A DNA stretch of 64,000 nt. Source: Siphonodentalium dalli. Its lineage: Eukaryota > Mollusca > Scaphopoda > Gadilida > Siphonodentaliidae. The notes beneath the pieces were generated by a model that made no database searches, was not told the origin of the DNA, and worked only from the letters and a program-made list of their open reading frames with translations. The DNA is taken from NCBI GenBank assembly GCA_032622095.1, contig CP136065.1, positions 210,034,151 through 210,098,150 on the forward strand, given 5' to 3'. Shown here one piece after another: positions 1 to 64,000 of the stretch. A program made the position numbers and the translations under genes. Position 1 is the stretch's first letter; every line of letters begins with the position of its first letter.

Positions 1-76
1 TCGCATATATAAGAGAATGCACTGGCACAGGATCTTTAATGCTGCACCAGTGCAGATGCCATCATGAAAGGGTAAA
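1..76 (+). mobile_element. M2c MITE, partial at window edge
   Basis: Right end of an M2c element: half of a hairpin (CATATATAAGAGAATGCACT), then CTGCACCAG and an end GAAAGGGTAAA. It continues to the left of the window. Confidence 0.75.
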
Positions 77-118
77 GCACATACCATATTTGGAGCCAAA
101 GAAAAAGCAATATTGAAG

Positions 119-440
119 GTATAATGCGGACGCTATACAATTATATCTCTTGATATGGGTGTAATGAAGATACTATACAATTATATCTCTTGGTATGGGT
201 GTAATGAAGATACTATACAATTATATCTCTTGGTATGGGTGTAATGAAGATACTATACAATTATATCTCTTGATATGGGTGTAATGAAGATACTATACAA
301 TTATATCTCTTGATATGGGTGTAATGAAGATACTATACAATTATATCTCTTGGTATGGGTGTAATGAAGATACTATACAATTATATCTCTTTGTATGGGT
401 GTAATGAAGATACTATACAATTATATCTCTTGGTATGGGT
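119..440 (+). repeat. 40-bp minisatellite, about 8 units
   Basis: Seven near-identical 40-bp units (161-440) of the pattern GTAATGAAGATACTATACAA plus TTATATCTCTTGGTATGGGT, preceded by one diverged unit. Units differ mainly at the TTGATATG/TTGGTATG position. Confidence 0.95.
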
Positions 441-493
441 GCTGGAGGGGATTGTGTAAATAATATTTATTCGCAACCAAACGAATAAAATAG

Positions 494-499
494 TTTATT
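494..499 (-). terminator. candidate poly(A) signal of the EGF ligand gene
   Basis: AATAAA on the minus strand, about 340 bp past the proposed stop. A second AATAAA lies at 466-471. Such hexamers are frequent by chance in AT-rich DNA. Confidence 0.3.
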
Positions 500-840
500 A
501 CATTCCTATGTGTGATTTACATTGATTTCTCGAGCGATTATAAATGATAATTTCACTAGTGATTTATGTCACTTTAACTAGTGCGTTATGTATTCATACG
601 GGCTATCAAAATGTATGTGTCATGAGTATAATGGCAGTATTATCGGATTTCTGGTAAATCAGATGTTTATAGTGGAATATAATAAACAGAATAATCACTT
701 GAACTGGTGACGTGAAACAATTTACTTGAGTTCAATTTGCACCCCTTCATCACCCTTCTATGATTCAATATGTGTTATTACAGCCTATTTATAAAACTGT
801 TATAATGAGTAAGTACACCACTATAAAAAGTAAATACACT

Positions 841-894
841 TTAAATATGCTGTCTGGTCATATTAAGAGTGGTATATGAGAGAGTCACTTCGCC
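841..894 (-). CDS. EGF ligand, candidate terminal exon
   Basis: A pyrimidine-rich acceptor (CTCCCTATTTTTGTCCTAG) is followed in phase 0 by GEVTLSYTTLNMTRQHI and a TAA stop. Its phase matches exon 5. No domain supports it and it is short, so an alternative last exon outside the window remains possible. Confidence 0.4.
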   Translation of the reverse strand, partial: GEVTLSYTTLNMTRQHI

Positions 895-3800
895 CTAGGA
901 CAAAAATAGGGAGAAGTGGTACAATTTAGGGACAAGATATCTCCCAAGTCACCTCCTAGGCTGGACCCTGGTATCCTTGTAAAAAGGAAAACCTACTACC
1001 ATGCAATAATGAAGCACACAGGTAGATTGTGACATCCAGTATTAACCCTTCCATGACTGGAGCTTCCTGAAATTTTGTGATAACCCTGTGTTAATGCATT
1101 CTCTTTTATATGCTAGTCGCCTATGGGGCGCTTCGCATATATAAGAGAATGCATGGGCCTAACAATATTTACCTTGATCTTGTAAGACAGTGCATTCTCT
1201 TATATATGCAAGGCTCCCTATGGGAGACTCGCATATATAAGAGAATGCACTGGCACAGGGTCTTTAATGCTGCACCAGCGCAGTTCCGTCATGAAAGGGT
1301 TAAATAATCTCAAGGTTCAAGCAATACAGAAACGCTAAATATTTAATTAACACGAACCATGCTTCTAATTTCTAACCAACAACAATCAAACAACTAATTA
1401 TAAAGGCAAAAACAAAACATGAATCAACAAAGCAATAGTAAGATCATTCTTTATACAGAAAACAATGAATACGGTTGTCATGGATACAATCGTCATGGAT
1501 CAAGGGAGAGAACTTACATTTGAATCTGGTGGAATGAGTGAACCGTTACTTGTACATGTAAGTTGGTGGTCTCGACGCTCTTTTCTTTTCCTCCTGTTAA
1601 GAACAAAACATTTATAATCAAACAAACTTAAAGGTACTCAATCCGATTAAGCACCCCTCAATTACTATTTATTTGGCTTCGGGGGTATAAAATATTTGAT
1701 TCGAGTCGAGAAACTAATCCATCAAAGCTCAGAGTGATCAGATATCAATTTTTTTAAATCTATTATTTTTAACTACCTGGAATATTTAGTGGCCCAGTAA
1801 AAGTCGATGAGAAGACAAAATAGCGGATGAAGAAGGATAACTCTAAAATCAAGTGGCTTTTTTATGTCAGATATTTGACAAACCGGCAAAATTTCATTCT
1901 ACAAAATGTTGATAAATAACAGGTTTTGGGCAATTATATATAGTGGACTGTGGTTAGCATTATTTTTGGGCAATTAATCGATTCTGATAACTGAAGCGGC
2001 ATTTTAAAAAATTTGTTGTTGGAATCTGATGATATGGGGACCATCGAATCAGATGGAGTACCTTTAATCCGATAGACTTAAATAATTATAACACAAAATA
2101 ATAACAATTCATCAAAAAGCAAGACACAGAGAGAAGTGATGGCTCTATATATTTCAAATGTGTGTAAGTTGATATCCTTATTTTGAACACTATAATGAAT
2201 CATTTGTATAGTCTAGCTATTATACAGCTAGTATAGTAGTCAAATTAAAGCAACCGCTTATTCTGGTCGTGTATTTTCGTAATTTTAATAAGTAAAAAAA
2301 ATTTGAGGAAAATTTGGAGAAAAAAAACCCAATAAAATGGTTAGGAGGTGGCCCATTTTGGGAGGGGTGATTGGGTTACCGTAAACACAGGTATTATTTT
2401 ATTTAACCTAATCTATTGCCTCTCAGCCCATACAGCATTATAAAGTTGATTACCTTATATGGACTATGACACAGCATATAATCATGGAGCAGAATAGCGT
2501 AAATCCGACCGCTGCAGCAGCTATGCTGGCCGTCTGTATCTTTATATCCTCCTCAACTGAAAGAAATGTCAATATTTGAATTTCAATCAAGCCAAAATGA
2601 GATAGTCATTAGAAAGAATAGTTCTTCGAGTCAGCATATCTCATTGTAGGTCACTACAATCAGGCCTCAAAATATGGTGCTGGACATCTGCAGAATGAGG
2701 TCACCAGAGGGTGAATTTAGTGACGCTACCCCACACAGCGGGTTAGCATAACTAAATTCACCCTCTGGGGACCTCATTTTGCTCGGGCCTCACCTTCTCT
2801 GGAAAGAATCTTTATTATCAAATTATCAAGTTTTTTTAGTTTCTTTTTCTTTTTTAGTTTAGTTTCTCTCTATCCCCAAATTAGCAGACAACACCATCAC
2901 CATCTTCACCAACTGGGAACTTAAATCTGTGTCTTGGTCTCCATAGCAGATGATGCCATGCAGAATGAGGTCCCCAAAGAATGAATTTGGTAATGCTAGC
3001 CCGCTGCGCAGGGTACAGCTTGCAATGCACGAGCAGAGCATCTGAACTGAGTCAGTTTTACCAAATGAGTAATGGATATTGCTAATGTATAATTCACATG
3101 ATCCAAAGGCTTCAGTAAAAAGTAACTATGCATACATGTATAGTCCATTTGCAACAAGTTTGATAAAAGATTAGAGATATTGAGGTTTATCATATTCTGC
3201 ATTAATTAAACAGTCCTTAGTCTGTTAGTTAACTCTTTTGTTACTATATACTCATTAACGAGTCGCTCTCGTAGGCAATGTTGAGATAATAATTTCAATA
3301 AACAGCCAAACACAGTTTATTGAATTTTTTTATATGAAACATATACTACTAATTAATTGGAATCCTTCTCTACTTGTATTATCTGACGTCTGCTTTAATT
3401 TCCTGAACAACCCTCCAGATAAATACCAGTAATAAAGAATTCCAATGTACATGTATACTTTTATAACTGAATTTAAGTAAAGAAAGGATTAACCCTTTGA
3501 GTGCCAGGTCGATTTTTGTATCAACCCATATACCCTGTGCCAATGCATTCTCTTATATATGCGAGTCGACCATAGGTCGCCTCGCATATATAAGAGAATG
3601 CATTGGCCTAACAATTTTTTACAATTTTAATAATTTAATCTTATATTCTTTAACAGACTTATTTTGTAGGTTTAGGGCTGATGAGGTCGGCCCCTGTCAC
3701 TCAAAGGGTTAAGCCAGTAATAATTAACCCATTCATGATGGGAGCCGAGCTGGTGCAGCATTGAAGATCCTGTGCCAGTGTATTCTCTTATACTTGCGAG

Positions 3801-6800
3801 TCTCCCATGGGGAGCCTCCCATATATAATAGAAGAACTGGCTTATACGGTCAAGGTAAATATTGTTAGGCCAATGTATTCTCTTATATATGCGAGGCACC
3901 CTATGGGAGACTCGCATATATAAGAGAATGCATTGGCACAGGGTTTGTGGCCAAATTTCAAGAAGCTCCAGTCAAAGAAGGGTTAATATGTGATTCAGCC
4001 TTACAGACGTTCCTATTTGAGTTATCATACTCACCTGGGAAGAAAATGTCATGGCTAATTCTCTCACATCTGTCACCTTCATATTCTTTGGGACAACTAA
4101 AAAAATGAAATAAAGCTAAATGATATATATGTACTTTCAAAGATCCTAAATAGGAAATAAAAAATTTGGGTTTAGGATTTAATGGCATTTATCAACATTT
4201 CAGTGGCTCAGCTATATTTTTACACTAGCAAGGTGACCCGCCATTGCCCAGATTAAAGTGATGTGGAACACGCTGCTGGGGAAATTTGTAAGGAACAGAG
4301 AACACTCTTGCTCATAGTAGTTTCTAATAAAGTTTATGCACAAATAGGCATCACATATCATCATTATTATTCAAGGATTATATGCAGTAATTGCAGTGAA
4401 TCACATTGGCGGAATTATTGCCGTTTATCTTAATTAATTCGTCCCTAGTTAAGAAGTAGATATTCATAATTGTGCATACATTAGACGTTATAGTAAATGG
4501 TCCCTACTTAATTTCTATAACAGTCAGACATTTGCAAATATAGATACACATGTAGATAACTTTAGTGGAAATCGGCGACAAGATATATTTTTATCAATTG
4601 TGGTGACCCTCTCCCTCCCCATCCCGGACTCAAAATGCACCATTACTTTGGCGTCTTTATACTACATCATTGCATGATTTACTCATATCATGGAAATGAT
4701 TACATATAAGTTTGGTGGAAATGGGTGACCAAACATTTCCCAACCCCGATAGCTTCACTTGAGAAATATTTAACCTGCACCATTACCATCCTCATGAAAG
4801 TTATGCCTAATAAACCCTTCTAGATGGTCCCCACTTAATTTCTATAGCGAAGATAAAAGACAGACATTCACAAATATAGATAGATAGATAGATTAGTGGA
4901 AATTGGTAACAAAACTAATTTTATCAATTATGGTGCATGTTTCCCTTCCCCATCCCTGACTCGAGCGACATCACTTTGGCGTCAGTTAACTACATCATTA
5001 GGCTACTCATACCATGGATATGATTATAAAAATTGATGGAAATTGGCGACAAAAAAATATGATTGATTTTGTTGGCCCTCCCCTCTTTCTGTCCCCGATT
5101 CTGACAGCGTCACTTTTTAACCTGTACCATTATCTTCCTCGTGATAAGTTACCTGTTAGATCCCTTTATAACCCTCTAGATGATCCCCACTTAATTTCTA
5201 TAGCAGAGAGGCAGAAAGATATTCGTTAACAGCAATCATCAATGAGAAAAGGAATGTGAAATTGAAATAGTTCATGTCAACAGTAAACTTCTTTAGTATG
5301 CACATCGACAGACATGAAATTGAAATAGTTCATGTCAACAGTAAACTTCTTTAATATGCACATCGACAGACATGAAATTGAAATCAAACGGAAGTTGAAT
5401 CTAACAAGAACAGTGTTACCAGGTACTTCTTGCCAGGCTATAAATATAATGAATGGCTTTTCAAGTATCAAGGTTACTTTTTTCAGGAATTTAACCCTTT
5501 CAGTGCCAGGGGCCATCTCATTGGCCCTAATTTTTACGGTCTGTCAAATCAGCCCTAAAATTAAAAAAAAAAAATATTTAGATTTTTTTTGGGTTGAATT
5601 TTTTTTGGGGTAAGCTTAAGCATGCTATAGCAAATTTAAAAACAAACTGGATAAAACCTTAGGGGCATGTTATAACTCAAAACTATCACCAAATATTCAT
5701 AGTAATAATTTTGATGCCCATGAAAAACGTAAGATTCCCTGGCACTAAACCTACAAAATAAGTATGTTAAAGAATATAAGAAAAAATTATTAAAATTGTA
5801 AAAAATAATAACAAATGATGAAAAATTGTTAGGCCAATGCATTCTCTTATATATGCGAGGCGACCTATGGTCGACTCGCATATATAAGAGAATGCATTGG
5901 CACAGGGTATATGGGTTGATACAAACATCGGACCTGGCGCTAAAAGGGTTAAAGAACTTGGAATTCATAATGTTCATTCCAGTTTCAATGATGGGTGTAA
6001 AATTGATGCAAAATTGACCTATATATAGATACTTACTTGCATGCCGACTGGCGGAAATCATTGATGATGTAAACATAACACCTTCCACCGTATAGACACG
6101 CTGCTGTCATGTATTCTTTCTCATTGCATGCATGCTGATGGTGTCCTGATGTGATATTATACTCTGTTGTAAGTTCTAAAGGTGATTCTGTACTGGGCTG
6201 GGCTGTAGGGGTTCTACCACACCCATCTACAATTAATAAATGTAAACATTTAAAGCCATATTATGGACTTGTTCGAGTGCGTGAAACTGATAAGTTAGTA
6301 TTCAGGCGCTATATCAACTGAAGGAATGTAGCAAACTACTAACCTATCCAAAAATATCAAGCAAATCGACCGTACCACTCAATAGAAAACATCGACTGAA
6401 TTACTCTCAATTGTCAATATTTACTTCTCGATTCAGGACGCAACTATTGGCGATAAATTAATGGAAATAATTTCGCCATCGAGAGTCACTGTATTTATTG
6501 AAGATATAAGAATGGCGGTTTGTGTTGTCAGTTTGGATATAATATGTCCTACAGTAATGCCCTAATTAATCGACTCCCTAACCACTGCAGAATTATGGGT
6601 AACTTTTCAGGATTTAGTTGGAAATATGGCTTGTTGTATGGCAACAAGTCATATTTCCGACTAAATCCTGAAAAGTTACCCATAATTCTGCAGTGGTTAG
6701 GGAGTCGATTAATTAGGGCATTACTGTACTTTGAGCATGATTATTCTCCATTTCTATTTGATCACCCTACTGGAGTGTTTCACATCACTTTAATATTGTA

Positions 6801-9800
6801 GAATGTCAGAGGTTATTATTGAATACGGAGGTTTAACCCTTCCATGACTGGAGCTTCCTGAAATTTTGTGAAAATCCTGTGCAAATACATTCTCTTATAC
6901 AGTAATGCCCTAAATAATCGACTCCTTAACCACAGCAGAATTATTGGTAACTTTTCAGGATTTAGTCAGAAATATGGCTTGTGCAACAAGACATATCTCC
7001 GATTCTCATAATCACTTTTAAAAGTATACTTTGAAATGGTCTATTACTTATCTGGAGGGGTTTTCAGCAAAAATAAGTAGATGACAGATAATACAATAAT
7101 ACAATTTATTGGAGGGAAATATTCAGATATTAACCCTTTACCCAACAGAAGGGCCCTGTGCCAATGCATTCTCTTATATATGCGAGTCGACCATAGGTCG
7201 CCTCACATATATAAGAGAATGCATTGGCTTAACACATTAAAAATTATAAAATTGTTAAAGAATGTAAGAAAAAAATGGTAAAAAGTGTTAAATTTTTAAT
7301 TTTTTTTAGGCCAATGCATTCTCTTATATATGCGAGGCAACCTATGGTCGACTCGCATATATAAGAGAATGCATTGGCACAGGGCATAACTGTAACTATC
7401 ACAATGTGGTCAAGGAGCCGGTTCCAATGATATCCATATTTGTATGGTTCTATTGAGACAGACCGAAGATATTTTAGGCTGTTGAAGCTTTATTTGGCCG
7501 GTTTTGGCCGGTTTGTTGGGTAAAGGGTTAAGTTCAACAAATGACCCATGTCTGTTGAACTTATTATCAGAACATTTCCTAAGGGAAGAATACATGTACT
7601 CATCAACGAGTATTCATAAAAGAAAGGTTTAACGGTACTCAATCTGATTCGATGGTCCCCATATCATCAGATTCCAACAACAACAACATTTTTAGAAATG
7701 CCGCTTCAGTTATCAGAATCGATTAATTGCCCAAAAATAATGCTAACCACTGTCAACTATACTATAAAATTGCCTGAAACCTGTTATTTATCAACATGTT
7801 GTTCAAATAAATTTTGCCTTATTTATCAACAGAAAGCCTCTTGATTTTTTAGAGTTATCTATCTTCATCCACAATTTAGTCCGAGAACATATTTTTACCC
7901 CCCAAATCCAAATAAATAGTAATTGAGGGGCCCTTAATTGGATTATGCATCTTTAAGAACCAGACTCAGCCTCACTCAGGTTCGTAAATAATGAACTCTG
8001 AACGAGGCAACTCAGTTCTCACCCGGATTGGGCTTAGATGAAAAGGAATTGTGTGCAAATACCTTCAGAGACTCAGAGTCAAAGACCCCTCCTTCTACAA
8101 AATTCCAGCTCTTGAGTCATTTCTTCACCATGACTCAGTTGAATAGTCATGTTATTCCAATTATAGTGAAAAGTCAGAGATCTCCATCTATATGGTGACC
8201 CACACAGATACCTAGTCAAATTGATGACCCAGACGTAGGCCCAGACTAATTGATAACCAATGTCTATAAAATGATGAGTCTTTAATTTGTGGATATGAAA
8301 TCAGTGGAGAAAAGACTTTGATAAGTTTATAAAAATCAGCGATCGTATAGTTCTATACTCTCATTTCACAGTTAGAAACGTCTGAGCGATCAGAAGAGAA
8401 ATGTATTCACTACAATCTACAAAGCGAAAACACCATCCTCAGATAATTCTTCATTTAATTTTTTCTATTATCGTTTATGCATGATCATAACTCAAACATG
8501 ATAGGCTCATTTCCTATGAAATTACAAAATAAACAACGCTGCCTGATATAATAATGCTTCTGATTTTATTTTTTTTTGTGAATTCGTTTGTGGTTTTATT
8601 CATACAATTTTGAAACGAAGCCAAATCCTCAATGATATGACAAATAAACTGAGCTACGTTAAATCGATAACAGCATAGCTAATGCGTTATGAACAGTTCG
8701 TGACATTTATCACTAACGTACGAGAATAGTCGGATATAGTGGTGCTGTCGAACTCGGCCACAAAAATAGAAGGAATATCTTGATATAACTACTAATTACA
8801 AATATAGTTTGAACATACCTGTCATAATATAATCAACATACAGCTCGAAGGACATTAAAACGGATTCATTAACCCTTTACCCAACAGAACGGCCAAAACC
8901 GGCCAGATAAAGCTTCAACAGCCTAAAATATCTTCGGTCTGTCTCAATAGAACCATACAAATATGGATATCATTGGAACCGGCTCCTTGACCACATTGTG
9001 ATAGTTACAGTTATGCCCTGTGCCAATGCATTCTCTTATATATGCGAGTCGACCATAGGTCGCCTCGCATATATAAGAGAATGCATTGGCCTAAAAAAAA
9101 TCTTTTTTTCTTACATTCTTTAACAATTTTATAATTTTTAATTTGTTAAGCCAATGCATTCTCTTATATATGCGAGGCGACCTATGGTCGACTCGCATAT
9201 ATAAGAGAATGCATTGGCACAGGGCCCGGCCCTTCTGTTGGGTAAAGGGTTAATCTGTCCAAATAAGACTTTTTTTTTTACTTGTTTGAATTGGTTTTTC
9301 ATCATATCAGAGTAAGTGCACTGGTATCAGCAGGGATGTGTTGACAGGGATGGGTTTGGAGAATGTCTCACCCCTCCAACTTGGACCAATTTTATGCCTG
9401 ATAACGTTAGTTGGAAATTTCAGACAAAAAGTAGGTTGAAGTTGTTCCAACCAGTATTTAGCGTGAAATTTGTTATTTTTAGGCCAAAATTAAAAAAAAA
9501 TCCTACTTTTTGTCAAATTTTTGCACACAGAAATGGCAATCAGTTGGAAAATAAATTATCAGTTAGAAATAAATTCCCAACCATTTGGGGGTGAATATAT
9601 ACTAAATTGGAAAAACATGTGTATAAAATATTAGATATGAATCGAAGACCCCTTTCCGAAAATGCTTCTATCGATTAATATTGATTATATTTCGAATATT
9701 TTCTGGTCTAAAAACATGTGGGTGTTTAGCTAACAGACAATAACGGTTTCTGCTAACAGAGACCAGAAATTTTATTATGTAATTTTGTCACAAATAAACG

Positions 9801-12800
9801 TTAATTAGACGGATTATCGCTTATAACTATGTAATAAAACAATGCAAACAAATCAATCTGGGACAATTGACGTTCGGATCATAGCTATATGAACACTCTA
9901 ATGATCTCCATTGCTATATGGTATCGCTTGAATTGTCTGTTCTAAAAATAGAACATTAAAGTGTCCCACTTAATCATCTTATTTTATAATAAAATATTTG
10001 AAATAAATTCAATATTAATTGACAGAAACGTTTCCAGGCAAGGATTTCCAACTCATACGTATTATTATTTCATACCCAGAAAACTATCTAAAATTTATTT
10101 AATTAAAGAGATAATCCATCTATAATAGATTCTTAGTTAAAATATCAGTGACAAAAACCAATCCTTCCTGAATCCATCAATGTATATTGTTTCGGTCGAT
10201 GCTGAATCTATGAGAGGAAATATTCATCTCAGAAATCGAGCTAATAGCTAACTAGATTGATTCTGCCAGTACCATGGCTTGCATCACCTACTATTCACCA
10301 TAAAACCAAATGGCTGGCTGTAAAAGACTCTCATAGGAAAAATCGAACATGTGAGTCTAATAAAATTGCTTTAATCATGGGGACTAATTACATCATCTTA
10401 TAAGATTAGGCTATATATTATTGATTCTCGTCTATTTTCATCTCCCATTCATAAATATAACGATCTGTCCTTCACAAGTAGCCTAGCAAAGCTCACTAAC
10501 TATGATGCTGCAATGTCCGTGGGTCCTCATGGTTTATCTATACAGTAATTCTCTAAGAAATCGACTTCTTAACCACAGCAGAATTATGGGTAACTTTTCA
10601 GGATTTCGGCGGAAATATGGCTTGTTGCCATTCATCGGAAAGCTCTCCCAGAGAGCTTTCAGATGAATGGCAACAAGCCATATTTCCAACTAAATCCTGA
10701 AAAATTACCCATTTGGGAGAGCTTTCCGATGAATGGCAACAAGCCATATTTCCAACTAAATCCTGAAAAGTTTCCCATAATTCTGCTGTGGTTAAGAAGT
10801 TGATTACTTAGAGCATTACTGTACTTGAAGAACAAACCAACAGTGCTAAGAAAATTATTACCATAACTTGTGTCAAATGTTCCTAGTAATTCAGAGTAAT
10901 TTAGGACTATTCAAATAATATAATTATTCCAATATTTTCTTGATGAGAAGAAATATTAATGTCGCTTGATGTTTTCAAATATTTGGCCATGATTGAGTTA
11001 ATATATATAACTAGACATGAGTATACAATATCAAAGTATTTTTGATAAACTAAGTTACAAAGGTATAAAACATTTACTCGCGAATTATTGGATTTTACAT
11101 TCTAAAGTTTAATTTCATCTTGGTTATTCCATGATATATAGGAAAGCTATAAGTTTACTAGTGCCTTCAGTAATTCAGTTCTGTACAGGAACTGATTACT
11201 ATTTAGAAAAATGTCACTGATTTCATAAATTAACTATAATAAAATGTTGTTTTTATTTGCATGGTTTAACAATAAAATTTTATTTTCTGAGGCTGTTAAA
11301 ATTCCCAGCAGTGAGCTTTTGTGGTCAGTTGGGTGCGGTTAAACATAGCTATTTTTATTATGTGTTGAGATATTAACAATTTCCACCTTCTCAAAATATT
11401 AATCGTATAATACACCCACTCAAAATGTTATTCTAAGCTTAAAGGGACCCAAGGCACAGTAAATGTACAAATAATATAAAAGTCTGTAAAAATATAACCA
11501 CTAAGAATAACATCACGAAATAGATAAACTTTGTGATAGATTGTTCTCCAATAATGAAATTTTGTGAGTTGAAACCATTGTTATGTAAACAAAGCTGTTA
11601 CAGTGATTTGTCAACTAACATCGCTAATTGTGTAGTAAGTTCAAATTTTTTAATATGCATATTATTTTCAGAATATTTTTCAATTCTTTGACCTTTTCCA
11701 AAGTTTACAGTCAAGTTTTTATTAAACTTTGGTATCTAATTGGACTAATTTGACTTTTATCGGTAATTCCACTTTTACATTTCAATGGTTTGACATGTAA
11801 ATTCTCACTATTCGAGACTTAATAATAATGAAAATAAGAACAAACAACAAAGTCAATATATTTTTTCATGTACAGTAATGCTCTAAGTAATCGACTTCTC
11901 CCTGAGAGCTTTCCAATGAATGGCAACAAGCCATATTTCCGACTAAATCCTGAAAAGTTACCCATAATTTTGCTGTGGTTAAGAAGTCGATTACTTAGAG
12001 CATTACTGTACTTGTCGATGATAGTTATTTTACTGACGTTTATGTTATTTCGCATGAAGACCTCGAGTCCCTTCAATATATATGAGCTTTTTTCAGGGTT
12101 CACAAAATAGAACTACACTACGATAAAATATACACACAATAAATATTTCCCTTAGGCTAAATTTATCTGAAGATCTTGACGTAAGTCCAAAGTGATCACC
12201 GATCCTCAGTGAACGCCTTTTAAAGATTTATCATCCATAAATTTACAAATATAGTACTGCTTATCATTGTGTATGTTATTTAAGGTATTTATTACGTTTG
12301 TGATGTTTAAGTATAGTTTCTCACAGTGACTCGTGTTTTCATTCAAACCAAATGTAATGCTCCAGATCGTACTTACTCGCATATTTTAACATTTTTAGTT
12401 TGTTTTAATCTATTTTAAATTCAAGCAATGTTATCTCAAGCCTGACTGAAATTTCACCCAATTCCAACCTGCCTGAATCATAGTACAATTATGACATTAA
12501 AAACTCTTTAATAAACAATCCGTATTGAAAAATAAATCATTTTCTGTCCACATCAAGCGTTATTTATGCAGTATAATTTCAGAGAGATTTAATTCAGTCT
12601 GACTGAATTAGTTTTCTATATTGAAAATTCCGATGAAATCAGATGAAATTAACTTTTATTGAAAATTCACTTCAATGAAATTTTTGCCAAATTTCACTGA
12701 AATCACCAAATAAAAAAAAAAAAAATTTGATTTCACTGGAATTCAACTGAAATTTCAATGAAATTAAAAAAAATTCACTGAAATCACCAAAAAAAATTAT

Positions 12801-14163
12801 GTCTGTCTTTTATCAGAAGTTAACTCAATATCCAGAATAAGTCAACTCATCCTCCTAACATCTTTTACTGACTTGGGTTTCTTTCCCAGCACATTAATAG
12901 TATATATTTATATAAAATTTATGGAGGTGCTGAGTGTTCATTGCTTCAGTGAGTGCGAACAAATTCTCATTTCTTATCCAAGTGGCCATGTATCGATCAG
13001 AATGAATTGCAACAAGGGTGCTAGCCATATCCCCACTAATGCCGAATTGAATAGTAAGAATGGGTCGAAGCCCTACAATAATTACCCATTGTTGAGATAT
13101 CTTTGTAGATAGACAGAAAATCAACGTTTTAGATAGAATTACAGTAATGCCCTAAATAATCGACTCCTTAACCACAGCAGAGAGCTTTCCGATGAATGGC
13201 AACAAGCAATATTTCTGACTAAAAACTGAAAAGTTACCCATAATTCTGCTGTGGTTAAGGAGTCGATTATTTAGGGCATTACTGTATTTACATTGCTGAG
13301 ATATCTACATGGACGGACAGTATAACTCATATTTCCAAATGAACCAAGAAGGACAATTCAAAAATAGAAAATGTGAATGACATTGGGTCCTTGTTTGACA
13401 GAACTCTGGGGTAGCTTGGCTGCTATACATCAGTACTGAGTACGGACATATAATGTCACGGGACCTCATTCTGCTTAGGCCTCATCTTCTCTCAAAAGTT
13501 TCTTTATTATCAAATTTCTATAGAAACTTCTTCACATAGATTCTATGTCTTGTTTAGTTTAATTTCTCTATATCCCCAAATTGGCAGACGACACATTGCA
13601 TAATCGAGGATCCCAATGGGTGTACATCACAATATTTCACCATTTGGGAACTTCAATCTGAGTCTATGTCTCCCATAGCCAATGAGGCTATACAGAATGA
13701 GGTCCCCAGAGGGCAAATTTAGTGATGCTAGCCCGCTATGTGGGATAGTGTCACTAAATTCACCCTCTGGGGATCTCATTCTGCAAATGACAGGCACACT
13801 AAACTCAGACTTGCCTGTAATAGTAAATCTGAGCCAAAACAGTAGTCATATGGTTTACAAGATCTAATTTTCCATCACTATTAGCATTGATTTACAGACA
13901 AAACTTCAGGGCAAGGCTAAGAAATATTGTCACTGATCAACATATACATGTATGGTCAGCAATCATGCAGACCCACCATAAATTCTTTTTTTCTTGACTT
14001 CAAGGTTTATTGACTCACCTGGATTTTTGGAATAATCACAAGAATTGAATGAGAAACTTAAGTCAAATCCTTCGACCCATCCATCAATGAACAGTAAAAT
14101 AGCCATGAGGAACAACATGAATCGGCAACAAGTCTTAGATAATACTGAAGATAACGTAGTCAT
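841..14163 (-). CDS. ErbB/EGFR-type EGF-like ligand precursor, six-exon gene model
   Basis: Joined exons (minus strand) 14163-14019, 6226-6037, 4096-4035, 2556-2454, 1593-1518 and 894-841 give about 209 residues. Order: signal peptide (hydrophobic core about 16-26), linker with sequon N72-I-T, EGF module with cysteines at 82, 92, 98, 111, 113 and 122, stalk 123-141, membrane helix about 142-166, basic cluster RRKRKERR at 167-174, then a short cytoplasmic tail. Cysteine spacing (9, 5, 12, 1 and 8 residues between) and the GDRC ending fit EGF ligands of the neuregulin/TGF-alpha/Spitz kind. An intron between cysteines 4 and 5 is a known hallmark of ErbB ligand genes. Family knowledge: such precursors are cleaved outside the membrane to release a ligand for an EGFR-family receptor tyrosine kinase. 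Codon phases match at every junction. Which ligand subtype it is cannot be decided from the sequence. No Ig or kringle module was seen. Confidence 0.85.
1042..1303 (+). mobile_element. M2c MITE (TTAA-flanked), intron 5
   Basis: Complete copy, TTAACCCTTCCATGACTGGA to ATGAAAGGGTTAA, with two internal hairpins built on GCATTCTCTTATATATGC. TTAA at both ends points to a piggyBac-type transposase acting in trans (inference). Confidence 0.85.
1518..1593 (-). CDS. EGF ligand, exon 5 (juxtamembrane basic cluster)
   Basis: Acceptor TTGTTCTTAACAG, donor TCAAAT followed by GTAAGT. The single leading base completes Arg from exon 4. The exon continues RKRKERRDHQ and then a polar stretch ending SLIPPDSN in phase 0. 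A positive cluster right after the helix is the expected stop-transfer signal. The other two frames either stop early or do not fit exon 4. Confidence 0.82.
1628..2068. mobile_element. M5 MITE, intron 4
   Basis: Ends TTAAAGGTACTCAATCCGAT and GATGGAGTACCTTTAA are inverted repeats. It contains the family segment GGCTTCGGGGGTATAAAATA and an inner inverted repeat around CCATCGAATCAGAT. It lies wholly between coding exons 4 and 5. Confidence 0.75.
2454..2556 (-). CDS. EGF ligand, exon 4 (stalk and transmembrane helix)
   Basis: Acceptor TTTCTTTCAG, donor ATAAG followed by GTAATC. It begins by completing a Val codon from exon 3 and reads VEEDIKIQTASIAAAAVGF, then about 17 further hydrophobic residues (LFCSMIICCVIVHI). 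It ends in phase 2. The acidic stalk followed by an uninterrupted helix of about 25 residues is typical of membrane-anchored EGF precursors. The donor is weaker than the others (GTAATC). Confidence 0.85.
2655..3020. mobile_element. M4 palindromic element, intron 3
   Basis: Contains the palindrome TGCAGAATGAGG..CC..AGAGGGTGAA with its reverse complement, the TTAGTTTAGTTTCTCT spacer seen in other M4 copies, and a second, incomplete palindrome at the right. The ends are not clear. Confidence 0.65.
3489..3712 (+). mobile_element. M2b MITE, intron 3
   Basis: TTAACCCTTTGAGTGCCAGG at the left, CACTCAAAGGGTTAA at the right. It contains one core hairpin (GCATTCTCTTATATATGCGA with its complement). A shortened version of the 460-bp form at 5491. 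Confidence 0.85.
3724..3986 (-). mobile_element. M2c MITE, intron 3
   Basis: Reverse-oriented copy, TTAACCCATTCATGATGG to AGAAGGGTTAA, with two core hairpins. It sits 12 bp from the M2b copy before it and 49 bp from exon 3 of the EGF ligand. Confidence 0.82.
4035..4096 (-). CDS. EGF ligand, exon 3 (EGF cysteines 5-6)
   Basis: Acceptor TTTTTTTAG, donor CCAG followed by GTGAGT. The 62-bp exon reads CPKEYEGDRCERISHDIFFP and ends in phase 1. CP...Y.GDRC is the classic C-terminal half of an ErbB-ligand EGF module, with the Gly-x-Arg-Cys that family knowledge links to receptor binding. Joining to exon 2 creates the expected C-x-C (C-N-C). Confidence 0.9.
4540..5220 (+). repeat. diverged tandem repeat, period about 350 bp
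   Basis: The segments near 4560-4720 and 4890-5045 share order and wording (GTGGAAATxGGxxACAA, TTTATCAATT, CCCATCCC, ACTTTGGCGTC, ACTACATCATT, CTCAT..CATGGA). A third partial unit starts near 5030. Confidence 0.7.
5261..5384 (+). repeat. 62-bp tandem duplication
   Basis: Two almost identical units of GAAATTGAAATAGTTCATGT followed by CAACAGTAAACTTCTTTA and a CACATCGACAGACAT end, plus a short third start. Confidence 0.9.
5491..5952 (+). mobile_element. M2b MITE, full length, intron 2
   Basis: TTAACCCTTTCAGTGCCAGG to GCGCTAAAAGGGTTAA. The outer arm is followed by an AT-rich spacer, then a complete core hairpin ending TTGGCACAGGGTATATGGGT. Confidence 0.85.
6037..6226 (-). CDS. EGF ligand, exon 2 (linker and EGF cysteines 1-4)
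   Basis: Acceptor TTAATTGTAG, donor GCAA followed by GTAAGT. The first two bases complete an Asp codon begun in exon 1, and the last two are completed by exon 3 to give Asn. It encodes a linker rich in Thr, Pro and Ser with an N-I-T sequon, then HACNEKEYMTAACLYGGRC and onward to cysteine 4 at the exon end. The part LYGGRC matches the usual (hydrophobic)-x-G-G-x-C segment of EGF ligands. An M2b element ends 85 bp beyond the donor. Confidence 0.88.
6550..6728. mobile_element. M1 MITE, near-perfect palindrome, intron 1
   Basis: TACAGTAATGCCCTAATTAA to TTAATTAGGGCATTACTGTA. The arms are about 85 bp each and almost perfectly complementary over their whole length. Flanking TA suggests a Tc1/mariner-type origin. 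Confidence 0.92.
6833..6897 (+). mobile_element. M2c MITE left end only
   Basis: TTAACCCTTCCATGACTGGA through the start of the core hairpin, then cut by the M1 half-element. Confidence 0.75.
6898..7003 (+). mobile_element. M1 half-element
   Basis: Left arm TACAGTAATGCCCTAAATAA through ATGGCTTGTGCAACAAG, then degraded. The right arm is missing. Confidence 0.8.
7015..7625 (+). mobile_element. M2d element split by an M2a insertion
   Basis: Left piece 7015-7129 (GGTCTATTACTTATC..GATGACAGATAATAC) and right piece 7532-7625 (GTTCAACAAATGAC..GAACATTTCCTAAGGG) together match the unbroken M2d copy at 54760-55012. The M2a element lies exactly between them. Confidence 0.8.
7130..7531 (+). mobile_element. 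M2a MITE nested in M2d
   Basis: TTAACCCTTTACCCAACAGA to TTGTTGGGTAAAGGGTTAA, two core hairpins around an AT-rich spacer, and an outer right arm of about 140 bp. The left outer arm is short, so the copy is asymmetric. Confidence 0.9.
7629..7956. mobile_element. M5 MITE, degraded
   Basis: ACGGTACTCAATCTGATTCG at the left and a decayed end GCATCTTTAAG at the right. The inside matches other M5 copies (CCATATCATCAGATTCCAAC; GATTAATTGCCCAAAAATAA). Confidence 0.7.
7957..8868. other. no recognisable feature (intron 1 of EGF ligand)
   Basis: Non-repetitive by eye, AT-rich, no open frame with domain signal. A small CACTCAGG/CTCAGTT-rich stretch lies at 7970-8150. Confidence 0.6.
8869..9253 (-). mobile_element. 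M2a MITE
   Basis: TTAACCCTTTACCCAACAGA to CTGTTGGGTAAAGGGTTAA with both core hairpins and the long outer arm (GGCCAAAACCGGCC..) on the left, the opposite orientation to the 7130 copy. Confidence 0.9.
9254..10540. other. no recognisable gene; one diverged repeat
   Basis: Mostly unique intronic DNA. The part 9990-10125 resembles 55795-55930 (AATATTAATTG..AGAAAC.TTTCC...TTTATTTCATACCC), a diverged dispersed repeat of unknown type. Confidence 0.55.
10541..10822. mobile_element. M1 MITE with an extra arm
   Basis: Starts TACAGTAATTCTCTAAGAAA and ends TTAGAGCATTACTGTA. The stretch GAATGGCAACAAGCCATATT with its downstream CTAAATCCTGAAAA occurs twice in the right half, so there are one left arm, a partial arm and a full right arm. 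Confidence 0.88.
10823..11870. other. no recognisable feature
   Basis: AT-rich, unique by eye, no open frame of note, within intron 1 of the EGF ligand model. Confidence 0.55.
11871..12010. mobile_element. M1 MITE, left arm deleted
   Basis: Left terminus TACAGTAATGCTCTAAGTAA joins directly to the centre (GAGAGCTTTCCAATGAATGG). The right arm is complete to TTAGAGCATTACTGTA. Both ends share the AAGTAATCGACTTC variant. Confidence 0.88.
12577..12800. repeat. low-complexity TCACTGAAATT-rich stretch
   Basis: Degenerate short repeats of the pattern TTCACTGAAATTT/CAACTGAAATTTCA with runs of A. Confidence 0.6.
13140..13286. mobile_element. M1 MITE, left arm shortened
   Basis: TACAGTAATGCCCTAAATAA to TTATTTAGGGCATTACTGTA. 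The left arm jumps from CCACAGCAG to GAGCTTTCCG. The right arm is full. Confidence 0.88.
13459..13813 (+). mobile_element. M4 element, left palindrome truncated
   Basis: Begins at GGACCTCATTCTGCTTAGGC, has the conserved spacer (TTCTTTATTATCAAATTTCT, AATTGGCAGACGACACATTG) and a full right palindrome ending CAAATGACAGGCACACTAAA. Confidence 0.8.
14019..14163 (-). CDS. EGF ligand, first coding exon (signal peptide)
   Basis: Encodes residues 1-48, beginning MTTLSSVLSK, with the hydrophobic stretch FMLFLMAILLF and then a predicted cleavage near GWVEG-F. The exon ends CCAG followed by GTGAGT, a consensus donor, leaving phase 1. I chose the ATG at 14163 because it has A at -3. The in-frame ATG at 14178 has T at -3. 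The bases just before (TTTCACAG, then ACAATG) read as a splice acceptor, so a non-coding 5' exon further upstream is likely (inference). The reading frame runs on past the donor into the intron, which is not coding. Confidence 0.8.
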
Positions 14164-14203
14164 TGTCTGTGAAACCATAAATTTACATCTCAATCTCACA
14201 ATA

Positions 14204-17202
14204 CAAATAGCTTCATACGGAGATAAACACCTCCAGGAAATATATACATCAAGTAATTATCCAATGAAAAAAAGTCCTGGTATCTCTCTGTACGTGTCCT
14301 GTTATCACTATCTGCGTAATTTAATGAATGAAATCACCCGTGTAGCAGTTTACTTAAGGTTAAGGATCTGATATGTATAGACACTTGAATCAAGTGCATT
14401 CAAGTTGAGAAACTCTTCACAACTGAGCACCTATCACGGATATTATTTCCATTCTAGGATTACTCATACAGCTAGCAGGTGCCAAGTTGATAAATCAAGT
14501 TTTAAATATTAATAAACCCCAATCAATCAATCCACAAAACTTAGCCAGACACTGTAACTTGAAGAATGAGAATTTACTTGTGTAATTACGGAACTGTTCC
14601 ATATGAGAGCCTTTATATTATACTCCTTTTCTACAGAACTGTCTTGAAATGAGGAAATTAATAAATGAATAATTCCTGGAATAATAATAACTTCCTGTTG
14701 AACAAACGACACACCAAGTCACTGATTGGCTCGCGTCTATGGCAGCAACACAGGATTGGAAATTTTGGAAGACAGAAAACTCTCAATATGCCTCACTGGA
14801 AAGGATTTGTTAATGATTCTTCCTGCTTTATTGGAATCAAGTTATCTCACAAAACGGTCGCAGCAAATTAATGAACTTGCATTAATCCAGAAACCATATT
14901 AGGTTATGGCAATTAATAACAGGTCACAGGTGTGTCAACCACTGAATAAATATCCAAATAGCTCTTTAGGCAGAAGCTTTATATAACTGTTGTAGCCTGT
15001 AGGTGTGTACATTAGATGATTCAATTCTCAATTGTATCCGCAAGAAAACTGTTTAGAACTGCTAACACATATATCGATCACTGTATAAATTTCCAACTAT
15101 CCATTTAGCCACAGAATTTATGCAAATAGTTGTAGGTCTAACAATCAGTTGCTTTTATTTCCATCCATTTACATCATTGTATATTTCTTCAGGTATATGC
15201 AGTACTAATCTGTTTACAAAGGCAGCAGCCACCTGCACTAATCTTGGAATATAACTGTCACACACGCTGAAGCTTTTGCTGCGGAATGAATTCAACAGGT
15301 AGAGCCACTTAGTCAAATACCTGCATTCTGTCGCATAAAAAACTGCACAGAGATGAACTCATCCCGTTATCTACTTAATACGAAATCATCGACAAGAAAG
15401 CAGACACAGTTAATGGTAAATCTGTTTATATCATTAAGGTACCTCAAAAATAACACATCACTGAATGGTGTGCTCGTAAGCAGGGCGGGCTGCCGGTAGT
15501 TATTTCTTTCCTGTCGATAAATGAATGACACGCGTGTTTCTGTGGCTAATCATGATGATGAAGTGGGCAGGTAGTAACGACTTTTTTACAATTTTACCTG
15601 GTGTCTCTAAATGTTTGCTCTAAAGGTACGTCATTGTAGGCAAATTGCTGTGACGAAATTCACACGCAGGTGATTTTCCCGGCCTATGAGAGTGCATTCA
15701 GAGCAATCAATAGACTAACTAGTGTAATTTGTAAACATTAAATCTGTGGAAACTTTTATCAATGACGACCACATCTGATAGTAAATCATTCCTTTAAAGA
15801 CATAATTTTAAGGTGGACTTCATCTAACAGATTTTAGAATCCTGGTGGTTTAAGTTTTTTTTTATTACTGAATTTGGGAAAATACAATGTAACTGTGACT
15901 TTATTATAATAACATATCTGAATAAACATCAGATCATGGGATATCATTTAAGTGTGGGATTAATTAATATTCCCTCCAAAATAGGATAAGTATGTTGGAC
16001 GTAAAAAAAATTATAAATATTTGATACAATAAATATTGGGTGTTACCATCTTAAAAACTATAAGGAATAAAAGATTAAATTAGATTAAAGTATTCTTGTT
16101 ACTTGTATAATTCATGATTAATTTCAAATTTAATAGTAATTTTAATGAAAGTTTATGGGAAAAACAAGATAAACAATATAACAGTGATATTTTCATTTGC
16201 CAATTTCAAAAATAAGTCAAACAGTGCAGTAGCTTTATAACATATCTTAACAATGTCTTTATCTCTTTAATGGATAACCAATACTCATGACAACCAATAC
16301 TAAAATTCTCAGTAGTAGGCATTTTATTTTTATTACTTGGTTTACAGATGTTTTTGGCTCAAAGGTAAGGGAGGTGGAACGGAAAAAAATTTAAATAAAA
16401 CAGCAACAATTTTTTTCAATCATTGTCAAAAAATATGATTGGGAGAAATAAAATATTTGCTGTTTAGTATAATCTCCTCGTTTAAAACAATCCACCAGAT
16501 CGCGTACTAGATTGTAGTATACCATGAACATTGCTGAAAGGCTTCACTGTTCAATCAATTTTGTTGTATATTTTAAGCAAACTAAACTCATAATTCATAT
16601 ACGGTATGTCTGGATTAATACTCCCATTGGCGGGAATAAAAAAAAAAAAATAATAATAAAAAATAAATTGCCTTAGTACATCACCTTAAATACAAGAGGA
16701 TTGATCCACCTTAAACCTGACAAAATGAGATTGATTGATAAATATATAGATATATCAGTCCAACATCAAGTGTTCTGTGCTTGACAGCTTGTTGATTGTT
16801 ATACTAGGATACGGAAAATGAACATGACAGCAAACGGGACATCAATTATATACTGTAAACTATATAAGATATTTACACACAAGAATCTGTTCACGCACAT
16901 GAAGAACTGAACACCTCATAATGTACCCAACCATGTCTTACATGTTAAAAAATAATGGTACCAATGTCTTACACATTAAAAAAATAATGGTACCTAAGTC
17001 TTACACTGATAAAATAATGATAAAAATTTAAGCCCACTTAATTTTCAGACATAAAGATAATATCTAGTAATTTATCTGTGGGACATTCCTGGGATTATGA
17101 TGCAAGTTGTGTTCTGTATTTATTCTACACCATTGTCAGGTAAGTTCAATCCATGACGGTCACCTTCATTGATACTACCGGTATAGCTCCTTTTATTGTG
17201 AT
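14204..17202. other. no recognisable gene; upstream flank of EGF ligand
   Basis: Likely to hold the promoter and any 5' non-coding exon of the minus-strand gene, but neither can be located. A short three-fold repeat (GTCTTACA..TTAAAAAATAATGGTACC) lies at 16932-17020. A somewhat less AT-rich patch near 15470-15560 could be regulatory (weak inference). Confidence 0.4.
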
Positions 17203-17455
17203 TTAACCCTTCCATGAACGGAGCGTCTCGAAAAGTTTGTGAAAACCCTGTGCCAATACACTCTCTTATATAGATGAATCTCTCATAGGGAGCCTCGATA
17301 TTACATTGGCCTAACAACATTTACCTTGACCTTGTAGCCAGTATATTCTCTTATATATGCAAGGCTCCCTATGGGATACTCGCATATATAAGAGAATGCA
17401 CTGGCACAGGATCTTTAATGCTGCACTAGCACAGCTCCCATTACAAAAGGGTTAA
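17203..17455 (+). mobile_element. M2c MITE
   Basis: TTAACCCTTCCATGAACGGA to ACAAAAGGGTTAA. The first core hairpin is damaged (ATATAGATGAATCTCTCATA) and the second is intact. Confidence 0.85.
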
Positions 17456-18057
17456 ATCTGATGAATAACCAATATAAATTATCGCGGGTACATGTATCAC
17501 CCGAAGCAGATCTTTGACGTAATGTACGTCATCTTTCTTGGCGACAACATTAACAAGAATATTTCAGGCTTGTATTCCACTGTAGGCATACAATAATGGC
17601 TGGGATTCCATTGAATTCATGTCAATGGAGGTGGAATAATGGCTAGTAATTTATCTATGTGGGACCTCCCCCCCCCCACCAAGATATTTCCAGGCTTTAC
17701 GGAAATTTCCAAGACCTTCCTCTGTCAAAATTCCATAACTTTTCTAAACAGGAAAATAGATTTATAAAATAATTGTTCCATTTTCTCCTCCTAGAATTTA
17801 ACTTCATTGACTCCATTTGGTATCATGCAGGCATATTGTCTATGATAGGTGAGGGAAAACATTCACATACTGGGATCAAATTGCCACCAGCTCTCCTATG
17901 CTATAGTGTTGCCTACTTGCCACCCATGGCATCATAATGTATCTTCCGGAAGGTCGATTGTGTTGTTAATAGTGAGGGAATCCGAAGGAGTGTAATTGCA
18001 TGACTTTTCCAGGGAGGAGGTATTTCTCCATGACTTCTTCCATGCTGGGGGCTCGAT

Positions 18058-18184
18058 TACAGTAATGCCCTAAATAATCGACTCCTTAACCACAGCAGAA
18101 TTATGGGTAATTTTCAGGATTTAGTTAAAAATTACACGTAATTCGGCTGTGGTTAAGGAGTCGATTATTTAGGGCATTACTGTA
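18058..18184. mobile_element. M1 MITE, centre deleted
   Basis: TACAGTAATGCCCTAAATAA to TTATTTAGGGCATTACTGTA, with the middle reduced to AGTTAAAAATTACACG. Confidence 0.88.
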
Positions 18185-18391
18185 TTGCCATGGGTTGGTA
18201 TCCGTCATCCTTGTGTACGTGTGTCCGTCAACTATTTCCAATTAGAAATCTCATTATTGGAGAGTTGACTAATAATGAATTACAACAAAGTCAATCTATT
18301 TTTACATGTACTTGTTGATGATAGTTGTTTTACAGTCTTTTATCAAATTTATTTTTTCGCATGAACCCACTTTGGAAGGACTTGCGTCACT

Positions 18392-18692
18392 TTAACCCTT
18401 CCATGAGTGGAGCTTCTTGAAATTTGCGAAAAACCCTGTGCCAATGCATTCTCTTATATATATATGCAAGTCTCCCATAGGGATCAAGCCTCACATATAT
18501 AAGAGAATACATTGGCCTAATAATATTTACCTTGACCTTGTAAACCTATGGGAGACTCGCTTATATAAGAGAATGCACTGGCACAGGATCTTTAACCTTT
18601 TCATGATGGGAGCTTCGCTGGTGCAGCATTGAAGACCCTGTGCCAGTGGCTTACATGGTCAAGGTAAATATTGTTAGGCCAATGTATTCTCT
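18392..18692 (+). mobile_element. M2c element, chimeric
   Basis: Starts TTAACCCTTCCATGAGTGGA and runs through one copy to ATCTTTAACC. A reverse-oriented M2c beginning CATGATGGGAGC follows without a gap and is cut by an M1 half-element. Confidence 0.75.
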
Positions 18693-18789
18693 CATTTAGT
18701 CGGAAATATGGCTTGTTGCCATTCATCGGAAAGCTCTCACCCATAATTCTGCTGTGGTTAAGGAGTCGATTATTTAGGGCATTAATGTA
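18693..18789 (+). mobile_element. M1 fragment, right arm
   Basis: TTTAGTCGGAAATATGGCTT, then a jump to ACCCATAATTCTGCTGTGG and a terminus GGGCATTAATGTA. The left end is missing. Confidence 0.75.
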
Positions 18790-19186
18790 AGTGGACCTTT
18801 AAGCAAACATATTGATGATGAACTATTTGCATTTAAAGCCACCCATAGTGTTTGAGCTCCTGGGATTTGGCTTTTTGGAACAATCCTAGCGCTGTTCCTT
18901 TTTTTTATGATAATAAACACCTTGACATGAAACTCCCAGAAGTGAGCATGGTAGATCTGCAGCAGTGCAGTCATTTAAATTACCCCAAATTCACAGCGTT
19001 TAACGATATCCACAAATTAAAGAGATGTCCTCAAATTAAAAAAATATTTTTTTTTTTTTTTTATACAAATACACACTCTAAAATTGGATATATATCATGT
19101 CATATCTATTTAAAAGGACAGGATTTATTAAAGTGATGAAAACTTTTCAGAAATGTAATAAAACTTCAATTAAACTAGTACAGGAT

Positions 19187-19380
19187 GGAAATATATCCAT
19201 TCTATTGTGAGATATATGTCCTGTTAGAAGCCAAGATATTGTATTTCACGGGTTTAGATTTAACGGACATGCCGACCAACGTTCGTCAGGTCGTGAGAAA
19301 ATTTTTTAATCTAAACCCGTGAAATGCAATATCTTGGCTTCTAACAGGACATATATCTCACAATAGAATGGATATATCCG
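19187..19380. repeat. long inverted repeat (hairpin), about 75-bp arms
   Basis: Left arm from ATATATCCATTCTATTGTGA to CACGGGTTTAGATT, right arm the near-exact complement, with a loop of about 40 bp containing CGACCAACGTTCGTC. Flanked by GATGTCC(T/C)CAAATTA at 19024 and 19379. Confidence 0.92.
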
Positions 19381-19754
19381 ATGTCCCCAAATTAGACCAA
19401 TATAAAGGCCTGCAGCAGTGATGTGCATATTGCACCTAGCTGAGAGTAAATCTGTACTTAATGAGCTTAATGGAAGAATGCCTATTATGTGAGAATGAAG
19501 AAATGATAGTGATAAAGAATAAAAAAAATACCTTCAATTAATCCCCAGACAAGATGTGTTATACCAAAGCCCTACCTTATCCCGCTCACTGCTTCTAGGA
19601 TTGGCTCATGCCAAGATTGAAACTGAGGATCGACATCCAAACTGGACGAAGTTCTCCGCAGAGAGTATTCCCTACAAAGGTGGCATTACACTGAGATTTT
19701 CATAGGTCACGACTTAATTTTAAAGAAATCTTAATCCGACATGTGACACAATTA

Positions 19755-20200
19755 AGTCTGAGTTTAGTGTGCCTGTGATCTGCAGAATGAGTTCCACAGA
19801 GGGTGAATTTAGTGATGCAATCCCGCACAGCAGGCTAGCATCACCAAATTCACCCTCTTGGGACCTCATTCTGCATGGCCTCATTCTGCTATGGGAGACA
19901 TAGGCTCAGATTTTAGTTCCCAAATGGTGAATATTGTGATGTAGACCCATTGGGAACCTTGAATATGCAATGTGTCTTTGTTATAATTGGGGATATAAAG
20001 AAACTAAACTAAAAAAGATTTAAAATCTAAGTTTCAATAGAAATTTGATAATAATGAAAATTTCCAGAAAAGATGAGGCCTAAGCAGAATGAGGTCCCCA
20101 GAGGGTGAATTTAGTGATGATAGCCCACTATTCTGGATAGCGTCATTAAATTCACCCTCTGGGGACCTCATTCTGCAAATGACTGGCACAATAAACTCAC
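19755..20200. mobile_element. M4 element, two palindromes
   Basis: GAGTTTAGTGTGCCTGTGAT at the left and GGCACAATAAACTC at the right are inverted. Palindromes at 19783-19877 and 20088-20178 are joined by the conserved spacer. Confidence 0.85.
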
Positions 20201-20879
20201 AATAAACTCTTGATGTGACAGGGTTCATATACCCAGCTGATACAAACATTCCGTAATTTTTCTAAACCTTTCCGACAAATTTTCCAAGACTTTTCACCAA
20301 ATAAAGTCCATAACTTTTTCATACCTAACCATATATTTTTAGGGAAAAGCATGATTTGGTGCTCTCTCTCCTAATACAGACTTGTGGAACTACAATGAGA
20401 ATGCCTCTTGTATCTGCAATCCGCTTATTATACATGTTACATGTGGGTACTGTTCCCTTCATGTTGCCTCATGAGCATACTAAAGTTGAAAACGGGGGAT
20501 AACTCCACACAAAAAACTCGTCGGACCTCATAATCGCAGGTGCACAGGTTCACATGGTACTAAATATCCCTCCACATGCAATACCGCCTACAGAAGGGCA
20601 TACTGTAGAAAACATTGTGTGTGTGTAAACACACTCTATGTAATATCTAAATATTGCTGAGATATATGCACGAATGACAGATAAAGAAGGACAACTCTAG
20701 ATTGATATATGGCAGTGGGTAAAAACTATTTTTTTTTACATTTCGAAAATATTTTCGCCCATCAACCTCATAACCTGAAATGTTTCTATTTTCACTATCA
20801 TGCTTTACACACTAAACTGACAGATATTCAAGTCTACATGTACGTTCACATTTCACAACCCCATAGATAAATTGAAATT

Positions 20880-22860
20880 GAGAAATTGCTTCATAAGATA
20901 GGGTTACGGTTGCCTTTTAAAGTTGGATAAGCTTGCACACATGGCAGGAAAAGAATGGTTAATTGCATGGAGCTTATGTAAGAGAGAATGTGGAGATTGG
21001 CAGGGTAGGTTGTGCATGGGATCTCACTGCCAAAACTACAGTATCTCAATCAAACCCGCGACAACCCTACATTCACATTATCATAGTTCCGGTGAAGAAC
21101 TAATTGTCTCATAGTCATAAGACAGGGTTAGGCTGAATTATAATGGGGAGTTTTTCTGCTTTTGTTTCTGCATGAGAGAATTCAATAAAAAAAGATAATT
21201 AATACTCTCTCAACAGACTTGACACACCTTCGGTTAGAGTCCACACCTCACCAGGATAATAGAGCTGGTTCAGTTTATTACACGCTTGTTCCTAGTATTA
21301 CGGTTTTCTGGCTGTTCCACATTTACAAATCCATATGGAACACATGTTCCATATGGAACACACGTTCCATACACATCACGTTGACGGCACATGACGTAAA
21401 TGACATTCCCCATAACTATGAAATGGGAACTATAAAATAAAAGCATTATCACACATGACAAAATAAGCCCTGTGTATATAATGTGCCTAAATAATCCTTG
21501 TAAGTCTTTTTTTTTTTTAATTCACATATTCTAGGATGGGTGGAGTGTAATAAACACAGAAGAACATGTGTGTTAATGGGTTTGTAGATATGGCACTTGT
21601 ACCAAAAAAGAAGGATAGGACACGAGGCTGCGCCTCTCATTACATCCTTCACACTAGCACTCTACAAACACATTAATACACTCGTGTCAATCTGTGTATG
21701 TACTGCATGGAAGTTATATGTGTAACAACATAGAAAGTGATGATTGACTGGACAGGATAAGAGAGGTTTGTCAAAACTGAAGTATCACAATTCAAGTGAG
21801 CAGTTCCCTAAACATTCACATGCTCACAGTTTCCGGTAATCAAATTTCTTAATCATATAAGCTAGGGCTAGGTTGAATTATAATGAATAATTTTTTCCGC
21901 TCTGTTCATTGGTCTCTGCATGAGCGAATTAAATAAAATGAGATAATTTTGCTCCAATCATATTTGACACACCTCGCATTAGATAAACTTTGCCACCTAG
22001 CTAGGAAAACTAGGATGGTTCAATGGATGGCATGGAAATGATTTATATAACATGTAATGTGGTGACTAGAATAATCGGCTGAGATGTGTTTTCTCACTAC
22101 CCAAACAGTATCCCAAACAACCGATGATACCCATCCCCATGTTTTTCCCCTTTTCCGATGAACAATTGTCTTGATCATAAGCTAGAGTTGGTTTGAATTA
22201 TAACATTCTTTGGACTCTATGAGCGCAAATGAATTAAAATAAGATAATTACTCTCTTAACAGACTAAATTGACATAGCTGGTGTTTGGTAAGCTTCAACA
22301 CCATGCCAGGAAGATGAAAAAGGTTCACTGGATTGCATGGAAGTTATGCTTATAGCATGGAACGTGTTGTCGGACAGCAGAGGCTGTCTTTTCTCATTTC
22401 AATATTTGCAGATTCGAAAACAAGCAGTGGTACCCTACATTAACAATCTAATAGTTTCTGGCGAGGAATGTCTCATAGTCATAAGACAGGGTAAGGTTGA
22501 ATTATAATGGATAAGATTTTTCTGCCCTGTGCGAGCAAATGAAATAAAATGAGATAATTTGGCTTTCATCACACTCTATGCATTAGGTAAGCTTCATTTA
22601 GTGAGCTATATGATGGGAGGTACACATATGCTCAACAGAAAAACTCTTGGCAAAGTTTGATAGTTGTGTATTAGTCAGCTCCAGGGGAACACACACGTCT
22701 GTCGATCATCCACACCTGTTTGTTTAAAACAATACAGGTGATTATGTGAGACAATATGCCCGGAAGTTATTCCACACCTTGCCAGGAAAACGGGGATTGT
22801 TCACATATTGCATGAAACATATGCATACAAAGAAAGGGGAGACTGCCAGGAAAGGAGAAG
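20880..22860 (+). repeat. diverged tandem array, period about 305-370 bp
   Basis: The same ordered landmarks recur at about 21110, 21850, 22180 and 22480: ATAAG(A)CAGGGTTAGG-like, GTTGAATTATAATG, a TTTTCTGC..TGAGCGAAT patch, AATAAAATGAGATAATT, a GACACACCT-like patch, GCCAGGAAAA, GGATGGTTCA and GCATGGAAGTTAT. Four to five units of differing wear. No open frame is kept. Confidence 0.75.
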
Positions 22861-23053
22861 GGGTCACGACAGTGACTGTGATCATCAGCAGGACAAAGTG
22901 AGGTGTCTAGTCCAACTTTCTCATCTCAAGTCAAGAGAAAATATCAAAATTTGGATAAAAGTTACTAAATTTGGTGGTTCTGATTATAACAATACCACAA
23001 AATAAAAAGAAATAAATTGTAAAAATGTGTGCAGTCAATTTCAGTTAATATTC

Positions 23054-23285
23054 AGGGGAATAACTCTATCTCTTAGTTGTGAATTATGATGCATTCGGGG
23101 TAAATAACAGGGGAAGTATTGGTGTGAACATGAGAATCTCTGTCACTTGGTGGAGACTTCTAAGTCACAGCTGTTCTGTATACCGGTAGAATATATATAT
23201 TTTTGGTTACTCTTCCAAATGGTATATAATATGGAATATGTTGGATATAATATGTGATCTGGGCAATCGAAAATTAAGTGGGCCT
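23054..23285 (+). repeat. uninterrupted copy of a 230-bp dispersed repeat
   Basis: GGGGAATAACTCTATCTCTT through GAATATATATATTTTTGGTT to AAGTGGGCC. It matches 27151-27180 plus 27701-27905, where a retrotransposon is inserted. The junction equivalent is 23084/23085. Confidence 0.9.
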
Positions 23286-23491
23286 TAAAGCAATACAAAT
23301 GGGGGAAACAATAAAATTATTGATAGAAGTTATGAGTTTTGACCTTTCAAACAGACTATATCTAACAAACGTGATCAATAAGTGATTTCTAATACCGTTA
23401 TTAACATGAGAGCTGATGTCCTGCACTGGGACCATGAACACTTGACATAGAAATTCCATTACTCAGGACAATAGACCTATAAGGGGCAAGC

Positions 23492-23738
23492 CTTGAAATA
23501 GTGTGCCTGTCATTTGCAGAATGAGGTCCCCAGAGGGTGAATTTAGTGATGTTACCCCGCATAGCGGACTAGCATCACCAAATTCACCCTCTGGGGACCT
23601 CATTCTGCTTACACCTCAGCAGAATGAGGTTCCCAGAGGGTTAATTTGGTGATGCTAGCCCGCTATGCGGGGTAGCATCACTAAATTCACCCTCTGGGGA
23701 CCTCATTCTGCAAATGACAGACACACTATTTCAAGTCT
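23492..23738. mobile_element. M4 element, compact double palindrome
   Basis: Outer ends CTTGAAATAGTGTGCCTGTC and GACAGACACACTATTTCAAG. Two full palindromes back to back with almost no spacer. A flanking direct repeat ACAATAGACCTATAAGGGG occurs at 23469 and 23749. Confidence 0.9.
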
Positions 23739-24103
23739 GTACCCAGGACAATAGACCTATAAGGGGTCATAAAATATTGAATGGGTGATAATGTTCATGT
23801 GACCGTAAATTTATGATGCAACTAGAGAGAAGTGATAATGTGTTTATGATCGTACGGCAGTTGATATGCATATAACACTATCATAACGAGGAAGGAAATT
23901 AGAAATCAATACCCCATGCCCTTACAATTTGAATCCTTCAATGATTTTTATAGGTGTATAGTCAATTATAGACTATATTTATCCAATACCTGTCAAGCAT
24001 GGTCAATGATACCTCTTGAGAATCGCATCTCACACATATTAACTTATTTTTAGCATGACGCCCACCAGATGCTAACATAATATGGTCATAAAGCCACACC
24101 TGA

Positions 24104-24212
24104 GTGAGAGCTTTCCGATGAATGGCAACAAGCCATATTTCCGACTAAATCCTGAAGAATTACCCATAATTCTGATGTGGTTAAGGAGTCGATTATTTAG
24201 GGCATTACTGTA
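24104..24212 (+). mobile_element. M1 half-element, right arm
   Basis: GAGAGCTTTCCGATGAATGG to TTATTTAGGGCATTACTGTA. Confidence 0.82.
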
Positions 24213-24871
24213 ACTGGGCCAGGATGTCCAAGCCTGGAAATAAGTGTCCGGACATATGGTCAATGACCAACTGAAAAGACTGAAAGACTGGTGATTGTTT
24301 GTTTGTGTCTGTTATTATGACCAGTGCTGATTGAATTATCATGCACTGATGCAAATGCTACTGTTTTTTTGTGTGGATTCAATGCATAAGCCATAATGAA
24401 GCAAAAAAAGTACCAAAAAAAACACCTTTTAAAAGTAAAAATTACAAAAAAATATAAAGGTGCCATACATTTCACCTCAAATTTATCCCTTACGGCGCGA
24501 ATTTATTATACGCTTTCAGTTAGAACCCAATTAGCTATGTTGTGACCAGATATCAATGTGTGTTTTGTTTCCAACTGATTGACTGCAAGCTTTGTTATAT
24601 GCCCAATGGGCATCATTTACCAAAAGCCAAAAAGCTAGGTGCCTTATTTTTGTAGCAAATAGGGATTTTTTTTATGCAAATTCATTTTTTTATAGCAATC
24701 GGCACATGACGGCAGCGCAAACCCTGGTATAAAAACTTATTATGAGCTAATTATTGGAAAACTGGGTCCCATATATTTATCCCAGGAATAATGAAGAGCC
24801 TTCATTTTTAGTCTATACCTGATATGATAAAAATAAAAAAAACTTTGTCTTTAAAGGGCGACTTAATTTTC
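24213..24871. other. no recognisable feature
   Basis: Unique AT-rich sequence leading into the satellite. No gene signal. Confidence 0.5.
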
Positions 24872-27004
24872 GAATCCCCAGATCACATTATATACAACAC
24901 ATTCCATATTATATACCATGAATCCCCAGATCACATTATATACAACACATTCCATATTATATACCATGAATCCCCAGATCACATTATATACAACACATTC
25001 CATATTATATACCATGAATCCCGAGATCACATTATATACAACACATTCCATATTATATACCATGAATCCCCAGATCACATTATATACAACACATTCCATA
25101 TTATATACCATGAATCCCCAGATCACATTATATACAACACATTCCATATTATATACCATGAATCCCCAGATCACATTATATACAACACATTCCATATTAT
25201 ATACCATGAATCCCCAGATCACATTATATACAACACATGCCATATTATATACCATGAATCCCCAGATCACATTATATACAACACATGCCATATTATATAC
25301 CATGAATCCCCAGATCACATTATATACAACACATTCCATATTATATACCATGAATCCCCAGATCACATTATATACAACACATGCCATATTATATACCATG
25401 AATCCCCAGATCACATTATATACAACACATTCCATATTATATACCATGAATCCCCAGATCACATTATATACAACACATGCCATATTATATACCATGAATC
25501 CCCAGATCACATTATATACAACACATGCCATATTATATACCATGAATCCCCAGATCACATTATATACAACACATTCCATATTATATACCATGAATCCCCA
25601 GATCACATTATATACAACACATTCCATATTATATACCATGAATCCCCAGATCACATTATATACAACACATGCCATATTATATACCATGAATCCCCAGATC
25701 ACATTATATACAACACATGCCATATTATATACCATGAATCCCCAGATCACATTATATACAACACATTCCATATTATATACCATGAATCCCCAGATCACAT
25801 TATATACAACACATTCCATATTATATACCATGAATCCCCAGATCACATTATATACAACACATGCCATATTATATACCATGAATCCCCAGATTACTTTATA
25901 TACAACACATTCCATATTATATACCATGAATCCCCAGATCACATTATATACAACACATTCCATATTATATACCATGAATCCCCAGATCACATTATATACA
26001 ACACATTCCATATTATATACCATGAATCCCCAGATCACATTATATACAACACATTCCATATTATATACCATGAATCCCCAGATCACATTATATACAACAC
26101 ATTCCATATTATATACCATGAATCCTCAGATCACATTATATACAACACATTCCATATTATATACCATGAATCCCCAGATCACATTATATACAACACATTC
26201 CATATTATATACCATGAATCCCCAGATCACATTATATACAACACATTCCATATTATATACCATGAATCCCCAGATCACATTATATACAACACATGCCATA
26301 TTATATACCATGAATCCCCAGATCACATTATATACAACACATTCCATATTATATACCATGAATCCCCAGATCACATTATATACAACACATTCCATATTAT
26401 ATACCATGAATCCCCAGATCACATTATATACAACACATTCCATATTATATACCATGAATCCCCAGATCACATTATATACAACACATTCCATATTATATAC
26501 CATGAATCCCCAGATCACATTATATACAACACATGCCATATTATATACCATGAATCCCCAGATCACATTATATGCAACACATTCCATATTATATACCATG
26601 AATCCCCAGATCACATTATATACAACACATTCCATATTATATACCATGAATCCCCAGATCACATTATATGCAACACATTCCATATTATATACCATGAATC
26701 CCCAGATCACATTATATGCAACACATTCCATATTATATACCATGAATCCCCAGATCACATTATATGCAACACATTCCATATTATATACCATGAATCCCCA
26801 GATCACATTATATACAACACATTCCATATTATATACCATGAACCCCCAGATTACTTTATATACAACACATTCCATATTATATACCATGAATCCCCAGATC
26901 ACATTATATACAACACATTCCATATTATATACCATGAACCCCCAGATTACTTTATATACAACACATTCCATATTATATACAACACATTCCATATTATATA
27001 CCAT
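24872..27004 (+). repeat. 48-bp satellite, 44 units
   Basis: Units of GAATCCCCAGATCACATTAT plus ATACAACACATTCCATATTA plus TATACCAT in strict 48-bp register (43 periods from 24872 to 26936) with no indel until a 21-bp repeat in the last unit. Because 48 is divisible by three and the unit lacks stops, long open frames appear on both strands. These are by-products. Unit variants (TTCC/TGCC, ATAC/ATGC, CACATT/TACTTT) change the encoded residue in the longest frame, so no coding constraint is seen. Confidence 0.97.
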
Positions 27005-27182
27005 TTGAAAGAGGAAGCTCTAAAACATTGTATTATCAACTTATCCGGTCGATCAATCTGTGAACATGTTGTTTTTGCCCAGGTTTTGACGTGTGTTCTG
27101 GGCTTAATTTCAATTTAGTCTGTACTGCCGGTCCATTATTCTCAATGGAAGGGGAATAACTCTATCTCTTAGTTGTGAATAC

Positions 27183-27605
27183 ACACGACATAGAGGAGAT
27201 ATGATAGAATGCTACAAAATATTCAATACATACGACCCGGAAGTAGCAAATATACTGACACGGAACTATGAATCCAAAACCAGAGGCCACAACTTCAAGC
27301 TGTTTCTAGAAGGGGCAACCAGAGACACAAGAAAACATACTTTTAGTCAGAGAGTTGTGGAGCCCTGGAACCAACTAGCAGAAGAGGTAGTCAACGCCGA
27401 TACATTAAACCATTTCAAAAATCGACTCGATGATTATTGGAAAGAACTGGAGATGAGACTTGATTTCAAAGCCAAATTAGGGTTGACAAGTTCTCACACG
27501 AGTCGGGCGTTAGATAGACTAAAAAATTTAGGGCCTGAATTTGGTGAATTCGGGGAACTAGACACAGAAGACGTGGACATAGTGGCACAAGCCAGCGTCC
27601 ACTAA
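27183..27605 (+). pseudogene. C-terminal fragment of non-LTR reverse transcriptase
   Basis: An open frame of 140 codons to a TAA stop. It opens HRGDMIECYKIF, then has TFSQRVVEPWNQLAEEVV and HFKNRLDDYW, the conserved C-terminal tail motifs (RGD-x-I-x-x-(Y/F)-K-I; R-V-x-x-x-W-N-x-L; F-K-x-R-L-D) of non-LTR RT ORF2 proteins. The palm domain with the catalytic aspartates and the endonuclease are absent, so it is not active. The frame is undamaged, which suggests a fairly recent insertion. Confidence 0.88.
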
Positions 27606-27607
27606 CA

Positions 27608-27700
27608 GCATAAGGTATCATAAGGTATCATAAGGTATCATAAGGTATCATAAGGTATCATAAGGTATCATAAGGTATCATAAGGTATCATAAGGTAAGG
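27608..27700 (+). repeat. 10-bp microsatellite tail
   Basis: TAAGGTATCA repeated about nine times, ending TAAGGTAAGG. Confidence 0.95.
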
Positions 27701-28185
27701 TATGATGCATTCTAGGGTAAATAATGGGGAAGTCTTGGGATGAATCTGAGAATCTCTATCACTTGGTGGACACTCCTAGGCCACAGCTGTTCCATATTCT
27801 GGTGGAATATATATATTTTTGGTTCCTCTTCCAAATGGTATATAATAAGGAATATGTTGTGTATAATGTGATCTGCATGGGCATTCAAAAATAAAGTGGG
27901 CCATTAATAAATCCAGGTGGAAAATTGGTTGCAAAATTGCCATAAATTTGGTAAGTATTTTCCGAGTATATAAAGTCTGTCGACTGGTATTTTGTGAATT
28001 TATCAAACTTATCTTTTTCATCATTCTAAATTACATAGATATAATATGGAGGTTCAAATGAACCTGGTGATGTTCGTCGAAGAATGCTGTACGCAGCAGA
28101 TGCAGCGACTCTCTCAATTACAGCTCTTAATATTTTCAATATGGTCCAGATCAGCATATATGTAATTATTCCAAAGTGGCTCAAA

Positions 28186-28385
28186 CACGCGTTACGCTAC
28201 TTAGTGCAATGAGTAACACAAAGGGGCGTCGATCAATGAATAGAGATTTATTACGCGCATTATGTATAGGGGATCAGTACAAACAGGCGTTACGCTGCTT
28301 AGGGCATTGAGTAACACAAAGGGGCGTCAATAAAATTAAAGAATTAATTACGCGCAGTGTGTATATGGGATCAGTACAAACAGGC
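28186..28385 (+). repeat. 95-bp tandem duplication
   Basis: Two units with GCGTTACGCT, GAGTAACACAAAGGGGCGTC, TTACGCGCA and GGGATCAGTACAAACAGGCG in the same order. Confidence 0.85.
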
Positions 28386-28397
28386 GGTGGTTTTGAC

Positions 28398-28583
28398 AAA
28401 GAGTCTTTTCAAATGACCACGCGCAGATCACCACCAGTCGAGCATAGGCGTGTCCCAAATATGCGGCGCACCAATGAGCGTTCCCCAACATATACGATAA
28501 TGTTTGCACCGCCGGTTTTGGACACGCCTATTGGTGCCCGAACGGTGGTGACATGCGCGTGGTAATTTGAAAAGACTCTTTTT
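28398..28583. repeat. inverted repeat, about 70-bp arms
   Basis: Arms GAGTCTTTTCAAATGACCAC and GTGGTAATTTGAAAAGACTC, continuing through TAGGCGTGTCC/GGACACGCCTA. GC content is above the surroundings. Possibly a terminal unit of the transposon relic next to it (inference). Confidence 0.8.
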
Positions 28584-28699
28584 CATAAACAACGAAGATT
28601 TTGCAATAATAATATTTTATTTAAATAACACTAGATAATTATACACAGAAGATCCATAAACACTTTATGTGATACTCATACAACATTAACAACTCATGG

Positions 28700-29115
28700 A
28701 ATATTAAAGATGTTCTGTCCGCATGGAATATGCCTGGGATTTCAAATAATGTTGTCATATGAATTGCACCAGACAGCTCTTGATATCCTAATGAGACACT
28801 TTGATAACGAAATGAGACGAAAGATAATATATGACAATTCGTGCAAATTACACTTATACGCGCTGCTACCTGATTCGGCCAGATTTGAACATGCAAAGTT
28901 TTATGTCGACCGATTGCATTTGCGGTGCTCGTTTTGAAAAGGATATGCGAACTTACAAAGCAGACACCACTATTATAGAGACATATGTTACAACAGCCAT
29001 GCAGCAGGTCAATAGCGGTCTTAGACGCATACAAACTCAATTGACGTACATATATGCAAGAGTGAACTACTACTATGGTAACTTTTTTATCGATGCACCT
29101 TTCCTCCTGTTTCGA
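28700..29115 (+). pseudogene. KDZ-like transposase relic, frameshifted
   Basis: One frame reads CPHGICLGFQIMLSYE, then DILMRHFDNEM, IIYDNSCKLHLYALL and AKFYVDRLHLRC before a stop at 28935. A second frame resumes with NSGLRRIQTQLTYI near 29018. This order (C-P-H-G, Y-D-N-x-C-K-L-H, V-D-R-x-H, N-x-G-L-x-x-I-x-x-Q-L) matches, from memory, the C-terminal half of KDZ-type transposase-like proteins common in invertebrate genomes. At least one frameshift separates the parts and the N-terminal half is missing, so it is a decayed fragment. Confidence 0.6.
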
Positions 29116-29338
29116 AGCGCAAGAAATACGGCTGCGTGTACCATTAAGTTTTTAGGTGGCGTTTATTGTCTAATTATTTGTAACCACCAACACATTGTGT
29201 TGAACACAACAACGACTGTGTGACAACAGCTTAGCCAAATGCACGCCATCAACAATGGCTTCTTATACCCAGCGTCCCAACGCCGGATACCATGCCCATA
29301 AATACTGAGCATCTCGAATTACGGTATCAGTTTCCAAA

Positions 29339-29545
29339 ATGCCTTTACGCAAATGTGAGATAAATCGTGCTCTCGAGAAGGGCAAAGATGCTGTGGACAA
29401 ACTTCTTGCCGTGGATATACCAGCAGCTTTTGTTTACACATCAACCAAGAAGACGACTGCGACATACATGGGCGCATGGAAGATTTCGCACCCACCACGA
29501 TCACGCCGCCACAACCAAGCAATCGACGCCAACGAAAGCCAATAA
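29339..29545 (+). other. small open frame, unrecognised
   Basis: 68 codons from ATG, MPLRKCEINRALEKGKDAVD at the start, then KLLAVDIPAAFVYTS. It resembles no family I know. It may be part of the same decayed transposon. The opposite strand at 29607-29807 is also open (66 codons, with HHEHLTFGIRMLALSDRW) and equally unrecognised. Confidence 0.2.
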
Positions 29546-29960
29546 TTCTTTATACGCCAAACTGATACAATTATAAAACAATTCGTGTATTATTATTAGC
29601 CATGCATCATACATAACTATCGCATTCATAATTATCATTAAATAATGTATAAACAAAGTGACCGATTTTATCACCAGGTGCCTCAATAAAACCACGTAGT
29701 GCGAAAAAAGTCCACCTATCTGACAAAGCCAACATACGGATTCCGAAAGTTAAGTGTTCATGATGACCAAAAATGTTGGTCTCATAAATTCCCTCTCCAG
29801 GCGACACCTATGTACATATTTGCCTAGACTACTAGTTTCCTACCGGTACAGAAATCCCCGAATTATTGGCCACATCGCGGCGATCCCAATTGGGCGTAAT
29901 TTGAACTGGAGCGCGCGAATGGGTAATTGGATACTGAGTAAAGTACCAACGCCGGTATGA

Positions 29961-31009
29961 GTGATTCATTGTACACAAGGCGCGTAACGCTCAATTGGGC
30001 GCTTTTGGAAAATTTACATACCTCAGATCAGAACTTAAATTTCCAAAACATTATATCCTAGAGAAAATAGGATTTGGGGAAATAAACAAAATTTAGTGTT
30101 AAATTTGCCAATTTCAGCCAATTTGAGTGTGTAATTTCAATCAATTTTCAATGGAATTAAATTTTTTTTTACATTTAATGAAGTTTTCGTTAAAAGGTAT
30201 TTCATTAAACCTTCAGTCAGACTAACATTTCTTTCGCAACTAAATTTCACCTAAAGTGCTGGACCACTTTCATTATATTCACAAACAGATTTGAATTTTA
30301 TTTTATATGTTGCCATACTTTCATACAAACAGTAAACTAGTACATAGAGTTAAAGGAGATTAATAGTGCCTTGATATCCACCTAAACAGCACCTAAGAAA
30401 TAAGCAGAATAGAGTTTCTCCCCTTATATTACTAACACACTACTAACTCAATGAAGTCTTGAATGCATAAGACAATTAAGATGTCAGCTTTAAGTTTTAG
30501 AAATCAATACCTGGTAATATATTTGGTCAGGCGTCTTGGGTGAAAAGGGTAGGGGTCAATTTAAAAGCAATTTATTCCTGGGAGTGAAAATGCGAATGTA
30601 CTGGATTTACTTTTCCCATCTGTCTGTCCAGTGTCCATACATCTGGGCATTTATGTCAGCTGTGGGTAATGACAGATCAGAATGAAATTTGGTGTGGAGG
30701 TTCGCCATCAGGACTACTTTCAAAAGAGGCCCCAATGACGTTCAGGCTTTAAATTCTAGAGTTATCCTTTTTTTTCAGTCAGTCCGCACAGATCTGTCAG
30801 CCATAAATAGAGTTATGGGCCTTTTTAACTTAGAAATTCTAGTATTATTGGTTATCGGATGATTGTATGATTTCCAAAATGCAATGTTAATAACACAAGC
30901 CAACAGACGGATTATGCCAAATCTGGAGGGTGTTATTGTCCAGCATATAAAGCAAGCCATTTATATTACTTGTAACTACTTCATGGCATGAGAGAGTGCC
31001 ATGTCTCGG
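29961..31009. other. no recognisable feature
   Basis: AT-rich, unique by eye, no exon candidate with both good splice sites and a recognisable peptide. Confidence 0.5.
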
Positions 31010-31165
31010 CAAGGTATGAAGGTTTATTAGATAAACAGACGACAGATAATAGAATACACATAAGAATTCCTATTTATTAATGTGAAATGTTCAGATAATA
31101 AGTTATCTGAACATTTCCTAAGGGATAGCTACTTGTCATCGAGTATTGGTTATTATCCATCCCTT
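31010..31165 (+). mobile_element. M2d fragment
   Basis: ACAGACGACAGATAATAGAA, then GAAATGTTCAGATAATAAGT and its complement TTATCTGAACATTTC, then GGGATAGCTACTTGTCATCG. The terminal TTAA ends are lost. Confidence 0.7.
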
Positions 31166-31514
31166 AACTAACACTATTTCTGATTGGGCAAAAGCCATCA
31201 CATGATAATCCAGGAAAAAGTTATATTGGACTCCTGAAAGTCATATTGGACTCAATCGAGTCCAATATGACTTTTTTATCGGGAATCAGTGATATTGTGA
31301 TGCACGCGTAATATTCTGGTGGAATTAGCTGAGGTTTCACTTCCGCATCGAGTTTTGTTTTCACTTCTGTTCTTACTGTTCTAAATCATGCTTTCCGATG
31401 ATCAAATACAGGCTTTTATAGAGAATCAAGTGCCGACAAATAACAAAAATAACCACAAAAGTTCTGTTCCCAAAATTTGGATAATCATACAGATGGATAA
31501 TAAAAATGACATTA

Positions 31515-31609
31515 TACATTGTTGTGTACAGTATGTGTTTTTCTTGTACTCGTCCAGTACTGTACTGGACACATACAAGAAAAACACATACTGTACCCAA
31601 CATTGTATA
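31515..31609. repeat. perfect-style hairpin, 45-bp arms, no loop
   Basis: GTACAGTATGTGTTTTTCTT meets its complement AAGAAAAACACATACTGTAC around TCCAGTACTGTACTGGA. A smaller hairpin (AAGTCATATTGGACTC with complement) lies at 31240-31276. Confidence 0.9.
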
Positions 31610-32000
31610 GTGACTTTATAGTACAGAAAGGGTTTAAACTAAGGCCCCTTGGAAGTCCTGTATGAGCTGGATTTGTGTCTGCATTATTACTCTAACATCT
31701 AACAAAGCTGATATCTTGGTGCTTTGGATGAAAATATCATTCATACCAAGAGATGATCTGATCCTCAGTACATCAGAACGGGATATCAATCTACAGTTAG
31801 TTAGACGCAGAAGATGACATCCATGAGATGACCAATCAATCTACCAATTTAATCAATCATCGGCAATCATACGAGTTATTATAACCATAGATTGCCCACA
31901 CATCTCGTTCATCGAGATGTGATTCTATCATGGAAATGTTCTAATTCTGCTAAATTGTTACATCAAAGAGATTAATTGCGGATAGTATTGGAATAAAAAT

Positions 32001-32053
32001 CGCTGTTTTCTATGTTAGGTTATTCTTTAGTGCCTAACATAGAAAACAGAGGT
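32001..32053. repeat. short hairpin
   Basis: CTGTTTTCTATGTTAGG and CCTAACATAGAAAACAG around a loop of about 15 bp. Confidence 0.85.
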
Positions 32054-32091
32054 ATTCACAAATGGCAAATAATCTAACAGCAGCTATATCG

Positions 32092-32275
32092 TTAACCCTT
32101 TCTATACTAAATGGATTGCCCCATTCAGTTATAAAAGTATACACTGCAACAGTCTATTTGGAGTGTGTTCAGGTAATAAAAGAAGACAATAGACATAAAA
32201 ATAGATAATAGAAAGTGTAGAATGATTCAAATTCATCAGTGAGAAGTGTTCAGATCATAAGATAGGGTGTGCCAA
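32092..32275 (+). mobile_element. M2d element, left part
   Basis: TTAACCCTTTCTATACTAAA and GTATACACTGCAACAGTCTA match 54760. It fades at AAGTGTTCAGATCATAAGAT. Confidence 0.7.
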
Positions 32276-32639
32276 AATATTTAGTCATGCAAACAGTAAA
32301 ACCCTTTTTCACATTAAGTCCCATTTTACTCAATAAGGGCTGTAATTCGAAAAAAAATTATTGACAAAACCAGCTGTTTGTAAATTCTCTTTCCCTCATG
32401 TTGTTTCATCAAAATACCGAAGATAATTAAAATCCGACTGACGATGACAAAGATATCGAGCTACAAATTTGTTACGGACGTACAGCTAGATTCACGGAGG
32501 GAATTTCTGTTTGCGGGGGATAACAAGGAGTTATATGCATGCATACTATGCCTTCTATCGAAGTGAGGAGTTTTCACTCAAATAAATAAGTCAACTCACA
32601 AATGAGGTCAACAGCAGCCGTCAAAACAAATAAGAAGAG

Positions 32640-32845
32640 CCAGGGATACCTCATAATTCAATAGTCACGTCATACTGAATCCTGAAAATACATAAAAAAT
32701 ATGGAATCAGAGGTAGATCATAACAGCCAGGGATCGATATATCATACTTCAATAGTCATGTCATACTGAATCCTGAAAATATATAAAAATAAGGAATCAG
32801 AGGTGGATCATAACAGCCAAGGATACTTCATAATTGAGAAATATA
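32640..32845 (+). repeat. short tandem repeat, about 90-bp period
   Basis: AGCCAGGGAT, CATACTGAATCCTGAAAATA and GGAATCAGAGGTxGATCATA recur, with about 2.5 units. Confidence 0.75.
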
Positions 32846-32939
32846 TAAAACTACAGAACACTGTCATTGGGTCCTCTTCTAAAGGAACTGAGCTGATGGT
32901 GAATCTCCATACTAAATTTCATTCAGATCCGATACTAGT

Positions 32940-33362
32940 CGAGTTTAGTGTGCCTGTCATTTGCAGAATGAGGTCCCCAGAGGGTGAATTTAGTGATGCT
33001 ATCCCACATAGCGGGCAAGCATCACTAAATTCACCCTCTGGGGACCTCATTCTGCTTAGGCTTCATCTTCTCTCAAAAGTTTCTTTATTATCAAATTTCT
33101 GTAGAAACTTCTTCACATAGATTTTATATCTTTTTTAGTTTAGTTTCTCTATATCCCCATATTAGCAGACAACACATTGAATAATCGAGGTTCCCAATGG
33201 GTGTACATGACAATATTCACCATTTGGGAACTTCAATATGAGTCTGTCTCCCATAGCAGATGAGGCCATGCAAAATGAGGTTCCCAGAGGGTGAATTTAG
33301 TGATTCTAGCCAACTATGCGGGATATCGCCTGCAAATGACAGGCACATTAAACTCAGACTTA
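32940..33362. mobile_element. M4 element
   Basis: Left TTTAGTGTGCCTGTCATTTG, right CAAATGACAGGCACATTAAA. The first palindrome is complete and the second is cut after GGGATATCGCC. Confidence 0.85.
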
Positions 33363-33659
33363 TCCTATAACACATGGCTGAGATATATGACTGACAGATG
33401 GACAGACAGACAGACAATCAATTTAAACCAATATAACCCCAATATATTTTCGGAAAGTGTGGAGTATAAATATAGAAACATAATTGAAATGATCATAGTA
33501 TCCCCACAATGGTGACTTTTTGCTGAGGATTATGAGCACATTATAGTAAAATTGTCTTTTCTGACGTTAATTAGATAAATTCTTTGCGATCAAACAAATA
33601 AATCATTGATTAATTTATTTAGATTCAGATAAAATACTGTCAGACTGTGCATGGTAATC

Positions 33660-34112
33660 GGGCCTGAAAATATGGTGCTGGACATTTGCATGATGAGGTT
33701 CCCAGAGGGTTAAATTAGTGACAGCGGGCTAGCATCACTAAATTCAACCTCAGGAAACCTCATTCTACTTAGGACTCATCCTCTCTGGAAAGAAACAATA
33801 TTATCAAATTAACAAGTTTTTTTAGTTTCTTTAGAAACTTCTTAGAAAGTTTCTTATTTAGTTTAGTTTCTCTGTACCCCCAAATTGGCAGACGACACAT
33901 TGCATAAATGAGGTACCCAATGAGAGCACATCACAATATTCACCATCTGGAAACTTAAATCTGTGTCTGGTACTCCCATAGGGGATGAGGCCATGCAGAA
34001 TGAGGTCCCCAGAGGATGAATTTGGCGATGCTGTGCAGGGTAGAGTCACTAAATTACCCTCTGGGTCCTCTTTCTGCAAATGTCCGAGCACCATATGATC
34101 AGGCCTGATGGC
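33660..34112. mobile_element. M4 element, second subfamily
   Basis: Ends GGGCCTGAAAATATGGTGCT and AGCACCATATGATCAGGCC, like the copy at 2655. Two worn palindromes around the conserved spacer. Confidence 0.85.
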
Positions 34113-34114
34113 AC

Positions 34115-34261
34115 TTAACCCTTTCAGTGCCAAGTCTGATTTTTGTATCAACCCATATTTCTTTCCATCAATGTATCACATTATTATAATCAATAAATTT
34201 GAAAAATGATCCAGGAAATATGGGTTGATACAAAAATCGGACTTGGCACTGAAAGGGTTAA
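34115..34261. mobile_element. M2b MITE, short palindromic form
   Basis: TTAACCCTTTCAGTGCCAAG to TTGGCACTGAAAGGGTTAA. It has no core hairpin. The outer arms close on a TTATTATAATCAATAAATTT centre. Confidence 0.9.
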
Positions 34262-34470
34262 ATTCAATCATTATCCAAAGATAGGGTTTAACTTCAAGCA
34301 TTCTTCTGAGGATATAAAAGTTCAGATCAGCACATTTACATTCCATATGATGCGTGTCATTTTTGCACCAATCGTAAGTGCTCTTATTGACTTAAATATG
34401 GATCAGTTAAAAGGCAGTTACTGTTATCACAGTTTGCACCCAATAAATACATTAAGGAATTTAAGGCACC

Positions 34471-34872
34471 TTAACCCTTTCAGTGCCAGGTCCGATTTTT
34501 GTATCAACCCATATACCCTGTGCCAATGCATTCTCTTATATATGCGAGTCGACCTATTTTTTACAATATTTTACAATTTTAATAATTTTTTCTTATATTC
34601 TTTAACAGACTTATTTTGTAGGTTTATAGTGCCAGGGAATCTTACGTTTTTCATGGGAATCAAAATTATTACTATGAATACTTGGTGATAGTTTTGAGTT
34701 ATAACATGCCCCTAAGGTTTTATCCAGTTTGTTTTTAAATTCGCTATAGCATGCTTAAGCATACCCAAAAAAATTCAACCCAAAAACATAAAAAAAACAT
34801 TTTTTTTAGGGCCGATTTTACAGACCGTAAATTAGGACCGATGAGATCGGCCCCTGGCACTGAAAGGGTTAA
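34471..34872 (+). mobile_element. M2b MITE with half core hairpin
   Basis: TTAACCCTTTCAGTGCCAGG to GCACTGAAAGGGTTAA. The core hairpin is cut after GCGAGTCGACCTA and the spacer follows at once. Confidence 0.85.
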
Positions 34873-35148
34873 GACTGACCTAAGGTATAAAAATACAGCT
34901 CCAGTAAAATGGTTTCGCAGTCTGAAAGGATTATTGGATCATCCCGAATTGAAAATACGGAGTTCAGTAGGCAGTGCTAGACCGTCCTGTGTTCCAAACG
35001 AAACAAAACCAGCAGTCCAGTGGAATCGCTAGACCGTCCCGTATTCTCAAATGAAACCCGCAGTCCAATAGGTCAAACAAGAAAACCATCGTCCTTGTGC
35101 CATCATTCGGGTGGGCACTCAAAGCCTTCTATTCATAAGGATTTAGCA

Positions 35149-35492
35149 CTTCGTATTTGGGCATTCAAACGGAATTGCCGTGACAAATCAGGTTTCATAT
35201 CATCATATCGTTATTTAAGTTACTAATATCCATCAAAATCTAGACGATACAGTGACTAAAACCAAGAGAATAGCCATTTAAAAGTCACGCGATGGTTCGT
35301 TTTCCGATAAAAGACACGCGACGGTTCGTTTTTTATCGGAAAACGAACCGTCGCGTGATTTTTAAATGGCGATTCTATTAGATTTACTCACTGTAGCGTC
35401 TAGATTTGATGGATATTAGTAACTAAAATAACGAAAGATGATATGAAATCTGATTTGTCACAGCAATTCCGTTTGAATGCCCAAACACGAAG
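35149..35492. repeat. long palindrome, about 165-bp arms
   Basis: Left arm from CTTCGTATTTGGGCATTCAA, right arm ending TTGAATGCCCAAACACGAAG. The centre is GGTTCGTTTTTTATCGGAAAAC. The motif CGTC.CGTTTATCGGA recurs just outside at 35520-35565. Confidence 0.9.
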
Positions 35493-35579
35493 AAAATCTT
35501 GTTTGTCACCAAAAGCGAACCGTCTCGTTTATCGGATTTCCACCGTCTCTTTATCGGAATGCCACCGATCCTCACGTCA

Positions 35580-35830
35580 CAGTTCTCCCCCTGTGATCAT
35601 ACTGAGACATGGGAAGAAACGTCGGTTCTTAGAAAATGATGAGCAAAGCTCCTTTATTGTACAAGAGATCAATAGAAACCGAGAATGAGTATATATATAG
35701 AACTGCCTCCCACTCTAGCTGCAACTAAGAAAGTTCACTGTCCATACACTTTTCCCCCCACTGTTACCTTCCCGCTTCCGATTCAACTGAACACAAAGAA
35801 CCCGACACTGTATACAATCCCTACATAGTT
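35580..35830 (-). promoter_or_regulatory. possible LTR-like promoter and poly(A) module
   Basis: Read on the minus strand: a TATA-like TTCTATATATATACTC (35690-35705), then AATAAAGGAGC (35650), then CTGTGACGTGAGG after a purine run AGGGGGAGAA. The order resembles a retrotransposon LTR or a terminal transcription unit. No paired LTR or coding domain was found. Confidence 0.2.
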
Positions 35831-36119
35831 TATATTATGTTGGCAGGATCTAAACACAGTAAGATGTACCTAGTGTGACAAATAGCTGATTATGCACTAT
35901 AATCACCATCCAGGACATTAAAGGGTACTATATATACTAAATCCGGCAATTTATGGGACCATCTTCTTTTATACTCAACAGAATATATGCAACAAATGAA
36001 AGAATTTGAGCCATGGATTAGTGCAAAATACACTCATGATCTAGGAAGGATACAAACAACGTAGTAATTTTAATGAAAATGGATTTATGAATCCAGTCAT
36101 AAAATGACTGGACTAATGG

Positions 36120-36225
36120 GTGACTAATGGGTGAACATCACCAACTTCAATCTGATTCCAGGTCTCCCATAGCAGTTGAGGTCTAAGCAGAATGAGGTTC
36201 CCAGAGGGTGAATTTGGTGATGCTA
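36120..36225 (+). mobile_element. M4 fragment
   Basis: The spacer words and a left half-palindrome CAGAATGAGGTTCCCAGAGG, cut before its complement. Confidence 0.65.
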
Positions 36226-36714
36226 GACTCGCATATATAATATATGTCAGAGTTATGGAGGCACGGACTCAGTATGAGTGTTCATTGCTTCATATTTGCT
36301 TAACTCAGTGAGCGTGAACAAATTCTCATTTCGCTAGATTTATAGATTAACAACAAATGAATGCATTTAATCTAGTCAGAATAAGAGAAACTCTGCTCTG
36401 TGACACTATTGTTTTCTATACATAATAATACAAGTACATGTAATATGACAAATTTAAACAAAAATAAATAACATTTATAAAAAAAAACAATTTGTCAATT
36501 CATAAAACAGTTCATTTGTTCCTGGAAACATTGTCAGGCAAGACCACATATTTTAGTAACATGCATGAATGCATCCATTATTTAACAGCATCAATTTTTA
36601 CCACCAACACCATCTGGGACCAATATATAAAGATATGATATGTGCAAGATTGGTTGACAAGGTGCCATACAGAAATTTTATCCTGATAAATATTACTTAG
36701 AAACGTGGTGGCCG

Positions 36715-37120
36715 TTAACCCTTCCATGACTAGAGCTTCATGTAAATTTTGTGAAAACCCTCCATAGGTAGCCTCGCAAACAGTAATGCCCTAAATAATC
36801 GACTCCTTAACCACAGCAGAAATATGAGTAATTTTTCAGGTTTTATTCAGAAATATGGCTTGTTGCCATTCGCCATATTTCCGACTAAATCCTGAAAATT
36901 ACCCATAATTCTGCTGTGGTTAAGGAGTCGATTATTTAGGGCATTACTGTATATAAGAGAATACATTGGCCTAACAATACTTACCTTGAACTTGTAAGTC
37001 TATGGGAAATTCGCATATATGCAAGGCTCCCAATGGCAAACTTGCATATATATTCAGAGGATGCACTGGCACAGGATCTTTAACACTGAACCATTGCAGT
37101 TCCCGTCATGGAAGGGTTAA
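36715..37120 (+). mobile_element. M2c element carrying a nested M1
   Basis: TTAACCCTTCCATGACTAGA to ATGGAAGGGTTAA. The core hairpin stops at GCCTCGCA and resumes at TATAAGAGAAT on the far side of the M1 insertion. Confidence 0.85.
36779..36952. mobile_element. M1 MITE nested in M2c
   Basis: ACAGTAATGCCCTAAATAAT to ATTATTTAGGGCATTACTGT, with its flanking TA supplied by the host hairpin. Confidence 0.9.
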
Positions 37121-37159
37121 ATTACTGTTGCCTTCACAAGCAACAGGTAAGTGCTACGC

Positions 37160-37261
37160 CCTATTTATCGTATATATGTGAGGCTCACATATATAAGAGA
37201 ATGCACTGGCACATGATCTTTAATGCTGCACCAGCGCAGCTCCCGCATGAAAGGGTTTAAG
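37160..37261 (+). mobile_element. M2c fragment, right part
   Basis: GAGGCTCACATATATAAGAG, CTGCACCAGCGCAGCTCCCG and the end ATGAAAGGGTTTAA. Confidence 0.75.
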
Positions 37262-39289
37262 AGATACAGCATCAAAATGGGTGACTAAACAAGGAATGGC
37301 TTCTACCACCTTGCACTAATCTAAATAAGCGGATGATTCAGCTACCGTTAATGTCCCCATCAATTGACCTTAATCAGACCAGTACTTATCCCATGAGCCT
37401 TCTTCAATACTTCGCGTGTCGTCCAGCGCGATCAGCGAACCGCTTCACACCATCATAATAGTTAATCAATATAAAACCGATAAATTCTCTCATATAATCT
37501 TGCCGATGATGCCGAGTAATTTGACAATTCAATTGTTTTGTAAATAACACACTTACGATCATGTTTTTGTCTGCGTGTACCGTAGAGATGTTTCTCCGAC
37601 AAATTTCATTGATTCATTTCCGCGGGTCCATATGTCTGAGTAGACATTATGAGTCATCAGTTTGTCTTTATGACATCGAAATATATCATCCGAAACCAGG
37701 ATGGTCTACAATGTTCAGTTTTTGGAGATCTGCACTTACTATATAATACCCTGTATTTCCTATGTTATTCATCCCATCGTTTTTAAATTTTGAAAGAATT
37801 AAGAGCATGGTAATTGCAGCACATTGTGGGAGTTAAAAATTATCAAGATGGTGTTCCTAACATTTTTGTGATTGTCGCTTTATTTGAAAATTTACCATTT
37901 TCAAAAATCACACTTTCAACTTAGACACTCAACTGAATCACGAGTTGATGTGATAACTGAGTGAACTGTCTTTGTTAAGTGTCACCTGCCTTCATGCTGC
38001 GTGGGATTTTTTGTTAAGTGTCACCTGCCTTATTGCTGCGTGGGATTTTCCTGTCACTCTGCAGGAATATAAAGCATGATTTTGAAACAACCGCATCTCT
38101 GGTCCACTGCATTCACTCGACAGGATCGCCAAATTTTCCAATCAAGTGACTTTCAGATGAAGGTTAGAAAACCATCGTGATAATTAACTCCCACCGTATA
38201 TATGCTGCATTGATCATGTTCTCAAAAATTTCAAAATGATCGGATAAATAACATTGGAGATACAGGGTACTATATATACAGGTAAGTGAGAGGAAACTTA
38301 CTTTTTTTTAGGTGTTTATATACCACTACATGTACAAGTTCTATCATGTTTTTATTCAAGTTATACTGTACATTAAAGTAACATATTTTCTATAATTTTT
38401 TATTTTATTTTTGCATGATCTAAAGGGACACTAACAATTAAAAGATAAATTTCTCATACAAATTACTTTGGAGGTATATATCTGACCATGACAAATGTCG
38501 ATTAGAACCATGGTGAGTTGGGACAGGCCCACAATTTCTGCTACAATTATCCCTGGAATTGGGCTCACAGTTGACGCTAAAAATGGATATATATAATATA
38601 AGGACAATATACATGTAACAATGCTGGTCTAGCTGATGTATGAGGTATTTCTTGCCACTCTTTGAATGAAAGGGTATTGTTTCATGGAGGACAATAAAAC
38701 TGTGCTTTAAACAAGTGACACCCACCTCCATTTCCACCAAATCCCTGGATTACTGAGGTCTATTGGGTGCAAATTTGAAATTCATGGATCGATATTATCT
38801 GTGCAAAATACTGAGCATAAAATAATGTTCCAAAGTAAAATAGCTTGATATCACGAAATCTTGTCAAAACTTTTCTAGTCCAGTAAACATTATTCATGAG
38901 CTTTTTAAATTATAGAATGAACATCGATGTTACTCCAGTGGAGTCGTCGTAAATAAGATTTGCCTGCAGACGAAGCTGAGCCGGCAGCCTAGGGACTCCT
39001 TAATGAGCAGAAAAATACAGTTTCAGGGAACACACGAGAAACTCATTAATTACAGCCGATCGACGGGGTCCATGCAGCAACGAATCGGTGTACCACGCCG
39101 AGTGATTAAATGATCAGCAAAGCAAGCTCAGTGATTAAAAGTTCTCAAGTGAAGAACAATGTAATTGTTTCCGATGAAGAAATATTTGCAGCATCACAAA
39201 ATGGTGCGATGCATGATTGGGGCTGCATGCAACAGTGTCTTCTAGAAGATGTAAAGATGTATTTAGGGATTCAAGCCAATTTTCATGAA
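37262..39289. other. no firm gene; one 39-bp tandem duplication
   Basis: 37970-38048 holds two units of TTGTTAAGTGTCACCTGCCT followed by GCTGCGTGGGATTTT. On the minus strand, 38463-38583 could be an exon (acceptor CCATTTTTAG; cysteine-bearing CEPNSRDNCSRNCGPVP; donor CCAAA then GTAATT), but nothing links it to other exons. Confidence 0.35.
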
Positions 39290-39426
39290 ACAGTATAATG
39301 CCCTAAATAATCGACTCCTTAACTGCAGCAGAATTATGCGTAACTTTTCAGGATTTAGTCGGAAATATGGCTTGTTGCCATTCATCGGGAAGCTCTCAGT
39401 GAGTCGAATATTTAGGGCATTACTGT
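39290..39426. mobile_element. M1 MITE, right arm shortened
   Basis: CAGTATAATGCCCTAAATAA to TATTTAGGGCATTACTGTA. The left arm is full and the right arm is reduced to its terminus. Confidence 0.85.
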
Positions 39427-39437
39427 ATTTTACATCT

Positions 39438-39998
39438 TGTTAACCCTTTCATGACGGGAGATGCGCTGGTGCAGCATTAAACCTTCCATGACTGGAGCTT
39501 CCAGAAATTTAGTGAAAACCCTGAGCTAATGCATTCTCTTATATATGTGAGTCTCCCATAGGGAGCCTCGCATATATAAGACAATACCTTGGCCTAACAA
39601 TATTTACCATGACCTTGTAAGCCACTGGCGAAGGGTCTTCAATTCTGCACCAGCGAAGCTCCCATCATGAAAGGGTTATAGATCCTGTGCCAGTGCATTC
39701 TCTTATATATGCGAGTCTCCCATAGGTTTGCAAGGTCAAGGTAAATATTGTTAGGTCAATGTATTCTCTTATATATGTGGGAGACTTGCATATATAAGGG
39801 AATGCATTGGCACAGGGTTTTCTCAAATTTCAAGAAGCTCCAGCCATGGAAGGGTTAAAGGGATGCAGGGCCTTCAAACAATGTATTCTCTTACATATGT
39901 GAGGCTCGATCCATATGGGAGACTCGCATATATAAGTGAATGCATTGGCACAGGGTTTTCGCAAATTTCAGGAAGCTCAAGTCATGGAAGGGTTAAAG
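39438..39998. mobile_element. cluster of three overlapping M2c copies
   Basis: Termini occur at 39440 (TTAACCCTTTCATGACGGGA), 39481 (AACCTTCCATGACTGGAGC), 39665 (CATGAAAGGGTTA), 39845 (CATGGAAGGGTTAAAGGG) and 39985 (CATGGAAGGGTTAAAGGG). Core hairpins are repeated in both orientations. The last two right ends share the flank AAGGGAxGCA(A/G)GGCCTTCAAA. Confidence 0.75.
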
Positions 39999-40076
39999 GG
40001 ACGCAAGGCCTTCAAAGTGGGTTCATGTGAAATAAATAAATTTGATAAAAGTTTGTAAAACAACTATCATCAACAG

Positions 40077-40218
40077 TACAGTAATGCCCTAAATAATCGA
40101 CTCCTTAACCACAGCAGAATTATGGGTAACTTTTCAGGATTTAGTTGGAAATATGGGTTGTTGCCATTCATCGGAAAGCTCTCATTGAGAGGAGTCGATT
40201 ATTTAGGGCATTACTGTA
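40077..40218. mobile_element. M1 MITE, right arm shortened
   Basis: TACAGTAATGCCCTAAATAA to GATTATTTAGGGCATTACTG, full left arm. Confidence 0.88.
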
Positions 40219-40824
40219 CATGTGAAAATAGATTGACGTTGTTGTAATTCAGTATTATAGACAACTCCCCGATAATGAGATTTCTAATTGGAAATTTTTG
40301 TTGATGGACTCGCGTGCACAAGGACGACGGAAAACCGACCCATGGCAATAGCTCAAACTTGACAAGTCAAGTTGAGCTAAAAATCATCGAAAGTGCGACT
40401 GGACGCGGAGTATCAGCTACCTTATGAGTACAGCCAAATGATAACTATTTGTTCTCTTCACTGTACTGGTTATCACATATTCAATGGATTCACCTCATAC
40501 CCCTGGGACTGACACAGACCCACAGTTCACTGGCCACAGGAGCTTAAATAGGTGACACTCTCTCATTTACCTCACAGACGCCCTGGGGGAAGCATCTAGG
40601 AGAGTAACATATTAGTGCTGCCTTATGATGAATGAATTACTTTGTCTGGGATCAAGTCAGATGTCATAAATAACCTTATCCATAATGAAATAGACTCAGT
40701 GATCCAATCCCATGAAGATATGCCAGCCAGAGTCCAGCCAGACATCATGGAGAATATGAGAGCATGTCCAGCATTGACATCTTGTCATGTATTTATGATG
40801 CGGTTCAAATACCAGCAGTGGTAT
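40219..40824. other. no recognisable feature
   Basis: The frame 40642-40836 is open (it begins MSGIKSDVINNLIHNEIDSV) but has no domain I recognise and runs into the SINE. Confidence 0.35.
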
Positions 40825-40837
40825 TCACCAGGTTGGA

Positions 40838-41156
40838 GGATGCCTCGGTGGCTCAATCGGTTAGGGGTACAACTCCAAGGCGTTTCGCCCTCCAGCGCTG
40901 GCGATAAGGGTTCAAATCCACATGACTCGATCTGTAACTCAAAATCGTTAGTAACTTGAAATCGTTATTTGGTGGAGTTGCCAGTTAGTCGCTGATGGCT
41001 GTTGTTTGCTGCACATGGCCGACGAGTTTATCAGCCATTGAAATGACTGTTAGATTAGCCGTAAGTGTGCGGATTTCCTCCACCACTAAAACTGGCAATG
41101 TCATGATATGGCCTTAGTTGCTGAAGCGACATTAAATAAATCAATCAATTAATCAA
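40838..41156 (+). mobile_element. tRNA-derived SINE with 13-bp target duplication
   Basis: The head has a pol III box A (TGGCTCAATCGG, 40851) and box B (GGTTCAAATCC). The body ends GCCTTAGTTGCTGAAGCGAC with ATTAAATAAATCAATCAATT as the tail. The 13 bp TCACCAGGTTGGA flank it exactly at 40825-40837 and 41157-41169, which proves insertion by target-primed copying and fixes both edges. From memory the 3' words resemble those of mollusc SINEs. Confidence 0.93.
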
Positions 41157-41177
41157 TCACCAGGTTGGACTACTTTA

Positions 41178-41405
41178 GTAACCCTCTCTTTATTGAATGG
41201 ATTATCCCCATTCAGTTGTAAAAGAATACATTGGAATAGACAATCATTAATTTGAAGGGATGTTCAGTAGATCATAATGCAGACGACGGATAGATGAACA
41301 GATACTGCAAATGTAGAAGGATTCTTATTCATTGGAGGGAAATGTTCAGATAATAAGTTCAACAAACGACGTTGTTGAACTTACTATATGAACATTTTCT
41401 GAGGG
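41178..41405 (+). mobile_element. M2d element, worn ends
   Basis: AACCCTCTCTTTATTGAATG, GTAAAAGAATACATTGGAAT, GAAATGTTCAGATAATAAGT and its complement around a CAACAAACGACGTTGTTG centre. Confidence 0.75.
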
Positions 41406-41731
41406 TTCAGGGTGGCGCAGATATGGCTTGTATCAGCAAGCCTGTTTCCGTTAAATAGAGGTGCCTCACGTCAATGGGTGTGGAATAAAATGTCTTCCTC
41501 GGACATAGATACTCAATATACCGTTCACATATCACAGAAATTATTATCAATCACAAGGACAGAATGGAAAAATCTACTCATCATGAGATTAAACTTTTTG
41601 TCTTTGAAGTTCGTCTGGTAATTACGGGAAATTAAGTAAAGATCGAAGTATTATAGAATCCATGACTCAGACATCTGTAAATAGGGAACCCATCTTATTC
41701 ATCGACAAAACCTGCGAGTGCAACAGCAGAC

Positions 41732-42087
41732 AGCCTTGAAATAGTGTGTCTGTCATTTGCAGAATGAGTTCCCCAGAGGGTGAATTTAGTGACGGTATCC
41801 CGCACATCAGACTAGCATTACCAAATTTACCTTCTGGGAACCTCATTCTGCTCAGGCCTAAACTGCTAATTCTGCAAATTAGGGCTACAGAAGCTTCTCA
41901 GAAGGGAAAAAGTAACAAAACACAATGTTAATTTAAAACTATAGATACTTCCCAGAAGGTAAGGCCAAACAGACAGGTCCCCAGAGGGTGATATTGGTGA
42001 TTCTAGCCGACTGTATGGGATAGCTTTACTAAGTTCACCCTCTGGGGGACCTCATTCTACAAATGACAGACACACTATTTGCAGGCT
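41732..42087. mobile_element. M4 element
   Basis: CTTGAAATAGTGTGTCTGTC to GACAGACACACTATTTGCAG. Two worn palindromes around a spacer unlike that of the other copies (GGGCTACAGAAGCTTCTCAG). Confidence 0.8.
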
Positions 42088-42122
42088 TGGACAGCAGACA
42101 AGACAAGGAACCTGAGAGGAGT

Positions 42123-42290
42123 TACAGTAATGCTCTAATTAATCGACCTCTTAACGACGGCAGAATTATGGGTAACTTTTCAGGATTTAGTCAGAATATG
42201 GCTTGTTGCCATTCATCGGAAAGCTCTCGGCGAAAAGTTACCCATAATTCTGCCGTCGTTAAGAGGTCGATTAATTAGAGCATTACTGTA
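42123..42290. mobile_element. M1 MITE
   Basis: TACAGTAATGCTCTAATTAA to TTAATTAGAGCATTACTGTA. Both arms share the rare variants CGACCTCTTAACGACGGCAG and its complement. Confidence 0.9.
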
Positions 42291-42555
42291 TGAAGGATCA
42301 GACTATTGATATCTGTCCATACAGTTATAGATTCTGGTATTCGTGAAAGTAGAAACATTACATGAGAAATGAACCTTCCCATAGACATGCAGATTTAAAG
42401 GCATAGATCAGGCTTAAAATCTGAGTTGTGTGTCCAGGAAATCCCAGAATAAATTCATAACACTATAATTATAGACAAATTTCTCCTGGCAAGCTGGCAC
42501 GTTGCCAAACCTAATTGAATATTCAAGCAATCTAGGGAACTTTTATTTCCAGAGT

Positions 42556-42768
42556 CACTGTCTTCATAAACCTATGAACCACATTGACTCAATGTAGTTC
42601 AATGTACAATGTACAACTATATATTTACATACACCTGATATCTCTTCCGATTTCCCCATAGCGTTACGGTAGACACACCCCCTTATTCAATGCGTTCATA
42701 AACCTATGAACGTAACGTGATATCACTTCCAATGTCGTTCATAGGTTTATGAACACATTGGTCCCGGA
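42556..42768. repeat. cluster of TTCATAAACCTATGAAC palindromes
   Basis: The 17-bp near-palindrome TTCATAAACCTATGAAC occurs at 42563 and 42689, and its complement at 42735. Two further inverted pairs (CACTTCC..TGTCG; CACATTG) surround it. Confidence 0.7.
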
Positions 42769-43285
42769 AATCACCGGGGATTGTCGGACATTACCGACTG
42801 CTTGAGTATACAGTACGTCCGGATTTGGCAAGAAATTTGTTTCGGTCTATAATCAGTGTTGTTGCTCTGTGTTACTGAGCGTTGATGTTCAAAAATCCCG
42901 CTAATTAATAACGTTTTATCATATTCATTACTGCTACAAATATCCCCCGAACCTCACAAATATATCATTATGGTAGAACGGCCTGTTGTCGATTTCTTAT
43001 TCACAGCCGAAACTTAATTGTTAGTTTCAGTTATCATTCTTGAAATCAACACGTCTACATTAGTTACTAGCTAAACAATACAGTTTGTCATATGTGTATA
43101 CTAAACTGTGAAATTGCATTTTTTTCCGTTCTTCAAGAACGGATTCTCAAAATGTTTGGTTTTCCAAAAAACGAGGATTCGCACTTTCTGAACTGAACTC
43201 CATGCGTTCATTTAAATAAATGAATAAATAGTGGGAATGACAGACAATCCTAGTTCATAATGAATTTAAGTATATAAATATAAAT
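42769..43285. other. no recognisable feature
   Basis: Unique AT-rich DNA. Confidence 0.5.
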
Positions 43286-43420
43286 AATAAACGGCGGATT
43301 CAACGTGGTCATGGGTTTTGACCGCGATAAAAAATCAGCAAACTCCGCGGGGTTCATGCAGTTTGCTGATTTTTTCTCGCGGTCAAAATCCCATGACCAC
43401 ATTGAAACCGCCGTTTATTT
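43286..43420. repeat. hairpin, about 60-bp arms
   Basis: AATAAACGGCGGATTCAACG pairs with TGAAACCGCCGTTTATT, and the inner GCGATAAAAAATCAGCAAAC pairs with GTTTGCTGATTTTTTCTCGC. The arms differ at only a few bases. Confidence 0.93.
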
Positions 43421-43731
43421 CTTATATGTTATTATTGCATACTGTCCTTACAAGGATGTTTTGCCAATTAAACTTATCTTATCTTATCATTGACTCAGGG
43501 GGCATGTCTATCATAATGCTATGGGACAAGCGGAAGCAATATTAAGTGTATATAAATATATGCACAAGTAGTTATTTTGACTTATTGCAAAATTTCAATC
43601 TGAGACTGGCCATGTAAAGCTTGGGAATTTCTATGTCAAAACAAGAGCTGGGATAGTTCTGATTAAAATCAGACTCAAATGGCTCCAGGTTACTGAGTCT
43701 GAAGAAATTAGCTGTGTCAAATTAGCGTCAC

Positions 43732-44120
43732 TTAACCCTTTACCCAACAAACCGGCCAAATAAAGCTTCAACAGCCTAAAATATCTTCGGTCTGTCTCAA
43801 TAGAACCATACAAATATGGATATCATTGGAACCGGCTCCTTGACCACATTGTGATAGTTACAGTTATGCCCTGTGCCAATGCATTCTCTTATATATGCGA
43901 GTCGACCTATGGTCGACTCGCATATATAAGAGAATGCATTGGCCTAAAAAAAACTGTTTTTAACATATTTTACCATTTTTTCTTACATTCTTTAACAATT
44001 TTATAATTTGTAATGTGTTAAGCCAATGCATTCTCTTATACATGCGAGGCGACCTATGGTCGACTCGCATATATAAGAGAATGCATTGGCACAGGGTCAT
44101 TCTGTTGGGTAAAGGGTTAA
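43732..44120 (-). mobile_element. M2a MITE
   Basis: TTAACCCTTTACCCAACAAA to TGTTGGGTAAAGGGTTAA. Both core hairpins; the first is a perfect palindrome around GTCGACCTATGGTCGAC. Confidence 0.9.
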
Positions 44121-44627
44121 ATAACTTCTGCATGAAATCTATTCAGTATGACGTCACAGTGCTCAAATAGTTTTACAATCTACTTCCGGTTTCATTTTTA
44201 TCTGCCGCTTCAAACTGGTGTTAAGTGTTGAAATTCTTGGAATACGGACTATTCTCCTTGAAATAGGTATTATTGGTAAATTCAGGATTCTTCGAATACA
44301 CTGTTATTGTTTAATTAGTTGTCGTAATCTCTAATTTTGTGAACAATGTGTGAAACTATCAATGTGACAGATAACTTATTGCGCTATTTATATCTAAATA
44401 TGTGGCAAATCTACTGATGTATGAGAGTTCCGACAATTGCCTGATTGTGTGCATCGCTTTACTATAGTGAGGATGTTGCGATTGGCTGACACTGAAGTAA
44501 TGGTTGCTGGTGGTAATGGAAACCCACCTAAATTCTTCAGATTCAGTATTGCGGAGTATTTGAGTCTGATTTTAATCAGCACTGGAGCTGGGAGAGAACA
44601 TTGCCCATATTCATAATCTAGTAGATA

Positions 44628-44837
44628 TAGTAATGCCCTAATCGACTCTTTAACCACAGCAGAATTATGGGTAATTTTTCAGGATTTAAGTCGGAATTAT
44701 GACTTGTTGCCATTCATCGTAAAGCTCTCAGTGAGAGCTTTCCGATGAATGGCAACAAGCCATATTTCCGACTAAATCCTGAAAAATTACTCATAATTCT
44801 GCTGTGGTTAAGGTCGATTATTTAGGGCATTATTGTA
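44628..44837. mobile_element. M1 MITE, full length
   Basis: TATAGTAATGCCCTAATCGA to TTTAGGGCATTATTGTA, with complete arms meeting at CTCAGTGAGAGC. Confidence 0.88.
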
Positions 44838-45300
44838 TCTCAGAATTTCATTCACAGCTTATGTGAGACTGCAATCTAAAATATAAGAAACACCTCAGCC
44901 AGTCATAAAGAAAGACGTGGTCCCATGGTGATTCCCATATGACAATGAATACTATGTTTCTACCAAACTAATTAAGAAACATAATAGACCTATCATCAGG
45001 GGAATTAACCCACACTCATTGTTTTTGTCTGCAGGATGAGACTCAGACTCATTAAGCCCAAACAGCCTGTCAGGGGAGACAACCAGACTTAAGAGAAACG
45101 GAAGGAACAATTCTCCCAGACTCATGAAAGTCCATTACTAAAACAAGTTAATGAATAACTGAAATGCAATCGAGTACAATGCATCATGTCTGGCCAGATA
45201 TCTACCAATCAGGCTACGGAACTGATGCTTGATATAAGAATGAAGATAAATCATAGTAGACCTATATATTCGGCTTAAATTGTTTAAGATCAGTGATTTT
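44838..45300. other. no recognisable feature
   Basis: Unique by eye. Confidence 0.5.
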
Positions 45301-45326
45301 TTAATTATATCATGAAATTCAAATTT

Positions 45327-45793
45327 TTAGGGTATGATCTTTTTTAACTTTTGAGTTCAAAATATGTTTTTTACAAATTAAAGGTACTCAATCCAATCAG
45401 AGGGTCCCATATCATCAAGATACAACATTAGTTGAAAATACGCTTTAGTTATCAGAATCATTATGAGTATTCACAAAATTTGGCATTATTACCACTTGTT
45501 TTTAGAGTTATCCATCTTCATCTGCAATTTTTACCTAGACCATCCATTTGACGGCGTGTTTCTGGGTCACAAACAATTGAAATAACAAACTTAAAAAATT
45601 GATATCTGATCACTGAGCATTGATGGGTAGGTTCCGCTACTCGATTCGAATATTTATTACCCCCGAAGCCAAAGAAATAGTAATTTATGGGTGTTCAATC
45701 AGATTGAGTACCTTTAAAGAAAATTAAATTTTTTAGGCTATGATCTTTTTTTACTTTTGAGTTCAAAATTTGTTTTGTTTTGTACAAATTAAA
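45327..45793. repeat. 65-bp direct repeats flanking an M5 element
   Basis: 45327-45379 and 45727-45793 share TTTTTAGGxTATGATCTTTT, ACTTTTGAGTTCAAAAT, and GTACAAATTAAAGG or a close variant. Confidence 0.8.
45378..45717. mobile_element. M5 MITE
   Basis: TTAAAGGTACTCAATCCAAT to CAGATTGAGTACCTTTAA, inner CTACTCGATTCGAATATTTA and CCCCGAAGCCAAAGAAATAG. Confidence 0.85.
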
Positions 45794-45878
45794 GGAAATG
45801 TTTGGACCCTCATTAAAGTTTGAATGCTCAAGATCGAATTCAGTATGCCAGATTGAATTTCCCAGAATTTGAAGATTT

Positions 45879-45990
45879 GGGAAGGTAAATATTGTTAGAC
45901 CAATGTATATTCTCTATGGGAGCCTCGCATATATAACAGAATGCATTGGCACAGGCAAAATTTCAGGAAGCTCAACTCATGGAAGGGTTT
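45879..45990 (-). mobile_element. M2c fragment
   Basis: GGTAAATATTGTTAGACCAA, half a hairpin, then CAGGAAGCTCAACTCATGGA and an end AGGGTTTA. Confidence 0.75.
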
Positions 45991-46015
45991 ATATAATAAG
46001 ATAGATAGATCTTCA

Positions 46016-46128
46016 GACTGGCTATAATTTAATGACACAAGCTTTCGACCATTCAGGTGGCAGCACATCTCACTTGATAGAAGCCACCAGAATGGTCGAA
46101 AGCTTGTGTCCTTAAAATATAACAAGTC
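46016..46128. repeat. hairpin, about 48-bp arms
   Basis: GACACAAGCTTTCGACCATT pairs with AATGGTCGAAAGCTTGTGTC, and CTTCAGACTGG..TATAATTT with AAAATATAACAAGTCT. Confidence 0.9.
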
Positions 46129-46216
46129 TAAAGGTATATATCTTTAAAATTCTTCATGACTGGATATCAAAACCTGTGGACATGTTATTCCTACCACCGA
46201 CTGTTCAAAACCAAGT

Positions 46217-46612
46217 TTTGAAATAGTGTGTCTGATATTTTAATACAGAATGAGGTCCCCAGAGAGTGAAATTAGAGATGCTACCACACACAGTGGGCTA
46301 GCATCACTAAATTCACCGTCTGGTGACTTCAATCTGCATAGGCTTCATCTTCTGGGAAGTATCTATAGTCTCAAATTAATATTGTTTTTTGTTACATTTT
46401 CCCTTCTGTTCAGTTTCTAAATCCCCTAATTTGCAGAAGGTAAAATGCAGAATCGAGGTAATTACTAATGGGTGAACATCACCAACTTCAACTGCGGAAC
46501 TTCAATCTGATCCTATAGGTATCTCACAGCAGTTGAGGCCTAAGCAGAATGACGTTCTCAGAGCGTGAATTTGGTGATACTAGCCCGCCATGCGGGAGAG
46601 CGTCACTATGTC
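46217..46612. mobile_element. M4 element
   Basis: TTGAAATAGTGTGTCTGATA at the left, palindrome at 46248-46337, spacer, then a right palindrome cut after GAGCGTCACTA. Confidence 0.8.
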
Positions 46613-46724
46613 GAGGCTTGCATTCATTGCCGCTTAAAAGAAACATGTCCATGTCACCAGAAACTCATGAATAAATCTACAGCATAAGTCATTAAGACTT
46701 GCAGTAACTGCTGATTCCTAATGA

Positions 46725-46940
46725 TACAGTAATGCCCTAATTAATCGACTCCCTAACCACAGCAGAATTATGGGTAATTTTTCAGGATTTAGTCGGAAAT
46801 ATGGCTTGTTGCCATTCATCGGAAAGCTCTCGGGGAGAGCTTTCCGATGAATGGCAACAAGCCATATTTCCGACTAAATCCTGAAAAGTTACCCATAATT
46901 CTGCTGTGGTTAGGGAGTGATTAATTAGGGCATTACTGTA
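46725..46940. mobile_element. M1 MITE, near-perfect full palindrome
   Basis: TACAGTAATGCCCTAATTAA to TTAATTAGGGCATTACTGTA. Arms of about 105 bp meet at CTCTCGGGGAGAG. One base of the right arm (GGGAGTGATT) is lost. Confidence 0.93.
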
Positions 46941-46973
46941 TGTACACAGAACGACACAAGTCTGTGCAAGCAT

Positions 46974-47556
46974 GAGTTTAGTGTGCCTGTCATGTGCAGA
47001 ATGAGTATCTGGGGACCTCATTCTGTTTAGGCCTCATCTTCTCTTGAAAGTTTCTTTATTATCAAATTTCTATAGAAACTTCTTCACATAGATTCTATTT
47101 CTTTTTTATTTCAGTTTCTCTATATATCCCCAAATTGGCAGACGACACATTCCATAATCAAAGGTCCCAATGGATGTACATCACAATATTCACCATTTGG
47201 GAACCTCAATCTGAGTCTGCTTAGGACTCATCTTCTCTTGAAAGTTTCTTTATTATCAAATTTCTATAGAATCTTCTTCACATAGATTCTATTTCTTTTT
47301 TATTTCAGTTTCTCTATATATCCCCAAATTGGCAGACGACACATTCCATAATCAAACTTCCCAATGGATGTACATCACAATATTCATCATTTGGGAACCT
47401 CAATCTGAGTCTATGTCTCCCATAGCAGATGAGGTCATGCAGAATGAGGTTCCCAGAGGGTGAATTTAGTGATGTTAGCCCGCTATGTAGGATAGCGTCA
47501 CTTCAACCTCTGGGGACCTCATTCTGCAAATGACAGGTACACTGAACTCAGACTTG
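46974..47556. mobile_element. M4 element with duplicated spacer
   Basis: GAGTTTAGTGTGCCTGTCAT to ATGACAGGTACACTGAACTC. The spacer (CATCTTCTCTTGAAAGTTTC to CTCAATCTGAGTCT) occurs twice in a row, at about 47034-47218 and 47227-47411. Confidence 0.88.
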
Positions 47557-47994
47557 AGTGTTTGATTGGGGATGATGCCGGTTGTATTGAATCCATCGGA
47601 TGCTAAGTTACTACAGCTGAGGATGATTGCAGTGATGTAGGGATGTAACAAACTGCATGGCCTCTAAAATGCACCTCGATTAGATAGTCTATAGCACTCT
47701 AAGACAATGCTGAGGGATGGGAATAATTGGAAGGGAGATGTCAGATGTAATCGCGAGATCATCTATAAAGCTAAATACACGCAGAGACCCGAGGGAACAC
47801 CGAGTGTAACACCGAGGGGATTTATCCTGGCAATTTCATAAAGACACAGAATCTCGAAACTCAGGGGACGAATTACGATGATTTTCTATGGAGGATCACC
47901 TACTTTATTAATGTGATTTCATCAGCTGAAGCTGTCTATAATACCAGAATCTCTACATAATCATAATGAAGCCTTCAGGAATGATAATACTACA
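47557..47994. other. no recognisable feature
   Basis: Unique by eye. A small motif ACCCGAGGGAACACCGAGTG/TAACACCGAGGGG at 47787. Confidence 0.5.
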
Positions 47995-47996
47995 TG

Positions 47997-48145
47997 TTAC
48001 TGAGCATTCAGAGCTGTGAAACATTCCATATTACAATGATTAACCCTTTACTGAGCATTCAGTGCTGTGAAACATTCCATATTACAATGATTAACCCTTT
48101 ACTGAGCATTCAGAGCTGTGAAACATTCCATATTACAATGATTAA
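47997..48145 (+). repeat. 52-bp tandem repeat, three units
   Basis: TTACTGAGCATTCAG(A/T)GCTG then GAAACATTCCATATTACAAT then GATTAACCCT three times. The TTAA that ends the third unit is the left TTAA of the adjoining M2b element. Confidence 0.95.
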
Positions 48146-48532
48146 CCCTTTCAGTGCCAGGGGCCGATTTTTTTTTTGGGTATGCTTAAGCATGCTATAG
48201 CAAATTTAAAAACAAACTGGATAAAACCTTAGGGGCATGTTATAACTCAAAACTATCACCAAGTATTCATAGTAATAATTTTGATGCCCATGAAAAACGA
48301 AAGATTCTCTGGTACTAAACCTACAAAATAAGTCTGTTAAAGAATATAAGAAAAAATTATTAAAATTGTAAAATATTGTAAAAAATAATAACAAATGTTG
48401 AAAAATTGTTAGGCCAATGCATTCTCTTATATATGCGAGGCGACCTATGGTCGACTCGCATATATAAGAGAATGCATTGGCACAGGGTATATGAGTTGAT
48501 ACAAAAATCGGACCTGGCACTGAAAGGGTTAA
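48142..48532 (-). mobile_element. M2b MITE
   Basis: TTAACCCTTTCAGTGCCAGG to GCACTGAAAGGGTTAA with one full core hairpin, close to the 5491 copy. Confidence 0.88.
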
Positions 48533-49021
48533 AGAAGACTCTCGATCCTCCCTGAACATTTTGTACAGATCCAGGGTTATGAAATAATAATTTTTATTAT
48601 AATTTCATTGACTTTTTCTGCCAAAATATAAATTGCAATCCTCCCTCTTCTGGTCAGCTCTCATGGTAAGGAAAAGGCCAACAAACTTGTGTCACTATTT
48701 TTAACTCATGTACATGTACTGCTGAACAACAATGCAAAATTAAACAACTAGAGTATGACCGTAACGCATTCCTCAATCAAATCAAGCAGTATTCACACCC
48801 GATATTTGTTTGACCATCTGATAATAGTGTCAATGTCCACATTATTGTTGATAACATATACTAGTACCTCATGATCTTGTCTGTGATTAGGATAATATAC
48901 AGGTATTGCAAGATGATCGAGCAGGTCACAGCATTAAGATAATCATATTGGCTATTTAAACAGTTGAAACATCAAAAGGACTACAATCTCACACATTGAC
49001 CCCCACCCCACCTAACCCCCA
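48533..49021. other. no recognisable feature
   Basis: Unique by eye. Confidence 0.5.
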
Positions 49022-50045
49022 GAAAATGTAGGCGCGCAGAATCATAAGCCATACATAGAAACAGGCCTTCGATTATGAGGCGTGCGATCGCGCTCGCGCA
49101 CCATAGCACGCCTGAAATTAAATCTTGGCGAGTAATTAATCACAATCCTCGGCGATATTTGGCGCACGATTGAAAAAGGGTTTATAATAACGATCAACCT
49201 TGTTTGCTGGAGAAGACTGACAGACATGCCGTATACGATGGAAGTAATTGTTTTAAGTTTTGCGCATGCGCTAGAACATTATTATAGTCAGGTGCGTTTA
49301 GCGATGTCGTCGCATTCGTATGTAGGTCTGAGTAATTCTCGGCAAGATATTGTTACCAACATGACATATTTAAATTAATCCCACCGTGCACCCCATCACC
49401 AATGCAACGTAATTTTGGTACCATGATTGTGTTGCGTTCTAAATGAAGCCGCCCCGATGGGCGGTGAATATGAATAGAAATTGAAACTTGAGTTCGGGGC
49501 AATCAAACATTATTTTTAAAAATATCGATAGAGTTCACACAACAGGAAACAGTCACGTGGTTACATGGTCTCTGACCGCATTTCATAACAACTTACATCC
49601 AACGGAAGCATTACGACGCAATTCGAGAATGGAGTTTTAATTACTTCAATGTGGAGAATACATGTGTACAAGATGAATCACAATGGTGATAAAATTGATT
49701 TAATTTTGAGTCTTCGTTTGTCATTTTATACCCCCGAAATATCCACCAAAATCACACGCCTGGGTTTCAGGTTAGGCGAGTGACCAACCACACTCCTGCA
49801 TTTTACAGAATCGAAGGCCTGTAGAAATGTATTTTTAGCTTCGAATCATTCAGTCTCAGACAGATAGTGCAATCGACACGTCACACAGTGTGACCTCGTC
49901 TGGGTAGACACTGAAAATAGCGTTATCAGGTTCGCTCTCTGTATTTGGCCTAGGTGCGCAATCGATCGCTCGCTGGTTTTCAATTTTAGCCGCGCGATGG
50001 TGCGCAAGAGCGATCGCGCGCCTCAAAAATGAAAGTCTGAACCCC
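49022..50045. mobile_element. possible 1-kb element with GC-rich terminal inverted repeats
   Basis: 49075-49122 (GAGGCGTGCGATCGCGCTCG, CACCATAGCACGCCTGAAAT) is inverted at 49976-50030 (GATGGTGCGCAAGAGCGATC, GCGCGCCTC). A second inverted pair, GGCCTTCGATT at 49062 and AATCGAAGGCCTGT at 49811, lies inside. The interior is unique with no coding signal. Confidence 0.5.
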
Positions 50046-50070
50046 ATACCACCAACCCTTCTTGTCCATG

Positions 50071-50287
50071 TACAGTAATGCTCTAAGTAATCGACTCCTT
50101 AACCACAGCAGAATTATGGGTAATTTTTCAGGATTTAGTTGGAAATATGGCTTGTTGCCATTCATCGGAAAGCTCTCAGTGACAGCTTTCTGATGAATGG
50201 CACCAAGCCATATTTCCAACTAAATCCTGAAAAATTACCCATAATTCTGCTGTGGTTAAGGAGTCGATTATTTAGGCCATTACTGTA
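50071..50287. mobile_element. M1 MITE, full length
   Basis: TACAGTAATGCTCTAAGTAA to TTATTTAGGCCATTACTGTA. Arms of about 105 bp meet at CTCAGTGACAGC. The two termini belong to different variants (CTCTAAGTAA versus TTATTTAGGCC). Confidence 0.92.
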
Positions 50288-50385
50288 TATACAAAACTAC
50301 ATACCTTGTAAATACACACACACACATGTTCAAATAAACGTTAACATTATATTATGTCATTATATTTGCATAAGGCCCTGCCCTT

Positions 50386-50606
50386 ACAAGTTAAACTTTT
50401 TGTGGGGTCCTGTTGTTATAAGAATACATTGGAATAGTCTATTATATTCACCTGGATGGATATGTTCTGGAAATAAAAGCAGACCACAGATAATAAAAGT
50501 ATAGAAGGAGTTCTATTTATAGGAGAGAAATGTTCATAACTTATTATCGGAACATTTCCTAAGGAATAACTACTCGTCAATGAGTATTTGGTACAGAAAG
50601 GGTTAA
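50386..50606 (+). mobile_element. M2d element, left end lost
   Basis: AAGAATACATTGGAATAGTC, GAAATGTTCATAACTTATTA, and an intact right end GGTACAGAAAGGGTTAA. Confidence 0.78.
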
Positions 50607-50764
50607 ATTAAATGTCTGTCTGTACTCTATGGTACAGTGCTACCTTTCAATAATGGCAGCAATAGTGCACAGTGACATAGTTACAAGAACATATATCTGT
50701 TTTGTTTTTTTTTGCTCTATATAATTTGTCATTTATTTAAGTCAGTTCGAAATAGTTGCCAAAT

Positions 50765-51001
50765 TGGTGGACGACATGATTGACACATTTCATAATCGAG
50801 ATTCCCAATGGGTGTACATCACAATATTCACCATTTGGGAACTTCAATCTGAGTCTATATCTCCCATAGCAGATGAGGCCAGAATGATGTCCCAAGCGGG
50901 TGAATTTGGTGATGCTAGCACACTATGCGGAATAGTAACACTAAATTCACCCTCTGGGGACCTCATTCTGCAAATGACAGGCACATTAAACTCAGACTTG
51001 A
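50765..51001 (+). mobile_element. M4 element, right half
   Basis: Spacer end (TTCCCAATGGGTGTACATCA), one palindrome 50876-50970, then CAAATGACAGGCACATTAAA. Confidence 0.8.
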
Positions 51002-51099
51002 CAGTGGCGTGTTTCAAAGTACAAAAAAAACTATGACCATTAGCTCCTCTATAACAATGCCAATATTGTAACAATCTAATGTCTGTTTTAAAAAAACAG

Positions 51100-51499
51100 T
51101 TAACCCTTTACCCAACAGAAGGGCCCTGTGCCAATGCATTCTCTTATATATGCGAGTCGACCATAGGTCGCCTCGCATATATAAGAGAATGCATTGGCTT
51201 AACACATTAAAAATTATAAAATTGTTAAAGAATGTAAGAAAAAATGGTAAAAAGTGTTAAAAAAAGATTTGTTTTAGGCCAATGCATTCTCTTATATATG
51301 CGAGGCGACCTATGGTCGACTCGCATATATAAGAGAATGCATTGGCACAGGGCATAACTGTAACTATCACAATGTGGTCAAGGAGCCGGTTCCAATGATA
51401 TCCATATTTGTATGGTTCTATTGAGACAGACCGAAGATATTTTAGGCTGTTGAAGCTTTATTTGGCCGGTTTTGGCCGGTTTGTTGGGTAAAGGGTTAA
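51100..51499 (+). mobile_element. M2a MITE
   Basis: TTAACCCTTTACCCAACAGA to TTTGTTGGGTAAAGGGTTAA. Almost the same structure as 7130-7531. Confidence 0.92.
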
Positions 51500-51689
51500 A
51501 CACCACATGTCAACTGACATGTTTTCAGGGTCGATAGGTGGAAATGGCCAATTAGTGTTTTAATAGAAATAATAGTCAGGTTTAGTTACACACACATGTG
51601 ACATGTGTGCCATTCTGATCCATATATGGCCATTTTGTCATGTTTTTATAAGAAATGAGAATTTGTTCATGCTCACTGAAGCAAGCACA

Positions 51690-52109
51690 TTTGTGACCCA
51701 CCATATCAAATCCAGTCGGAAGTCGGAATTTTTTTTACCCTGTGCCAATGCATTCTCTTATATATGCGAGTCGACCATAGGTCGCCTCGCATATATAAGA
51801 GAATGCATTGGCCTAACAATTTTTTACAATTTTAATAATTTGTTCTTGTATTCTTTAACAATTTTATAATTTCACCCATACAGAGCCCCAGACAAACATG
51901 AGCATATGACACTCTTATAGGTGCTTCTATATATGTGTGGGGCTCCCTGCAGGGTAATGGATGTTTTTTTATTTTATGTCCTAAAAATTGTAAGAAACAT
52001 TTATTTAAAAAACATGATAAAAAATTGTTAGGCCAATGCATTCTCTTATATATGCGAGGCGACCTATGGTCGACTCGCATATATAAGAGAATGCATTGGC
52101 ACAGGGTAA
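51690..52109. mobile_element. M3 element, right end truncated
   Basis: TTGTGACCCACCATATCAAA then TTTTTTTTACCCTGTGCC, a core hairpin, an inner segment (GAGCCCCAGACAAACATGAG, GGGGCTCCCTGCAGGGTAAT), a second core hairpin and CACAGGGTAAAAAC. The final terminal repeat is missing. Confidence 0.82.
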
Positions 52110-52490
52110 AAACAATCACATTTGAAGCAATGAAAACTCATACTCACTGTGTACATTCGATAACCAGAAGTGAAATTGGAAAAGTGGAATATAAGCCTCT
52201 GAATCAACACCAGGGTTAAGGGTTTCTAATTAATCTCTCAGTATCATGGGCATGTTATGGTATTTTCCTTAGATGATATATTTCCAATTACTGGTACATA
52301 CAGCAGACGAGTTGTGTCAGCTCATTTCGAGAAAAATATAACTAAAGTATAAAACTCACATGTAAATAATGCCCGTCTTCCACTTCATTGTGTATTTTCA
52401 CAGATAATAGCTGATAGTTATGAACATTGTGACTGTGGTGCATGCTCTTACGGATCTATACTAAAATAAGAATGCCACTATTGCGACATT

Positions 52491-52620
52491 TGTCATTTAA
52501 AATCTGTTTTTGTAGAATGTTAGTGTAGGGCAGTATGCTGGAAACAGCATACAGTTCCCAGCATACTGCCATACACAAACATGCAACAAAAACGGATTTT
52601 AAACAACAAATGTCGCATTG
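52491..52620. repeat. hairpin, about 60-bp arms
   Basis: TGCGACATTTGTCATTTAAA pairs with TTTAAACAACAAATGTCGCA, and GGGCAGTATGCTGG with CCAGCATACTGCC. Immediately followed by an M2d fragment (52625-52705). Confidence 0.92.
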
Positions 52621-52624
52621 ACGA

Positions 52625-52705
52625 GTAGTTCCCTTAGGAAATTTTCAGATAATAAGTTCAACAAGACAATAACAATATGTTGAACTTATTACCTGAACAT
52701 TTCCC
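52625..52705 (-). mobile_element. M2d fragment
   Basis: AGTAGTTCCCTTAGGAAATT, then TTCAGATAATAAGTTCAACA and its complement ending CTGAACATTTCCC. Confidence 0.7.
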
Positions 52706-53858
52706 ACCATCTTGAATGAATATATTATCTTTTCGTTTGCCTGTCGGCTGCTTATATTTCTTGAACATCATGAATAATAGCCATTCCAATTTATAATATT
52801 ATAACTGACTGGGAGAATCCTGTTTTAATAAAGAAATGGTAAATCTGACTTGTATTGAGGTCAATAAAGTTCATATTCATATCCAGTAGAATATATAGAA
52901 GAATCATGCACTCCTTGAAGGTACGAGACGAACAGTAAAGAATTTACACATAAACTAATTTGTCATTGGATGATTCTTCGCACCATTCAACACTAAAGAT
53001 TTATACATTTCAGTGTGCCTGCAGGTCCGAAGTAATACAATTCAAGGGCATTCAAGGTCTCATCTTGACAATTTTCAAGGTTTTTCAATGTCCTTAATTA
53101 TAAAGCTCTAGGCCATTTGAGGCCAATTGAGGCCAATTCTCCGCTATCTGTTTTCAAGAACTAGGGCCTTGTGAATCGATTAAATTTGATTCGGAATCTT
53201 TCATAGATTCGATTTGATTCGAAATCTGCTGCCCTGATTTAAATTTTATCGGATATTTTCCATCAGGTACATTCCCATTGTTTCAAAAGATTACAGGGTA
53301 TATAAATCACTACTAAGAAACTTCGCAATATAATCGAACGTGCACAAATATAGATAACTCTGTCGCATATTATCTAAAATAGAGCACACAATCTCTGCAC
53401 AAATGACGTAAATACATTGGGACTCAGTTTTTCCAGGAGTTGCATGTCACGAGGGAATTGCATACAAAATCATTCAGTGAAAATCTGGTTTTCCACAAGT
53501 TATGCCTACTGACTTAAATGTTGTTTCCTGAACTGTTCCATATGTTCAGAATTTCGATCATACACTCGAGAGTCAAGACAATGATTCGATACGATTTTGA
53601 ATCTTTTGCCAGATTTTATTCAAGATTCGATTCAAAATAAAAACATCCGATTTGCAGAGCCCTATCAAAAACCTTAACTAAATAGGGTAAAGTGCGATCA
53701 AAATCAATTACAAGTTGAGTATTAAAGCAGTGCAATATACTGCTAAAATTCAAAGCCTTTCATGTCAATTCAAGTACTTACCAGGCCTTAAATGGTCGTT
53801 TGTGGCATTCAATATTAATTTGGGTTTTGAAGGCCCCGCGGGAAACCTATTTAGGGTT
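52706..53858. other. no recognisable gene
   Basis: Unique by eye apart from short GATTCGATT-rich wording near 53180-53640. Confidence 0.5.
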
Positions 53859-54029
53859 TTAACCCTTTCAGTGCCAAGACCGATTTTTGTATCAACCCAT
53901 ATTTCCTTGATAATTTTTCAAATTTATTGATTATAATAATGTGATACATTATTATAATCAATAAATTTGAAAAATTATCAAGGAAATATGGGTTGATACA
54001 AAAATCGGACTTGGCACTGAAAGGGTTAA
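53859..54029. mobile_element. M2b short form, almost perfect palindrome
   Basis: TTAACCCTTTCAGTGCCAAG to CTTGGCACTGAAAGGGTTAA. Arms of about 80 bp differ at one or two bases around AATGTGATACATT. Confidence 0.93.
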
Positions 54030-54759
54030 ACCTAAAGCTAGCTAATAGCTGCCCATGACCCTAATTTCAAATTATACTTTTTTGTAAATCAGTAATTACT
54101 AAAGCAATCAGCTTGAAATTTCTGCCAATCATTGTCTTTGAATAAATTTCCACAGCCATAGGCTAAATTTACATACTCACAGATGTTGCTATATATCTCC
54201 AATACTCATGAGCTATTTAGACTCCCAAATGATACCGACCTTTGATTGAAACATGTCAAAAAGCTTTTGACGAACAACACATAATAAATCCTTCAGAACT
54301 CATCCTATGTCTATCACAGAGGAATAGGGAATGACAATCTTGTTAAGTCCGAACTCTGTAGTCAATGACGCCGGGTCAGCCATCAATAAAAAACATTTAA
54401 GTGATATCGCAGTCGGTGTGGCGAATCGGTTTACTCTCGAGTGAACGAGTTTGGTGAATTATTGATGTCGTGTGTGACATGTTGAATCCATCTGATTATA
54501 TTGCATGTCGCTTTAATGTCCCAGTCACATCATTTTTGTCTTACGCCTAGACTGATATTAATAGTACTGGCATGATCAAAATAATCTGTGCTACATTAAT
54601 TTATATAGGACATCGCCAATTATAGGTTTTTACTTTGATGGTTATTACAATTAGGCCTGTAATTTTCAATATTGTGGCCGAGTCATAACATCCAACAACA
54701 TGTTGGGGGGTACCATACTAGCTGGTAAATGCAAATCAGTGACATCACATTTACAGCTG
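54030..54759. other. no recognisable feature
   Basis: Unique by eye. Confidence 0.5.
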
Positions 54760-55012
54760 TTAACCCTTAATACTAAATGGATTCTCCCACTCAGTTTAAA
54801 AGTATACATTGGAATGGTCTATTATTCATCTTTTCAGGATAAACTAGGAGACGACAGTCAGATGAAAAAATAAAACAGATAAAACAAGTAATGACGGATT
54901 CTTATTCAATGATGGGAAATGTTCAGATAATAAGTATTTGTTGAACTTATTATCAGAACATTTCCTCAGAGAACTACTTGTCCCAATGAGTATTTAGTAT
55001 AGACAGAGTTAA
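54760..55012 (+). mobile_element. M2d element, complete
   Basis: TTAACCCTTAATACTAAATG to AGTATAGACAGAGTTAA. An inner hairpin AATGTTCAGATAATAAG..CTTATTATCAGAACATT. Confidence 0.85.
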
Positions 55013-55382
55013 AGATTGTCTATCTCTTCCAGGTCACAATTACAACAACACAATATTTATAAATCCTTAATTAAAGTCTATGAATAGCTATTTTGTGAAT
55101 AAAATACAGAACAAAGTGAAAAATTAATTATTTGTCTGCAAAGGCATAACAAAGTGGTTTATTTCTATCGTCAAAGAATAATTCAGATATGCGAACCCAA
55201 TTGATATCTGCACATAAGCTTAATTGTTTTTTTTTAAGTGTGATTTATGCATAATCAGCTAAATGACTGAACTTAGCCTACCATAGATAATCAATGTGAT
55301 ATGTGCTATTGTTACACAAAATAAAGATGATAGTGGCCTGCTGTTATTATTGAGATGGTTGTGATATGGACCCCGATGGTTG

Positions 55383-55599
55383 TACAGTAATGCTCTAATT
55401 AATCGACTCCTTAACCACAGCAGAATTATGGGTAACTTTTCAGGATTTAGTCGGAAATATGGCTTGTTGCCATTCATCGGAAAGCTCTCCCCGAGAGCTT
55501 TCCAATGAATGGCAACAAGCCATATGTCTGACTAAATCCTGAAAAGTTACCCATAATTCTGCTGTGGTTAAGGAGTCGATTAATTAGGGCAATACTGTA
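55383..55599. mobile_element. M1 MITE, full palindrome
   Basis: TACAGTAATGCTCTAATTAA to TTAATTAGGGCAATACTGTA. Arms of about 105 bp meet at CTCTCCCCGAGAG. Confidence 0.92.
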
Positions 55600-55794
55600 G
55601 TTCTCATAATGATCAGCTAATAAGGGTGGTTGAATTCAATGGCTCCACATGTATAGAACCCCCAGTTGAAATACAATTTGACGTGATTGAGGATACTAAC
55701 AAGATAGAGTTCTCCTTCTTGGTATGCTTTTGGTATGCTCTAAACATTTTCGCATTGATTTATGTTCTAATAATAGTCCCGAAACCTGTCCCAC

Positions 55795-55930
55795 GGATGT
55801 GATAAGAAATTCTATAAAAAAATCTATATTAATTGCTAGAAACTTTTCCGGACAAGTGTTCTCGATTCATATCTTTTATTTTATACCCCGGAATCTATAT
55901 AAAACTTTCGAAGAGAGATAGACCATCTTA
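55795..55930 (+). repeat. diverged dispersed repeat
   Basis: Matches 9990-10125 in order (ATATTAATTGCTAGAAACTT, TTTATTTTATACCCCGGAAT). Open on one frame, but it resembles no protein known to me. Confidence 0.5.
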
Positions 55931-55949
55931 TGAGAATGCAATGACATAC

Positions 55950-56050
55950 AAAGTCAATGTAAATAACGTTAGGCCAATGTATTCTCTTATATATCCGAGG
56001 CTCCCACATGAGAGAATGCATTGTCACTTGGTATTTGAAAAATTTCAGAA
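55950..56050 (-). mobile_element. M2c fragment
   Basis: GTTAGGCCAATGTATTCTCT, a broken hairpin and AAAATTTCAG. Confidence 0.7.
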
Positions 56051-56479
56051 TTATCAATTAAATAAAACACGTTGTCATCTTTTTTTTGTGAACGGTGGAT
56101 CGACAATCAAAAGACACCATCTCTTCATATTAAAACAAAAAATAGGAAAATAAACTTTTTGTGCATGGTAAATAAAAACTTCTGACATCATTAGTGGGGA
56201 ATTCCACATCGATTCAAAACATGGAATAGGAGATGGACCATTGCAGAATTACGCTATCACGATTTTCTCAGCTATAAAACGCAGGTTTGATTAAAGGGCT
56301 TTGACCTGCACTTTCGCGAACAACGTTACAACTGCCACTGTAAGTAAAAACTGAGCAAACACAATCAAATAATGAAAAAAATAATGCATCTGATCTAACA
56401 TGACTTTAACCGTTTCAACAGAATTGAGAAGTATCTTTCCGTCGATGTCCAACTGAATGTCCACGGAATAAATTATAAC

Positions 56480-56720
56480 TTAACCCTTTGAGTGCCAGGT
56501 CCGATTTTTGTATGAACCCATATACCCTGTGCCAATGCATTCTCTTATATATGCGAGTCGACCATAGGTCGCCTCGCATATATAAGAGAATGCATTGGCT
56601 TAACAATTTTTTTTTTTATTTTTTTTTTTACAATTTTAATATATTTTATTATATTCTATAACAGACTTATTGTGTAGGTTTAGGGCCGATAATATCAGCC
56701 CCTGGCACTCAAAGGGTTAA
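56480..56720 (+). mobile_element. M2b MITE
   Basis: TTAACCCTTTGAGTGCCAGG to GCACTCAAAGGGTTAA. The same short form as 3489-3712. Confidence 0.9.
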
Positions 56721-57331
56721 CTGTTATATTCACGGTCGTGAAACAAGAGGTGTTAGAACAGTTAAAGTTAACATAAAACAACAGATTGTCAGGGTATATT
56801 TTGCAATTGTATCTACTTTTTATAATTTGCAGTAGTTGTGAATGTTCAAATATTACCCAAAAATGCATAATGTTCGCGTTCACTGGTTGTGTGTATTCGA
56901 ATTTACTATTCGTTGTTTCAAAGTCGATCGAATCAAATTTGAATCGAATATCGAGTAACAATCAAATAACAAAACGAATATTGAATATTTGCAGGGGCCT
57001 AATCTACATGTATGTCCTGAATAAGACATTCACACAAACGTTTTACCAGGTGAAATTATTTGACAGATATTATTGACTGCTTGTGTGTGATTTATGTAAG
57101 GATCAAGACTGTGGTTTGCGTGTACTGCAGCATGTTTGCATAATTAATCAATGGTTGTGAAAAGTCTTTATAGAATAGTTCAAAGTTTATATTGATATGG
57201 TGACAATAGACGTGTTTGTCAAAACTCAAGAATAAAGATTTTTTCCCCCTGCTTTAACTCTTGACCAAGGAAACTACAATTACAATCATATCAATACACT
57301 GATCGATGTAGTCTAAGATTGGTATTAAGTC
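56721..57331. other. no recognisable feature
   Basis: Open stretches at 56786-57076 and on the other strand carry no domain signal. Confidence 0.5.
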
Positions 57332-57740
57332 TGGAAATAGTGTGTCTGACATTTGTAGAATGAGGTCCCCAGAGGGTGAATTTAGTGACGTTATCCCGCA
57401 TCATTCTGCATAGGCCTCATCTTCTGTGAAATATCTATAGTCTCAAATTAATATTATTTTCAGTATAATCCTTTTCCCTTCTGTTCAGTTTCTATATCCC
57501 CTAATTTGCAGAAGATAAATTGCATAATCGAGGTGATTAATGGGTGAACATCAACAACTTCAACTGGGGAACTTCAGTCTGCTCCTAGGTCTTCTATAGC
57601 AAATGAGGCCAAAGCAGAATGAGGCGCCCAGAGGGTGAATTTGGTGTTGCTAGCCCACTATGCAGAGTAACATCACAGTCACCCTCTGGGGACCTCATTC
57701 TGCAAATGTCTGACACACTATTTCCAGGCTTGTCTATATG
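57332..57740. mobile_element. M4 element
   Basis: CTGGAAATAGTGTGTCTGAC to GTCTGACACACTATTTCCAG. The left palindrome is cut to its first half and the right one is complete. Confidence 0.85.
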
Positions 57741-57858
57741 GTCTCTTTATTTTTTTCAGTCAATATGAAAGAATGTTCAATACGTAACAAAACCCATTAC
57801 CCCAAGGTTGCAGCTAAAGGCACAAGTATCAGTTATATGGGTACTTAATTATACCTCT

Positions 57859-58789
57859 ATATGTGACCAGCCATATCAAATCCAGTGGTAAGTCGGGATT
57901 TTTTTACCCTGTGCCAATGCATTCTCTTATAGGTCGCCTCGCATATATAAGAGAATGCATTGGCCTAACAATATTTTATCATTTTTTTTAAAGGTACTCA
58001 ACCCGATAAAACTCCTCTCAATTACTATTTCAATGGCTTCGGGGGTCAAAAATATTTGATTCGAGTCGAGGAAGTCGCCCATCAAAGCTCAGATTTGTTA
58101 GATATCGATTTTAGAAATCTATTATTTTTCATTATCGGGAATTCTTTCTGGCCCAGAAGACAATCAAAAATTCGTTATTATTACCCACTTGATTATAGAG
58201 TTATCCATCCTTGTCTGTTTGAATAGAATTTTGGCATAAAATCTCGAGCAGGTTACCAAATTGACGGCAGTTATTAGTACGCATCTCGAGAACATAAGAA
58301 TTTTCAAAAATCAATATCTAATAACTCTGAGCTTTGTTTGATGGGTTCCTCGACTCGAATCAAATATTTTTTACCCCCAAAGCCAAAGAAATAGTAATAT
58401 AGGACCCTCTGATCGGATTGTTGTTGTTGGAATCTGTTGAGATGGGGACCCTCTTTACGGGTTGAGTACCTTTAAATAAATGTTTCTTACAATTTTTAGG
58501 ATATAAAATAAAAAAACATCCATTACCCTGCAGGGAGCCCCACACATATATAGAAGCATATATAAGAGTGTCGTCTGCTCATGTTTGTATGGGGCTCTGT
58601 ATGGGTGAAATTATAAAATTGTTAAAGAATACAAGAAAAAATTATTAAAATTTAAAAAAATGTTAGGCCAATGCATTCTCTTATATATGCGAGGCGCCCT
58701 ATGGTCGACTCGCATATATAAGAGAATGCATTGGCACAGGGTAAAAAAATCCCGACTTACGACTGGATTTGATATGGCGGGTCACATAT
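57859..58789. mobile_element. M3 element, complete, carrying a nested M5
   Basis: ATGTGACCAGCCATATCAAA to TTTGATATGGCGGGTCACAT. Core hairpins sit at both ends and the inner segment seen at 51880-51990 is present in reverse. Confidence 0.9.
57988..58475. mobile_element. M5 MITE nested in M3
   Basis: TTAAAGGTACTCAACCCGAT to ACGGGTTGAGTACCTTTAAA. A palindromic interior with GATTCGAGTCGAGGAAG and CCTCGACTCGAATC. It separates M3 sequence that is continuous in the 51690 copy. Confidence 0.92.
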
Positions 58790-58837
58790 CGACTTGCTAT
58801 TTTTACTAAGAGATTTGTTGAATATATTGTTAGCTAC

Positions 58838-58972
58838 AAGTAGTGCCCTAAATAATCGACTCCTTAACCACAGAGAGCTTTCCGATTAATATTTCCAACT
58901 AAATCCTGAAAACTTTTCCCCATAATTCTGCTGTGGTTTTGGGGGTCGCGATTATTTAGGACATTACTGTAG
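58838..58972. mobile_element. M1 MITE, worn
   Basis: TAGTGCCCTAAATAATCGAC to GATTATTTAGGACATTACTG. The left arm is shortened and the right arm has small insertions. Confidence 0.82.
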
Positions 58973-59013
58973 CTACATGTACTGCAGTGTAAATGGGCAG
59001 ATGTCCTTATCAT

Positions 59014-59068
59014 CTTAACCATTTCATGCCTGGAGCTTCCTGAAATTTTGCGAAAATCCTGTGCCAAT
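59014..59068 (+). mobile_element. M2c left end only
   Basis: TTAACCATTTCATGCCTGGA to CCTGTGCCAAT, then unrelated DNA. Confidence 0.65.
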
Positions 59069-60149
59069 TTGTGATGTCCAGTCCCACTCTCGGTGGTCCG
59101 GTATTCTTGCCTGGACCGGTCAATCATTATAAAATAGTTTAAATGGAGGGAAATGTGTTAAATCTTACTTTGGTATACGCGTTTGTGTTACAAAAAGTGT
59201 CAAGTTACTACCGGGCAAGCTTGTATTCAACTCTGGACATCATATAATACATTGTATGCACATTGTGGAAATGTGTTGTGTATTTTCTTATCTCCATCAT
59301 TGAAAACAAGTTAGAGAACGAATAGATGTGCTTAAAACTTGTGACTGTGACTCAGTGTAGAGTCTGTAGTTCACGTTTCTGCTGCCCCCACAATGCTATG
59401 ATTGGATCGAGTGCAAATGCCCCAAGTCTTTCAGCACTCGTAATGTTTTGTTCTTAGCATTGGCAACTGACATATGCAGGTACGCATACTGCCATATCGG
59501 TATTGGATGAAGTTACATGGAGTTAGACATTGCCAACTAAAGGCTAGTATATCGAAATTCGTGACCTTTGTTCAGTTTATTGAAATGTACATGTAGATGA
59601 GGGTTAGATGACATGGTATTGACGCTATCTTGTCTGACATCAGTCATTGTCACTAGCAATATGCATACCCAATATGTCAGATATAGGCCAAAATATCGAG
59701 AACATGGCAGTTGTATATTAAAGCGGTTTTGTAATTTCAGACATTGCCATATCAGAGATCAAAGGTTAAAGGAAATGTTACTGTAAAACGCTTGTAATAT
59801 GAGCTCATCAATATTTAAAGTGTTCGTTTCTGGATGCAACCTGTAAAGTTAGAGACGATGGCTCGCATTTTAGAGATGATAAAAGGCATTTTAGAAAGTG
59901 TCCAGCAAAACATCTTACCTCTAAAGTGGTAATGTCTGACTTTACAAAAGGGGCTTATTGTAATCGATAATGTAAATTGGAGACTACATCATCACTTGCC
60001 CATTTGCCCCAACCACAATAACACTATAACTATAATTGTCTCCAGTATGTATTCAAGTTCGCGAATCGGTGCAGTACCAGACTGCCATGGGTGGACTGGT
60101 CAAAAGCGGTCCAATGACGGAAGTCTGGTCCAGTCTGCAGTCCGGCCCT
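59069..60149. other. no recognisable gene
   Basis: Unique by eye. Repeated small words (GCCATATC, TATCGAGA, ACATTGCC) at 59480-59760 hint at an old diverged repeat. Confidence 0.45.
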
Positions 60150-60317
60150 GGGAGCCTTGCATATCTATGATAATACATTGTCCTAACAATATTTACCTTC
60201 ACCTTGTAAGCCAGTGCATTCTCTTATATATGCGAGGCTACCTATGTGAGACTCACATATATAAGAGAATGCACTGGCACAGTATCTTTAATGCTGCACC
60301 AGTAATGAAAGGGTTAA
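60150..60317 (+). mobile_element. M2c element, left end lost
   Basis: GGGAGCCTTGCATATCTATG, spacer, intact second hairpin, and the end AATGAAAGGGTTAA. Confidence 0.8.
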
Positions 60318-60592
60318 TGGCTCCCACCAACGGGGACAGAGGTGGATCGGACATTATGGTGAATGGGGAAATATTGAAATATTCATAGAATTTTTCATTG
60401 GCCTATCAATTGAATTCAACAATTCTGGCATCTTTCAAAACATGTTGAATAGTTCGCACACCTGTGCTTTCGGGTAGAGTGATGACATCATTAATTAATT
60501 GCGATCGCAAAATAACCTTAATTGCTAATTAAATGACAACCAATGTTTTACAGTATTCTGTGAATTGACAATCTTATGATTAAATTATAAGC

Positions 60593-60735
60593 ATATATAG
60601 AGTATCTACAATGAGTCCCCAGTTTATAGCAGAATTTACAAAACGAGTCTAGTAAATTAGATCTGATTTAATTTACTGGACTTGTTTTATAAATTCCGCT
60701 ATAAACTGGGGATTCGTTGTAGATTCTATATATTA
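60593..60735. repeat. hairpin, about 65-bp arms
   Basis: AGTATCTACAATGAGTCCCC pairs with GGGGATTCGTTGTAGATTCT, and CAAAACGAGTCTAGTAAATT with AATTTACTGGACTTGTTTT. Confidence 0.92.
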
Positions 60736-61560
60736 CATGATCCAAAACCTCGACAAAACATACTTAAATCAACAAATGGAAAATAAAAGTAACATTGGCT
60801 GCTATAAGGCATGCAATGACGTTTCACATAACAATGCGTTGTTTGCTCGCATAAAGAAATAGTCCCAGATAAATAAAGACTCTTTGGCATATTTCATGGC
60901 ATATATTTAATGACATAACTTTTCAAACTATTCATTCATTATAGTTTATTGGAAAAATATTGAAAGCCATAGTATTTTGAGATGTAGCATACAGAATTTA
61001 AACAGACGACAAATTGGAAGTCAAAGGTCGCATGGCACTGTTTCCTGTTATTAAACAAACGTTTAATATCACAATTTATAGAATTGGTTTATTGAATGGA
61101 ATAAAGGTAGGATCATGTAATAAATATTAATACTGTATGCCATCTATAGTGCCAATGACCTCTTCTGTTCGAGTTTTGCTTCACAAAATCTGAAAGACTT
61201 AAGAGCAATTCCATAACTGTAGTTCTATAACTGTAATTGTTGCTGTCAAATTCCGTCAAGAAAATCGTCATAAAACTGTCAATATAGGACAACTGCACCA
61301 ATACCTTAGTTAGACTACTCAGTAGAGGTGTGGATAATTCCTACACATATATCAATACATGCCAATATCGGGAGATTTAGGATTGAACATAAGGGTTCTC
61401 CAGATGCTGGCATTCATTGCTGTGTGCAGAATTCATGTAAAGTGCAGCGTGTAGTGTTATACAATGGATAGAACCCAGGCTTCAATACCCATGGCAAGAG
61501 TTGCCAGTGCAAATTTGTGTGTACCTATTTACTCATAATATAATGACAGAATTCTATATC
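60736..61560. other. no recognisable feature
   Basis: Unique by eye. Confidence 0.5.
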
Positions 61561-61777
61561 TACAGTAATGCACTAATTAATCGACTCTCTAACCACAGCA
61601 GAATTATGGGTAACTTTTCAGGATTTAGTCGGAAATATGGCTTCTTGCCATTCATCGGAAAGGTCTCGCCGAGAGCTTTCCGATGAATGGCAACAAGCCA
61701 TATTTCCGACTAAATCATGAAAAGTTACCCATAATTCAGCTGTGGTTAAGAAGTCGATTACTTAGAGCATTACTGTA
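61561..61777. mobile_element. M1 MITE, full length with unlike arms
   Basis: TACAGTAATGCACTAATTAA at the left but TTACTTAGAGCATTACTGTA at the right. The termini come from two subfamilies while the inner arms still pair. Confidence 0.9.
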
Positions 61778-62032
61778 TAATCTTCACTCAATCCATACAC
61801 GCCTTTCAGTAAACTGTGATATCGTCTCCAATTTAAAGATAGTGTTAGTTGGTTTGGATTATTATAAATGAGACCCAATTAGTGTTACCAGTATTCATCA
61901 AACTCCATGCAGGGTTTACCTCTCTTGATGACTTGATAAGACCGCTGCTACCGGCGACATTTTACCCACATTTCGTGGACATCCGCAATATTAATATATA
62001 AATAAAAGGCCGCTCAGCCACAGTGTACATCC

Positions 62033-62712
62033 CCCGAACCGGTGGCTTCATTTGGAGCGGAGGCTTTGTAGAAGTATACTATATGGATAAGACACTTGTG
62101 CATTGTCTTATTACTGACATGCATACAAATAACCAAATCTTAAAAAAACTCTTAAAGTCAATATATAACCTCAAATTGGCAAAAAGTCGAAAAGCCCATA
62201 TTCGAACTTGACCTATATCGTGATATGACTGATCCACATAAAAACGGTATTTGCAATTAAAGGATCCAAACTTGAGATATCATCCGGAAACCGAAAAAGT
62301 GAGAAACTTTCTTAGTAAAACAAGTCGAATAAGAACTACAACTGTCGCAAAAATAGGCGGAGCATACCCATATTCGAACTTGACCTGTACATAGGGCTGA
62401 TAAACTCACATACCAAATTTGGTTCAGATATGATAACACAAACTGAAGTTATCATCCGGAAACCAGAAAATTACAAGATTCTAAGTAAAAAAAAGGGCCA
62501 TAACTCTCGCAAAAATGGGCGGTGCAAACCCATATTCGAACTTGACCTGTATTTTGGTCTGATAAACTCACCTATGAAATTTGCTTTTGATCTAATAACC
62601 GAAACTAAAGTTATCATCTGGAAACCATTTCCGGACGGACGGCTCGACACACGGACGGACACCGGCTATTTTAATAGTCCCCCGAATTATTTTTTTTCGG
62701 GGGACAACTAAG
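62033..62712 (+). repeat. diverged tandem repeat, period about 165-180 bp
   Basis: ATATTCGAACTTGACCT occurs near 62200, 62372 and 62532. AAGTTATCATC(C/T)GGAAACC, GGGCCATAACTCTCGCAAAA and a GGACGGAC tail before CCCCCGAATTATTTT also recur or mark the end. From memory the wording is common in bivalve genomes. Confidence 0.8.
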
Positions 62713-62844
62713 CAAACAGAGCAACATATTGCCCTTATTATACACATAAAATATCCAACAAAAATAATTTTGTACCAATTTGCAGGATTGCATGCACCTG
62801 AGATTGATTGTAGGGATTGTGAATAATGATACAGTGGTGTATAT

Positions 62845-62990
62845 GATCAGGACTAATAATACAACTACTTCTGGGAGAATGTCTGTCAGACCACTGTCAT
62901 TATCCATCACATGTCTTTAGGCACATTTCGATCAATGACCCAGGTCTTGTAAAATTGGGTGAGTGTTAACCCATGTGTGATCGATGAAAA
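62845..62990 (+). repeat. 150-bp direct repeat, copy 1
   Basis: GATCAGGACTAATAATACAA, CTTCTGGGAGAATGTCTGTC and GTGTTAACCCATGTGTG; paired with 63698-63845. Confidence 0.92.
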
Positions 62991-63041
62991 GGTTACAGAT
63001 TTTTCTGTGCAATCGAATAATGTGGTACAGTCGAGTTCCAA

Positions 63042-63293
63042 GCCTGCAAATAGTGTGTCTGTCATTTGCAGAATGAGGCCCCCAGAGGGTGAATTTAGTG
63101 ATGCTATCCCACATAGGGGGCTAGCATCACCAAATTAACCCTCTGGGAAACTCATTCTGCTGAGGCCTAAGCAGAATGAGGTCCCCAGGGGGTGAATTTG
63201 GTGATGCTAGACTGCCGTGCTGGATAGTGTCACTAAATTCACCCTCTGGGGACCTCATTCTGCAAATGACAGACACACTATCTGCAGGCTTGT
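63042..63293. mobile_element. M4 element, compact double palindrome
   Basis: CCTGCAAATAGTGTGTCTGT to CAGACACACTATCTGCAGGC. Two palindromes back to back, as at 23492. Confidence 0.9.
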
Positions 63294-63697
63294 CGAGTTC
63301 ATCCTAAAACATTGATCATCTAAACCACAATTTATTTCTACATATTCAAAATGACTTCTCTACACAAGACTAATGTTCCCACACTCACATTGTGCAGCAT
63401 GAATTTAAAGGGGCTTCCCGAGATTACATTATATACTCCGGTGGGATAAATGTAATTGCCAACTAAATGAGTTTTTCTGCAACATTATTCCAAATGCCCA
63501 ATTTTGTTTGATATATATACCTTTAGCCATCAATCCAGATATTGGGAAAAGAAGATTTGCTTGGAGATAGGATAATTTAATGTAAGAAAACATCTTTCGC
63601 AGTCTGAATGGATGAAAATATTTGAAAATCCAAAGAAAAGTAGTGGCATAAAATCGGAAGAAAGGCAAATCTTCAAGTACAAGCTTACAAACTGTGC

Positions 63698-63845
63698 TGT
63701 AAATGATCAGGCCTAATGAGACAACTACTTCTGGGAGAATGTCTGTCAGACCACTGTCATTATCCATCACATGTCTTTAGGCATATTTCCATGAATGACC
63801 CATGTCTTGTAGAATTGGGTCGGTGTTAACCCATGTGTAAATAGG
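63698..63845 (+). repeat. 150-bp direct repeat, copy 2
   Basis: GATCAGGCCTAATGAGACAA, CTTCTGGGAGAATGTCTGTC and GTGTTAACCCATGTGTA. Confidence 0.92.
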
Positions 63846-64000
63846 AGAACAGATGGTACAGCCTGACCCAGATAAGCTTTCAGTTGAAATGACTCAGAAT
63901 ATTGCTTCTTATTGAATTTAGTGTGTTGTTATTGACTTTCTTCTGGAAGTTAATTAACAAAATAGTACATCTGGGTCAACCCATGACCCTCTTAATTATT

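Follow-up and report, generated by a model that had tools for sequence, protein, structure and literature searches.

A probable membrane-anchored EGF-type ErbB ligand gene read from six joined minus-strand exons

Ligands of the EGF type have been described widely among animals. The survey in PMC4914847 reports EGF-type candidates in almost all lineages analysed, with exceptions that include cnidarians, a sea urchin and a phoronid, and it adds 75 new candidate EGF ligands with entries from molluscs, annelids, a nemertean and brachiopods; the original prediction for this locus thus overstates its case in calling ErbB ligands poorly catalogued beyond insects and vertebrates. Invertebrate EGF ligands are hard to relate by sequence because they share little beyond the EGF module, and the same survey assigns to the NRG type those ligands in which an Ig domain occurs together with the EGF domain (PMC4914847). 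What sets ErbB ligands apart from other EGF modules is a splice site that falls between cysteines 4 and 5, together with a membrane helix close by; an arginine before cysteine 6 is described as conserved among them (PMC1618406). According to the same source, mucins 3, 4, 12 and 17, the meprins and IMP2 have this C4-C5 splice site near a membrane helix as well, with an action on the receptor that is mostly unproven; the rule of intron plus helix is therefore not proof of a ligand.

The window, the whole stretch of 64,000 nucleotides analysed here, contains six exons on the minus strand that join into one such candidate. Our rebuild from the window sequence reproduced the model as claimed: five introns, every one of them GT-AG, with phases of 1, 2, 1, 2 and 0 in the 5′ to 3′ direction of the gene, and a spliced coding length of 630 nt that gives 209 residues plus a stop codon whose last base lies at 841. 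In gene order the exons measure 145, 190, 62, 103, 76 and 54 nt. Exon 1 (14019..14163) holds the ATG, with a purine at -3, a signal-peptide-like start (residues 1 to ~32) and the beginning of the propeptide, and remains open up to a GTGAGT donor. Exon 2 (6037..6226) continues the propeptide, includes an N-glycosylation-type site at N72 and encodes EGF cysteines 1-4, ending at the donor CAA/GTAAGT. Intron 2 (4097..6036), in phase 2, separates EGF cysteines 4 and 5 and contains a foldback element at 5835-5899. Exon 3 (4035..4096) follows a strong acceptor, encodes cysteines 5 and 6 (CPKEYEGDRCE) and the start of the stalk, and closes with a GTGAGT donor. The stalk and a hydrophobic helix with the outer end TASIAAAAVGF (19-residue hydropathy maximum 2.55) are encoded by exon 4 (2454..2556), and the bulk of the basic run RRKRKERR with part of the cytoplasmic tail by exon 5 (1518..1593), which has a GTAAGT donor. 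Exon 6 (841..894), behind a strong acceptor, supplies the end of the tail and the stop codon, downstream of which AATAAA occurs twice, at 499 and 471. Overall the gene spans 13 kb with exons of 54 to 190 bases.

The donors read, in gene order, GTGAGT, GTAAGT, GTGAGT, GTAATC and GTAAGT, so that four of the five conform to GTRAGT, against 24 of the 3,576 GT dinucleotides on the minus strand of the window. The acceptors at 4096 and 894, which are very strong, have 12 pyrimidines in 14 positions, a value equalled by 0.6% of AGs; those at 2556 and 1593 have 10 of 14 (4.8% of AGs), and the acceptor at 6226, with 8 of 14, is ordinary (21% of AGs). Counted per frame with the used frame last, stop codons number 2, 4 and 0 in exon 1, 2, 4 and 0 in exon 2, 5, 0 and 0 in exon 3, 5, 1 and 0 in exon 4, and 1, 0 and 0 in exon 5. 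The used frame is the only open one in exons 1, 2 and 4, and one further frame is open in exons 3 and 5. When exon 5 is not spliced at its donor, it reads into a stop after five codons. The gene had been described as hidden among MITEs, a fair description: foldback elements lie within the introns, and none of 53 matches to their main core falls inside an exon. Seven other open frames of at least 120 codons, from 13 listed (four minisatellite frames and the frames at 5636 and 48206 were left out), gave nothing above the cut-off when compared with Pfam at E up to 0.1; the frame at 27108-27602 had one weak row, ARL2_Bind_BART, at E 0.057.

The joined protein has six EGF cysteines, at residues 82, 92, 98, 111, 113 and 122, with gaps of 9, 5, 12, 1 and 8 residues. 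EGF modules of ErbB ligands are spaced C-X7-C-X4-5-C-X10-13-C-X-C-X8-C; four of the five gaps fit this consensus, and the first is two residues longer. A protein search of the joined exons, put forward with the original prediction as a check, found neuregulin-1 first among solved structures, at E 7.8e-5 for the whole protein and 9.1e-6 for the module alone. At E up to 1 the whole protein matched 20 solved-structure sequences, 15 of them from ErbB ligands (neuregulin-1 in three rows, epiregulin, EGF, an EGF/TGF-alpha chimera and a Spitz/LIN-3 construct); the remaining five were an ant venom peptide, Notch1, factor IX and urokinase, the last of these twice. The three neuregulin-1 rows alone pass 0.001. 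With the module as the query, 40 rows were returned, in which neuregulin-1 scored 28.8 bits and the next molecule, Notch1, 21.7 bits (E 0.0016); resemblance to EGF modules of Notch, factor IX and urokinase was seen in this search. That Notch1 ranks next is, as expected, typical of EGF modules generally. The reversed protein, searched as a control, brought up one unrelated chain at E 0.68. Exon 2 by itself had no match at E up to 10, so the neuregulin-1 match depends on the exon join. A homologue search with the whole protein yielded 71 word-sharing candidates and none at E up to 1; silence from this one large protein database carries little weight.

On either side of the module, the joined protein has the parts that had been foretold, in the expected order. 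Residues 15-33 are hydrophobic (KD 1.92), are preceded by K10 and R14 and end near V-E-G; judged by eye, the N-terminus resembles a signal peptide, which could be cleaved after VEG. Past the six-cysteine module (C82-C122), a stalk of ~20 residues leads from cysteine 6 to a predicted membrane helix, placed by hydropathy at ~144. This helix extends for ~23 residues (144-166) and is followed by the basic run RRKRKERR and a short tail of about 35-40 residues. Pfam returned three rows for the joined protein, all below cut-off: TM_ErbB1 (E 0.011) and Cadherin_C_2 (E 0.033), both on the helix and tail, and EGF_laminin (E 0.16), on the module. Among solved structures the part from stalk to tail matched no ligand; its rows came from a single molecule, V-type immunoglobulin domain-containing suppressor of T-cell activation (E 0.93 and 0.96).

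The features by which ErbB ligands are recognised can be followed at this locus. Cysteine 4 (111) is encoded in exon 2 and cysteine 5 (113) in exon 3, with the predicted splice site between them; the original prediction had called this intron common to known ErbB ligand genes, in agreement with PMC1618406. The predicted helix begins at ~144, close to cysteine 6 at 122, which is preceded by arginine in the run GDRC. Among solved structures, the sequence match to ErbB ligands stands above that to other EGF modules. An Ig domain gave no Pfam row in the joined protein. We also looked for an Ig exon in intron 1, as in the neuregulin/vein layout; a crude motif scan picked out six open stretches, none convincing by eye. 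Since an Ig domain was not found in the joined protein or in intron 1 (the region up to 14163), the candidate belongs to the EGF type by the classes described in PMC4914847. Four features lend good support to the reading of the locus as a membrane-anchored EGF/ErbB-type ligand gene: its sequence match, most of its cysteine gaps, the C4-C5 intron and a hydrophobic helix close by. On the evidence of the sequence, we regard it as highly probable that the gene is real, comes from an animal and encodes the precursor of an EGF-type ErbB/EGFR ligand that lacks an Ig domain; the animal host is deduced from this gene and its introns.

Repeat-rich DNA offers many GT and AG sites to choose from, and open stretches might be joined spuriously. 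As a test, both the window and 300 dinucleotide shuffles were scanned for an EGF module whose cysteines 4 and 5 are parted by an intron bounded by GT and AG. A loose form of this pattern occurred once in the window, a count reached by two of the 300 shuffles. The strict form, which adds GG before cysteine 3 and aromatic-x-G-x-R before cysteine 6, occurred once in the window and in none of the 300 shuffles, a zero that is partly by design and not blind, because the GG and the R before cysteine 6 were borrowed from the gene itself. Taken separately, the strict first half (C1-C4) was absent from all 300 shuffles and the strict second half turned up in 7 of them, and exon 2 is the sole strict C1-C4 match in the window. 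The split EGF pattern is thus more than chance would give; together with the loss of the neuregulin match on reversal and with the fact that GTRAGT, which has 24 sites on the strand, accounts for four of the five donors, this makes a chance assembly scarcely credible. Another objection is a decayed copy, or a gene with other first or last exons and so a different product at its ends; exons 1 and 6 are the weakest parts and have less support than the four middle exons. Exon 1 lies 7.8 kb away and is backed by its frame, its donor and its signal-peptide look, with no homologue; exon 6 is weakened by the read-through of exon 5, which also reaches a stop after five codons. Against decay, the 209 codons are free of stops and frameshifts, every GT and AG is intact, and the exons are clear of all 53 foldback core matches. 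We judge a pseudogene or a product with other ends to be very improbable.

A third possibility is a different membrane protein with a single EGF module, whether mucin-, meprin- or tomoregulin-like or an adhesion or Notch-pathway protein, that is not an ErbB ligand. The mucins, meprins and IMP2 that share the C4-C5 splice site near a helix (PMC1618406) speak for it, as do the Notch1 modules that rank next in the module search and the sub-threshold cadherin-tail row on the helix and tail. Neuregulin-1 nevertheless beats Notch1 by 7 bits, and the candidate is small, with nothing of meprin, mucin or follistatin type among its Pfam rows at E up to 1. Such a protein appears improbable, and the EGF-type ErbB ligand remains the preferred reading.

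If it is an ErbB ligand, the precursor would be a type I membrane protein made up of a signal peptide that is cleaved off, a short propeptide, one neuregulin-like EGF module, a stalk, a single helix and a short basic tail. Its module might be freed by a rhomboid that cuts within the helix or a surface metalloprotease that cuts within the stalk, and would then bind and activate the ErbB/EGFR receptor of the animal on neighbouring cells. The rhomboid substrate motif has a large hydrophobic residue at P4, a small one at P1 and a hydrophobic one at P2′ near the outer end of the helix; in Spitz P1 is A138, and a change at L135 is disabling (PMC2941825). By our own count on the stretch printed in PMC8657799, L135 is P4 and I140 is P2′. 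In the candidate, I-Q-T-A-S-I at 139-144, at the outer end of the helix, has the P4/P1/P2′ motif in register with A138 and L135 of Spitz, but this motif is common by chance, arising at that spot in 7.3% of 20,000 shuffles of residues 129-170 and within four residues of it in 49.5%. Shuffling the helix residues 5,000 times placed ASIA near the helix top in 15 cases; the motif had been picked after the fact. We considered the Spitz-like helix as proof of rhomboid release and rejected it, as the alignment to Spitz over the whole helix was matched by 507 of 5,000 shuffles and the cleavage motif often arises by chance; the sequence offers a weak hint of a rhomboid as the possible releasing protease. 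One form of LIN-3 is rhomboid-dependent (PMC519001). Less likely than not, the candidate is an ErbB ligand without an Ig domain in which a neuregulin-like EGF module is combined with a Spitz-like helix cut by a rhomboid; if so, this would suggest that an early bilaterian ligand already had both rhomboid release and the neuregulin-like module.

Very probably the product is a membrane-anchored growth factor of ordinary EGF/neuregulin type, a further member of a widespread animal family, and such a member is no surprise where EGF-type candidates are already known from almost all lineages analysed in PMC4914847. If the gene is expressed, it adds to the family of EGF ligands one clean gene structure with a C4-C5 intron, and it would leave the view of the ErbB/EGFR ligand pathway unchanged. 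It is also a 13-kb gene with short exons that could be read from raw sequence.

Of the known systems, the EGF module of neuregulin-1 (PDB 3u7u, 8u4i and 7mn5) is the closest, with the same six cysteines, GG before cysteine 3 and the ending CP.E..GDRC. Its C1-C2 gap is 7 residues, whereas that of the candidate is 9; unlike neuregulin-1, the candidate has no convincing Ig exon in intron 1 and no neuregulin domain in its tail by Pfam. Drosophila Spitz and C. elegans LIN-3 share with it the plan of one EGF module near one membrane helix. The helix of Spitz starts with ASIA too, as printed in PMC8657799, but Spitz is described in PMC1618406 as lacking the C4-C5 splice site that the candidate has. 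In C. elegans lin-3, exons 5 and 6a each encode part of the EGF module and exon 7 encodes the helix (PMC519001), a likeness at the level of exons and not of the exact intron place. The invertebrate EGF-type candidates in Table 2 of PMC4914847, from a limpet, annelids, a nemertean, brachiopods and others, differ in having from none to two membrane helices; by their description, they resemble the candidate in having one EGF domain and no Ig domain.

The window carries a MITE-like foldback element whose core reads CAATGCATTCTCTTATATATGCGAG; we counted 53 matches to this core across the whole window, allowing up to three mismatches on both strands. These matches are arranged mostly in opposed pairs, with a spacing of about 40 bases, and examples occur at 1092-1252, 3541-3935, 5835-5899, 7162-7376, 9024-9216, 39527-39947 and 51132-52098. 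None of the 53 lies inside the six exons of the candidate EGF-type ErbB/EGFR ligand gene (minus strand, 14163..841).

Two further foldback families were found. The second, GCAGAATGAGGTCCCCAGAGGGTGAATTTAGTGATGCTA, has 33 matches in the window at up to six mismatches, often with opposed arms separated by 54 bases (for example, 2690-2782, 13692-13784, 23516-23711 and 63068-63263). The third, with ends like ACAGTAATGCCCTAA, has 31 at up to two mismatches, including 6551-6727, 11872-12009 and 50072-50286.

Tandem repeats are also present. Roughly 400 bases beyond the stop codon of the ligand gene, a 40-base unit is repeated 7.7 times at 133-441, with copies 98% alike. The minisatellite at 24872-26980 comprises about 44 copies of a 48-base unit, likewise 98% alike; two plus-strand frames are open through it, as is the minus strand, and these long open frames arise because the unit length is a multiple of three. 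A 165-codon open frame occurs at 27108-27605. A Pfam scan of this frame returned no family over its cut-off; judged by eye, it resembles the end of a reverse transcriptase from a retroelement.
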